From Golubevia sp. BC0850 (lineage: Eukaryota > Basidiomycota > Exobasidiomycetes > Golubeviales > Golubeviaceae), in the NCBI GenBank assembly GCA_012976225.1, contig JAAVVG010000025.1, forward strand, positions 186,001 to 250,000: DNA of 64,000 bases. Direction: 5' to 3'. Each line of letters opens with the position of its first letter. The stretch's first letter is position 1. The notes under the pieces are model-generated. The model saw only the letters and a list, made by a program, of their open reading frames with translations. It made no database searches and had not been told where the DNA came from. This document shows positions 1 through 64,000 of this stretch, in pieces. The position numbers and the translations under genes are program-made.

Positions 1-3000
1 GAACTACCCCAACCAACTCTAAGAGGTTTAATCGCCAGGCTCTATGAGAACTATCAAGGTGAAGGAACCTCCGAAGCCAGTAAGCGTTGGAACGAAGTTA
101 GAAAGGAGATCTTGGAAATGGCTGTGGAAAAGTTCTTGATCCCGAATGCTAAGAACTGGATCAAAGAATGGTTGAAGGAGGAGTGTACTGACGTCATCAC
201 AAAGAACGCAGAGACCAATCTCATCAGAAGAATCAACTGTGCTCCCTATCAATCTAAAAGCATGAAAGCCAGGTCCAAGCCAGACAGATCTACCAACGAA
301 CAAGGAGAAGATACCGAAGACGAAGACGAAGACGACGCCGACGACGCTAGAAAGGTTCCCAGAGTCTTAGCAGTCTCGCAAGGGAGTGGAGATACTCGTA
401 GAGGAGAGAACGTCATTTCGATTTTCTTAGATTCTCATTCTCGATTCCGTCATCATGCAGTCTATCCGCATCTTCGAGAAGCGGAGAAAGAAGAAGAAGA
501 GGAAGGTGAAGAATTTACGACCAGCATCAAAAGGAGAGAGCAAGTTCTAGATCCTAGAGCCGACTTCATAGCAATGGTTAAAGAAAGACGACCAGACGTC
601 ATCGTAGTCAACGGATTCAGTCACAAGACTGTCGCTTTAACTATGCAATTAAACGAAATCGCTCAGAAGGTGACTGCTGAGTTAATCGAAGACGCTGCAG
701 AGGACTCAACCGTCGAAGAACTTTCAGAAAGAACAAAGAACAAATTCAAGATCGATGTCATTCATTGTCATGACGATATTGCCAGACTCTATCAACACTC
801 AAGTAGAGCTGTCGAAGAGTTTCCTGAACTTTCAACTCTAGGTCGTTACTGTGTTGGTTTAGCAAGATACGTTCAATCTCCTCTACTAGAATTCGCATCT
901 TTAAAGCAAGATTTAACTACGATACTTTTGGATCCGAATCAAAGATTAGTCCCAGAAGATCGTTTACGAGAGATTCTAGAGCGCTCGATCGTCGCCTACG
1001 CTTGCGAAACCGGAGTCGATATCAATAGAGCTGTCTCTGATACGTATTACGCAAATCTCTTGCCATACGTTGCTGGACTTGGACCTCGTAAAGCGCATGC
1101 TTTAGTCAGAACCATCAACAGAGAATTAGATGGAACAGTCGTCAACAGAGCAGTCTTACTCGAGCTTCCTAAAGAAGATGAAGACGACGATTCCGAATCG
1201 AGATCGATTCTCCATTTCCACGTCTGGACGAATTGCATCTCTTTCTTAAGGATCGTGGGAGAGTACACGACAAGTGGAATAAAGCAAGGACCTTCAGATC
1301 CATTAGATTCGACTAGAATTCATCCAGAAGATTACGATTATCCAAGGAAAATGGCTTCTGATGCTTTGAATCTGGACGAAGAAGATCTCGCCGAGCAGCA
1401 TGCTTCCGCTCCTTGCAAAACTTTGATGGAAAGCTCTGAACCAGCCGACAAATTGAAGGCTCTGGATCTAGAACATTACGCCAACATGCTTTTCCAAATG
1501 AGAGGTCTTAGAAAGAGAAACACTCTTCAGATGTGTGCAAGAGAGCTAGCTGCTCCTTATCACGAGCTGAGAGCTGTCTTTTTGCTACCTACCGAAGACG
1601 ACATGTTAACGATGTTGACAGGTGAGACTTCAAAGACTCTAGATTACAATCTGGTCGTTCCTGTGACTGTTGTCGCAGTCGCTCCAACTCATCTAGTTGT
1701 CAGATTAGATAGTGGAATCGAAGGAACTATCAACGCTCAATACTTCGTCGAAGAGACCATTAGTTGGGGAGATCCAGGTGAGAAGAGAAAGTTAAGAGAT
1801 TACGCTTCGATCGGAAAGACCATGGACGCTCTGATTATCGACATGGACAAGAACTCTCTCAGAGTAGAGTTGACTGCTTTGAAAAAGCATTTGCAAGATA
1901 CTTCAGTCTCCAATTCGAACAGGACTCAAGTCGATCCGGTTTACTTCGATCAAGTCAAAGCTATGGCCGAAGCTTCTGAAGTCGAAGCCAAAGCAGCCAA
2001 AGCCAAGAACAGAACTGTCACTAGAAACATCAAGCATCCTGATTTCAAGAACTTCAAATCCGGTCAAGCTGAAGAATACCTAGCTGGTCAACCAAGAGGG
2101 AGTCTGGTCGTTAGACCTAGCTCAAAAGGAAACGATCATCTGGCTGTCACTTGGAAGATCGACGATGGAGTCTTTCAACATATCGGTGAGTGTTGCGAAT
2201 GAGAGAATGTGTCTAGCTTCTACGTTCTCTTGTCTCGATACTGACGAATCCACTCATCTTTTTCCTGCCTTCGTTACTTCTCTGTAGACGTTCTCGAACT
2301 CAACAAAGAGAATGACTACGCTCTTGGAAAGAGTCTTCGTATTGGTAACATGGGAACTTATTCTGATCTTGATGAGCTCATCGTCAATCACATCCAACCG
2401 ATGGCCAAGATGGTGGATATGATGATGCATCACGAAAAGTACCAGGGAGCTGATACGGACAAGCTCAGTGAGTTTTAGGGATGAAAATCCACCTAACCTA
2501 GGGAAGGACGAGAAGCCAATCTCTGATCATCGTTTTTTTCGCCTCTCGCCCTTTCCGCAGACACCTTCCTGAACACTTGGTGTGCTGCCAATCCTCGTCG
2601 CTCGATGTACGCTTTCGGTCTCGATCGAGAAAGACCTGGATACTTCAAGCTCTCCTTCAAGGCCAATCGTGAAGCGGTCATCGAGACTTGGCCAGTCAAG
2701 GTTCTACCTGGCTCTTTTAAGCTGAACAAAGCCGATCAACTTCCAGACGTCATGAGCTTGTGCAACTCCTTCAAAGCTCAGTACACAAGTTCGATGTTCG
2801 GAGCGGGAGGTCAAGATTCCACTCCCCACGGAGGAGGAAGGACTCCAGCTTTAGGAGGTAGAACTCCAGGTTACGGAGGAATGACTCCTAGCAGAACTCC
2901 AGGACATGGTGGAGTAACTCCTAGCAGAACTCCAGGACATGGTGGAATGACTCCAAATAGAACTCCAGGTCACATGAACACTCCAGGTTACGGTGGAATG

Positions 3001-3228
3001 TCAGGTCGTTACACTCCTCAAATCACTCCAAACGCCTATTCTGGTCAAAGTCCTTATGGTGGAGGTCAAACCCCTAACGCTTACGGTGGAACTCCAAACT
3101 ACGGTGGCGCTACACCTGGAAGAATGACACCTGGAAGAGCTCCTCCAGGACCTGCTCCCGGTCCCCCGCCCTCTAGGCCTCAGATTCATCCAGATAGAAT
3201 GGCTCAGATGAATTCTAGAGGATGGTAG
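1..3228 (+). CDS. SPT6: Transcription elongation factor SPT6 (5' end cut off by window)
   Basis: Histone chaperone that travels with elongating RNA polymerase II in the nucleus. The frame is open from the first base, so the N-terminus lies outside. Exons by splice phase: 1-2185, 2288-2467, 2561-3228 (sum divisible by 3, 1010 residues). Visible in order: YqgF-like core, helix-hairpin-helix (YVAGLGPRKAHAL), S1-like barrel (VVRLDSGIEGTI), and tandem SH2 with the phosphate-binding stretch RGSLVVRPSS just before intron 1. The tail is a Gly/Thr-Pro array (TPGHGGMTPSR-like units, about 16 TP dipeptides) ending MNSRGW. An acidic ED-rich insert lies near residues 100-115. Convergent with the Sec7 gene, 384 bp between stops. 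Identification is secure; only the missing start is uncertain. Confidence 0.95.
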
Positions 3229-3611
3229 TCTCTAGAGATTTCCGAATCGCTTCCCCCCTCCTTTATTGTCTTGTCTTTACCCTTTGTTTTTCTCTTTCCC
3301 TCCCGGCCTCGGCCAAAAAAAGTAAAAAAAATGTTTCTCGTTCCGGACTCAATTTGAAATGCACACCTGTCTTGTTTGTTTAAACTTCTCCAAATCTTGA
3401 TACATGAGCTTGAATGAAATCAAAACTGAAAACCTCAGTTTCCAACTGAATGCCTCGCCTGATCTCAGGCCAATTCTCGTAGCTGAAATTCAAGATTCCG
3501 AATATGCTAGGATTTGATTAAAATATGAAGAATTGAAAAAATACAAGAAATCGAAGGGTTCGTTCCGGGTCTTCATCACCATTGTCATTACGTCGTTAAA
3601 AGGTGTCCATT

Positions 3612-6600
3612 CTAACCCAACAAAGGACCACCTTCTTCATCCTGTCTGACTCTCGACATTTCTTCATCCGCTTGTTCCAAAAGAGCAGCTACCTCTCTTT
3701 TCCCTCTCTTCTCCGCTCTCATTCTAACAGCACCTTTCAGACTCTCAACATAGCACTGATACTTGACGAGTTCTTGTAATAAGTAATTTGATTTCCTTTC
3801 CCAATTTCCAAGAGCTTTGGCACCATTACTAGATTTTGGACCATAAAGACCCAACATAGGTTGTCTCAGATTGGTATGAGCTGTCAATTCCAATTCAATT
3901 CTAGTGACTTGAGAAATGCACCTATCCAATTGTTCTTCTTCCTTTAAAGTGCTTGCAACTGTTGGAGAGACTGGAGGTTTCCATTCGTTGATGTAAGTCC
4001 TTTCGTTGGCATGAGAAGATGGTCCGCTGCCAGACATGATTGAAGCTGAAGGACTGCTGATGACGCTTGAAGCTCCCAATCCTCCTCCTCCGTAGCCACC
4101 CATGATCGATCCGGTATCCTTGTTACTGGAACCGCTACCTCCTCCTGGAGTGACGAGAGAAGCTGCTTCATGCCAATTCTGGTAAAGGGCTGCTCCTCTG
4201 GCTCTCATCGAACGAGCGGAGGTTGACTTTCCACTTCGAATACTTCGAGTGTCTGAAGCTTTTGGTCCATGGGGAGTTGTCGGCATGTTGTAGATACTTC
4301 CATCTGGGGGAGAAGAGATTCCGGAAAGGACTGATTTGGTTTCTTCTCTCTCGTCCAAGAGATCTTCCGCTTCTTCATACTGGGAGGGCATAACTTTGTT
4401 CCATCCATACTCCATGTTGGAAACTCCAGCAGCTAGAGGTTCTCTACTCTGTCTAGCAGCCCAGTAGTTGCAAGTGGAGACCCACTCATGAACTAGATCT
4501 TCATGTCCAGCTTGGAAGAAGTAAACGGCTCCGCCCGGTAGAGTTAGAGCCAAGACGTGAGGTCTACTTCGGTTGTAACCAGGCGGCGGAAGAGCGTTAG
4601 CTAAAGCATGAGCAAGAGAGAAATTTCCGAGAGAGGTCGCACTAGACAGCCAGTTTCCACCACCGACTGGAGCGTTAGATCCAGCAGAAGCTTTAGAAGA
4701 AGACGTATCCGCTCCGAATCTGAACATCGAAAGAGTTCCCTTCTGAACGACGACAAAAACTTCGACCCAGGCCTTGTCCTTCCCTCTCTTCTGAGGAGCT
4801 TCCCAGTAGTGTTTCCTTGTGAGAACTCCTTCCTTAGCCCAAGGAGGACCCATCAGAGCAAGTTCGTCGTCATCGACTTCCTCAGGTTCAGAGCTGACGC
4901 TTCTGGCCAGATCCTCCTCTTGACTCTCCTTGATTATGGAATGCGAGAGAGTGTTTGCGAATCCAAGAGTTGGAGGATGAAGAGAACTTCCAGTCGAAGG
5001 GCTTGTAGATGCACTACCGGTCGTGTGGAAAGCCCAGCTGTCACCCAAAGATCGAGAACCAATGGAGCTGGAAGTTTGACTGAGAGCGTCTTCGCTTGCG
5101 AAAGAGCTGTTGCCGAGAAGACCTTGGATACCTCGAATACTACCTCTCTTGAGAGCTGAGACTCGATCAGATCCTGGACCACCAGATTTCGGCATTTTTC
5201 TCTGAGATGCGAGAGTTGGGCTGAGTAAACGGTCGCTGGAAGGTAGACGGATTTGATCACCCTTGACTGCGACGTAGATGTCCTGTAAGGAAGAAAAGAT
5301 TGAACAAAAGCAGGGTCAGTAGCTCGAACAGAGTTGAGATCCACCATCTCAAAAACGGTTCTCACCTTCAGCAGCATTTCGAGTTCAGCTTCCCAAGCTT
5401 TGGCTGTCGGTCCCACATTCTGTCTGGACCTGTCGATATCAATAGAAGCACTTGCATTCCTACCTCTTGTACCTGAATTGAATGTAGCACTTGGAGGAAG
5501 ACTTGCTTTACCAGGAGATTTGGTAGCTGAAAGAGAGGGCGAAGCTACATCATCGGTAGAAGCAGAGAAAGATCTTGAGCCGCCATTGACAGTAGAAGCA
5601 AGGTTTGGAGTTGATCCATTATTTCCACCACTAGAGATTGGATCTTTAGACATCGATCGATTGGTACGAATGCTTCCACTTCGAGTAGGTCTTGTCCTAT
5701 TTGAGAAAGTTCCACTGAGAGAAGGAGACATTGATCCAGTTTGATCATCATGATCGGTGACGTTGACGCTTAGATTGCTTCTAGAATCATCTCCAATTTG
5801 AGCTGATGAGGTGAAACTGTCCGCTAGCTTCTGATCTGAGATTGCAGACATGGTATTCTTGACGAATTGATTCCTAGTCATTCTCTCAGTGATATCAGCG
5901 ACGTGTAAATCCGTGTTGAGAAGGAGTAGAGAGAAGACAATGCTGTGAGCAATGTCTGCACTTCCATATATTGAATTGTGATTGCTTTTCCAGAAACATT
6001 GAGAGAAGGCGTTAAGAATTCTATCGATCTGTTGAGTTTCAGCTCTTAGAAAGAGCTTGTCACATAACTTTCGGAAAGCGGCGTCGATTCGTAGACCGGC
6101 AAAGTCGAAGTAAGAGAAGTAAATGAGAAGAGCTGCTTGATTGACTTTTCCACTGTTAGAACAAGAGAAAGAGCCTTTTCAGTATTTCGAAAATAGAATC
6201 AAACAGATTGCAAGGATACTCACATTCCACCCAACCATTCTGAAATCTTCTCTTTCTTCAAAAAGCTCTCATCCTCATTCCAACACTTCATTGCCAACTC
6301 TCTAGCTTCGTCAGAGGTAGACAGATCCTCTTCTGCCACCAAGTTGTCCATATCCACGACGCCAAGACTCGGCACTCTGGAGTTGATGTTGCTCGGAGGA
6401 CTTGTCTCACTAGCACGAGAAGCTCGTCTCTCCATTGGATGAAGCGGAACCGAAGTCGAACCACTGCTTCTTCCAGGACCAGGACTTGATTCTCTACTGA
6501 CTTCTCCACGTACCGAACTAGAGCTTGATCGAGGACCAGCACTGACATCCAGGGAGGCTTTTCTGAAACTTGGATTCGTATTCGAAGTTGATCTAGGAGC

Positions 6601-9600
6601 AGGTGAGATAAGAGTTGAAGGTTGAACGGTAGAAGGGTCTCTAGAGTGAACTCTTTCAGTAATCGTTTCGAGTGCAGAAGCAGCAGCAGCAGCAGTAGAT
6701 TCAGTTGGAGAAGACAAAGCTGTCTCAGCTCTACTAGTTGCAGTAGAGAAAGCTGAATCTCTAGATATGAAATTGGCATCTAGAGGAGTTGGAGGTTGAT
6801 CATCTTCAGGTTCTGTCGAGCTCTTTCCTCCAGAAGTAGCGCTACTACCTTTTCTCCTTGGTATCAACCTGATAGAGTCTTCTGGATTCATGGTGAGTTC
6901 AGATTCGTCATCTTCATTGTTGTCGATCGATTGTTTTCTTGAGCTGATAGATTTCTTCTTCTGGTCTCCTTCGACTCCTGTAGCTGAAGATCGGTTCCTC
7001 TTTTCTTCCTCTTCCTTCTCTTTGGCCCAAGTAGCTGCGAAGTTGGATCCAGCAGTATAGAACTTGGAGTAGGTGTCCGGAGTCTCCGGAGTGGTCTCAA
7101 AACTGGTGAGACTAGCAGCGATGGAGGAAGTCTCCTTTCTTGAAAGATGTCTTCCACCTACCAAAGAACTTCCAATTCCCTGATCTCTGATAACAAAACC
7201 AGATCCAGATCCTCCGTTGTTACTAGGCGGTAGAAGAGAATTCGAGACATCCGAATTTGAAGATCCAGAAGAAGCTCTCTCCTTCGGCATAGCTCCAGGG
7301 AAGGAAGGACTTGTAGAATTCTTCCTCGAAGGTAAATCAGCAGGTGAAAGAGTTGAGGAATAATCTTTGTCTTCAAAGCTATAGCTGACAGGAGATGAAA
7401 CTTGAGGCGTCGAACTACTAGAAGCCTTCCCTCCACCATCACTTGCTGTACTTCTAGCAGCTGGAGATTTAGACCGACTCCAAGGTAGTTTGGAACTAGA
7501 GAGACCTGGAGACCTAAGCGAAGGAGTGTTCTGAGCCGAATTAGAAGTCATCACAGGAGTTTCAGTTTGACTTGATCCGCTAGTTAAACTTGAGGGAGAA
7601 TTCATTCCCACAGTCCCCTTGCTAGAATCTTCATCGTCCATGAAACTTTTACTTCTTCCTCTTCTTTCCTTTCCATCGATGGCTACTCTTGAATCATCTA
7701 GATCAATGTCTAGACCTAGATCTGGAAGTTGAGGGCTTGGACCCCATTGATTCCTAGGTTTGAATTCAGTTTTCTTCTCCAAATCTTTAGCACTCTCTCT
7801 TAAGGTCTCATCCATTTCAGATTCCCAGGCTTTAAGCGCAGATCTTAGTTCACCTCCAGAAGAATCTGATCCACCTTGACCTGAAGAGGCTTTTCTGACA
7901 TGAGTTGGAACTGCAGTACCATTCCTCTGATCCGATTCAACACTTGTTAAAGATCCTGAGGCTGGGATTTGAGTAGATGAAGATCTGGTTGGAATTGAGG
8001 TTGAGGTTGAAGTTCCAGTCGAAGGAGCTGAGGGAGATCTTCCAAGTGTTTGAGAAGAAATTGAAGAAGTTGGAATTCCCAATCCGATACCCAATCCCAT
8101 TCCTTCTCCAGGAGGATTTCTTCTCTCTTTCTCTTTCCGACTTGCGCTCTTTTGGCCTCTTGCTGGAGGTGGAGGTACAGGTCCATGATTTTTCTCTGCA
8201 GCATACTGAGCTGGAATGATTGGAACTGGAGCTATATCTTGAGGTCTCATTGCGAAAGAAGAATCCGGTTCAGAAGCAGCTAGAGAAGCTTGACTTGATT
8301 TCTTCGCCAATCTATTGCTGTTTCCGTTATCGCCAATCGTGTTCGAAGAAGAAGCTGCACTCTTGACAGAACTTGGGTAATTTGAAGAGCTTGGAGGATT
8401 TGAATTAGATAAAGAACCTAGATTTTTGGAAGCTGACTTTTCTCTTTCCCTTGAAGATCCACCTCCTCCACCCAATTTTCTCAGAAATCCAGAAGTCTTC
8501 TTCATCCTTTCCTTGAAAGCTCCAGAAGATGAAGAAGAATTAGATTCTAGATTTGGAGACCCTAAAATGACCTCTTGGGCCAAAGATACTGGAGCTTTGC
8601 CAATGACACCACCTCCAGTAGTATTTGCACCTGAAGAACGGGTGGTGGTGAAGCTGGCGGTTTCAGATTGGTAAGACTTAGAGGAAGAGGGAGGATTAGA
8701 ACCATGAGATGAGCTTCCCATGTTCGATCCAAGAGCACCTCTTTTACTAGAAGTAGTAGCTCCAGTACTCTTTGCTGGTTGCCTGACGCTGATGAGCGTC
8801 GGGGTCGCAGCACCTCCATGAGCTCCAGTGGCAGTGAGATTTGAATCGATGCTTCCACCTTCCTCCGAAGCTCCTCCTGAACTGCTTTGAGGAAAAGGAA
8901 GCCTAGTCCTGTCCGAAGAGTTGTTGGTCCTCGACCTCCCACTCGTGCTTGAAGTCCTCTCTGTATCCAAAGCTGGAGATTCGTTCGGCAATGAAGGAAG
9001 AGGATTCTCTTTTGGTTGTGTCACATAGGAAGTAGCGGAAGAAGTTGATGAAGGAGTATCCCAAGTCTGAGATCCTTGAAGTGGAGATTGATTATTAGCT
9101 TGAGACAGTTGAACTTGAGCCATTTTTTTCGAAACCAAAGTTTTCAAATCAGGTGAAGAAGCAGTTCCACCAGCCCTTAAATAACTTCTTCTTCTGTCTA
9201 TATCTTCAGTTGAAAGTCTATTTCCTTCAACACTTCCTTTCCTTCCCTTTCCACTTCCTTCCGATCTCTCCATAGCATCCGAATCACTTTTGACACTTCC
9301 ATTAGAGGGCAGACTTAAAATCACTCCACCAACAGGAGTACCTTCAGGAGGAGTCGCGAATTTTTGGTTGTTAGCAGTAGAAGCGATTGAAGAAGCTCTA
9401 GTTGAAGAAGAAGGAGATCTTTCCATCGTGGTTTGACCTATCAGATTTGATGGAACCCCACCACCGATTGAAGAAGACGAAGTTCTTCCTACAGAATTGG
9501 AGCTAACTTGAGGTCCAGGAGAGGAAGCGAATGGTCTTGAACTTGATGAAATAGAAGATTCTCTGACAACACCATTTGAAGATGAAGTTGAAGAACTGGA

Positions 9601-10344
9601 TCGAATTGAACCGTAATTTCCAGTTCCACTCCCACTTGCCATGTCCTTTCTTCTTCTCCTTTCTAATTCTTCTCTCTCCCTTTCCCTCTCAGCTTCCGCT
9701 TCCGCTTCTTCTTCTTCTTCCCATTTTGGTCTTCTAGTTAAAACCTTCCTTAAAGAATTGAATCCACCATCTCCATTTGAAGAGGAACTTGATTTCTCCG
9801 TCTTTCTATTACTACTCCCTTTCTTCTTGTCTTCTTTATCTCTTTCCATTTCATCTGCTAAACTTAAACTATTCAAGCCCTGACCTGGATTCCTTGGAGT
9901 TCTACCAAAAGCATTGACAGTTGTATTAGTACGATTGGTTGAACCACCTCCTGCTGATTGTGATACTGAACCACTTGGATCATCAGCTACATCTACAGTT
10001 TCCTTCAAAACCCAAGTTTCGTTACTGGCCAATAAAGCTTCGAATGATTTACCAATCCTTTGAGAAGATCTTCTGGCTGTTCGATTATTTGATGAAGAAT
10101 TGGAATTGGAATTTGAATTGGAAGAAGAGGAGGAAGTTGAAGATCGACTTGGTTGATTGATCGCTGATCCTCTTGAAGTTCCAGTCGATGGAGCTGGAGG
10201 TGGAGATGAAGAATTGGATTGAGAATGATTCATAGACGTTGAAGTTGAAAGTGAACTGTTAGGTGCATCATCGTAAAAGGAAGAGGCAGAAGAGAATGAA
10301 GCAACTGTAGATCCAGTTCCAGGTCTGGGTGGATTACGCGGCAT
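3612..10344 (-). CDS. SYT1: SYT1-like ARF guanine nucleotide exchange factor (Sec7 + PH)
   Basis: Predicted exchange factor for an ARF GTPase in Golgi/endosomal traffic. Exons on the minus strand: 6224-10344, 5366-6152, 3612-5282 (sum divisible by 3; 2192 residues). Exon 1 is 4.1 kb and almost wholly disordered: Ser, Thr, Gly and Asn rich with poly-Ser runs. The Sec7 domain starts at the end of exon 1 (ARELAMKCWNEDESF) and runs into exon 2 with a glutamic-finger segment (LRAETQQIDRIL) and the motif LLLLNTDLH. Exon 3 holds a PH domain (KEGVLTRKHYWEAPQ through HEWVSTCNYWAA) and a C-terminal helical segment. The domain order matches yeast Syt1, which is about 1226 residues, so the N-terminal extension here is unusually long. 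Start chosen as the first ATG of the long open frame (MPRNPPRPG). Confidence 0.88.
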
Positions 10345-10634
10345 GACAAAGTAGATGGAACTTGGGTAGAGTAAAGTCTATCAGAAGATGGAAGAAGCTT
10401 GGAGCGAATGAGATCAGATGGGAGGATTATAGGTTGATGGGTGGGAGAATCGTTAATCGTCTTAGAGCGACGTTGCTTGAAGACTCTCGTTCTTGAAGGA
10501 CTCTGGATTGTTATTAGATTGAATGAATGAATAGTTAAAGTTAAGTCAAGGTAATCTCGAATGAGTTGAAAGAAGAATAGAGTCAAGAAGATCTCTAAGG
10601 GAGAGTAATATGGGGTTGGACGCTAGTACTCTCT
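10345..10634. promoter_or_regulatory. Shared divergent promoter region
   Basis: The 290 bp between the Sec7 gene start (minus) and the SmgGDS-like gene start (plus) must hold both promoters. I see no clear TATA box. Inference from gene layout only. Confidence 0.5.
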
Positions 10635-13600
10635 ATGCTCGATGCTCCTCTTATCTCCCACCACAGCATGACTACCTCAAGTTCATCTACTTCTACTCTC
10701 CTTTCATCATTCACTCAACTAATTCAATCCCATTCCATTCCACTAACATCTTCTTCTTCATCATCTCTACGAACTCAAACTCAAGAAAGAGATTCTTCTT
10801 CTTCTACCATCACCGCTTCAAGGCAAGATACTCCCACAGTAACAAGTTTAGCTGCTTTGAAACAGAAGCTCAAATTAGGTTTGAATCTACAAGTTCAGAT
10901 AGATCCAACTTCCTCTGACAATGCTCCAACTTACGATGGAGGACTGACTGATTCTCCAGCTACTTCAACGGCTCCTATGACCATCCCTACTCAGTGGAGG
11001 GGAGACAAAGAAGGAGATGAATCGGAGAATTGGATTGGGATCTCAGATGCTGCTGGTAGCTTCGCTGATGCTTGTAGGCAAGGTGAGTCGAGGGAGAAAG
11101 AGTGAAGCAGATAGGAGAAGGAAGTATCGAGAGTTCAGAGGTGGGCAGAAGGTGAAACATAGACTTAAGTAGCTGTACTTTTTATTCAGTCTCCCTCTTC
11201 TCTATCTTTCGTTCAGCCGAATTGTTTTCGTCGAGACCGAGCTCACCTTACTCCTCCCCTCCCTCTACCGTCCCTACCTCTCTCTCTTCATCGCTTCATC
11301 TCTCAGGATCACCTCGAACTCCTCTAGGCCAATCAAATCTACCTACCCTCCTCTCTCAATCACTATCCCTCTCAATCTCACAATCTTCCACAAACCCTCA
11401 ATCTTCAACCCTTCAATCCATCTCAACCGCTCAAACTTCACTTCTACGATCCATAGCCAATCTCTGCATAGATCATGACCTCAATCGAGAAGCCTTTCTC
11501 AAACTAGGAACAGATGGGCTTCTAATCAAACTTCTAAACTCCTTCTTTTCAGATCTCAAATCAACCTCAAAAGACTCACGACTTCCAATTCTAAATCGAT
11601 TGAAAACCTGTCTGGGAAGTTTATTGAATTTACAAATGGATCACAAAGGGATCAAATCAAGTTTACTTTCTAAGTCACTTGAATCAGGGGAAGAGTCCGA
11701 TTTCTTCTCATGTTTATTGAGGATAGGGAATCATGATACAATTTATAGGGTTGGAGAATGGTGTCCTTCTTTATCTCCGTCTCAGGCTTCAAGTGTTGAG
11801 ATCTTAAGTTTGGTTCCTACAATTACTCAATGGTCTTGGAGGATTTTAACTGAAATATTAACCCCAGTTGAAGGTTCTACTCCTGAGACTCCTTCTGAAG
11901 ATGGAGTCTTTGAAACCAGTGATTCCGAAAGTGGAGATCAAGAGAATGAAATCAGTGAACTGATCAAGAAGGTTAAAGCTAAAGGATCTGAGAAGTTGGA
12001 GATTAGAGAATTGATCCTCGAGCCTTTGATTGGGTTTTTGAGGTCTAGAAATGAGGGTCATTCGGATCTCAAATTGACTTCTGAAGAAGTTGACGATCTG
12101 ATAGATGTAGATGCTGAGATCCTATCCAATTGCTCGGAACTATGGGAAGGGATCTCTGAAGTCAGTGGGAAGACTTTTAAAGTTGGTTTGTTAGAACCTC
12201 TATCTTCAAGTCAAGATTCAAATGGATTGAAGATACTGATGGACTTTTTGGAATTTTCTAAACCACCTTCTGAATGGTATCCAGCTGGATCTGTTGAATC
12301 ATGCGGGAGAAAGAATGACTCAATAGAACCTCCAAGTCATGAATCTTCAGCTTTGGAAAACATCAAATCCTTCTCTCAATACAAATCTTCAATAGGTAGA
12401 GCTCTATGTTTAATCGTTTCTGAAGATTCTTTGTCTCCTCTACTATTCAATCTAGACAAATCGGATAAAGATGATTGGTTCACTTCTAGATGTCTTTCTT
12501 GGATTTCTAGAAAGGATAGAGAAGATTTGACTGCTCTTGGAATATTGAATTTAGGGAATTTAGCAAGGAAAGATGAGAATTGTATAGAATTGTTGAATTC
12601 TACTTCTATCTCCACGATTTTGAGAGATTTATTGGAAAGCTTTTTGGTTGAAATGAATAAATTTTCAAGTTTGGTTTCTAACTCAGATTCGAATATCCCA
12701 AACGCTCCTAAACCTTCAACCTCACTATCTTCTCCTTCTCTCAAAACTCTTCATTCGATTTTGGGTTTGTTAAAAAATCTCTCAATACCTCAAGCCAACA
12801 AACCGAAACTACTCAAACTCAACCTCATCTCAACAATCTCAACTTTAACCTTAGGCAAAGGGATGGATCAAATCCAACCAGTTCAATTCTTCGGAATTGG
12901 AGTACTAAAAAACTTATGTGTTGGAGATGGAATTGGCGGCTTCTTCTTGACTTCAGAGGAAGGAGTTCAAGAACAACCTTTAGATAGAGTTCTAGGTTTA
13001 ATATCAAGGACTGAAGATTTACCTACAAGATTAGAGGGAACAAGAATTTTGGTGAATTCTATCAAAGGACTTTGGTCTGCTTCTGCAAATCAGAATATCA
13101 CTCAAGAACAGATATCGAAAAGTAAAGAAGCTTTTACTCAAACTCAAGTGGTTTCTTGTTTAACTGAAATGTTGGTTAATGGAATCAAATATCCCATTTT
13201 GATTAATGAAGCTATGATTGCTTTGACTTTGTTGGCGAGTGGAGATGAAGGATGTGAGTGAAATGAGATTATGTTTCGATAAGCTACTTTCTGCTTGAAC
13301 CTGAACTGACCCTCATCCTCTTTTTTCTTTGTGACGTCTTCAGCTCGAATGATCTCAATCTCTCTATCATCAAATTCTCAAACTCTCATGAAATCAGAAG
13401 ATTCAACTCCAACTCCCACGAAGAACGGTCTCTCAATACTCACCTCAATCTTGGAACGAACAGATTCAAGAATTCCAATTGAATTTGCTACTAATGCCTG
13501 TTCTTTGATTCTAGCTTTATCAAATGCTAGCAAACTTGAAGGGGAAGGGGAAGAAGCTCTAAGAAAGATCTTAGAAACTGTATCACCTTCTTTAGAAAGT

Positions 13601-13690
13601 CTGGATCAAGATGTTAATTTGAATCAAACAGAGGTCTCGAAGATTGCAGGTAGAGCTTTGGAAAGTTGTGGGAAGAGGTTGAAAGAATGA
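10635..13690 (+). CDS. SmgGDS/RAP1GDS1-like armadillo-repeat protein
   Basis: Likely an armadillo-fold guanine nucleotide dissociation stimulator or chaperone for small GTPases. Exons: 10635-11082, 11217-13253, 13344-13690 (sum divisible by 3, 943 residues). The recognisable block is ALGILNLGNLARKDENCIEL, close to the ARM repeat LAIANFARNDANC of animal SmgGDS; other ARM-like helices include KTCLGSLLNLQMDH and LHSILGLLKNLSIP. The N-terminal 110 residues are Ser/Thr rich and probably disordered. ATG codons at 10635 and 10668 are both possible; I took the first. Family assignment rests on the ARM pattern and one good motif, so it is moderate. Confidence 0.7.
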
Positions 13691-14550
13691 AAGGGGTCGG
13701 CCAATCTTCAAGTCGTCGTGCTCACTCTATACACTTGACATACCAATTACATAACAGCTTAACTAGACTTAAATCTACCTCGTCACCAGATGAAGATGAA
13801 TAGATCTTTGTGCTTTCACAGTTTCGCGACTTTGTAATTCTTTCGAGCGAGGCGCGTCTCACGAGATTGGTCACTCCGACGTGGGCCAAACAAAGTGCGG
13901 CGTCTCGTCTTTACGGCAGCGTCTCGTGGGGCTGCTTGGTTGAGTGACTCGTCCATCTATCTGAAATCTTAGTTTGTTTACCAAGCGAGGGAGATGCTTT
14001 GTGAGTATATACATATTGTAGAAGCTAGAATCACAGTATCGTTATCTGGACATTTCTTCTTCCTTCGATTGCGTATAGGTTCCCAATTTTTTTATCGCAC
14101 ATGACATGAAAACCTTAAAGCCACGTTTTTGATATGATCTTCCGCATGCAACGAAAAGAGGAAAAACCCGAGATCTCGACTCGAGGACACAACTCTAATT
14201 TCCAGCTCCGATCAGAGAGGTCGTGTTTACAACTCCGTCTCTCTGTTTTGCCTCTTTCTCCCAATTACCCTGAACCAGTTTTTGAACTCAACCCCCTTCA
14301 GATCTTCCGATGCCAGTCCTCTTGACATTCCTCTTGTTCAAAATCTTGGTCGATTGGCCTTTTTGGGCAAGTTTCAGAAGCTCTAGAATCTCACTTCGTT
14401 TGGCTCGTAGAGAGTCAATCGACAACTCCTTCTATTGCCTTTCCTTTTCAACGCCAGATCTCAATTCTCAGCTCCATACCGAAGACTCACAAGAATCCGT
14501 GGCCGATTAAGCTCTCGTAGGGGTTTGGAAAGAGGTTCGACTCGCTTTTA
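13691..14550. other. Intergenic region
   Basis: No convincing gene. It holds the 3' flank of the armadillo gene and the promoter of the cytochrome b561 gene. Around 13845-13930 a gcgtctcgt-type motif recurs three times, without clear meaning. Open frames here have no coding character. Confidence 0.5.
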
Positions 14551-14556
14551 TATAAA
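14551..14556 (+). promoter_or_regulatory. TATA box of the cytochrome b561 gene
   Basis: TATAAA within tttatataaaaagc, 109 bp upstream of the ATG at 14665. Well-formed and correctly placed; most other starts in the window lack one. Confidence 0.6.
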
Positions 14557-14664
14557 AAGCAAAAGATGACCAAATGTCTCTGTTTCCCTTGAACTACATT
14601 CCTATCTCACAAACCTTTAGCTCCACCATCAAAAAATTTCTCCAAATCTAGCGAGAAGATCCGA

Positions 14665-16025
14665 ATGCAAGCTTCTCGTTTCGCTTCCAAGGCAACAGCT
14701 TTAATAGCTTTGTTGACCTTGACGGTTCAAGCCGCCCCTCAAGTCAACTCTACTTCTTCCGAGACCACAATCAGCAGTCAAGAGAAACCTATAGGGATGT
14801 CTCAGACTGTCCTGATCGCTCATGTGGTGAGTCTCCGTGGCTCTGGCTCGTCTCCTTTTTCCAGTTCGACACTGAGCGTTGACACTAGAAACCTCTCCCG
14901 TCTCTCAAAGGTTTGCATGGGCCTTTCTTTCTTGGTATTCGCACCTTTCGGAGCCATACTAGCTCGTTATGGAAGAACGCTCTTTGCTTGGTCTTTCGTG
15001 CATCGAGTCTTCCAGTCGATTTGTGGACTGCTCGCAATTGTTGGTCTCGCGCTGTGAGTTTTCCGAATCTCTACCTTTCTCCTTCACTTTGCTTACCTTG
15101 GAATCGTCCTTCTCTCCTGATCAGTGGAATTGCCTACTCGAGTCTCTCGCCCACCTCCAAAGGTCTCTCTTCGTCACACGCCAGCGTTGGCCTCGGCCTC
15201 TTCATCATCTTGGTAATCCAATTTTTGTTAGGCTATGCCTCTCACATCTTCTTCAATTCTCAAGTTCTCAAGTACAGAGCCATCAACTTTGTTCATGCAG
15301 GACTGGGAATCACAATCATTGGTCTAAGCTTTTGGGACGTCATCCTCGGAGCCGAAGCTTGGTCGACAGCGAAGCCACATCTCAAAGTCATCAAGTACTC
15401 ACTTTTAGGATATGGTCTTTCGATTGTTCTTATCTACTGCTTAGGATTCCTACTCATTCCTAGAGAGCTCGAAAACAACAGATTGAACTACAATTCAGAG
15501 CACAAGATTCTCAAATATAAATTAGCTTCAGCTCCAGCCATGAATTCCGAGACTCATCTAAACCAAATCGAAAAGTACCAATCCAAGCTATCGATTCCCA
15601 AGCCACTCGAAGAGATCTGTGGTCCAGTCTCGCTTTTCTATCACAACACAGACCTAAAGCAAGTTGTCATTGAAGAAAGTGGTGAAAGTGGAGATGAGAA
15701 TCAAAGAGCTTCAGTCTTCGAAGATGACGACGAAGATGACGAGAAAAGCATGAAAGAAATCAGGAATTCAATCTCCAGTAGGAAGGAAAAGAAGAGGAAG
15801 TCTAAGGATTTGAAGAGGGCTAACAAGTCCTTTGAGCTGGTTAGGAAGAATGGCTACAAGGAAAGCACAAGCCAGGGGAAGAAAAGCCCACATGAATTCG
15901 AAAGCACTTCTGCCATCTCAGCTTCTACTTCTCTGAACGAATCGACTTTTCTGGGAGGGTTAGATGGTCAGGATGAATTGGAAGATGAATTCAATGAAAT
16001 CAGGTTCTCTGGGGTGGCGCTGTAA
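14665..16025 (+). CDS. Cytochrome b561 family transmembrane protein with signal peptide
   Basis: Predicted bis-heme trans-membrane electron carrier (ascorbate- or NADPH-linked ferric reductase type) of the plasma or vacuolar membrane. Exons: 14665-14826, 14911-15053, 15125-16025 (sum divisible by 3, 401 residues). An N-terminal signal peptide (ALIALLTLTVQAAP) precedes a helix bundle. Four histidines fit the two heme ligand pairs: IAHVV, FVHRVFQ, SSSHASVG and NFVHAGLG. FLVFAPFGAILAR is the typical helix-2 block. The C-terminal 140 residues are hydrophilic and acidic (DDDEDDEK) and probably cytosolic. There is no DOMON domain, so it is a stand-alone b561. Function inferred from family. Confidence 0.82.
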
Positions 16026-17289
16026 AATTGACTCTGTGTTCTCGCTCTCTTTTAATGCTCTTTAGCACTCTATCCACTCTCTTCTATTCTCTCCACTACT
16101 AGACTTCTCTTTGAATTTTGCCTTACTGTTACTATATACTATACTTACTATACCGGGAACTGACGGAATGTCACCAACTTTCACTTTCTTCGAGATGGAC
16201 CCGCCTCTGGCTGTTGACGTTGAGACGTGGGTCTTGAGCACCAGATTGAAAAGGAAACGATTAGAGCGCAGAGTGAAGAGCGGAACTCATAGAAGAATTC
16301 AAATCCACTGGCTCTTCACAACCGACCCTCGCGATTCGAAATCTAGTACGCTTCTCCTGTCCGTTTGAGACAGTGAGAGAAGGAACAAAGGGCAGTCTGA
16401 AAGAAAGACTCTTTTCTGGTTCCCTTCCCGAAGTTCAATGTTCGTCTGCCAGAACTTTCCACTGAGAGAAAGTCTCAAGTTGAGCTTTCTCTTACCTCGT
16501 TTCAGAAGTCTTCACTTCGGGTTGATCCCTCCTGTCTCCTGCACGACCTGTCCCCAGACTTAGGGCCGGCTGGTCGAAGTCCTTTGAAGCCTCAAGGCCA
16601 TGATCAAAGAGTCCTCTTTGTTTGTAGAATGAGTCCGTAGAAATTCGATAGGATTGGAGTCACGCCATCAAGTATCCTCTCAGATAGAACATGCGCCTAG
16701 AAAGCTCAACTTCGAGTGAGGCGACACGAACCCTGCATATCCATATGTTCATTTTTCTCAGTACTGACTCGAATTTTTCAAGGGGAAACTTCTATCCACT
16801 TGACTTCCGATAACAGGAATAGAACAACCAAGGACTGCGCAAACCCCTTGCTTCAGTCGCCAGAGGGTCATCCTCAAAAACCTTCAAAACGATGCCGGCG
16901 GGTGCGCCCTCTTATCTGCAATTCGTCGATGAATACTATTCGCTCGTATGACCAACAAATTTGAAGGCATTGGACGGCTTGTTGGAAAGAGAAACAACCA
17001 GTTCTCGATCAGAAGAAAGCCAATGAACCAATGCCCTCAGTCTGAGAATGAGAATATAAAAAAAGATTCGCCCGCTTTTTTGGACTCTCTCCTTCTTCCA
17101 AACTCATCTCCATCCAACTTCAACTTCTCATCTTCTTCTCCTCTTCTTCTTCGTTTCTCAGGTAGCCGGCTACTCACCCCTTTCTATTACTACTTCTTTC
17201 ATAACTACATTTTTCTATCAACTTCTTGCATCTCGACGACTTTTCCCCCCTTTTTTAAGTAATTCCTCAACCCTCCAAATTTTAAGAAC
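16026..17289. other. Intergenic region with TATA box
   Basis: About 1.26 kb without a supportable gene. A TATAAA at 17055-17060 lies about 235 bp upstream of the secreted precursor gene and is its probable core promoter, implying a long pyrimidine-rich 5' leader. Short reading frames here look like noise. Confidence 0.5.
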
Positions 17290-18413
17290 ATGCAAGCCAA
17301 AATCGCCATCTCTCTCGCCTTCGCTTCAAGCTTATTGGTCGCCGCAGCTCCAGCTCCAACTTCTGTAAGTTGCCGTAGGACTATCGGAGGACTGCTCTTT
17401 GTTCGGTCTGATCTTTTTCATTTCTGCTTTTCTCACCAACACAGGAGAAAGAACTCTTCACCTTTGATCTGCCAAAGCAGCACTCTTCTTCTCCTTCAGA
17501 CCCTTTTATCCTCGGATACAAGGGAAGAGACGTCCAATTCAAAGTAGGTCCAAATTTCTTTCTTTTGATCTGGCCATTTCACCGACTGACATGACCTCTT
17601 TGATCTCCATCTGGTTCATAGGACAAACGCGAGGCAGTCAACATCCTTCATCCAGTTCATCCATCAAACTCCTGGACCAGTCCTTACACTTTCGGTTTCA
17701 AAGGTAGAGATGCTGATTCTGTGGTAAGTTTCTAGGCTTCAACCTTCTGTCACCAGCAGGGGAGCAACGAGCAAAGAGCAACTAGCACAACCGATCTCGT
17801 CGACCGTTCTCTGACCCGGCATTGCCACCTTCACCACATCTTCTCCACCAGCAGTCCAACGAAGCTCGTGGATTCGCAGACTACGGATCTCTAATCTCAG
17901 CTATCATCAATGGCTTCAACGCCATTAGATCTTCAAGCAAAGAAGCAGAAGACTTTCTAAGCTCCGATGAAGGAAAAGAATTCGTTTCCAAACTCGCTTC
18001 GATTCAAGCCAGAGATCTAGTTGAAGAACGCGGGGCAGCTGATTATGGAAGTTTGATCTCAGCCATCATTAACGGGTTTAATGCTATCAGAACAAAGGCC
18101 ACTAGAGATTTGAATGAGAATGAAAGACTTGCTAGAGATCTAATCGAAGAACGTGGATTCGCTGACTACGGTTCATTGATCTCAGCAATCATCAATGGAT
18201 TCAATGCTATTAGAACTAGAGCGGCCAGAGATCTAGGAGATGAAGTGGTGAGTTCATGCCATCGTTTGGAGAAGTCCAAGATGATCTGAGAAGTTTTCTT
18301 ACCTCTCCATTCTTTCCTTGCCTCAGGAAATGCATCAAAGGGATGCATTCGACCCATCAACTTTGATGATGTTATTAGGAGCTCGTGATGAGGATTCTGA
18401 TTTGTTGGGATGA
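17290..18413 (+). CDS. Secreted repeat-peptide precursor with three identical 18-residue repeats
   Basis: I recognise no named family. Five exons fit in phase: 17290-17364, 17445-17543, 17622-17723, 17852-18247, 18327-18413 (252 residues; exon 4 could start at 17855, removing one Gln). Residues 1-20 are a clear signal peptide (LAFASSLLVAAAPAP). A single Lys-Arg lies at 60-61. Three copies of ADYGSLISAIINGFNAIR sit at about 101-118, 155-172 and 196-213, each preceded by R-G-F or R-G-A. The spacers share ARDL(V/I)EERG, and the dipeptide RD occurs eight times, so processing at Arg seems likely. The repeat is an amphipathic, Ile/Leu-rich helix candidate. The architecture resembles fungal secreted precursors cut into repeat peptides (Ustilago Rep1, Candida Ece1), but sequence similarity to them is not claimed. 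No CAAX box, so not a lipopeptide pheromone. Confidence 0.75.
17876..17929 (+). repeat. Peptide repeat copy 1
   Basis: Encodes ADYGSLISAIINGFNAIR. It differs from copy 2 at 13 of 18 codons and from copy 3 at 8 of 18, all synonymous. Confidence 0.9.
18038..18091 (+). repeat. Peptide repeat copy 2
   Basis: Same 18 residues as copies 1 and 3, with 10 of 18 codons different from copy 3. It is preceded by EERGA where the others have RGF. Confidence 0.9.
18161..18214 (+). repeat. Peptide repeat copy 3
   Basis: Same 18 residues, preceded by EERGF and followed by TRAARDL. Spacing from copy 2 (123 nt) is shorter than from copy 1 to copy 2 (162 nt). Confidence 0.9.
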
Positions 18414-19151
18414 GAGACCTGCTGGCGTCTTTTCCCTTTCTTTTCCACTGATCCTTTTGGGTCAAAATCTCTGAAACATTTATACACCTTAAGATAATTC
18501 ATAGGCCGAGTCCTTCCGGGAATCTTTGAGAAAATCAGCCAATTTTGCAAGAACGAAAAATTGATCGTGTCTTCTGAAGAACCTTTGGGCTCTCACTTCC
18601 TTCCATATGGAATGCAGAGGATACGGGGAGTGATAGCTGATACTCTTCGATTCAGTGAATATCGCAGTTGATCAAAAAGAGAGGGAAAGCTTGAGAAAGA
18701 GAAAGGATTAGAATTCTGAGTTCTGAACACACGACTGGGTATCTGATAACATTGAATTCAATTTCTCTCTCAATTCTACTATAAACGACAAAGATCTTTA
18801 ACGCTTCATTCTTGGTCTGACTTCGCAAAGTTTCAAAACTTGATGAGAGTGAGAGGGGTTTCCTTTACGAGCATGGTATTTTGCTGTAGAGACAAATAAG
18901 TTGAGCGTAAACTGGGTCTCGGGAGAGAAAGGGAACCTTTTAATCCTTTCATTAGAAGTAAAGAGAAGAGTTTAAATGATTTTGATTTCTGTTTGATAGC
19001 TTGTTAAGGACTGCAGTGCTAATCTATCAACCGCCCTTCCTAATCAAAATTCCAACATCTTGTTCTTCTAGAAGCATGCTTCTTTGCATCCATTTGAATC
19101 CCCATGTTGTGAAATAATGACTCTCTGCTACTCCCATCTAAACTTGTCTTC
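18414..19151. other. Intergenic region
   Basis: Convergent 3' flanks of the precursor gene and the mitochondrial protein gene. I see no further gene, RNA or repeat. Confidence 0.5.
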
Positions 19152-19631
19152 TCACCAAAGCTTCCACCAACTCTTCCCACTGCTTGTCTCCTCGACCTTC
19201 CCTTCATCTGCAACGACCTGTTCCCTCATCTTCAAAATCTTCTCCCTACTCTCCTTCACAACTTTCTGCAATCCATCAATCTCTTGCTCTCTTTCCTGTT
19301 TGATTTCTCCATCCTTCAAGACAGTCCAAGTGAGGTGTAAGGCGAAGTAAGAAGCACTTCCATAAGCCAGAACTCTTAAGAAAGGAGGTAGAATATCAGA
19401 GTAGAAAGATTTATGTCTTGCTGAAGCTGAATTTGGGTCTACTGGAGTTGGATTGATTGGCTTGGGTTGCTTTGGTGGAGGAGGAGAGAAATAGGATGAG
19501 GATGGAGAAGAGGAGGAGGATGAAGGTTGAGGTTGCGAGTTTGAGTTTAGGATGGAACGACTCGTTGAGATTAATCGAATCGTTTCAAAACTTCGTTGGT
19601 TGAATGAAAAAGTTGGAATTCTGGCAAGCAT
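19152..19631 (-). CDS. Small mitochondrial single-pass protein of unknown function
   Basis: One uninterrupted frame of 159 residues starting at MLARIPTFSF. The N-terminus is rich in Arg, Ser and Phe and lacks acidic residues, a typical mitochondrial presequence. A Ser/Pro-rich linker (residues 35-70) is followed by a hydrophobic segment (FLRVLAYGSASYFALHLTW) that could span the inner membrane, then a charged helix (EIDGLQKVVKESREKILKMREQ) with coiled-coil potential, ending SWWKLW. I do not recognise the family. It diverges from the F-box fragment about 300 bp away. Confidence 0.65.
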   Translation of the reverse strand: MLARIPTFSFNQRSFETIRLISTSRSILNSNSQPQPSSSSSSPSSSYFSPPPPKQPKPINPTPVDPNSASARHKSFYSDILPPFLRVLAYGSASYFALHLTWTVLKDGEIKQEREQEIDGLQKVVKESREKILKMREQVVADEGKVEETSSGKSWWKLW

Positions 19632-19927
19632 TTTCAAACCTCAAACAGTGTTGATGATGTCGATGAGTTTGGCGTACGCGTATAGGAGCGGTCTCTCTTC
19701 GAGCCCTTTCAATTTTCAAATCGATTCGTTCTGTTTGGATCTCTTCTATTTTATCTGAGACCTCAAATCCAGGTGATTGTATGCTTCCTATTGGGTCGAA
19801 TAGACTACCTTTGCCGTTGCTGACTCCACTTATCTGGCTCTATCCTTCCGGTTTCCTCCCTCTCCTTCTTCCCACTCACCAACAATCCCGAGAAGATTCA
19901 ATCTGACAACACCCAGTGATTCCAACA

Positions 19928-20212
19928 ATGACATGCATCAACGACGTGTTGCCTTCCGAAACTCTACTGACAACTTTCAAGAGATCAGCAACGAAAGAGG
20001 TCATTAAAGCTAGAAAAGTTTGCAAACTTTGGTGGAAGCTGGTTGATGAGAACAAATCTTTGTGGAGAATTCTGGTGCTGCTGAAAGAGGATATAGAAGA
20101 GACAAAATCTATTGTCGATCACTTTTATGAGAAAAGTGGGTCTACGTTGGAGGAGATCTCGTTTGTAGTCAAAGGGGAAGGAAATCAAGGCTTGGAGCAA
20201 TTGCACGGGTAG
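19928..20212 (+). pseudogene. F-box protein N-terminal fragment
   Basis: Ninety-four residues from ATG to stop. The N-terminus fits an F-box: INDVLPSETLLTTF, then EVIKARKVCKLWWKLVDENKSLWR. After about 75 residues the frame ends in EISFVVKGEGNQ, a beginning leucine-rich segment, and stops where a CTTGG-rich repetitive tract begins. F-box proteins normally have a substrate-binding domain of several hundred residues, so this is probably a truncated relative of the family seen again at 60909-61833. A short expressed F-box protein remains possible. Confidence 0.5.
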
Positions 20213-20440
20213 CGGTGGTCAATCTTGACCAATCTTGAGGTCCCCTTGACCAAACCTTGGTAAACCGGTCTTGGGCAAGAATTTCATGTGAATGGAAGAA
20301 AGGTTGACCCAGTCTTGGAGATCCTCCAACCTTGGACCAGGCTTGAAGGCTACTTAAACCAAGCTTGAGAACGAAGGATGAAAATAGCCTCAAAACTGGT
20401 TCAAGCTTGGAGCAGACTTGGGACAGTCTTGGTAATGTCA
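20213..20440. repeat. Degenerate CTTGG/CTTGA-rich tract
   Basis: About 11 occurrences of CTTGG or CTTGA in 228 bp, often with CCAAG/GACCA partners nearby (CTTGGACCAGGCTTG, AAGCTTGG). It looks like a diverged short tandem repeat. It starts exactly where the F-box coding sequence ends. No terminal repeats or target-site duplication could be recognised. Confidence 0.5.
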
Positions 20441-21440
20441 AAATTAAATTGAATTAGAGGAAAAGTCATAGCTGTATCTATTGTGTAGCAAACATAAGGA
20501 GAGGGGAGTGATACGAAATCGACGGAGACGAAGCTGGGGAGGTGCGAGGAGAGAAGCAAAGTTGAGACAAGAGAGATACTCATTTAAACTGAAATAGACC
20601 TGATTTCTGAGAAAGAGATCAAGAAGAGAAAGTGGGAAAAGAAAGGAGTATCAGAACGAGGGAGGAATGACTTTATGAAGATAAGGCCATGACTCACAAA
20701 GGCAACTTCAGAGAGCACCTATCTTAGAGCAGGAAGAGAGAGAGGAAGAAAAAAAGAAAGGACGTGTCATATGAATCAACTCATGGTGTCAAGAGTGATA
20801 GAAAGATAGAAAGAGGAGATTTGACCAGAGGTGTAGGCCATGAGTTAGTCTTCTCCAACGTCGACATCCTCTGGTTCCGATTTTCCCTGCTCTCTTATCC
20901 TCTCCCTAGCCCAAACAACCACCTCATCAGAACACTACAGACTCATTCTCTGATTCTGCCCCGAGTTGAGGAGGTAAAGCGGAAGTTGTTACTTTGAATG
21001 AGGTCTGAGAGGGGTACCGAATTAGGGAAAGGTGGGTTAGGAGAAAGGTGGGTTAGGAACAGCGACCAGAACCCTTTTTTCGATCACAAACCAGACAGTA
21101 TCCAGAACTGAGTCAAAGCTTCTCGCGTCACTTCGATCTTTCCAACTCTCTTACCTTTCTTTCAAAGTGCGAGAAAAGGTTCTCACAACGCTCAAGGATT
21201 CCCGAATCTTGAGACACTCTTTCAGTGACGTGGTGAGAGTACACTGAGAAAAAAGAGTCTGAGATTGATTGGCGCTCCCTTTCGCTAGCTCCAAAGCGTC
21301 GACTCAGACCTCTTTCCTTCTTCCTTCCCGACCATCATCATCCTCTCTTCTTCTTCCCAACCACTCAATCCATAACATCTTCAAACACGAACCTGAGATC
21401 TAGAATCTGCTTCCATCCCATCCATCAAGGTCTGACCAGT
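20441..21440. other. Intergenic region
   Basis: No supportable gene. Around 21025-21057 a 16-bp unit containing GGTGGGTTAGG occurs twice in tandem. The rest is purine/pyrimidine-skewed sequence without coding character. Confidence 0.45.
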
Positions 21441-22329
21441 GGTTGTTTTCCCATCATTGGACCATTCAAAGAATCTCATTCCATCGACAAAGTCAAGAGA
21501 ACTGCAATCAAAGGTTTCAAATTGAATCCAGAAGAGGATCATCTCTACGAGATAAGAGGTTGCAACTGTGGTGGAACAGGAGAAGAAGAGGAAGAAGAGA
21601 TATTCGGTAATGATCTGACTCTGGAGGAGATGGGATGGGAGGATGAGAAGAGAGTCTTCTTGAGGAAGATAGAAGTGAAGGAAGAGATCAAGGAGGAAGA
21701 GGAAGACGTCAAGATCGAGGTCAAAGAAGAAGAAGACAAAGAAGAAATCCCAACAGGTGAGTGTCGGTACAATTCATCTCTGGAAGGATAGGTGATGCCT
21801 CTGAAGGAAGAAGGAGAAGGTTGAGGGTCATGAAGCAAGAAGAGGCAGCGGCCGAAGGATCAAAGAAGATTTGAATGGCCTTGATTCCAGCTACTGACTC
21901 AGTCCCTTTGGCTTTCCTCACACAGTCAGAAGACCGTCTCGTTCTTTGGGGAAGAGGAGAGCGGTGGTTGAGGATCAAAAAGAACTTCCAAGAGCCTCAA
22001 CCTCCCACCCTTCCTCCTCCACGAACTCTTCGAGCTCTACATCAATCAATCTCTCTACTCTTGGAATGGAGAATTTCAGCAAGGAAGGGCTCATCCCTGC
22101 TCGACAAATTTCTAAACCTCTAGGTGGAGATGCTTGGATGAGCCAGTCGATTGGAAAGTTGGGAACAATTCAGACCAAGAGCGCCGGCCCACTCAGGAAG
22201 CTAGAAGATGCCGTCAAAGCTTCCCTAGTCTCCCAGTTGGTCGTAGAAGATACAGGCCTCTTCAACTCAGCTCTGATAGAAGCCCTGGTCAGAGCTTTTC
22301 ATGAACGTCAAAGTGCTTCGGGTCCCTAG
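21441..22329 (+). CDS. Unresolved acidic protein with clustered SUMO-consensus sites
   Basis: Open sequence runs to 21756 without a usable ATG, so the start is unknown. It encodes GFKLNPEEDHLYEIRGCNCGG, then a strongly acidic stretch with four psi-K-x-E motifs (VKEE, IKEE, VKIE, VKEE). A GTGAGT donor at 21757 and an acceptor ending cacacag at about 21925 would join it in phase to a second block (LGKRRAVVEDQKELPRA, LIPARQISKPLGGDAW, KLEDAVKASLVSQLVVEDTG) ending at 22329. I recognise no family. The missing start and the competing frame at the 3' end suggest either more exons than I can place or a decaying gene. Confidence 0.35.
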
Positions 22330-23270
22330 AAAGGACGTCATTCCCTCACTTTGGGAGTTCATGACTACAAGAGGGCTGCAGAGCTCGTTAACGAAGAGCA
22401 AGGTGGTCGAGGTCAGTACGAACTTTGTTTCAGGTTTTCATTGTTTCAGCATTCCAGTACTGACTCCAGTCCTCTTCTATGACTCCCTGTTCTCTTCAAA
22501 AGTCAAACAGACTCACAAAAAAATCTACTCCGATATTCTTCGACCAGCCGAAAGATTCTCTCTGACTGAAAGTGGTCTCTCTGGTCAAGCACTCTCGTCT
22601 GCCAGGTCAATCTCAGTTCTTTGGGCGAACGACAAATGGATAACTCAACAACTGCTTCCTGGATTGTCAGCAATTGGTGTCATTCATTCATATTGAGCTG
22701 CTCAAGTAAGAGAGATGGCAACTCTGACTTCGATTCGACCCCGTGAGCCAGCTCCAGATTGGTTCCCTCCAGCTGTCCTCCGAGCTTTGAGATAAGCCAT
22801 CAACTACGCTACTTCCTAGTCCCCTGAAGGGAGCCCGGATCTCTGCTTGTGGTTGGTCTCAAAGCAGATGTCTTCCTCTAGCACTAGAGTTCCTCAAGAA
22901 AGAACTGGGAGTCGTAGATCCTCCAAGTGCAACTGCCCCTCTGAAGAAACGAAAGAGAGCTCCGAGGAAGAAGCATTCTCCTTCAGAGGGCGACTCAGAC
23001 GACCTATAATCAGATCTTACGGACACACAGACGGAGAAGGAAGACAATTCAAATCCCGAACCAGGTCCCTCTTCCATCAACAGAGCTTCCTTCTCTCTTC
23101 AATCGACTCCAACTTCTCAAGAAATCGGACAAGCTCGACTTCAACTCAAAGAATTCAAAAATGTATCCGAAACTCAACTAGACGAATCAGATCTCACCGA
23201 ATCTGAGAAGCTGGAGTTCAAAAGACACATCGAAGAGATGGAGGAGACGCTTCGAGATTTTGAGATTTAG
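22301..23270 (+). pseudogene. Probable decayed continuation of the preceding locus
   Basis: Protein-like stretches occur in different frames: RKDVIPSLWEFMTTRGLQ near 22330, KIYSDILRPAERFSLTESG near 22530, REPAPDWFPPAVLRAL near 22750, and PPSATAPLKKRKRAPRKK leading to ESEKLEFKRHIEEMEETL before a stop at 23268. They are separated by frame changes and in-frame stops that no GT-AG intron I can see removes. No reverse transcriptase, integrase or terminal repeats were seen. Best read as a broken or badly resolved host gene. Confidence 0.35.
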
Positions 23271-24006
23271 AATAATGGCCAAGAAGGGACTGGATTGGGC
23301 TGAGAATGTGAGTAGACCACCAATAGAGTACCCAATCCTCAAAGGTACTCCATGACTGAAGAGCTGATGTATCTTGAACGCGTTCTTCACTTTCCTTTCC
23401 CCCGACAGTTCCAACAATTCTCGACTAGTAGAGGGAAGAAAGAAATCACTTGCCAGTCTCTTTTTCTCTCTTTTTGGATCCATAGGTTTCTCTTCGTACA
23501 AGCTCCTTCCCTTCTCTTGATCTTTCACCTTCTCCAAAGTCGCTATCAAAAAGAGACCCTTCAACTAATTTGCCTTTTCCTTTTCCAACTAGTGTGTTCC
23601 CAGTGTTTGAATGTCATGCTAGTACCAAAATGAAGCGATTCATGTCTTTGAGTCTGATCGAGTAATGCATCGAGGGTCAGATCAACGTTTGATGGGAAAT
23701 CCGAGATGAGAAGAGGTGGATTGTTTCACTCAGATTAGACCCTCCCTAGACCCTCCCTCCTTCTCACCCACCACCATCAAACATTTTCACTTTCCTCAGG
23801 ATGGCAATATGGCACATCCTCATCGATAGGAGAGGTAGACCCTATGTAGTTGGGGAATCATTCTATTACAAAAAAAAAGCCACCATCCCATCCTTCTAAT
23901 TCCAATTTTTCAACTTCGATTTCCCTTTCTCTTTACTTCCTTCTCGTTTGACCCATCCTTTCCTGAATTCTCGCCAAAGAGCGCAGTGCTTCTAGAGAGG
24001 CTTCTG
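23271..24006. other. Intergenic region
   Basis: Flank downstream of the glucosidase II beta gene. Holds an A9 run near 23870 and no gene I can support. Confidence 0.45.
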
Positions 24007-26908
24007 CTATAGCTCCTCGTGACCAATAGAGCCTTCCTTTCCGTCTTGAGTAGGTTTTTCACTTTCTTCGGTTAGAGGCCAACAAACAGCGGGAGTCGAG
24101 ACCTTCATCGAGTAAATACATTTCTCAGCCTCAAAGACATCTAGAAGAGCATTCGTCGTATCACAGACCAAGTCGACCTAAAGAAGGGAGAACAGAGAGA
24201 AGAAAAAGTCAGGTGCATGTCAGAAGAGATGAACTTGTGAGTTGACTTTCTCTTCCATTCGAGAGATCGATTTCCCAAGCAACACCCAACAAACTTGGTA
24301 CTCACCAAAGTACTTCTCTCCGGACCATTCCAACATTTCTGACCTTTATCATAAATCATACTTTCAAAGTATTCATCACTTTCTTCACTTGATTTCCCAG
24401 ATTTATCAAATTTACTATATTTCCCTAACCCAACAGTTTGACCACCTTTGTTTGGGATCTGTTTCGTACCGCCAAAGAAACAGAATTCATAAGTGTATTC
24501 ACCCATATCCTTAGTCAAACATTTCTGATCCAAAGTTTTGAATTCCAAAGAACGACCATATTTGGTTGGTTGAGTGTTTGAAGATTGTCGAGCAGTGTTA
24601 AGAGCTGAAGTTAGGTTTGTGATCTTCGCAGAGTTGTGAAGTAGGTTCTCTCGTGCTTGAGAGGCGGCTGGCGTGGTGTATGGAATAAGAGAGGGGGAAG
24701 AGGTTCAGGACTCGTCTTGTCTTTTAAGGGTTGGGACCATTAAAAGAAAGGAAGGAAAAAGGACTCACAAATTCCTGCTTCCGAACCGAAATCCAAACCA
24801 AAGTCATCAGTTGGAGATCTTCTCTTAAAATCAGTGATGACATTAGCTTTCATCAAAAGATCCAAAAGCGTATCCACGAAAGCTTCAAAGTAAGGCACGA
24901 TTTGATCTGGAAGATATTCATGAATTCGGAAGACTGATGATGAGAAAGGGAATCAGAAAAAAGCCAGATCACAAGAGAGGTTGAGATTTCAAGTCAAGAG
25001 GAAAGGCGAGAGATAACCAAGATGCCTCAAGGCTTCTCAAGAAGAAAACAGAACTTAGATACTCACGAATTCCACCCTCATCATTCTTCAAACCTTTACT
25101 TGCTCCTTTATTCTTCACACTTCCATCTCCTCCAGCTCCATAGATTTCACTCCCAAGAATCCAATCCAACAAATTCTTCCTTTCCAATTCCTTAACTTTC
25201 AATCTTCCAAATTCCTCATCTTCAAACCCTTTTTCAAAAGATTCCAATTTTCGATTTGGTAAATTAATTTCATCCTTGATAGACATTTCATCTTTAACTT
25301 CCACTTCTTCTTCTGTTGAAGAATCAGCTTCATCATCAAACCAATTTTCCTTTGTTTTTCTCCATTTCCTATATTCAACCACGGCACCTTTCACAGCCAT
25401 GTCTTGATAATTTGGATTATAACCAATTGCCAAATCATCCATTAAAGAAGTTAAGGTCCTCAATTCTTGATTCAAATAATGAATCATTTGTGATTGATGT
25501 TTCAAGCTCTTTTGAAACCTTACCAATTCGGTATGAAAAGCTGTTGATCCAAACAAAACAGGAGGGGACGTCAGCATTCCTTTCCCACCCTTCTCATCCC
25601 TCTGTGTTCTCTAGCACTACTCACCTCCCCTCCCGACCTCCTCCCTTCCCCTCCTCTCCTCCCCTTCTTTCCTCTCCAAAACCCCTTTCAATCTAACTTC
25701 ATTCATCCTTGCAACCTCTAATTCGATCTCCAATCTATCAACTTCTTTCTCCCCACCAACCGAACTTTTCAAAGCTTCTTTGATATAAGAATCTCGAATT
25801 TTGGATCCACTTCTACGTTTGTTTAGTAATTCGGTTTGAGCTTTTCGATAGGCTTTCCCGTCTGAAGAACAGGTATTTTGACAATTTGAAGAAGGGTTTT
25901 GGGATTCATCTGAGGTGTCGCAACAATCTGGGAGAGAAAGGGGGAGGGTTAGAGGGCTTATGCTTTGAGGAACTCTCTGGGATGAAAGAGATAAATGAGA
26001 AAGTAGACAACTCTATTTCTGGAAAAGAAGGGAGGTCGAGATCCAGTCCGAGAAAGAGAGACGTTTTGAAAGATCGAAACCCTCGCAGATGGTCACTTCC
26101 TCCTCCAAGCTAATCTAACTCTTCCTCTGAGATTCAATCGAGAAGCATTCTGATCTGGAATTCAGGAATCTCTTCTTAGGAACAGAGCATGTCGAATCAA
26201 AGGCTCCTTCGCTCTGAGCCATCGAGCTCGAATCGCTAGCTCTCTACTACTCTACTCTACTACCGAGGCACCTTCTGCCAAAATCCTCCAACCCAAACAT
26301 ACAAAGTCTTTCATTCGGTTTACTTTATCGACCCTCTCGCTGTTTCTTACCACGAGAAACCTCACACCCCCCCCCCCAAACAGTCACACACCCAATAACC
26401 AACTCACCACAAATCCCATCTCCAACTCTACTATTCAAAATCCAGGTTTCTTCATGACCTTGATTCTCACACCAGAACCCTTTTGGTTTGTTGCCAGTCT
26501 GGTTCTTGTTGATCTTATCAGAGCAAGCAGAAGTTCCAGGTTCATCTGAACCATCTTGACAATCGCAATAATCGTCATTGACTGAAGAGAATGGAATGGT
26601 TTGAGATGTTGTATGACATTTGAAGGAGTTGTCTGAAGTTGGTTGGTAGAGTTGTGAGTCTGGAGGGAGGGAGAGGGAGGGAGAGGGAGGGAGAAGGTTA
26701 GTGATTGAGAAGGGGAGAGAAAGAGAAGGCTGATGGAAGATGACTTACCTTTTGGGGAAACTCCACGTGGAAGGTTTGAGATTATTGAATCTGAATTTGA
26801 TTGAGCTCGAGTTGAGATTGAGATTAAGATGAATATGAGTAGAATTGGTAGAATTTGAATTCTACTTCTACCACCAGAGTAGCTATCGGTCTCCATACGA
26901 CCCCTCAT
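24007..26908 (-). CDS. GTB1: Glucosidase II beta subunit (PRKCSH-like)
   Basis: Non-catalytic subunit that brings glucosidase II to N-glycans and keeps it in the ER. Seven exons fit in phase: 26749-26908, 26408-26659, 25625-25927, 25067-25540, 24769-24933, 24306-24667, 24007-24177 (628 residues). A signal anchor (ILPILLIFILISIS) leads to SQLYQPTSDNSFKCH and an LDL-receptor-A pair (DDYCDCQDGSDEPGT; GDGICDCCDTSDE, the second split by intron 2). A charged coiled coil with acidic patches follows. The C-terminal MRH lectin domain shows YTYEFCFFGGTKQIP, GQKCWNGPERS and FEAEKCIYSM. The protein ends GHEEL, a variant HDEL-type retrieval signal. A second ATG at 26896 would remove four residues. Intron 2 is long (480 nt) and includes a C11 run. 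Confidence 0.93.
26662..26695 (+). repeat. GGGAGGGAGA minisatellite in GTB1 intron 1
   Basis: Three tandem 10-bp units on the plus strand. On the coding strand this is the pyrimidine tract just before the exon 2 acceptor. The plus strand has at least four G3 runs within 34 bp, enough for a G-quadruplex. Confidence 0.7.
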
Positions 26909-27126
26909 TCTGGAGACTGGCTTTGATCCACCAGATTTCTCTATGATTTAAACTTTGCTTATTCTTGAGTTTAAAAGGATGAGTTTGATGGGATGGTGGC
27001 AACGTGGCGATCAATGGCAATGAAAGAAGTTGTTGGAGAGAACTGAGAAGAAAGATAGAGAAGGTCGCATAGCGAGAGAACCAAGCTTCCCACCAAAAGG
27101 TAGTCCTAGTTGAATAACTGAATGGG
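26909..27126. promoter_or_regulatory. Divergent promoter of GTB1 and the L2HGDH gene
   Basis: Only 218 bp separate the two start codons on opposite strands. No TATA box is obvious. Confidence 0.5.
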
Positions 27127-29218
27127 ATGGTGATTCGAATATTCATCAAATCCAGTCTCCCATTGAATCATGCTTCCAAAATAAGCACATTCACGCGAAG
27201 TCTCTCATCTAGTAGCTCCATCTTTGCTCCTGCTTCTGCTTCTTCACCTTCACCTCGGCCTGGCTCTGCGATCTATCCTTCATTGCCAACAACTTCAATC
27301 CGTTCAACTAGACAACCAGAACTTCAAGTTGATCATTTAGTAGTAGGGGCAGGTGCTGTAGGTTTGGCTATAGCAGCTCAATTGGCTAGCAGGTGGCCAG
27401 AGAAGACAACTTATGTGGTGGAGAGACATGAGAGAGCTGGAGAAGAGACAAGGTGAGAGGAGTGGTGTAGGGTCAATTGGCTTGAAAGATATGATAGACG
27501 GTTCTGAATGCATACAATTGAAAAAAGGGGAAGTCTTCGGTTGAAGGGGCGTTATCAGCGGAGTCATTGCTTATCAGTCCCAGTCCACTCTCCTCTCTTT
27601 CAATTTCACTCAACGGAGCTCTCGGAATAGTGAAGTCATACATGCTGGTTAGTCCCTGCTTTCGATATCTTCCATGATCTTCTACCGCAAGAATCAGTAG
27701 CTCTACGTCATGGTGAGAGAGCTCAACAGGTCCATTCTCTCTCTCCCTCTTCCTCCAGGCTTCCACTATCCTATCAACTCTCTCAAAACCGATTTCTGTC
27801 TACGAGGTAGAGAACTACTCTATCGTAAATGTTCAGAATGGGGGATTCCACATTCACAAATCGGAAAGTTGACGGTAGGAGATTCAACTTCCCATCAAAA
27901 GCTACTTGATCTAGAGAGACATTCTCATTCTTTAGGTCCATTAGCTCCACCAGTCAAATTCTTATCAGAAGAAGAAATCAGAGAACTAGAACCTGATTTA
28001 GGGTCTAACATCAAATATGGACTTTTGAGTCCTAGAACTGGAATCGTATCTTCTCATCAACTTTTGGAAAGTTTAGAAAGAGAAATTTTGGATTCTGAAA
28101 ATGCTGAATTGGTTTATGGAACTAAGGTTGTTAGAGTAAATCCTAACTTACCGAATGTCGTTGGCGGTGGGAATGGGAAAAGAGGGATGGATTCAAGTCA
28201 AGAAGGTTGGGTAGTTGAAACTCAAGTTGGAGAAGAAGGGCAAACCGATTCGATTTTAGCAAGGGTTTTGATTAATTCTTCAGGTTTAAATGGACCTTTG
28301 ATATTGAATTCTTTGATGGATGAAAAAGTGTTTGGGAAAGATTCGAAAGAAGAAGGAAAAATTGGAATGCATTATTCCAAGGGGAATTATGCTACTTATA
28401 GAGGTGAAGGAACTAAGAATATCAAGAGATTGATTTATCCAATGCCTTTTGGTGCAAAGAAAGAAGGTGGAAGCCATGTATTCCAGGGATTAGGAAGTGA
28501 GTTCTTAGCTATCGAGAATGAACGGATCGACTTGCTAGAGCTCTTCCTGACGCTGGTCTCCTTCTCCCCTCCTCTCCTCCCACCAGCTCATCTCACTCTA
28601 GATTTGGATGGGAACGTGAAGTTTGGTCCAGATACTGAATGGTTATCACCTCCTCCATCAGAAGACCTCTCATCTCCTGAGCTAATCGATTATTGGAAGC
28701 ATCATCTTTCAGTTTCAGATCAAGTTCTCTCTTCAATGTGTTCTTCAATTCAACTTTACCTTCCGAGAGTCTCACTTTCTGGTCTTTCTCCAGATTATTC
28801 AGGGATCAGACCAAAATTAATTGGACCTGATTCCAAGAAATTTCGAGATTTCGAGATCTTATTTCACACTTCCAGAGATTTAGCTTCTCAAAAACTTTGG
28901 CAAAGAGCTTTTCCTAATGGAATGGAATGGTCTAACAAAGATCCTTCTAATGGAATCGAAAAATTGAAACCCAAATTAAATACAGATGGGAAAGAAACTG
29001 ATTTACCTATGAGTTTACAAATCAAAGTTTTGGCTCCTATGATTAGTCTTTTGGGAATCGAAAGTCCTGGATTGACTAGTAGTTTGGCTATTGGGGAAAG
29101 TGTAGCTGAATTAGTAGGTCGAACCGTATGGGGGAATGAAGGTAGAAGGTCAAATAGAGGAAAGACTGCAAGTGGGAGAATGAGAGATGACGGTGCCGAG
29201 ATCGAAGGTTGGGCTTGA
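27127..29218 (+). CDS. L-2-hydroxyglutarate dehydrogenase, mitochondrial
   Basis: FAD enzyme that oxidises L-2-hydroxyglutarate, a side product of malate dehydrogenase, to 2-oxoglutarate. Exons: 27127-27452, 27619-27647, 27759-28496, 28587-29218 (sum divisible by 3, 574 residues). A presequence-like N-terminus (IFIKSSLPLNHASKISTFTR) precedes the FAD fold VDHLVVGAGAVGLAIAAQL. The 29-nt exon 2 supplies most of SSRNSEVIHAG, the family signature joining ERHERAGEET to GFHYPINSLKTDFCLRGR. Intron 3 (90 nt) has no stop and keeps the frame; removing it restores GLGTHLTLDLDG. The C-terminus has PDYSGIRPKL and SPGLTSSLAIGE, typical of the family. Its stop lies 46 bp from the convergent acetyltransferase stop. 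Confidence 0.92.
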
Positions 29219-29264
29219 CATGTAATAAAAGGTTTAAACAATAAAATACGAAAGTACTGAGAGA
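29219..29264. terminator. Shared convergent 3' end with AATAAA motifs
   Basis: Forty-six bp between two opposing stop codons. AATAAA occurs twice on the plus strand (29224, 29240), fitting polyadenylation of the dehydrogenase transcript, whose end must then run into the neighbour's 3' region. Confidence 0.5.
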
Positions 29265-30819
29265 TTACATCAAGTCTTGAAAAGTCATCGATTCTCCTAT
29301 TTCTCCTCTCGAGACTTTCTGCAAAGTTGATTCTACTCTTCTAGCAATCTCTTCGACCTGAGAATTCTCTAATGCACCATCTCTCCACCCCACCGAAATT
29401 GAAAGCCCACCTCCAACTCCATCTTCCTGCTTTATCCCACAGACATCGAAGAAAAGTGCACTACTAAAGGTCGAAGGAGTCTGACAAAAAGCCACTTGAC
29501 CTAAACGAAGATTCGTCTCGCCAATTCTACTACTTGGATTGAGAGCCCCTAAATTGGAAAGTGAGAAGCTACCACTAAAGGGATTAGGAGTCTTGATACA
29601 TTCTTTCCAAAAGAAGCTTTCCCACTGTGTAGGTTCCTTATCAGTTCTCTCCGAGTCTACTTTCTCTTGATCTGGAATGTAAGCCAACATCCCAGCTACG
29701 CTCTTGGAGATGGCTCTACCCTCCTTTGAATTCAAGTGTTGATCATAATCTCTTGTCATTTCCCAGAAATTGGAGTTAGGGTTGATGTCCTCATCTTTCC
29801 AGCTGAAGTTTGAGACGTAATTCCCAAATATCAAACCATTTTCTGGAGTTCTAAGATTAACAGGGGTGTCACTTTTGATAGATAGATCTTCTTTCTTCTC
29901 TTCTGAAGCACTGATTCCCACTAGAATTGCACTATGAATAACCGGATGAATAGTCTTGACTCCCATCTTTTGAATGACTTCTTTTAAATCTAGAAGAAAC
30001 TTCTCATCGGTGAGTTGAAGCAGAATTAACTTTGGCTTGCAGAATGCTGGAGTCTTCAAGGCTTTGAAAGGCCAGAATGGTTCATCTTCCAGTCTAGATT
30101 TCAGGAACGTCGGTAAATTTGGCACAACCAAAGCTTTGTAAACCACTGCGATTAAAACTTTCCAGCTTGGTCTCAAATCGAAGTAAACTTCCGAAGCTTC
30201 TGGAACCTTTTTAAACCTTGAAAGTGAAGGTAATTTCAAAATGAAATCTTGATTACTTGACAACATAAGTTCAAAGAGATTTGATGCTCCCTTTCCATCT
30301 GCTAGACAGTGATGAATAGATAGACCAACCGAGAGACGGGAGGTCTGGCGATAGATGTAGATTTTCCAGAGCGGTGTGGAAGTCATGCTTGTGGTTGACA
30401 TCCCAAGATCCAGTTGGTACTCTAACAGTTCTTGTAATCCAACTTTGATCTCTAACTGAACCACTTTGAGGATTTCGTCTGAAGCGATGGCGTGAGTAGG
30501 TTTGCACCATTTTGGCTCCCTTGTCTTGGTGTCGACGACTTTGGAGGCCAGCATTGGAAGGGCCACCAACACCTTCTCTATTCGTTCACTCAGCAATTTC
30601 TGAAGTGATTTCACTTGGTCGTCTGCTGTTTTATTCGGTCCTGAGAATGAAGAGATTGTTGCGGCCAAGTTGATGATCTGAGGATTCCCAAGATTTTCCG
30701 TTGCGACCCAATATCTCTCGTGTCGACCTTTAGGAGGAAAGGCAAAGAAGAGAGGTCAATATATAATGAGACGACCCAGAGCTGTGATACTCACCAAGGT
30801 GGCGGTAAATTACAGCCAT
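29265..30819 (-). CDS. Alcohol O-acetyltransferase-like (AATase, condensation-domain fold)
   Basis: Predicted acyl-CoA-dependent O-acyltransferase. Exons: 30795-30819 and 29265-30727 (sum divisible by 3, 495 residues). The 25-nt first exon gives MAVIYRHL and joins RHERYWVATENLGNP, the usual N-terminal pattern of yeast Atf-type enzymes. The catalytic HHxxxDG motif is present as IHHCLADGKG near residue 165. The C-terminal part contains FSLSNLGALNP, a BAHD/condensation-like segment. No signal peptide or membrane helix is evident. The alcohol or other acceptor cannot be told from sequence. It lies downstream of and parallel to an acyl-CoA ligase. Confidence 0.8.
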
Positions 30820-30826
30820 TTCTAAG

Positions 30827-30828
<2 letters not shown>

Positions 30829-30870
<42 letters not shown>
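30829..30870 (+). repeat. (GA)21 dinucleotide repeat
   Basis: Twenty-one GA units on the plus strand. On the acetyltransferase coding strand this is (TC)21 ending about nine bases before the start codon and followed by CCCCTTAG, so it may be the pyrimidine tract of a 5'-UTR intron. Confidence 0.9.
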
Positions 30871-30873
<3 letters not shown>

Positions 30874-31337
30874 AAGGGGAAGGGAGAAAGAGAACTCCCC
30901 TCTCCTTTTTGACCTTTTGAAGTCGGTAGAAGAGGTTCAAGTCGGTTTGATCAAGTAATCAATTGGAAGATTGAGAATGCTGGAAAGTGAGGGAGCGAGG
31001 GAAACCATCCTCCGGGATTGAATTATGAAGATAGCATGCAATTCGTGGGGACCTTCTATTTTAGTGAAGAGGAGGTTCAAGTTTTAACCTCGAACTGCTA
31101 GCGCTGCGGGCCGTTCTCAATTTGTTGGCATTGTTTGTGGTTACGAATTGCTCTCAAGCTCACGAGAAACCGCGTGGTGACCTTCGAGTTCCTTCGAACC
31201 TGATGAATTGAAAAAGAAGCAATTTGAATTCTATGATTTTTGATTGTTGCGATTTACATGCAGTTATGAATCTCTAGATTGAATTGAACTTGAAACCTTC
31301 TACCTTTCTTTTCTACCCTTCAATGTTTTTCTCTCCC
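30871..31337. other. Intergenic region
   Basis: Promoter side of the acetyltransferase gene and 3' flank of the ligase gene. No gene or clear motif. Confidence 0.5.
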
Positions 31338-33856
31338 TCATTCATCGAACAAAGAGACCAAATTCTTCTTTTGAACCTTTCCCATTCCATTTCTTGGAAG
31401 ATCTTTTCTGACCAAGACCTTCTTTGGCATCTTCCAAGGAGCAACTAGCTTTCTCATTTCACCTCTGACTCTATTAATATCCCACTTTGGAGAGGAAGCA
31501 TCATTTTTTGCTTCATCGACAACGAGAATTGCAGCGACAATCTGACCCCATTCCGAGTCAGGAAGGCCGATGACGACAGCGTCCGAGATAGAGTCCAGAG
31601 ATATCAAGGCGGTTTCAACTTCTAGAGCGGAGACTGGATTAGTGCGAAGGGATTGAGAGAAGTCAGAGAGGTGCGTAGAAAAGAGAAAGACCTATCCACT
31701 CACTTTTCTCTCCTCCACTCTTGATGATGTCCACACTGTTTCTTCCTAGAAGACGATAGAGTCCATCCTTAGTGTCAGATGATCTGAGAGCAATGTCTCC
31801 TGTTTGAGTAAAGAGGAACCGAAGACATTCGATCAGAGTTGGTCAAACCGAAATCTCATTGAAGAAAGTCGACTTACCAGTTCTGAACCAGCTATCTCCT
31901 CCATCTTCGGCTTGGATGAACTCTTTAGCAGTTGCTTCTACTTTCTGGTAGTACTCCTTGAAGACAGTTGGACCGCGTACCTTGTTAAGTCGAAGGAATG
32001 ACGAGAGGAAATTTGAGAGCAAAAGGTCAAGTTCAGCTTCTACCAAGCGTACATCCTTTGTTTCTTGGAATGGCTTCTTACGGAAGGAGGACTCAAAGCA
32101 TACTCACCTGGACTTCGCCTTCTAGATCTCTCTCATTGGTAACATCGCCCTTCTCCTCGTTCCAAAGTCTGACCTCAACTTTAGGAAGCGGCAAACCAAC
32201 GTGTCCGTCTTTCCTGCTTTCCACATCCATTCCACCAGAAAGAATCATAGCCGTCTCGCTCATTCCGTATCTCTCCAACAAGACTTGACCTCCTGAGATC
32301 TTCTCGAATTCTCTTTTAGCAGAAGAAGGCAACGGTGCAGAGCCAGAAACCATTAATCTAAATTGTGAGCAAGCCTTAGTTGCAGATGCTTGTTGTTCTC
32401 CGCCAAAATCCTCCTTATAGTGATTCATTAGACGAGAATAGATAGTAGGTACTGCAAAAAATAGAGTTAAGGGGTCTTTCTTTGAATCTTGAGATTCCGT
32501 GGAAGGAGAAGAAGAGAGAATTCTTTCCCAAATCTTTTCGGCGCTGAACTTCAAGAATTCGACAGTTGCGCCAGAGTAGAGAGGACAATGTAGAGCATTG
32601 ATGATTCCATGGATATGATTCAACGGTAGAACGTGGAGGATTCTATCACTATCCTTCCATTCCCAAGCTTCAACTAATGATTCGACTTGAGCTAGAATAG
32701 ATCCGTGGGTTGAGACTACTCCTTTGGCAGGTCCAGTGCTTCCTGAAGTGTAGAGAATCATGGCTCTACGATTGAATTCGTTCTTTGAATCTAGAGGTGG
32801 AAGAATCTTCCCGTCTGATTTTTCAGTTTGGTCTGAAGATGGTTCGTTGGGAGCTGGGACTGGAGGCACTTCAATGTCAGATGGCTGAGCACTGGAAGGA
32901 GAAATTATTGATGAATCTCCTACGATGAGGACAGATTTCTCAGAATCGAGCCTGCCGGGAAAAGGGTGGGGGAGCTTAACAAAGGTCAGCGGCGGGTAAG
33001 AGGCAGAGGTTCTCGAGCACTTTGACTTACCCGAGCTTTTTGATCAGTCCTTGAACTTTGCTCTCCTCTCCTTTCGACCTGTCATCAACAGAAGAATGGA
33101 CGACGAGCATTGTGACTCCAGAGTCAAGGCAAGGATAGAGCAGCTCAGGAAGCGGGTTCGAAGCCAGAAGAGGAAGGGAGATTCCTCCCGCACTCCAGAT
33201 TCCATACTGAGCAGCTACAAATGCGTAACCCTGAGGAATTAGCTGAGCGACTCGAGCCTGAAAGAATAGGGGAGAGAGTGCCGATGAGATTCAGAAGAGA
33301 AGAAAGAGGCTACTGTATCTCAATCTTTTACGCACCTCTTTCAAGTCACTGCAATGGTCAAAGTGGATTCAATTGGGTAATAAGCACGGGGAACGGGATA
33401 GACGGAAGAAAGGAGAGGAGAGCGAAGACAGGCAGAGGCATACGTCAAGTCAGCATGTTGCCATGTTTCCATCCTCGAGACTGTTGGGTGATTGAAAGAG
33501 AGACTTGCGAAATGATGATCAGAGTGCCATCGGAAGAACTTACCTGCAACCTTTTCCGTGAAGTTTCAATAGAGCTCTCTTGACTAAGGCAACGTCCTCA
33601 ATCAATTTGACGTAGCTTTTGTGAATTCCAGTTGTGTTGTCGACTATGGCAGGTTTGTTTTGCTGTTCTACTGTATGAGTTTGAAGTCTATCAAGAATAG
33701 TAAGAGAAGGTAGAGCTTTAGACGACAGAATGATAAGGGATTGAAGAGAACCAAGGGCCAAAGCGAAGGACGAAGAAAAAGCAGAAAAAAGTGAGTTGAT
33801 GAAGACTGGAAGGAGAGAGCGGTTTATTGATGGCTGAACTCACATTGAATTGACAT
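31338..33856 (-). CDS. Malonyl-CoA synthetase-like acyl-CoA ligase (ACSF3 family)
   Basis: ANL-superfamily ligase; the closest family I recognise is ACSF3, which makes malonyl-CoA from malonate. Eight exons fit in phase: 33844-33856, 33544-33715, 33336-33348, 33031-33257, 32108-32951, 31878-31980, 31704-31799, 31338-31633 (587 residues). Exon 1 (MSIQ) and exon 3 (TGACTTGAAAGAG) are each 13 nt. Without exon 3 the flanking exons do not join in frame; with it they read GCSDLKEARVAQLIPQGY. Motifs: ILYTSGSTGPAKGV (A3), LERYGMSET (A5), GLYRLLGRNSVDIIKSGGEKISALEVE (A7-A8, conserved Lys present), LPRNGMGKVQKKNL (A10). No mitochondrial presequence or peroxisomal tail is seen, unlike human ACSF3. Confidence 0.88.
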
Positions 33857-34194
33857 CTTGATGAACTTCGATCAATCAAAGTTCGAAGACAGGAGAGTTG
33901 GGAAGAGAAGATGCAATTAAATATGAATTTCTCTTCCCCAACGTTTCTTCACCGGCGGTTTCCTCCGTTTGCTCCGCTTTTGCCACCCAAATTTACAAGT
34001 CTTACTCTCTTTTCTTTGCTTGGAATCTTTCTATGCTTACCAGAAAGGAAAATAACAACCTGCAGACGCAACCTTTGAGACTACAGAACGGAACGGAGAA
34101 TCCTTTAAGACTTCAATGAGACCAAAACTTTACTCACAAGACCGCCCTTATGTCTTTTGTTTATTTCCAGGACTTTGACTTCCTTCCGAAGATT
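33857..34194. other. Intergenic region
   Basis: Promoter region of the ligase gene. No supportable feature. Confidence 0.45.
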
Positions 34195-34461
34195 CTATCT
34201 TGTCTTGTCGATCCAGTACTGGGCAGGTTGCTGGCCACGGTGATGAATCTGACGCATTCCCCACCCTTGCTTTTTAGCTTCCAGTTGTGCCCAAAAGCTG
34301 TCCTCTTTGAAATCCTGAGATCTTGCTGAAAGTGTTTGAAATGATCTTCTTCCTAACAGCAAACTCTTCAGGATAGGTGACGATAGGACTTGGCGGTCGG
34401 CAAAGGTGTAAGAAAGGTCAAAGGAGGGTGGATTTCCTAGGACGTCGACCCCTGATTTCAT
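34195..34461 (-). CDS. Possible small mitochondrial protein
   Basis: Single frame of 88 residues from ATG. The middle looks like a mitochondrial presequence (LLLGRRSFQTLSARSQ) and the end is Trp/Gln/Arg rich (AQLEAKKQGWGMRQIHHR, PAQYWIDKTR), more protein-like than neighbouring frames. I recognise no family. An upstream exon or a later start is possible; chance ORF not excluded. Confidence 0.35.
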   Translation of the reverse strand: MKSGVDVLGNPPSFDLSYTFADRQVLSSPILKSLLLGRRSFQTLSARSQDFKEDSFWAQLEAKKQGWGMRQIHHRGQQPAQYWIDKTR

Positions 34462-34947
34462 ACCAGGACTACGATTAGATCACATGAATTCAGCCGGGAC
34501 CCGTCAAAATGTCAAAACGTGAGCAGTGGAGGGGAATGGGGATGTCTTCAGCAGCATTCGGGCTAAAGTTATGACGAAGGCAGGAAAGTCGAAAGAAGGC
34601 TGAAGGTCTGGATCAAGGTCCCTTCTCTCGCCACCGAATCTTCTGGAGCCGACGAAGGGCTGAATCCGGAATTACTGAAAGCTTCTCGGATTTGAACAGA
34701 GACATTCAGCTCTCTTTTGGAAGGGATACGAAAGGGCGTCATCTTCACCCACCTTATAACGGCAAACGCCCTCGCCTGACGCAGGAATTGGGGGATCGAA
34801 CCTCCCTTTCGACCAAACCCTCCTGTCGAAACGAAATTCCCAGGGGCATCGGATCAAATACAACTGGAAAACTACAAAAGAGAGCCCTTGAAAACAACTT
34901 CTGGTTCGTCAATCCAAGTTCCCTCTCATCTCCTCTTTCTTCCAACC
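34462..34947. other. Intergenic region
   Basis: Promoter region of the GH71 gene. Contains ttataacgg near 34754 but no clear TATA box. A tRNA-like ggatcgaacc at 34792 did not extend into a cloverleaf. Confidence 0.45.
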
Positions 34948-36713
34948 ATGAGATTTCTTTCAAGCTTCACCGCCGCACTCCTTTCAGCTAGCCTGATCGC
35001 AGCTGCCTCCCTTCAATCTCCCGGCCTGGAGAAGAGAGCTGATGGACGTAGCGTCTTCGCGCACGTGGTCGTTGGAATCCTATCCAAGTACACGGTTCAA
35101 GATTGGGAGAATGAGATGACTGCGGCCCAAGCCATCGGAATCGATGCCTTTGCTCTAAACGTCGCCAATCCTGCAACTGATGACTTCACCGAGAATCAAT
35201 TGAACCTAGCATACCAAGCCGCCGAGAACAAGGTCAGTCACAGTCACAGTCAGGAGGAGTCAAGTAGAGTGTTGTTGCCATGTATGATTCTCATCTTATC
35301 CCCTTTCTTCGACCTTTCTCTGAAATCAGGGATTCAAAGTTTTCATCAGTTTCGATTTTGGTGGGTCTCTAGAGAGTTGACAGATGTGGAACACAGACCA
35401 GTGACCCATCCCTCTTACTTTACTTTTTTCCCATTCACCTCCCATTTCCAGCTTACTGGCAAACAGGTGATATTGCTGGAGTTTCTAGTTTCGTCAACGA
35501 ATTCTCCAGCAAGCCTGCACAATTCCTTTACAACGGAGCTGCTTTCGTCTCTTCGTTCATCGGAGGAAATGGAAGAGACTTCAATTGGCAAGCTGTGAAA
35601 GACGCAAGTCCTAACAAGGCCCTTTACGTCGTACCAAACAATTTTGCTGCAGACGCTGGAAAAGCTGGCATCGACGGACTATTTGCCTGGGAATCAGATT
35701 GGCCAACTTCTAACAACGAAGCTATGTGAGTTCAAGAGTCATTTGCGAAATCAGATCGGTCTTGTTGACTAACAATCTCGGATCTTACTCCTGTTTTTTC
35801 TATCTCAGTGCTGGTCCTCTGACTGGTTCCATCGACAATGACTATATCAGTAACGCTCAAGGAGCGGGAAAATCTTACATGGCCGGAGTCAGTCCATGGT
35901 TCTCAACTCATTTCAGCAACAAAAACACTGTCTATTACTCTGATAATCTGGTGAGTGAACACACTTTCTGGTGTCTTGCCCCTCGTCTAGACTTCTGGCC
36001 TCAACTCATCGCTCTACTCTTTCCTCCAATTTCTCTCACCCTTGACAGTGGCAAAGCAGATGGGACATGCTCCTAGGATTGAACTCTCAGTTCGCAGAGA
36101 TCGTCACCTGGAACGATTACGGAGAATCCCACTACATCAACTCTCCCAACAATGCTCATACTGATGATGGCAGTTCCGCCTGGACTTATGGAATCGACCA
36201 CTCCGCTTGGCAGCTGGTCGCCAAACCTTACATTCAAGCTTACAAGGCTGGAGCCTCTAGTGTCTCTACCGCTGGCCTCGGAAATACTCTGGTTTACTCC
36301 TACAGAAACTTGTGAGTAGTAAAGGAAGATTCCACAAGGTCAGCAGCCCATTACTGATCCCAACTCTCACTTCTCTACGTTTCCACATCTCTTTCAGCAT
36401 GAAGGACGGAAACTGTCAGACTCCCGACCGCTCAGGTCTAGGAAAGCCAGCTGGAACCGAATACATTTCTGACATTCTTGTAGTCACCGCCATTCTTGAA
36501 AATGCTGGTTCTGTGACCCTAACATCGGGAGGAAACACCCAAACTTTCAACGCCCCAGCTGGAATTTCTGCTCATCAGATTCCTCTTGGAGTCGGTAAAG
36601 TCTCAGTTGGATACAACGGTCAAATGCAAGATTCAACGTCTCAAGAAGTCTCTCGAGACTGCCCCTTCACCGAGTGGGACTACAACGCAAGAGTTGGATC
36701 TGCTTCTTTTTAG
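34948..36713 (+). CDS. Secreted GH71 alpha-1,3-glucanase (mutanase/Agn1-like)
   Basis: Endo-acting glycoside hydrolase that cuts cell-wall alpha-1,3-glucan, used in wall remodelling or cell separation. Six exons fit in phase: 34948-35232, 35330-35360, 35452-35725, 35809-35950, 36049-36311, 36398-36713 (436 residues). Signal peptide at 1-20, then a Kex2-type LEKR at 27-30, so mature protein probably starts ADGRSVFAHVVVG. Family blocks: GIDAFALNVANP, GFKVFISFDFAYW (the first ten residues come from the 31-nt exon 2), GLFAWESDWP, KSYMAGVSPWFSTH, EIVTWNDYGESHYI. The C-terminal 100 residues (beta-rich, from the start of exon 6) are the domain usually found after the barrel. Confidence 0.92.
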
Positions 36714-37304
36714 GGATCGAAGAACAATCGTGCATTCCGTAATCTAATCTACGACTGTCAGGCTCTTTAGTTCTATCTGACTGTACCCGATTTTTTTGTT
36801 ATAGATCTGAAACTGTGACCCTTGCTCGTGAAAACCTTGTCGTCAGCCTCACCACCCTCACAAGACAACTGAACTTTGGTCTATGAAAGGCTGAGATGGA
36901 AAAGTTGAAATAGGAGTTGAGCCTTAGTACAGAGGATACAGTCATACAGAAGTGCTGCGGGTTATGAGATATCATGAGAAAGAAAGAAGTCGAAGGGGAT
37001 TGTAGAGTTGCTGCTTTTGGATGAGAATGAGAACTGTGCGTTGAGACTGCAAGAACGGAGAAGATTGAGACCGAAGATTAGAGAGGAAGAAGAGAAAGAG
37101 AAGGCAGTGCGAGAAAAAGGTCTAGAAGGCATGAAGTGTGGTGTTGATGTTGAAAAATTCGAATTTGAGGATTGAAGTTTGATGCTCGATGAATTGTTTG
37201 AAGTGTTTCGGGTGAATTCTGAAGATTGAAAAGACCGAGCCTTGCAAGTTGGTAAAGAAAGCAGAAGTATACTGTTTGAAGTACAACCTCAGACATCTCA
37301 CTCT
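36714..37304. other. Intergenic region
   Basis: Convergent 3' flanks of the glucanase and GTP cyclohydrolase genes. Nothing else supported. Confidence 0.5.
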
Positions 37305-39121
37305 CTATTTCCCAATCAAGCTCATAAACTCTCCTCTAGTCTTAGCCCTATCTCTGAAAACACCCAGCATACAGCTAGTAACGGTCTTAGCCCCAGGTTT
37401 TTGAACTCCTCTCATAGCCATACACATGTGTTCGCATTCAACTACTACAGCGACACCTTGAGGTCGTAAAGCTTCGTCTAATGCTAGTGCAACTTGTTTC
37501 GTTAACCTTTCTTGCACTGATAATCTTCGTGAGAAGGTTTCTGCTAGACGAGCTAGTTTGGATAGACCTAGGACTAGACGATTTGGGATGTATCCGATAT
37601 GGATCTGAAGGAGGAGGAGAGGAGATGGAGTCAGTCGCTCCTCTTTGGATGAAGGAGTAGGGGTGACTGAAGATGGGTGAATCATGTTAAAGGAGTAGGA
37701 GGAAAGAACTCACTTTGCCCATGAAAGGAACTAAATGATGTTCACACAAACTGAAGATCTCAATGTCCTTGACAATGACCATTTCGTCATGATCTTCGTC
37801 GAAGATGGCGTTTCCAATGACCTCTATTATTTGAAGTCAATGGGAAGTTGTATTAATTCCAAGATCGAGGAGAAAGTACAGGAGTCAATAAATGCGTCTT
37901 CTCGTTTGCGATCTGACCCAGTTCATCTCTTGCGTCTTGCTTTTTCTAGGGTCTCTCAATTCTCTTGGCCAACTCACCATTCAGCTTCTCCTCATACCCT
38001 CTTGTCATCCAAAGCAAAGCCTTTGCGTATCTCTCTGGAGTCTCTTTCAATCCAGCTCTCTCCGGATCTTCTCCTAGACATTCTAGAATCGTCTTGACAG
38101 CTCCTGCTAACCTTTTCGAATTCTCAGCTTGCTGGGAGGGAGTCAGAGATAGACGGTGAAGAGTAGACTTGGCTGGAAATGATCGTGAGGATGTGAGGGA
38201 TGAGAAGAAGAAGAGTTCAAGAGTGAAAAGAGAGCTTCCAGGGATGGGATTTGTCGTAGAATGAGATGTCGTGAGACTTCTCGCATCATCCAATCCCTTG
38301 ATAAAAAGTCGATCTCTGAGAAAAGCAACAATTTTCTCGACTCTTTGAAGAACCTCAGCTCCCTTCAGTATCTCTCCTTCCTTCTTTTGGAAGAACTCAC
38401 CTGGCCAACCTAGCCCATCTTTGTCCATCACAGGAGTCAAATTCCCATTCAAGCTTCCATTGCCATTTCCACCTGCGCCTTGGTTCAAGTAAGAAGGTCC
38501 ATCTGGGTTTTCCGTCAAACTAGCCAAACTAGAGCTGATCTCTTTCAAGCTACCTCCCAATTGAGTCCTTTCACCAGTCGGAGTTCCCAATCCTCCACCT
38601 CTCTGATTAACAAAATAAGAATTGTTTGTACTCTGCCTTGAGGGAGGTAGAGAAGAAGAGGAAGGAGTTCTAGATCGATCTTGAAAAGAGGTAGAGGATT
38701 GAGTGATAGGATTCGGTGAAGACGAAGCATTCGGAGACCTTAAAGTAGAAGCTTCTGACAAAGCTTTTGTTAGAGCTAGTAATTCTGGATCGTCTTTTTG
38801 AATCTTATTCTTTGAGGTTGTTGATTGAGAGTCAGAATCAGAAGAGGCAACTTGAGGAGGCTGCTCTAACTCTTCTGCAGAAGGACCTGGATCCCTTCCA
38901 CAATCTAAACCATGACCATCTGAAGCTAGTCCTGTTAAATTGACTGGTGCGCTTGTCTTCGTCGTCGTCGTCGTCGTCGTAGCTGAGGTGTTGCTAGTAC
39001 TAGCAAGATCTTCTCGAGTCATTCCAGCTCTTGATAAAGCACCTGAAAAGAATGAATCAAAGAAATCCGCTCCAGTTGAAGCTGGAGGAGTTGAAGTTGA
39101 AGCTGATCCTTGATTCTCCAT
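37305..39121 (-). CDS. FOL2: GTP cyclohydrolase I with long disordered N-terminus
   Basis: First enzyme of folate and tetrahydrobiopterin synthesis, turning GTP into dihydroneopterin triphosphate. Exons: 38401-39121, 37978-38172, 37714-37823, 37305-37604 (sum divisible by 3, 441 residues). Residues 1-240 are low complexity with a poly-Thr run encoded by (ACG)n. The enzyme domain starts at [20 protein letters not shown] and has the Zn/catalytic CEHH ([14 protein letters not shown]), QERLTKQVA, and a late cysteine ([13 protein letters not shown]). Intron 1 is 228 nt, in frame and stop-free; splicing it gives [17 protein letters not shown], which I take as the family form. Yeast Fol2 is about 243 residues, so nearly half this protein is extra. 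Confidence 0.9.
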
Positions 39122-39169
39122 TAAGTCTTGATTCAGAAATTAAAAGTGGAAAGTAGAATCAGTTGTAGT

Positions 39170-41669
39170 ATGTTGTTGTGTTCTTCTTTTCGAGGAAGCA
39201 GCATCTCTCTCTCACACACACTCCAATCACCCAAAATTATCTTCATCATCTCAATTGCTTTTCGTCGTAGACCTGAAGAATCTGAAGCAGGACCTTCAAA
39301 TGGAAATGTGCCAGGACCTTTATTCTTAGGCGACAGCGTTCAAGTCAAGGAAGAAGATGAAGAAATGGATGAGAGAGACCAACTCTTTGATGGTGATTCA
39401 GATCTGTCCGATGAAGATGGTCCAGGAGGAGAGAATGGTGCTGATACTACAATAAACACGAGAGGTATCGCTGAGAGAAGAGTCGGTTCTAAACCAGCAG
39501 CAAAGAATAAGAGGGGGCGAGTTAGATTCAGCATGGATAGTGGTGGTGTTGGTTTGGATTGTTACTATCTACCCAACTCTCTTCTCCTGTTCTCCCTATG
39601 TTGAGAGCCACCTGATATGCTCTCCAATCTCTACTTGATATCCTTTCATGTCGCTCGATCAGAGCCTCTTCTAACGTTCCCTTCAAACTAGGTACTCAGC
39701 TCCCACCTCCAAGATCTTTAACTCTTTCTTGCGACATCTTAGTCAAGAGAGTCCAAAGTGGAACCGTGGATGTCAATCCTGAATATCAGAGAGATACAGT
39801 TTGGACTTCTGACAGTCAGAGTGCTCTGATTGATAGTATCTTCAGAAGATGTGAGTTTCCTCAGAGGCAAGTTGCGAGAGTGGGGTCGGAATGCCTTTGC
39901 TGGGTTGTCGCTATCGATGCATCTGATCAGTAGGTGTGAGAAGAGTTATCGAATTTAAAGATTTGTGAAACTCCGTTCGCATAGAAAGGAGGTAGCGCAG
40001 TCAGCCCGAATCATCCCTTTACTTCCTTTCTCCACCTTCCTCGCTTCAACCCCTCTGACCCTTCTTATTCCTCTCCTTTCATCCTATCAGACTACGTACC
40101 TCCAATTCTATTCTCTCGTGTAGAGAAAGACACACAGGAAGGAGGAGGCGCGTCCGATCCTGCTACTCGTAGAACCTTCAACCCAACCATTCAACCTCCC
40201 AAAAAGACGAAGAATGGAACTGCTGCCGCTGCCACCACTACTGGTTCCAAAAGAAAGAGAAATGACGACGATGAAGCCGACGACGACGAAGATGATGATG
40301 ACGAAGATGTGTTGGTGGACAAATATGTTTGCATCGATGGGAAACAGAGACTCTCTAGTATGTGAGTAGTCAAGTAAACAAGATGAGATTTTTGATTGAA
40401 GACTTGCGAGAGAATTCTTGAGCTCACTTGCTCTCTCATTCTTCCCTCTCCTCTCTGCCATCTCCCAGCGTCAATTTCGTTCATAATCACATTCCAATCA
40501 TAGATCCAAAGACCAAGAACAAGTTCTGGTTCAACGATTCACCAGCAGAAAACAAGGTTGGAATCTCAGCTAAATTAAGAAAAGCTTCCGAAGATTCTCA
40601 AATCACGGTAGTAGAGTGTAGGCACCTTGATCCGAGGATCGAGCGTGAGATGTTCTCTAGAGTCCAAATGGGACTCACTTTTAACTCCTGCTGAAAAACT
40701 CAAAGTTCAGCCTGGAGCTTGGCCAGCCTTCTTCAGAAGAATGTCAGAAGCTTATTCGAAAGAAAGTAGCAAGACTCAAGAATCTCATCCGGAATTAGGT
40801 GATTTGGTCGATACTGCCAGAGCTGGGGACTTCAAATTGATTGCTCAACTTAGTTTGTTGATCATACATAGAGACAAAGTAGATTATTGTCATAGTGATA
40901 CTGACATGACGGTTAGTATCCTCCGGTTCCCTTTGGCTCTCGTCTTCATGACTGACATCTCAACTCTCAACACCAACCCCCCTCTCTCTTGTGACGATTC
41001 ATATGCCTCTCTCCATCTCTCAGAAATGGTTAAAGTCAGACGAAAGACTGGGCGAGACCCTTAATCTAAAGACGACTAGAGTGATTGAGGGGGCTTTGAT
41101 GTCATTCGTAGAGTTATCAAGAGAAGGTGATCCTGGAGTTTTACCCGGTTTGAAGAATGGCTTGCCTAGAAAGATACTAGGTGAGTAAGAACTCTGATTA
41201 AGGATTAAGAAAAGTTCTTGGTAGACGAGCCCCGTATTTATGAGCTCCCTCTCCTTTATCTCATTCCTTTCCAACTTGGCAAACAGCTCCAATCGAATTC
41301 GTCTATATGGCCCTGTTCGTTTACACCATCGGTGATAAGCTGAAGCCGTATCCAGGGGAAAGGACTAGGGCCCTGCTAAACATAAGAAAAGCTATCGCTA
41401 GCAAACATCAGGTGAGTCAGACTCAACAAAAGGTTCGTTTCAACTTCAAAAACTCTTTTTTCACTCTATCTCCTTCTTCTACGCACTCTCTCGATCTCAT
41501 TCAACAGGACGTCATGTGGAAAGCTGCTATTGCTAAAGACTACAGAGAAGCTATCAAGGCGGAACTTAATCTCTTGAAAGACGAAGGCTTCCTTGTCAAA
41601 AGCTCATCTTCCGAAAGATCTTCCGTAGCTTCTACTTCTAAACCTAAGAAGAAGAAGAAGACAACTTGA
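39170..41669 (+). CDS. DUF262-domain protein with an apparent one-base frameshift
   Basis: DUF262 is the ParB-like N-terminal fold of prokaryotic GmrSD restriction enzymes, also found in fungi with unknown role. Exons: 39170-39551, 39692-39850, 40091-40361, 40469-40911, 41024-41180, 41287-41411, 41508-41669. Core blocks: VNPEYQRDTVW, ALIDSIFRR, YYVPPILFS, and the catalytic-type IDGKQRLSSI. An acidic insert lies just before it, and the N-terminus is acidic and disordered. Near 40677-40682 the frame changes: REMFSRVQMGL is followed by LTPAEKLKV one base out, and the exon sum is one base over a multiple of 3. A single extra T in cactttta would explain it. Start codon uncertain; the ATG at 39170 leaves only 48 bp to the GTP cyclohydrolase start. 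Confidence 0.75.
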
Positions 41670-42375
41670 AGGTCGACCTCTCGGGTTTTTGAATTTTCGT
41701 CAGAAGGTTAGGGGAAGAGTCGGCTGGGATAATCGGAATCAACAAGATCTTTTTCGCCTAAGTTTTAGAAATGCAATTCACTCCTTTGTCGAAACTTTAC
41801 CCTTCCTTTTTCTCTTGTTCTTGAGTTGTGTTATATAAGAAACTTCATGACCCTATTGTTCTCACCATTGTTCTGTAATAAAGGTCAATTTCTCTCTTGT
41901 TGTTCATAAGCTTTGTCTGAACTCTTGTCCGTCTCCATTCTTCGATGGACTGAGAAGATCCAAGAAAATGAAGATTCAAAGCGCTCAGAGCTTATGCTCT
42001 CCGCTGTCCTATCGTCATATGTATGCTGCTGTGGAGATGAGTTCAAATGGATTTTGCCCTCTTCCACGCTTCCACTTTCTTCGCTCTCATCACAATAAAC
42101 CAAGGACGCATGTCAAAAGCAAAACAGCGTAGCTCATTAGGATGATTTGTTCAAGTCAGTCAACCTTCAGACCGATGCGTAATTTGTGGGAGCGTGAATT
42201 AGATTCAGGAGAACATTGTCAAGTAAAATACATCGTCAGGAATCAGGGAAGCAAAGAGAAAGCACCGAACACGACAGAAGGAAGGAGTACTGCAAGGGTA
42301 AAAATGTAAACCAGAAAGAAGACCTTGATGTAGGAATCACGAGTTCAAAGGAGTCAAAGGGAGGCATGAGATAGC
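41670..42375. other. Intergenic region with polyadenylation motif
   Basis: Convergent 3' flanks of the DUF262 and SMC3 genes. AATAAA at 41877-41882 on the plus strand is a plausible poly(A) signal for the DUF262 gene. No other feature. Confidence 0.5.
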
Positions 42376-47378
<5,003 letters not shown>

Positions 47379-47870
47379 CGTCTAGAATGATCACTCTAGA
47401 TAACTTCTTCTTCTTCTTCTTGATGCTAGTGAGGGTATGATTTGGAGATGAGTCGAGTTTGATTCAAGGTTAGATGATGTTGTTTGCGTTGTGATGGTCG
47501 GGAGGAAGCGAGGAAAAGTCGCGTTGTCATGAAAGTTGCGCGTTGCTTTCTTCGTCGCGTCATTCAGTTCCACCTTCGCAAATCTATTGGTCAAACTGCC
47601 TCTCAAGCAAGCTGTTTCCTGAAATCATCAACCTTTACGCGTCACTCGTCGAGCAGAAGTCATCTTCAAAGAAAAGGGTCGTGAAGATTCGTTTTTGAGA
47701 AGCTCGTGTACATAGTTTGAAGATACGAAACAAACTCTAGATGAAAGCAGATGGGAACAGATTGGAGGAAGCATCTATCTGACAGAGAAAACCGAAAAAG
47801 GAGGGAGAGAAAACACGTCATCTTGAGAAACCAAACCCCTTGGAGAGCGAGAGAGAGAAGAGAAGGGGAA
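47379..47870. other. SMC3 promoter and transporter 3' flank
   Basis: About 490 bp between two minus-strand genes. A short AAG/CTT run near 47406-47418 and no TATA box. No gene. Confidence 0.45.
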
Positions 47871-50338
47871 TCAAGCATCCTTGGTGAGAGTTTGGACTCC
47901 GTTGTCGTCGGCCTTCTCCTCATCGAAGGAACGTTTCTCATCAGAGTCTCTCTTTTCGTTGACGTTGGAGGTCTCTGGTTGAGTTTCGAGATCGACTGGG
48001 TTGGCACGAGGAGCTTCTGCTCCTGCAGCAGCAGCGACCTCGAAGTTGTAGCCTTTTCTCTCAGGACCAACTGAGATCCAGAAGGCAATTCCAAGAGCGA
48101 TGATGGCAGTCGCGATTCCCATGACTGGAGAGGAGAGAGGAAGAGAAGTATGGGTTAGGAGGAGAGCTGGAAGGATGAGAGTAGAGGTTTGAAGCTTACC
48201 AGGTCCAAAGGCTTCAACGCGCTCGCCGCTAGCGCTGGTGATGAAGGTTCTGTAAGAGAAGAAGGATAGGGCCAAAGGGGGTGGGAGGGGAGGTCAGCTT
48301 GAGGAAACGGAGGGGGAGCGAGACCTTCCAGCCTCTTCTTGTCGACACTCACCTCTCGGAAATCTCAGTAACGATCTGCGCAGATGGAGAGCTGATAGCG
48401 TTACCAAGCTGGTATGCAATTCTTCAATTGTCGATTTGAAGGAAGGTGAAGAGAGGTGGAGAGAGTCGGGAGAAATTAGATCAGCGACACGTAAGAAGAG
48501 AAGGAGCACGCACCACGCTGCCACAAAACATACCCTGGGAATGAGGCTCTGAACATTGGTGGAGCAAGCTCTGTCAAGTGCTTTGAGAGTGAACAAAGAG
48601 AGACGAGAAGGTCAGCTCCGGTACTCGAGGGGAAGGGGTGGGGCCTTTGACGTCTACTCACGACAGGGATGACTCCCCAAGCTCCTTGAACGAAGAATTG
48701 AAGCATGAATCCGGAAGCTGAAAGACCACTCTCAGTGTTTGGAAGAACCCAGGCTGGAATCAAGCAGGCAGAGATGAGGGCTGCTACGAAGATGGAACGA
48801 CGACGACCGAAAGATTGAGAAAGCCATCCGATGATTGTACCTCCAACACAGGCTCCGGTCTTCATGAGGATCGAAGCTCTAGAAGCTTGAGCGTTGTTGA
48901 AACTTTTGGTAGTGAGGAGCATCGTAGTGTAGGTATCTTGCGTGGTGTGGGAGTAGAAGTTGAAGAGGGCCTGCGGTGAAGAAGAGAGAAAAAAGGGCGT
49001 TAGCTTGAGTTCCAAGTCTCCAACCCCTGCCCACTCTACCAGACTTTCGTCCTACTCACCATGAGAATGACACAGTAGATGATTCTCTTCCATTCTTGCT
49101 TGATGCAGCTTCCGAATTGGGAAAGGAAGGCACTGGTACCAGCTCCCTTCTTACCGTTCTTCTTGGCTTCGATGAATTGAGAACTCTCTGGGAAGCAAAG
49201 ACGCAAGAGTCCTACAGCGAAAGACATACCGGCTCCTACCCAAAAGAGAGTGTGGAAACCAGCTTTGGAATGAAGAGACACGATGGAAGAGAGTCGAGGG
49301 AAGGATGGTCGAGTGAGAAACACAACAGAGAGAAACACAACGCGCCCTTGTTCTCGAAAATTGACTACTCACCTGGTGCAGCTCCAACACCCAAGTTCAT
49401 GCAGGCAGCGAGAACGTATCCGAACGAGTAACCTTGTTGGAGTACCCCGGAAGCAAGTCCACGAGCTTCGACCGGGATGTTCTCCAAAGCCATCGAGATT
49501 GCTGAACCCCAAATACCTCCCATAGCAATTCCAAAGAGGGCTCTGATGGCTAGGAAAGTGTTGAAGGTAGGGGCGTAGATCGAACCGACTTGAAGAGCTC
49601 CAAGCAAGATCATGTTCAAAGTCATGGGATACTTTCTCCCGTAGAAATCAGAAGTGACTCCAAAAAGGACGGCTCCGACAGATCTCAAGAGTAGAGCTGA
49701 AGGAAGAGGGGGGAGAGAAGAGAACAGAAAGGGGGTAGAGAGGTCAGAAAGAGACAGACGAAGATCTTGGGAACCCCTTCAATTTTTTAAACGCACTCAA
49801 CGTAATGGCGGTACTGACGTCTCCCTTTGAGACGCCGTAATAAGCTGCGACCTTGGTCATAGAGATACTCAAAGCGTGGAAGTCGACCTGTTGGAAAGAA
49901 GGGGATGGAGTCCAAGGAGTTTAGCTGAAGCTCCGATTTCAATTAGCTGAAGCTCCGATTTCAATTTTCTTGGTGATGATGTCTTTGACTTACAGCATCA
50001 GCAGTCCATGCGAGGAAACCACAAGCGTAGAACAGCCATCCTAGGAGAGAAGTAGGGAAAGTGGAAATAGGTCAGCGCGATTGAATTGACAGCGACGAAG
50101 ACGGTCAAGACCTTTCCTCTTTGAGTTTCTTTCTTCCTTCGTGCGACTCACCTTTGGCGGTAACAGTCCCTAAAAGCTTGAAAGGGTTGACAGGCTTTGC
50201 CATTGGTTGATACTCAATCGTCTCGTTACCATCTTTGTCAAGGATTGTGATTCTGTTGGAAAACCTGAACAAGTCCTTAAAGGACTCTCTAGCTCCTGCC
50301 ATGACTCCTAGTTGGGTTGGTCTTTGTTTTTCAGACAT
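47871..50338 (-). CDS. JEN1: JEN1-like carboxylate/proton symporter (MFS)
   Basis: Plasma-membrane uptake of lactate, pyruvate or related acids. Ten exons: 50152-50338, 49994-50040, 49802-49887, 49373-49696, 49060-49262, 48662-48970, 48534-48580, 48353-48421, 48200-48249, 47871-48124 (about 525 residues). It carries the JEN signature N-x-x-S/T-H-x-S/T-Q-D as NFYSHTTQDTYTTML, plus GFLAWTADAVDFHALS, DFYGRKYP (MFS loop 2-3) and FPGIAYQLGNAISSPSAQ. The C-terminal tail is hydrophilic and Asp/Glu/Lys rich. Exons 3 and 4 do not join in phase: the sum is one base off, and the expected residues between AIT and LLLRS are incomplete. A microexon or a base error is likely. A TATA box lies 253 bp upstream of the ATG. 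Confidence 0.88.
49921..49964. repeat. Perfect 22-bp tandem duplication in JEN1 intron 2
   Basis: TTAGCTGAAGCTCCGATTTC followed by AA occurs twice head to tail with no mismatch inside the intron between exons 2 and 3. It looks recent. Confidence 0.85.
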
Positions 50339-51581
50339 TTGAGAGAAAGTAGATGTTGGAAGAGAGGTAGGTGGCTGGTAGAGAGAAGGATGGAGAAGAA
50401 GTTGGTCAGTGAAGAGTGAAGAACGAAGATGTCGCTGGAAGAAACCCACTAGTCGAGGGCGTCTTCAGGAGTTGAGATTTGAAAGAGGTGTGGAGATGAG
50501 ATGAGAAAAGGTAGAGAAGAAGAGGAGGAGATGAGAGAAATGTGAAGGATGTGGGGGAAGAAGAAAAAAGGAGGGGAAGAGGGATCTCCCTTTATACCTT
50601 CCGTAGGTATCCTAGGATGCCCCATTTTTGCTGCCTCCTTCTAGTATTTCTTTCCCTCTCCGAGTTTCCCCTATGCTCTCACCCTCAGTCCAACCTCTCC
50701 AGCCAATGAGCATCCTTCCTTCAAAAGTGAGGGAGCGGTCTTCAACCGCCAAGCTTCGTATCTCATAGCAAGGGGTCAACTCATGAGAAGAACAAGCCCC
50801 TTCTGAGGCAAACGAAGAGAGAAAACAAAGGATGGCGGACCTTTGTCAATTCGTTTCCAGTTATGTATGATCTCCTTCAGATTCTGGAAGAAAGGGGAAA
50901 AAGAGGCTCCTCGTGCTCGCGTGGATCGGTTCGACGTTCGAGCCGACCGTTACAAGATCGGGAAGCCACGAAATCTCTTTTACTGAAGGTGTGGGGTTCT
51001 TTCTGCCCTATGTAGTCCAAGGCTTCTTGAACAATACTGATCCTTTTCCAAGACTTTTAGGGAAGTATGACCTCATGTTTTTTCTCATACTCTGCAGATA
51101 AGAGGAGGTAAGAGGGAGGGAGAGAGAGGGAGGTGAGGGATGCAACGTGGTAGGGCTAAACGAAGGACTTGCCATGATTCCATCTCAACTTCGTCGCTTC
51201 AAGCTTCAATCCCCGCAACTTTTCTTTACATAGACTGTGCCCGGTCAGGCTGGGGAGGAGTTCCGTTTGTCCGCGCAGCTAAGCCTGCGGGCTGGGGGGA
51301 ATGGGGTTGGGCGGAGATGAATTTAAACAATTGTCCAGGAAACTCCATACGTAGTTTCTTCCCAAGCACCAACTGTGTATGGAGTCTCCAGTTCTAGACT
51401 GCTGGACTGACTAAATTATCCTTGAGTTGATCTCCCGAAGTCGAAGAGATTGGAGAACACGAGCGTCTCGCTTTACGTTTCTCCCCTCGCTCGATCGCTT
51501 CACTTTTCGATCATCCCCACATTTTTTCCAACTCTTGAATTTCAAAAGTTCCAAACTCTATCTCAATCCATTTCGACAATC
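50339..51581. promoter_or_regulatory. JEN1 promoter region
   Basis: About 1.24 kb upstream of the transporter. On the minus strand TATAAA lies at 50591-50596. The length fits a gene under carbon-source control, as JEN genes are in yeasts, but I could not pick out activator or repressor sites with confidence. No gene supported. Confidence 0.5.
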
Positions 51582-53349
51582 TCATTCCTTATCTCTCTCC
51601 AACCTTTTCTCCTCTCTTCTCTTCCTACCCTTCCTTTCCTTATTCCTCTTTTTCTTCCTTTCTTTTTCAATTTTCAAACTTTTAACACTTTCTCCGGGTC
51701 TCAAGAATTCCTCCAATTCCCTAGACATCCTCCTTCTAGCAATCAATCGATTCTGTTCTCTACTTCTAGTCTCTTGACAAACGATTCTAATCCCAGTTGG
51801 AATATGAATTAACTGAACGTTGGAATTAGTTTTGTTGATTGCTTGACCTCCTGGACCTGAACCTCTAACAAATGACTCTTGGAGGTCTGATTCATCGAAT
51901 TCTAAAGGAAGTTTCTTAGAACCTGAAGGTGAGAATCGATATTTTGAGGTAACCCAGGATGGAAGGGAAGTTGGAGATGAAGTCTTGGTTGGATTGGAGA
52001 TTTCTTCAGATTCTAAAGATGGTTCATCAAGTTCTTCAATCTCTTCTTCCACTTCTTCTTCAGAAAGGAATTCAATTTCAGACCTCTCTTCTCTTTCGAC
52101 GGATCTGTGACGAAGTTGAAGAAAGAGTCTTCATCAGCACTCAACAACAAATATTCCACATTACTATCAACCCCTCTTGAAATACGAACCTTTTGTAAGA
52201 TGAGCATACTCACAAACCCACTTCTTCCTCCAACCAACCCATCAATTCCTTCGCACTTTTCTCATCCCATTTCCCAAACCCCTCTTCATTCAATCCATTC
52301 CCAATCACCCATCTCTCCAAACTTCCTTCTCCTTCTTCTTCCAATTCAGTTTCGATTCGATGTAATTCATACCAAGGAATACCATCCTCGTCCAACATTC
52401 TTTTCAAGAAATCTCGATTCCAACCGATTTTGACTGGGAATCTAGGTTCGAAGTCGAATTCTGGGAGAGGGGTTGACAATCCAGAAGACGAGGTTGAAGA
52501 AGAGGTTGAAGAAGAGGTATGGATCTTGGAAGACAAAGCTCTATCATTGGAAACAGGAGGATCCAGAAGAATTAAAGCTGATAAAGGGTTTGAAGAAGAA
52601 TAAGTTTGAGAGATTAGGGAGGCTAAACCTTGAGTGATTAGAACTGGTGGGAATGGACCAGATGAACCGTTGGCTTTCAAAGTTGTTTTCAACTCTGATG
52701 GATGTTGATGAGAGGATGGAGAGAAAGGTTACCAACTTGTAGGAAAGGAGGCCAAACGAAAACGATCTTCTCACCCTTTTCAAACTCATCCATCAACTTT
52801 TGAGAATCCTCTTTGGATCTCCCTTTGGCTTCTGATGATAAGTCTAGATCGACCACTAGACTTTCCCATCCGTGCATGGAGAGATACTCTAGAAATGGGG
52901 CAAATAACCTGTGATGAAGATGAATCGAAGATTAGCAGAAGGCATGCACCTATCACCTTCTCTCGGTTCACCTCAACCCGAGAAAAAGAAGATCAAACTT
53001 GCTTATGTACATTGTTTTATTCATCTAAGACGACTCACTGATCTGCCTTGCCTGAACCGGTCCAACTCGAAGCTGAGACGAAGAGAAGAGGAGTTGGGAC
53101 TTCTCTTTCGGCATGCTTGCTTGGCTTGATTATGGAGAGCGTCGATTGATATCGAACGGGTATCCGAGATGTCCTAGAAAAGTTGAGGTTGAAAGCATTC
53201 CTTGATGAGAAGTTACTTGAGATTGAAGAAATGGAACGAGGACTGGAAGAGAGATTACTCTTTGCTATCGTTCGAGCTTGTGACGGGAAACTTCTTGAAG
53301 CAAGTTGGAAAATGTCTGGATTAAACCGACTTATTGTTGGTATAACCAT
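51582..53349 (-). CDS. Mitochondrial alpha/beta-hydrolase-like protein apparently fused to a GGQ release-factor domain
   Basis: Exons 53039-53349, 52733-52908, 52214-52694 and 51582-52104 join in phase through GT-AG introns (sum divisible by 3, 496 residues). N-terminus is a strong Arg/Ser presequence (SRFNPDIFQLASRSFPSQAR). Residues 90-310 resemble a degenerate alpha/beta hydrolase (LLFVSASSWTGSG, HGWESLVVDLDLS, IVFVWPPF, VLITQGLASLI), with no GxSxG nucleophile. After a Glu-rich linker comes an RF-1 domain of the Rso55/C12orf65/ICT1 type (VRGSGPGGQAINKTNSNVQ, RSREQNRLIARR) and a Lys/Arg-rich tail, as used in mitochondrial ribosome rescue. The RF frame has no Met before GGQ, which supports fusion. 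Alternative: the hydrolase stops at 52210 and the RF gene has an unseen first exon. Intron 2 is only 38 nt. Confidence 0.62.
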
Positions 53350-53493
53350 AATCTACTTTCTTGAGTTGAGCTGAAAGGTCCGATGGTTAAGAGACACAGA
53401 AGAAAGTGCTCGAATCTTGCTTCTTACCCAACCAATCAGCCTCAATTCAATTTCATCCTATTTGATTCAGTGTGATTCACCTCTAGTCTAATC
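53350..53493. promoter_or_regulatory. Divergent promoter between two mitochondrial-protein genes
   Basis: Only 144 bp separate the hydrolase/GGQ start from the BolA start. Both products have presequences, so joint regulation is plausible; no motif identified. Confidence 0.45.
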
Positions 53494-54434
53494 ATGACCC
53501 TAACCTCAATTTCACTTCGTTCATTCCGAGCCCCTTCTCTAAGATCAAGCTTGAGAGCATCTTCATATTCTCGCAGACTAATCTCCACCTCAACTTGCAC
53601 TCCCAGTCTCTACAAATCAACATCTACTGTCTTCAACTCGACTATCTCATCTAAAAGGTCATTATCAACTTCATCTATCAAATTCAACGATTCATCAGCT
53701 CACTCAGCGCCTCAGGATGATGGAGAGAAGAAGATTTACAATCTTTTGAATGACAAGTTCACTCCGAAGGAATTGAAGGTTCAGGACGTTAGTGGTGAGT
53801 AGACAAAGGAAATAGATAGCTCTTCAAGGCATTTCAATTGGAAATGACGTCAAATCTTGGGAATTGAAGAGCAAAGAATCAGATCTTCCTGTGTCATCTC
53901 AGCTCTTCCTAATCTGCTTTGACTCTATTTCAAGCTAGGTCATGAGCCAAAGCTTCACTTCAGCTTTTCAGCTTCTCAAACTATGTCCACCGACTAAAGA
54001 TACCCAAGCGGTCTCAAAGACGATTGAGGCCTACAGAAATCTCATTCTTCCACCCTCTCCCTCTCTTGTTCCAATCCCGAAGGAGGCTGCGGTTCCTTCT
54101 ACGCCATCACTTTATCCTCCAAATCGTTCTCTGGAATCCCAACTGTCAAAGCTCATAGAATGGTCAATGAAACTTTGAAGGAAATCATTCCTGGAATTCA
54201 TGGACTACAGGTTAGTAACAGATCAGATCGTTCTGCTTCTGCTGTTCTGTTCTTTGGAGGGGCGAAAGTGGAATCTTTTCTTTGATCCTTGGGACTTGGG
54301 GAGGGGGGGGGGTGATCTTTGTTTCAAGACGTTTGAGCTGACGTTTCTTCCCTCTTTTCCTGGTGTTGTTCTATTTCTTTCGCGTACTCTCTCCTTTGGC
54401 CTTTGGAACATAGATCAAGACGATAGCCGAATAA
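53494..54434 (+). CDS. BOL3: Mitochondrial BolA-like protein
   Basis: BolA proteins work with monothiol glutaredoxin in handing Fe-S clusters to mitochondrial targets. Exons: 53494-53794, 54083-54210, 54414-54434 (sum divisible by 3, 149 residues). The first 75 residues are Ser/Thr/Arg rich, a long presequence. The BolA core runs KIYNLLNDKFTPKELKVQDVSG, then GGCGSFYAITLSS after intron 1, KAHRMVNETLKEIIPGIHGLQ, and IKTIAE in the last exon. The conserved His of the KAHR loop is present. The GGCG Cys and short helix favour the BOLA3/Bol3 type. Intron 1 is 286 nt and intron 2 has a G10 run. Confidence 0.9.
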
Positions 54435-55007
54435 ATCAACCCAATCAATGTATCAATCAATCCAGAAGAATTGCATTCCATTTCACTCACCTCCTTGGGA
54501 AGAAGAGAAAGAGAGAGAGAGGGAGTTGTTTTTTCTCTCTTTTGCCCTCTTAATACTCCCCTCATTTTCCCCTCCGTCGCGTTCAATCATGCTTCATCTT
54601 GATTTGTCTTTCGAGCTTTCGGTAAGAAAGCCAGAAAGTAACCCACCTCTTCCAGGTCTCGTTCTTTTGACCCCGCGATTAGACACAGACGCTCCTAGCC
54701 CTCCTCTACATTTCCCCGGCTTTGACTTTCTCCTTCGTAAATTTCTTTGATTACTCTTTCTTTGTCACCGAGAAACGATTCTCGTAGAAGGGAATCAATT
54801 TTTCGAGTAGAAATTGAGGTGGACTGGGAGTTAAGATTTGCCACAACGCTGTTTGTTGGTTCCTTTCTCCTACTGACACAGCTACTTAGACATCAATATT
54901 CCTTGCTCTTCTTCTTTCTCTCCTTGAATTCAATTCCTTCGATCCTTCAACCCTCAACATTTGATCTTACTCTACTCCATCAGAAATAGGAGTCTGCTTA
55001 GTCTCTG
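54435..55007. other. Intergenic region
   Basis: Promoter of the RBR ligase gene, with pyrimidine-rich stretches near 54890-54940. No gene. Confidence 0.45.
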
Positions 55008-55404
55008 ATGGCGAGTATCATCATCTCGGATAGTGAGGATGATTTGAAACATCAGCTACTAAGAAAGGATGATTCAATTCAAATCATAGATGAGAACGAA
55101 CAACCCGTTAATGGTAGAAAGAGGAACAGGATTCACATTTCAAAAGGAAACGGAAAAGGAAAGGGAAAGGAGAGAGAACCGATTCAAATCTTAGATGGTG
55201 AGAGTGAGGAGAGTGAGGAGAGTCTCACTGAATCTGAAGGTCAAGTTGGAATCGGTTCATCTACTCAGACTAAGAAGAAGAAGAAGAAGAGGTTGGTAGA
55301 TCATGATGAGAAATTCAAGGAATTAGTCAATGGTGGAGAAAGAGATCTTGATAGGAACAGAGACAAAGGGAAAGGGAAAGCTAGATTCATTTCACCACCT
55401 CTTC

Positions 55405-55463
<59 letters not shown>

Positions 55464-57799
55464 ACTGGTGGAATCATTTCAATAGATGACGGAAGCGATT
55501 CTGAAATCGAGTTCATTGGAAAAATCAAATCTCCGAGTAGGAAGAAGGGATCAAAGGTTAAAGAGAGAGTAAGAGTTGGGTCCTCCTCAAACAAGAGGGT
55601 TAGATTGAATAGTAACCAACCTTCACCTTTTACTGCCTCAACTTCTAAAGAAGTCATCAAATTTTCAAAAGAAATCTTCTTCAAGCAATGTTTGAATCAA
55701 CTCTTACAGATCCTACCAGATTTAGATCCAAGTTGCGCAAAGAAGAGATTGGAATTGGTAGTCAAGGAATTGGAATTCACTCCTCAAGGTGAAGGAAATG
55801 AGATGGTCATGTCTAGAGCTATGGAACTGTTGATGAATTTAGAAGGAGGTTATCCTAAGAGACAAATCGGTCTAACTCTTTCTTCTTCAGACGAAGATTC
55901 AGAAGAGGAAGACATCGAAATCTCTGAAAATGAAGATGAAGGTGAGGTTGAGAATGTTCGTAAGTATTCTGTTCACGATTTACCCAATTCTCTTTTATCT
56001 CTATGTCTAAATTTCTCTCCCTCTTCTCCTCTTCAGCTTGCGGATGTTGTTTCGACGATGAACTCCCATCTAGAAAGCTCATTGCCTGCTCTCTAGGTTT
56101 ACACAAATTTTGTCCAGACTGTTGTCGTAGGACCGTTGAAATGCAGCTTGGTTTACAAAAAGTGGAAATCAAATGTATGGATGGTTCAAATTGTGATGCT
56201 AGTTTCGAAAATAGACAGATTAAAAAGTTTCTGGGGAAGAAACAATTCAAATTGTTGGAGAAACTAAGACAGGAGAAAGAGATTGAAAATGCTGGATTGG
56301 AAGGCTTGGAAACTTGTCCTTTTTGTAGTTTTGGTTGTATTATTGAGAGAAGTAAGGAAGAGGAGAAATTGTTTAGATGTCAAGGAAGGAATTGTGGGAA
56401 AATTAGGTGAGATGCGAGGATTGGATCGGAGAGTTCTATTGATCGGAGTTCTGATCTTTAAGCCTTCCTCTATTTCTATTTCTTAGTTGTCGTTCTTGTA
56501 AAGAACTGGAACATCTTCCCAAGAGCTGCAAAGGTGAGTTTCTCCCCTCTTCGACGAACCTCGTAGACTTACCTCTTACTTCAATCCCCCTCTCACTTCT
56601 CCCTACAGAAAACGCCGATGACAAATCTTCTGGATCACATCACAAGCTGGAGGAGGAACTCTCGAAGGTTCTGATTCGTAAATGCCCTACTGAAGGTTGT
56701 GGTACTACGATCGTCAAGGACGACGGGTGAGGCATTTGAAGATCTGCGATCCTAGTTCTTCTAGACTGACCTTTTCGATCTTCTCTTATGATCAAACTTC
56801 TTTGCCAGATGCAACAAGATGACCTGTCCAAAGTGCCGGAAAAACATGTGCTACGTCTGTCGAGAAACTATCCAAGACTACAGCCACTTCGATCAAAACC
56901 CAGCTAACTACAGAGCTCCGAAGGAATCCTCAAAGTGTCCTCTTTGGGAGAACAGCGATGACCGTCATAAGCTGGAGAGAGAAGAGTTCCTCAAGAAACA
57001 TGGGAAGGAAGATGCAGAGGTTGGTGGATCAGCTCCCATTCGAGAACGTCCTCCCGGATGGGTGCCTCAGCATGTAGCCCATGCAGCTGCGGCGGGCTAT
57101 CAACTTGGACCCGATGGAGTTCCAGCACTCCTGCATGGTGGTGGAGGAGTTGCCGGACTCATGGGACAACTTGGAGGTATACGAGACCAAATAGCTCAAT
57201 TAATGAGAATGGGGCCAGCAGGAGAAAGAGCTGCTGCTGAAGTGGCAGCTGGACATGGAATACAGATTCCTCAACTCCAAAATCATCAAGCTCAACAAAT
57301 TCAAGCTGCTCAGCTAGCTCAACTTCGACAACTTCAAGCTCAAGCTGCCAACCAAGCTCGACGTCTTCAGCGCCTCCAACAACAAGCCCAAGCTAGAATT
57401 CAAGTTCAAGCTGCCGTCGAAGCTCAAAGAGCTGCTCAACACGCTGCACAAGTAGCTCAGGCTCAAAGAACGGCTCAAGCTCAAAGAGCTCAAGCAGAAC
57501 AAATTAGAGCTTTCGTAGAACAAAGACATCAAGCAGATCTAAAAGCAGTCGCCGAAAGAGATGCTATTCGTAGAAGACAGCAAGAGGCAGAAGCAAGAAT
57601 GGAGAAGGAAGCTAGAAGAGCTGAAAGGGAATCAAGAGAGGCGGAAGAAGCTGCAAGAAGAAGAGGAAGAATCAGTGAAGCTAATAGAATTGCTAGAGAA
57701 AGAGAAGCTGGTAGAGATGTTATTCCAGTCGCTGGGCCGGTCGCTAGTGGATCTGGAAGAAGGGGAAATAATGCTTATGCTCCTATTCAAATCGATTAG
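55008..57799 (+). CDS. RBR-type E3 ubiquitin ligase, RNF216-like, with polyglutamine
   Basis: RING-IBR-RING ligase that would pass ubiquitin through a RING2 cysteine. Exons: 55008-55959, 56037-56406, 56487-56533, 56609-56726, 56809-57799 (sum divisible by 3, 825 residues). The first 300 residues are charged and disordered, with SDSEDD and DDGSDSEIE patches that look like SUMO-interacting motifs (SIIIS, GIISIDDG) and 20 Gln in a row. RING1 begins CGCCFDDE; IBR includes CPFCSFGC and SCRSCKELEH; RING2 is CPTEGCGTTIVKDDGCNKM followed by CPKCRKNMCYVC. The C-terminal 250 residues are Ala/Gln then Arg/Glu rich, probably a long helix or coiled coil. RNF216 has the same extended RING2 context; subtype is inferred. 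Confidence 0.88.
55404..55463 (+). repeat. Pure (CAA)20 repeat coding polyglutamine
   Basis: Twenty uninterrupted CAA codons inside exon 1 of the RBR ligase. No CAG interruption, so length variation between isolates is likely. Confidence 0.95.
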
Positions 57800-58297
57800 A
57801 GTCAAATCAAACCAAATCAAAGCACGCTCTCCTCAGTAGTTCCGTCTTCTACTCCCCTCCCTTCGAAACAAACGCAATCAATCAAATTCTTCAACCTTCT
57901 ATCACTCTTCAATCTATAAATCAAAACATCAATCAACAAGAGTCAAAACCAATTATCTCTGATGACTCTCTTTTCTTCTCCGTTCCCTTTTATTCCTTCG
58001 TTCATTCCAATCATCCGTGTTACCTTACTTCATACGCATACTCATTTCTTCATATCAAAGTCTCAATCCTTGTTCAGTTTATCTCTCTTCACCAATACAT
58101 GCATTTGACGAATCATCAGCTTCTGACTTCATCTGCCTTGATCTTTGACCACAGCATTGCGTCACTGGGGAAAGAATCCGTCCCGAGAGAGCGTTTGGGA
58201 AAGATTGCAGTCTGAAGAGATTTCTATTGAAAAAGATTTAATTGTGTCTAGGTTGAGACGGGAGGAAACTCCCTACTTCTATCCTTCCCTTTTGTGT
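57800..58297. other. Intergenic region
   Basis: Convergent 3' flanks of the RBR and HAD phosphatase genes. Nothing supported. Confidence 0.5.
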
Positions 58298-59360
58298 TTA
58301 GATTCCTTCCGGTTTCTCTTCCGATTGGATTGTGATTCTCAATTCTTCTCCTCCTCCTTCCTTGCTGACCCATTTAGCACTGACATGACTGAGATCCTGC
58401 ACCAAGAAGTCAGCTCCATTTTCCCATTGCTTTTGACCGTCGTGAGTGGTCTTCAATCCCAAGACTCTGGCTCCAGAAGCTTTACCAGCTCTAACTCCAG
58501 CTGGTGCATCCTCGACAACTAGACAATTTAATGGAAGTTGATTGGAAGCTTTAGCTCCTAGAAGGTAAGGTTGAGGATCTGGTTTGCCAGCTGTGCAGAC
58601 ATCGGAAGTGATGAAAACGGAAGGTAGGACTGGAACTAGGTTCGTCGATGCGAAGGCCGGGTGTGCATATGCTTTGGTGGCTGCATAAGTTTGGGAAAGA
58701 ATCGCAAGGTCAGCCAAGGGCCAGTGATCTGACTTGTAGAGCGTTCACTCCCTTCTGGTCTCTGGACTTACCAGAGGTCACGATCGCCCAGCTCTTACGC
58801 CTCCTCTCTTGCTGTTCAGGATCGTCACCAGCAATCTGTGCCAGCAAAGATTTGGCACCAGGCAAAGCTGTGATGGCTCCTTCTTTTCCAGACTTTGTAG
58901 CCTCTGCAGCGATCGAAGCGATTTTTGATTCGAAAGCGATTACCTCCTTTGGCAGTTCGTCGTCTGAAAGACTTGGAATGAAGCGTCGTAAATTCTCTAC
59001 GGTTCTATATCCATGGCAGGATTCGAGCTTTCCGACACCGAGGTATGAGAGAGGGACGAGAGAAGAATGAGAGAAGATGATGAGGAGAGGGATCTGGAAA
59101 CGTGCTGCTCGCTGTCGGGTCGGACAAAGCCTACAAACTCACTACTGTATCGTAATCCAAATCATACTTTTCACAAAAGAACTTCCAAGTGGCATTGACA
59201 GCGGGAGTAGAATCGATGAGAGTCTGGGAAGAGAAGAAGATAGCGAACGAGTCAGTCGTCTGTTGAAAAAATCTTCCACTAGAGCGATGGAATGACTACT
59301 TACTCCGTCCATGTCAAACAGGACACAGTCTACTGTGATAGTCTTCTCAGTTATTGGCAT
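58298..59360 (-). CDS. HAD-family phosphatase, glycerol-3-phosphatase-like
   Basis: Cytosolic sugar- or glycerol-phosphate phosphatase of the GPP1/DOG type. Exons: 59304-59360, 59143-59223, 58772-59027, 58298-58680 (sum divisible by 3, 258 residues; yeast Gpp1 is 250). Motif I VLFDMDGTLIDS is split by intron 1; motif II is AIVTSG; motif III lysine is in GKPDPQPYLLGA; motif IV is VVEDAPAGVRAG. The cap contains ESCHGYRTVENLRRF, as in Gpp1. Start taken at MPITEKTITVDCV. The exact substrate (glycerol 3-phosphate or 2-deoxyglucose 6-phosphate) cannot be decided. Confidence 0.87.
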
Positions 59361-59961
59361 TATGGACTTGATGGTGTGTGAGTATGATAGAGGAAGGTCT
59401 TCCAATCTTCCAAACCTCTCATTCGTCTCATTCGGCAGTCCGAAGACCGATGGATTCGAACGTTGGAGCGAACACCTGCAAATGCTTTCACATTTCACAG
59501 AAACGTAGACGGGATTTTCCAAAGTCACAACAGAAAAATAAATTGGAGCCTTTTGAAGCGTCTCTTTCGAATCATGAGAACGGGCGACCCTCTTTCGACA
59601 ACATTCCTTTTCTCACGAAACACCGTTCCCTTCTATTCCTTGACTTTCATTTTAATTTGAGAGTTCTAAGCTATCCAAATAACTCTCATCATGGGGATAG
59701 TATTGGCTATGGGGAGAATTGGACGAAGGTAAAGAGTAAGGCTAGCAAACTGAGACCTGGAGCTTTCGATTGCAAGTGTTCAGGAAGACGGCTTCAAAGA
59801 CAAAAGGGGTAGAAGTCATTTTCAGGGGAGAGCTGTAGACGATGTACCGAAGTAAACGAAAGGACTGGAATGGCATGATGCGATACTGAGAATTTAAACA
59901 GGAGAACCCCCTTGATCAATGAAAATCCCCTCATTCTCAACCTTCTCCTTGTAACTCCTCT
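59361..59961. other. Intergen region upstream of the phosphatase gene
   Basis: Promoter of the phosphatase gene. Several frames are open here but lack coding character. Confidence 0.4.
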
Positions 59962-60870
59962 TTACTTCTTCTTATCTTTACTCTTCTTCTTTGACTTAGA
60001 AGAACGATGACAATGAGTATTAATTTTTGGAGCTGCAGAAGTCGAAGCCCCAGACTCGGTCTCGTGGAATTCCTTTAGTTGATCCATAGGCTCGCTCTCA
60101 CCATTTGTACGTCTTTGACCTGCTCTGCTCCCTCCAATCTCTTCTGATATTTCAAGAGCAACGCCGTCGTCGAGCAAGGCGATCAGACTGGATCTGGTTC
60201 TTCCGTTTCCAGTTCCATATTCGGCAAACATGACACCGACCAGACTGAAGAAGGGGGGGGGTAAAAAGATCGCAGAGGTGAGAGGTTAACCAATGGAAGA
60301 TAAGTTGCGGCTGAGCATGATAGAGCCTGGCAATAGATTATCGATTTGTCCAGCGAAGTCTTTGAAGAGGCCCGAAAGTGGGGCAGAATGACCAAGCAGA
60401 AGATACTTTACTCACTCTGGTTCTTTTGGCTTTGGCTTCAGGGGATTGGGAATCTTCTTCAAGCCACCAGGTGCGATCCAAATGGCGATTGCGAAGAGTG
60501 TAATCATGATACGTGGACAATGAGCCCCAACTTTGATCTGAAATCAGCCACCTGAATTTCAAAAGATGCTCTTATGGTTAGGCTCTGAGGTTATCAGGTC
60601 TATCGGCTCTCGACTTGTCGACTACTGTCAACATCAAACCTGAAATTGCAAGGAAAAAGGGTCAAGGGAGAAAGCAGCAGGCAGTAAAGCGACAAGGGGT
60701 AAGTGATGAGCCAGAAATGTTGCTTTGAGCCGTTTAAGAACCCAAGAGGATGATGGTCGAGATAGACCAGAGAGGCGGGAGTACAGCAAGGATGCGCAAG
60801 GAGTGGAGGTAGACAGGCAGCGAAGTGTGGAAGACAATAAAGACATTCCAAAAACAGACTGATCCGACAT
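59962..60870 (-). CDS. Unresolved multi-exon gene with Lys/Ser-rich C-terminus
   Basis: Fragments look coding but I could not chain them. The 3' part (59962-60231) reads FAEYGTGNGRTRSSLIALLDDG, then a polar stretch and a Lys/Ser tail (KSKKKSKDKKK). About 60.4-60.5 kb there is a membrane-like stretch (CPRIMITLFAIAIWIAPGG, then KKIPNPLKPKPKEPE) between good acceptor and donor sites. A possible first exon starts MSDQSVFGMSLLSSTLR at 60870. A CTAAC branch-like site and acceptors near 60.55-60.6 kb show introns are present. No family recognised; a G9 run near 60245 lies in an inferred intron. Confidence 0.35.
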
Positions 60871-60908
60871 GATGAGAAGTTAGAAGGTTGCACTGCTGTT
60901 CAATCGGC

Positions 60909-61833
60909 TTATTCAGTCAATTTGACTCGCTTCGCTTCCCGACCTTCTTCTGTCCCTCCTTCGTCCTTGTCCTGACCATCTTCTTCACCTTCGCTTTCTT
61001 CTTCATCTTCGTTCTCATCATCTTCAGATTCGCTCTCATCACTATCCTCCTCATCTTCATCATCGTCTGACTTGTCACCGTAATGTTCTTCGGGCCATTC
61101 GGACAAGTCCTCTCTAGGTTCCTTCTCCACATTTTCCCCCTCCCATGCCGTTAATTTCGAGCCTTTCACGAGCTACTCTCTGACATCTTTTGAATTGGTA
61201 TCCATAGATTTCACTACTGGATATTTGAACTTTCCGAACCACTTGATAAGATCACCTGGTTCATAATACTGGTTAACTTTCACGTTTAAGATTTCCAGTT
61301 TGGGAAACGAGAACCCTACGTCACCAACGAAAGCACGAATCGCTTTGATCAGCTGCATTTGAACCTTGACTTCCGACCGAATAGGGACGATTGCTCCTTC
61401 TGGATTAGACACTCTTTGATCCTTCAGAACCATCGCTTAGATAGATTGGATTGAAGCAGGGACATCGAAATCAACCTTTTCTAACTTCTTGAGACTTGGT
61501 AGGTCTTCCCAGAACATCTTGAGCATCCAGATAGTATCGGAATCAGAGTGAAAGTTGGAAGTTTTCGGTAATGACGGAATTGAAAGAGACCTCTTTGAGA
61601 GAACTTTTGTGTTCGGAGATAAGTTTAAAAAGGGTATGGAACTTGGATCTTTTCCTGTTCTCTGTCTTTCTGGCATAGTTGTCTCTGAAGCATCCGAGAT
61701 TTATTTTGACCTTGACGAGTTCCTGCTTTGGAAGAGAGGAACGAAGCTGACGAAATCGATCGATGAAGTCCTCCATTTGACAACCTTCGCCCCATTCTGA
61801 AGATGATGCTTCTATCTCTCCAGAAGACGCCAT
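60909..61833 (-). pseudogene. Broken F-box-family gene with acidic C-terminus
   Basis: Minus-strand sequence from MASSGEIEASSSEWGEG onward. It encodes leucine-rich-repeat-like blocks typical of fungal F-box proteins (FHTLFKLISEHKSSLKEVSF, LPSLKKLEKVDFDVP, FSFPKLEILNVKVNQYYEPG, LIKWFGKFKYPVVKSMD) and an acidic tail (DDDEDEEDSDESESEDD) ending VKLTE. The blocks are interrupted by one frame change near 61550 and two in-frame stops (near 61437 and 61173) with no GT-AG intron to remove them. The F-box itself is missing. Protein-level order is still intact, so decay looks recent. Confidence 0.6.
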
Positions 61834-61950
61834 TTTGACGATTGTAGAGTGGAGAAGAAGCGAAAGAGAGCAATCTCCCTTCTTTCCATCCTCCTCTGCA
61901 CCCCTCGCACCCCTCATCATCTCTCATCTCCTTCATCCTTCTTCAAATTT

Positions 61951-63616
61951 ATGGCTAGTTTCAAAGGAATCAGCGTAGATCTATCCACGTCTCGGGATTC
62001 GCCTCAGCCAGCTCTACTCAAGGATGCAGTGATTGGAAGTAAAGGAGTTGCAGTCCCTGGTTCAGCTGCTTACCTTTTACCTGATTTCTCAACTTTGAAA
62101 CCTCAAGAATTAATTCTAACAGTTGCTTTGGAACCAAACGGTTCCCATGCTCCATATCTAAAGCCCAGGAGAGAAGCTCCAACTTTCGATGATTATTTCA
62201 AGCTGTCACCCCACTTCTCACATCATGCTCATTGGGATGAATGCATCAAGATTAAGTTCAAATTCTTCTATTCAATCCTTTCTTCTCCATCGTCAGCTGA
62301 TGATCTTACTAGGAGAATGCTTAGGTCAGATGAGCTTTTGGTAGAAGAAAGAGATGATAAGATTAGGTCTAGTTATCATTTTGATCTCTTGGGATTGTTA
62401 GAGTTGGGAGAAAGGCTTAAGGATGAAAAATGTTTGGATTCAACAACTCTAGATCTAGTCATCATGACCGGGGGGAAAGATGGGAACGACATCGTTCGAG
62501 CTAAATTCAAGCTGATACTCAAGAAACGTCGAGAGAGTGTGGATACGAAGGAGTCGATGGATAGATCAGACATAGTGAGTAGAATTGGTTTTGGATTTCT
62601 CTACTTCTTCAATGGTAGAATTGGAGATGGCTGATGAGAGCGGAGGCCTGGGGAAGGACTAGTTGGATTGGCTCCTAATCAGAGCCTCAGGGGGCTCTTT
62701 TCTCGCATAAAACTTCGATGGATAGGCCAGATATTATCTTCAGATCTCTCCCTTCAAAACCTCGGCTAGTTCCAGACCCAGAGGTCTCTACGGAAGACAA
62801 GGTTCGCCTCCTCGATCTTCAACTTCCAATTTAAATCCCGCGAATCCGAAGTTGGTTACAAAAGCTAAAGGTTATGATGGATATTCCATTGATACAACGG
62901 GTTCTAATCCTACTAAGAGACCCGCCAGATTCGGAGGAGATGGAGATCCAGAAAAATTGATCTCTGGATCAAGAGATGGTCCTTCTCTTTCAGCAAACCT
63001 CGACAAGTTTTATAAGGAAAGATCAAATTCGGATTCTTCGATGCGTCAGCTTCCTGGAAGACAGGTCGAAAGTGAAGTAGGTAGACAAACATATAAAAGT
63101 AGAGAAGAAGTTCCCAGAAGTTATATGAGGAGAAATGATAGTCCGGATAGAAGACGCGGGAATTCACAGGGTAGGTATGCTGTAGAAAGAAATGAAAGTA
63201 GAAGGCATGAAAATGAAAGCGGAATCGTAAGAAATGATCATGGAAGAGAAACCTATAGAACAGATTATGAAGACAGAGGCGCTTACTCGAGAGATGACCA
63301 ACGGACTAGAGAGCTAACAAGGCCGCCTCCAATTGGAATTGAGATTAAAGGAACTTCCTATAGAATTGAATATCCTCCACAATCTAGTAGATCTGATTAT
63401 TATAGTTCAAGGTCGTCACATCCTCGAAGAGAAGAGTATCAGACATCCTCTAGGTATCCATCTAGAGGCTCACCTGTTAGAGATTATTCTCCTAGAGATC
63501 ATCCGCCTCCTCGCTATTCTTCAGATTTATCTTCGACGCAGGAGAGTAGTGGATACCACCACCATCATCCTCCGACCTCTTCAAGTTCCTATCATTATTA
63601 TTATTCTTCTCGATAG
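61951..63616 (+). CDS. Hypothetical protein with Arg/Ser/Tyr-rich C-terminal half
   Basis: Exons 61951-62574 and 62744-63616 (sum divisible by 3, 498 residues). The N-terminal 208 residues look folded (DAVIGSKGVAVPGSAAYLLP, FDDYFKLSPHFSHHAHWDEC, YHFDLLGLLELGERL, LDLVIMTGGKDGND). The C-terminal half is disordered with many R-S, R-D and R-Y dipeptides (RRNDSPDRRRGNS, YYSSRSSHPRREEY) and ends in a His/Tyr/Ser run. Such tails occur in RNA-associated proteins, but nothing else supports that role. I recognise no family. It diverges from the broken F-box gene 117 bp away. Confidence 0.65.
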
Positions 63617-63882
63617 TTCAGAGCTGGGTGATCGATACCCTTTTGAATATTTATCGACCTGAGGCTTTTCAAGTTTAAATGTGGTATTTATCGTCGCAGC
63701 TTCGTCTTTTCACAATCAAGTAACAATATCTTATCTAGCAATTCCATCAGATACAGAATCGCAGAAACAGCAAGTTTCTTTTCGTGTTCCAGTTTGTAGA
63801 GCCAGAAGTTGGTATAGGGACTGAGATTGAATCATCAGACCTAGCAACTTGATAATAGAGAAAAGTCAGCCTAATGATACAA

Positions 63883-64000
63883 TCATTTCTCCTCAAACCT
63901 CCTCATAGCACTTTCTCTCATAGCATCTAGATAATTCTTCTCAAACTTCCTCGGTCCTTTCCCTCCTCCTCCTCGATTCCCATCCTTCCCATCTTCTTCA
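63883..64000 (-). CDS. 3' end of an unidentified gene
   Basis: Open minus-strand frame entering from the window edge and stopping at 63883-63885. It reads GNRGGGGKGPRKFEKNYLDA then MRESAMRRFEEK, basic and helical. Too short to identify. Between it and the preceding gene are 266 bp with no feature. Confidence 0.5.
   Translation of the reverse strand, partial: EEDGKDGNRGGGGKGPRKFEKNYLDAMRESAMRRFEEK

What the first reader, a model, noticed from the sequence alone, without database searches (positions are those of the whole stretch)
17290..18413. Undescribed secreted precursor carrying three identical amphipathic peptides
The predicted 252-residue protein has a signal peptide and three copies of ADYGSLISAIINGFNAIR. 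The copies are identical in protein but differ at 13, 10 and 8 of 18 codons pairwise, so the duplication is old and the peptide is held by purifying selection (seen directly). Architecture matches fungal repeat-peptide precursors such as Rep1 and Ece1 (known), but the peptide is not one I recognise. It may be released and act at membranes or surfaces (inference).
Basis: partly seen in the sequence, partly recalled or inferred. Interest (0 to 1): 0.85.

Follow-up and report, generated by a model that had tools for sequence, protein, structure and literature searches.

The report
Fungal secreted peptide-precursor family member
A fungal gene predicts a secreted protein that carries three copies of one short water-avoiding peptide, and it turns out to be one of about two dozen related genes in the same genome that look like precursors of diverse secreted peptides.

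Summary
Five phase-0 exons (17290-18413) give a 251-residue protein (not 252) with a signal-peptide-like start and three identical copies of ADYGSLISAIINGFNAIR, differing at 13, 10 and 8 of 18 codons. At least 19 substitutions separate the copies; none changes the protein.

Many predict precursors with Lys-Arg sites. A recurring module joins a variable hydrophobic head to a more conserved tail, KEAxxFLxxxEGxxFxSKLA...R|D. The 18-mer belongs to a 20-residue core, clear in nine copies in five genes, with Arg at both ends and no indels.

The gene has one KR, none beside its repeats, so it fails the published KEP rule. Best reading: a proprotein-convertase-processed precursor, perhaps cut at single Arg, whose peptides act at surfaces or membranes. 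Release and activity are inferred; amphipathicity is weak. Such precursors are known in fungi; this family, its head-tail module and its single-Arg borders appear new in the libraries and paper listings searched.

The parts
17290..17364 (+). exon 1: signal-peptide-like N-terminus MQAKIAISLAFASSLLVAAAPAPTS
   Evidence: hydropathy only; no signal-peptide predictor; several paralogue models start alike, e.g. MQVTKIALSLAFVSSLSLVSAAP in L036
17445..17543 (+). exon 2
   Evidence: borders by splice consensus only; gene finder disagreed
17496..17531 (+). first copy of a second degenerate motif, SDPFILGYKGRD
17622..17723 (+). exon 3
   Evidence: weak likeness to paralogue L016 SPPSFGFHGQEKR; gene finder disagreed
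17625..17630 (+). the only Lys-Arg (classical Kex2) site of the protein, residues 60-61
   Evidence: no RR or KK either
17676..17711 (+). second copy of the degenerate motif, TSPYTFGFKGRD
17855..18247 (+). exon 4: carries all three cores and the family tail
17870..17929 (+). core 1, R|GFADYGSLISAIINGFNAIR (18-mer 17876-17929)
17936..18013 (+). conserved family tail SKEAEDFLSSDEGKEFVSKLASIQAR, ending at an Arg that is invariant in 15 aligned tails
   Evidence: (most paralogue matches lie here), alignment A1
18014..18031 (+). acidic spacer DLVEER
   Evidence: occupies the place of D...EKR spacers of paralogues
18032..18091 (+). core 2, R|GAADYGSLISAIINGFNAIR (18-mer 18038-18091)
18137..18154 (+). 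acidic spacer DLIEER
18155..18214 (+). core 3, R|GFADYGSLISAIINGFNAIR (18-mer 18161-18214)
18327..18413 (+). exon 5: C-terminus ending DEDSDLLG, like DxFDLLG ends of paralogues

Best explanation
The gene encodes a secreted prepropeptide of an expanded family of multi-peptide precursors. Shown: the open spliced frame, the three conserved cores, the paralogous family, the head-tail module, Lys-Arg sites in many paralogue models, Arg at both ends of nine clear DYG cores, and one kexin-like gene in the genome. Inferred: after signal-peptide removal the kexin or a monobasic-specific protease (for example a yapsin) cuts after the bordering Arg residues, releasing 20-residue G...R peptides (one perhaps as a ~48-residue core-plus-tail form). 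A Kex1-type carboxypeptidase may then trim the terminal Arg. The neutral, mostly hydrophobic, probably helical peptides act outside the cell at an interface: most likely as wall or surface coat peptides like smut repellents, otherwise as membrane-active agents against competitors.
For: Three identical 18-mers with saturated silent divergence. Nine clear homologous 20-residue cores in five precursors, no length change, dN below dS in 35 of 36 pairs, many dS being saturated (the exception is the near-identical pair inside L036, with one nonsynonymous and no silent change). Twenty-four loci at E <= 0.01. Paralogue models with signal-like starts and several KR-delimited fragments. In 15 aligned tails the Arg is invariant while the residue before it is Lys in 7 and another residue in 8, so one homologous site occurs in dibasic and monobasic form. 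Products ending after single Arg are reported for basidiomycete KEPs expressed in P. pastoris (PMC9769878, passages). The one kexin found matches yeast Kex2 structures at E 2e-119.
Against: The gene has a single KR, away from the repeats, and the kexin aligns closely to the yeast enzyme, which prefers dibasic sites (the preference and pocket residues are recalled, not tested), so cleavage at its single Arg sites is unproven. No transcript or peptide data. Helical amphipathicity is weak. AlphaFold models are low confidence (pLDDT 49.8 and 56.3). A possible tenth, degenerate core in L038 (GFLNAIR) seems to lack the DY motif, has an extra residue and an upstream EKR across a presumed intron, so Arg borders without Lys may not hold throughout. 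The surface role rests on analogy.
Confidence: 0.62

Rival explanations
1. The protein is secreted but not cut at the single Arg sites; the three helices are repeats of an intact structural or cell-wall protein, and KR sites were lost here as it changed role.
For: Only one KR and two KR/RR fragments in the protein; the Arg at the core end is followed by varied residues (SSS, TKA, TRA).
Against: Arg borders and 20-residue spacing are kept in the nine clear cores, including precursors that otherwise use KR (the extraction pattern asked for Arg, see full report); acidic spacers DLVEER and DLIEER take the place of paralogues' D...EKR spacers.
Confidence: 0.2
2. The family are antagonistic membrane-active peptides (bacteriocin- or killer-like) diversified against microbial competitors.
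For: Heads are hydrophobic, Gly/Ala-rich and more variable than the tails (mean best-of-three-register identity 0.24 against 0.46 over 325 pairs, 0.25 against 0.42 with one module per gene, tails being favoured by the way modules were picked); large gene number.
Against: The DYG core is under strong constraint, not diversifying; net charge is 0 to +1 for the DYG cores tested, unlike most antimicrobial peptides (recalled).
Confidence: 0.25
3. The peptides are modified (for example cyclised) RiPPs of the dikaritin type, as the conserved Tyr might suggest.
For: Tyr is invariant in the nine clear cores.
Against: No UstYa-domain match in the genome, though the control genomes gave no positive either and the search reads exon by exon, so absence is not proven; the core is a 20-residue hydrophobic stretch.
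Confidence: 0.05
4. Artefact: the reading frame is chance and there is no such gene.
For: No transcript evidence; exons 2-3 weakly supported.
Against: All-silent divergence, two amino-acid differences in 144 aligned residues of a metagenome relative, none in the cores, and a genome-wide family.
Confidence: 0.02

Closest known systems
Kex2-processed repeat proteins (KEPs), Le Marquer 2019 (PMC6339444) and Umemura 2020 (PMC7329392), passages seen
   Same: Signal-peptide-like start and repeated peptide cores; several paralogues have many KR sites.
   Different: This gene has one KR and gives two fragments, below the published rule of four; its cores are bordered by single Arg; paralogues share a tail with more variable heads, and the family holds 24 loci at E <= 0.01.
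Rep1 repellent of Ustilago maydis (described in PMC4617103, passages seen)
   Same: Secreted precursor of several peptides; the head-plus-tail unit of paralogues (about 45-50 residues) is near Rep1's repeats of 34-55.
   Different: Rep1 has 12 imperfect repeats split by Kex2 sites; here three identical 18-mers without KR between them. Sequence homology was not tested (Rep1 sequence not at hand).
Ece1 of Candida albicans (PMC5784256, passages seen)
   Same: Multi-peptide secreted precursor of similar size (271 aa); its Kex2-then-Kex1 logic is a plausible model.
   Different: Ece1 has seven KR motifs; this gene has one. No homology tested or claimed.
Dikaritin/ustiloxin RiPP precursors (features partly recalled)
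   Same: Secreted repeat precursors, often with Tyr in the core.
   Different: No UstYa match in this genome (inconclusive); the cores here are longer and hydrophobic (recalled comparison).

Membership tests
KEP | ER signal peptide | tested here: inconclusive
   Hydropathy and like starts in paralogue models fit; no signal-peptide predictor on hand
KEP | at least four fragments when cut at KR/RR, or else at KK (Le Marquer pipeline, passage) | tested here: not met
   1 KR, no RR, no KK, 2 fragments. Of 28 models 12 give four or more fragments, all paralogues; two of the 12 (L033, L042) come from places weaker than E 0.01 and one (L024) is an overlong model
KEP | at least three similar repeats | tested here: met
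   three identical 18-mers, though not between KR sites
Rep1-type repellent | amphipathic repeats separated by Kex2 sites | tested here: not met
   amphipathicity weak; no KR between repeats
Rep1-type repellent | forms surface-active amyloid-like fibrils on hyphae | not testable with these tools
   needs wet-lab work
Rep1-type repellent | sequence homology to Rep1 | not tested
   Rep1 sequence not at hand; Pfam gave no family for this protein at E <= 5
Ece1-type precursor | peptides separated by KR motifs | tested here: not met
Dikaritin RiPP | UstYa-domain protein in the genome or cluster | tested here: inconclusive
   0 matches in own genome, no positive control
the paralogous family described here | tail KEAxxFLxxxEGxxFxSKLA..xR|D | tested here: met
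the paralogous family described here | DYG core of 20 residues bordered by Arg, with DLLG C-terminus | tested here: met
   DLLG ends also in the L019, L028, L029, L035, L036 and L043 models, of which L028 and L029 show no DYG core

The most novel reading that the evidence does not exclude
A fungal genome runs a modular peptide arsenal: about two dozen secreted precursors assembled from a conserved tail helix joined to diverging hydrophobic heads, comparable in logic to animal venom precursors with a fixed pro-region and variable cargo (comparison recalled). One branch has moved from dibasic to conserved single-Arg release sites, which makes it invisible to KR-based surveys.
Probability: 0.35. 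Interest if true: 0.7.

Novelty: new variant of a known kind. Interest (0 to 1): 0.5.

Why it matters
Published surveys find fungal peptide precursors by KR/RR sites between repeats. Here one family shows a homologous site in both dibasic and single-Arg form, so such surveys may undercount. The 24 loci exceed the top per-strain type listed by Umemura 2020 (18.5 KEPs per strain; passage), though that survey used a stricter rule, which I did not apply in full. The conserved-tail, variable-head design gives a direct way to test what such peptides do.

Tried and rejected
Tried without result: the first homologue search with the whole protein found only one metagenome fragment. Pfam found no family in the protein and only sub-cut-off matches in 6 of 8 family fragments. 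NCBIfam gave NF008255 at E 5e-7, but 29.8 bits against a cut-off of 184. The match recurs on P0001 and exon 4, around core 1 only, and not in L019, P0003 or P0005; I take it as spurious, unproven. The PDB profile search gave two weak hits, E 0.013 and 0.024. The 5.8S rRNA search to place the organism found nothing, so species and phylum are not established; 'fungus' rests on intron style and the kexin match. AlphaFold models were too poor to search by fold, and no fold search was run. Considered and rejected: recent gene conversion as the cause of identity (silent sites are saturated); chance frame.

Limits and corrections: paralogue models come from a home-made gene finder; several are fragmentary or fused (L023; L024), so counts from them are rough. 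The P2 count (25 sites) required an Arg by its own pattern, so I quote alignment A1 instead, whose 15 members I chose and trimmed by hand. The first head-against-tail comparison gave tails the best of three registers and heads only one; I redid it under one rule for both and quote that. The modules were picked by tail residues, which still favours the tails. Four fetched places weaker than E 0.01 are left out of the 24 (C8:64.7k, C10:449.8k, C11:274k, C12:213.5k); C8:52.0k and C58:8.0k (E 0.07 and 0.44) were not fetched. Several searches fed the list and the E-values are not corrected for that. No shuffled-query control was run.

Full report
Observation. The five exons at 17290-18413 splice in phase 0 to a 251-residue protein. 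Three copies of ADYGSLISAIINGFNAIR start at residues 100, 154 and 195. Their DNA differs at 13, 8 and 10 of 18 codons (copies 1-2, 1-3 and 2-3) with no protein change. The copies show 17 variable sites and need at least 19 substitutions; a single random substitution would be silent with probability 0.26, so all 19 silent has a chance near 1e-11. That model treats substitutions as independent and takes one copy as ancestor, so the figure is an order of magnitude. Recent gene conversion is made unlikely by the silent divergence. A metagenome fragment (P0001) matches exon 4 at 98% and differs at 2 of 144 aligned residues, neither in a core; the 144 run a little past the exon into the intron.

Weak points of the gene model. 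Introns 1-3 have good donors, acceptors and branch-like sites; intron 4 has no branch match by my simple rule. Exons 2 and 3 have near-zero codon scores, and my gene finder preferred shorter exons there. No transcript evidence was available.

The family. The window lies in an unnamed 25.77-Mb genome of 64 contigs. Searching it with the whole protein gave 24 places: 5 are this gene's own exons and 19 lie at 13 other loci (E up to 0.26), mostly matching residues 104-171, the stretch from core 1 on. Single-protein searches with paralogue pieces and with four joined metagenome fragments raise this to 24 loci at E <= 0.01, this gene included: C3:733k, C4:143k, C6:104k, C7:414k and 445k, C8:490k and 587k, C12:371k, 539k and 550k, C17:10.8k, 68k, 106-107k (probably two genes) and 204k (this gene), C18:335k, C55:1055k and 1081k, C61:144k, 170k, 443k, 721k, 809k, 878k and 1011k. 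The E-values are the tool's own for one genome and one query; no shuffled-query control was run. Spliced models often start like MQVTKIALSLAFVSSLSLVSAAP. Of 28 models 12 give four or more fragments when cut at KR/RR; two of these 12 come from weaker places and one is overlong. In the fullest, C61:721k (L036), several KR|L-headed units follow one another.

The module. The unit is a hydrophobic, Gly/Ala-rich head of about 20 residues, then a tail such as SKEAADEFLATDQGKEFASKLASVESR|D, then an acidic spacer to the next KR. Of 30 tail-like places found by pattern in the 28 models, 27 carry SK[LMFA] and 26 of these have enough sequence on both sides. Their mean identity over 20 residues, best of three registers for both parts, is 0.24 for heads and 0.46 for tails (325 pairs; tail above head in 270); in a single fixed register it is 0.21 and 0.36. 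With one module per gene (18 genes, 153 pairs) it is 0.25 and 0.42. The pattern asks for tail residues, so tails are favoured. In 15 hand-trimmed tails the Arg is invariant, the residue after it is Asp in 12, and the residue before it is Lys in only 7. In the gene under study core 1 takes the place of a head and is followed by the tail; cores 2 and 3 lack the tail.

The core. The 18-mer sits in a 20-residue unit seen clearly nine times in five precursors: three times here, twice each in L036 and L043, once each in L035 and L019. All nine have the same length, begin with Gly after Arg and end with Arg; Gly1, Asp4, Tyr5, Ile12, Phe16, Asn17 and Arg20 are invariant. The left border is Ala-Arg or Glu-Arg in these nine. 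The extraction pattern asked for Arg borders. The places that cover the core all fall in these five genes, whose surroundings I read. The two L043 cores cross introns and were spliced by hand in a script. A possible tenth, degenerate core lies in L038 (C61:443k): AITVGFLNAIR then KTRD, with AEKRSTTHIWL upstream across a presumed intron. It lacks D-Y, has an extra residue before the Asn, and would have Lys-Arg on the left; it is not counted and its splicing is unresolved. Of 36 pairs among the nine, 35 have dN below dS (many dS saturated); the exception is the near-identical pair in L036. Purifying selection thus reaches beyond this one gene, but repeat number is not conserved.

Processing. The protein has one KR, at residues 60-61, no RR or KK, and gives two fragments, below the published KEP rule of four fragments with at least three alike (PMC6339444, pipeline passages). 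One kexin (PF01483) was found, on C5; its catalytic part matches Kex2 structures at E 2e-119. Cleavage at single Arg is plausible but unproven. Several products of Coprinopsis KEPs expressed in Pichia appear to end after single Arg, which the authors say possibly indicates monobasic cutting by Kex2 in vivo (PMC9769878, passages). Kex2 sites with other P2 residues are noted in PMC2515848 (passage), where monobasic-specific yapsin appears in the reference list. Kex1 trimming of a terminal Arg follows the Ece1 precedent (PMC5784256, passages).

Function. Whole-18-mer helical moment is unremarkable (0.29, shuffle p 0.27), as it is for four paralogue cores (p 0.31-0.52). The inner SLISAIINGFNAI gives 0.49, p 0.004, but was chosen afterwards. 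Net charge is 0 (paralogue cores +1). AlphaFold calls the cores and tails helical at low confidence (pLDDT 49.8 for exon 4; 56.3 for a head-tail unit). I prefer action at an interface. Rep1 of U. maydis is the best functional analogue: its Kex2-cut peptides form amyloid-like fibrils on hyphae, aid attachment to hydrophobic surfaces and help form aerial hyphae (PMC4617103, passages; PMC7409079, passages). Antagonistic membrane peptides remain a serious rival: deletion of Coprinopsis KEP genes gave no detectable phenotype and its authors suggest a role towards the biotic environment (PMC9769878 abstract). Cyclic dikaritins are unlikely: no UstYa match, though without a positive control.

Is it known? 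The top rows of six searches of the held papers (20 of 104, 12 of 26, 12 of 27, 12 of 327, 10 of 21 and 3 of 3 papers shown) listed no paper whose title or abstract start describes this family; of these papers I saw passages of seven, and the abstract of one of the seven in full. Pfam has no match over its cut-off for this protein or for eight family fragments. Protein-database hits were unnamed metagenome fragments. Seven of the 15 (P0002, P0003, P0009, P0012-P0015) are exact, first residue apart, in loci held here, so they come from this or a near-identical fungus. P0004, P0007, P0008 and P0010 are not; run as one joined query they matched this genome at 40-79% in all 31 places listed, so a related but different fungus seems to carry the family as well. 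P0011 carries a Pfam label (PF12732) and E 0.42 and is taken as unrelated.

Verdict. It is a new variant of a known kind rather than a new kind.

Noticed in passing
L033 (C10:447500-452000), model at 2319-3474: A separate neat precursor with two near-identical units RR|[IV]IINGK[DE]RPYKPISKPAAAVIKWLLSTYNKKNPKR|D and a similar signal-like start; kinship to the family is weak (E 0.3).
   Followed up: partly
L036 (C61:718500-725000), about 4200-4840: A recent near-identical duplication of roughly 90 residues with core, KR and second head inside one precursor; the two cores differ by one residue.
   Followed up: partly
L028 and L029 (C55:1055k and 1081k): Two precursors about 26 kb apart with near-identical middle modules, a recent nearby gene duplication.
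   Followed up: no
L035, L036 and L043 DYG cores: A phase-1 intron splits both L043 cores and apparently those of L035 and L036, but not those of this gene or L019, so introns were lost or gained within the peptide.
   Followed up: partly
L038 (C61:441500-445500), - strand, about 1803-2391: A possible tenth, degenerate core (AITVGFLNAIR) with EKR upstream across a presumed intron, next to a KR-headed unit.
   Followed up: partly
window 14889-16025 and 19152-19640: Neighbours are a frame weakly like cytochrome b561 (below cut-off) on the + strand and one without a Pfam match on the - strand; no second family member was listed elsewhere in the window.
   Followed up: partly
window 27701-52130: Ordinary genes by Pfam: FAD oxidoreductase, alcohol acetyltransferase-like, GH71, GTP cyclohydrolase I, SMC hinge, RF-1 release-factor domain.
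   Followed up: partly
window 17855-18247: NCBIfam NF008255 matches around core 1 at E 5e-7 but far under its cut-off (29.8 of 184 bits); unexplained, probably chance.
   Followed up: partly
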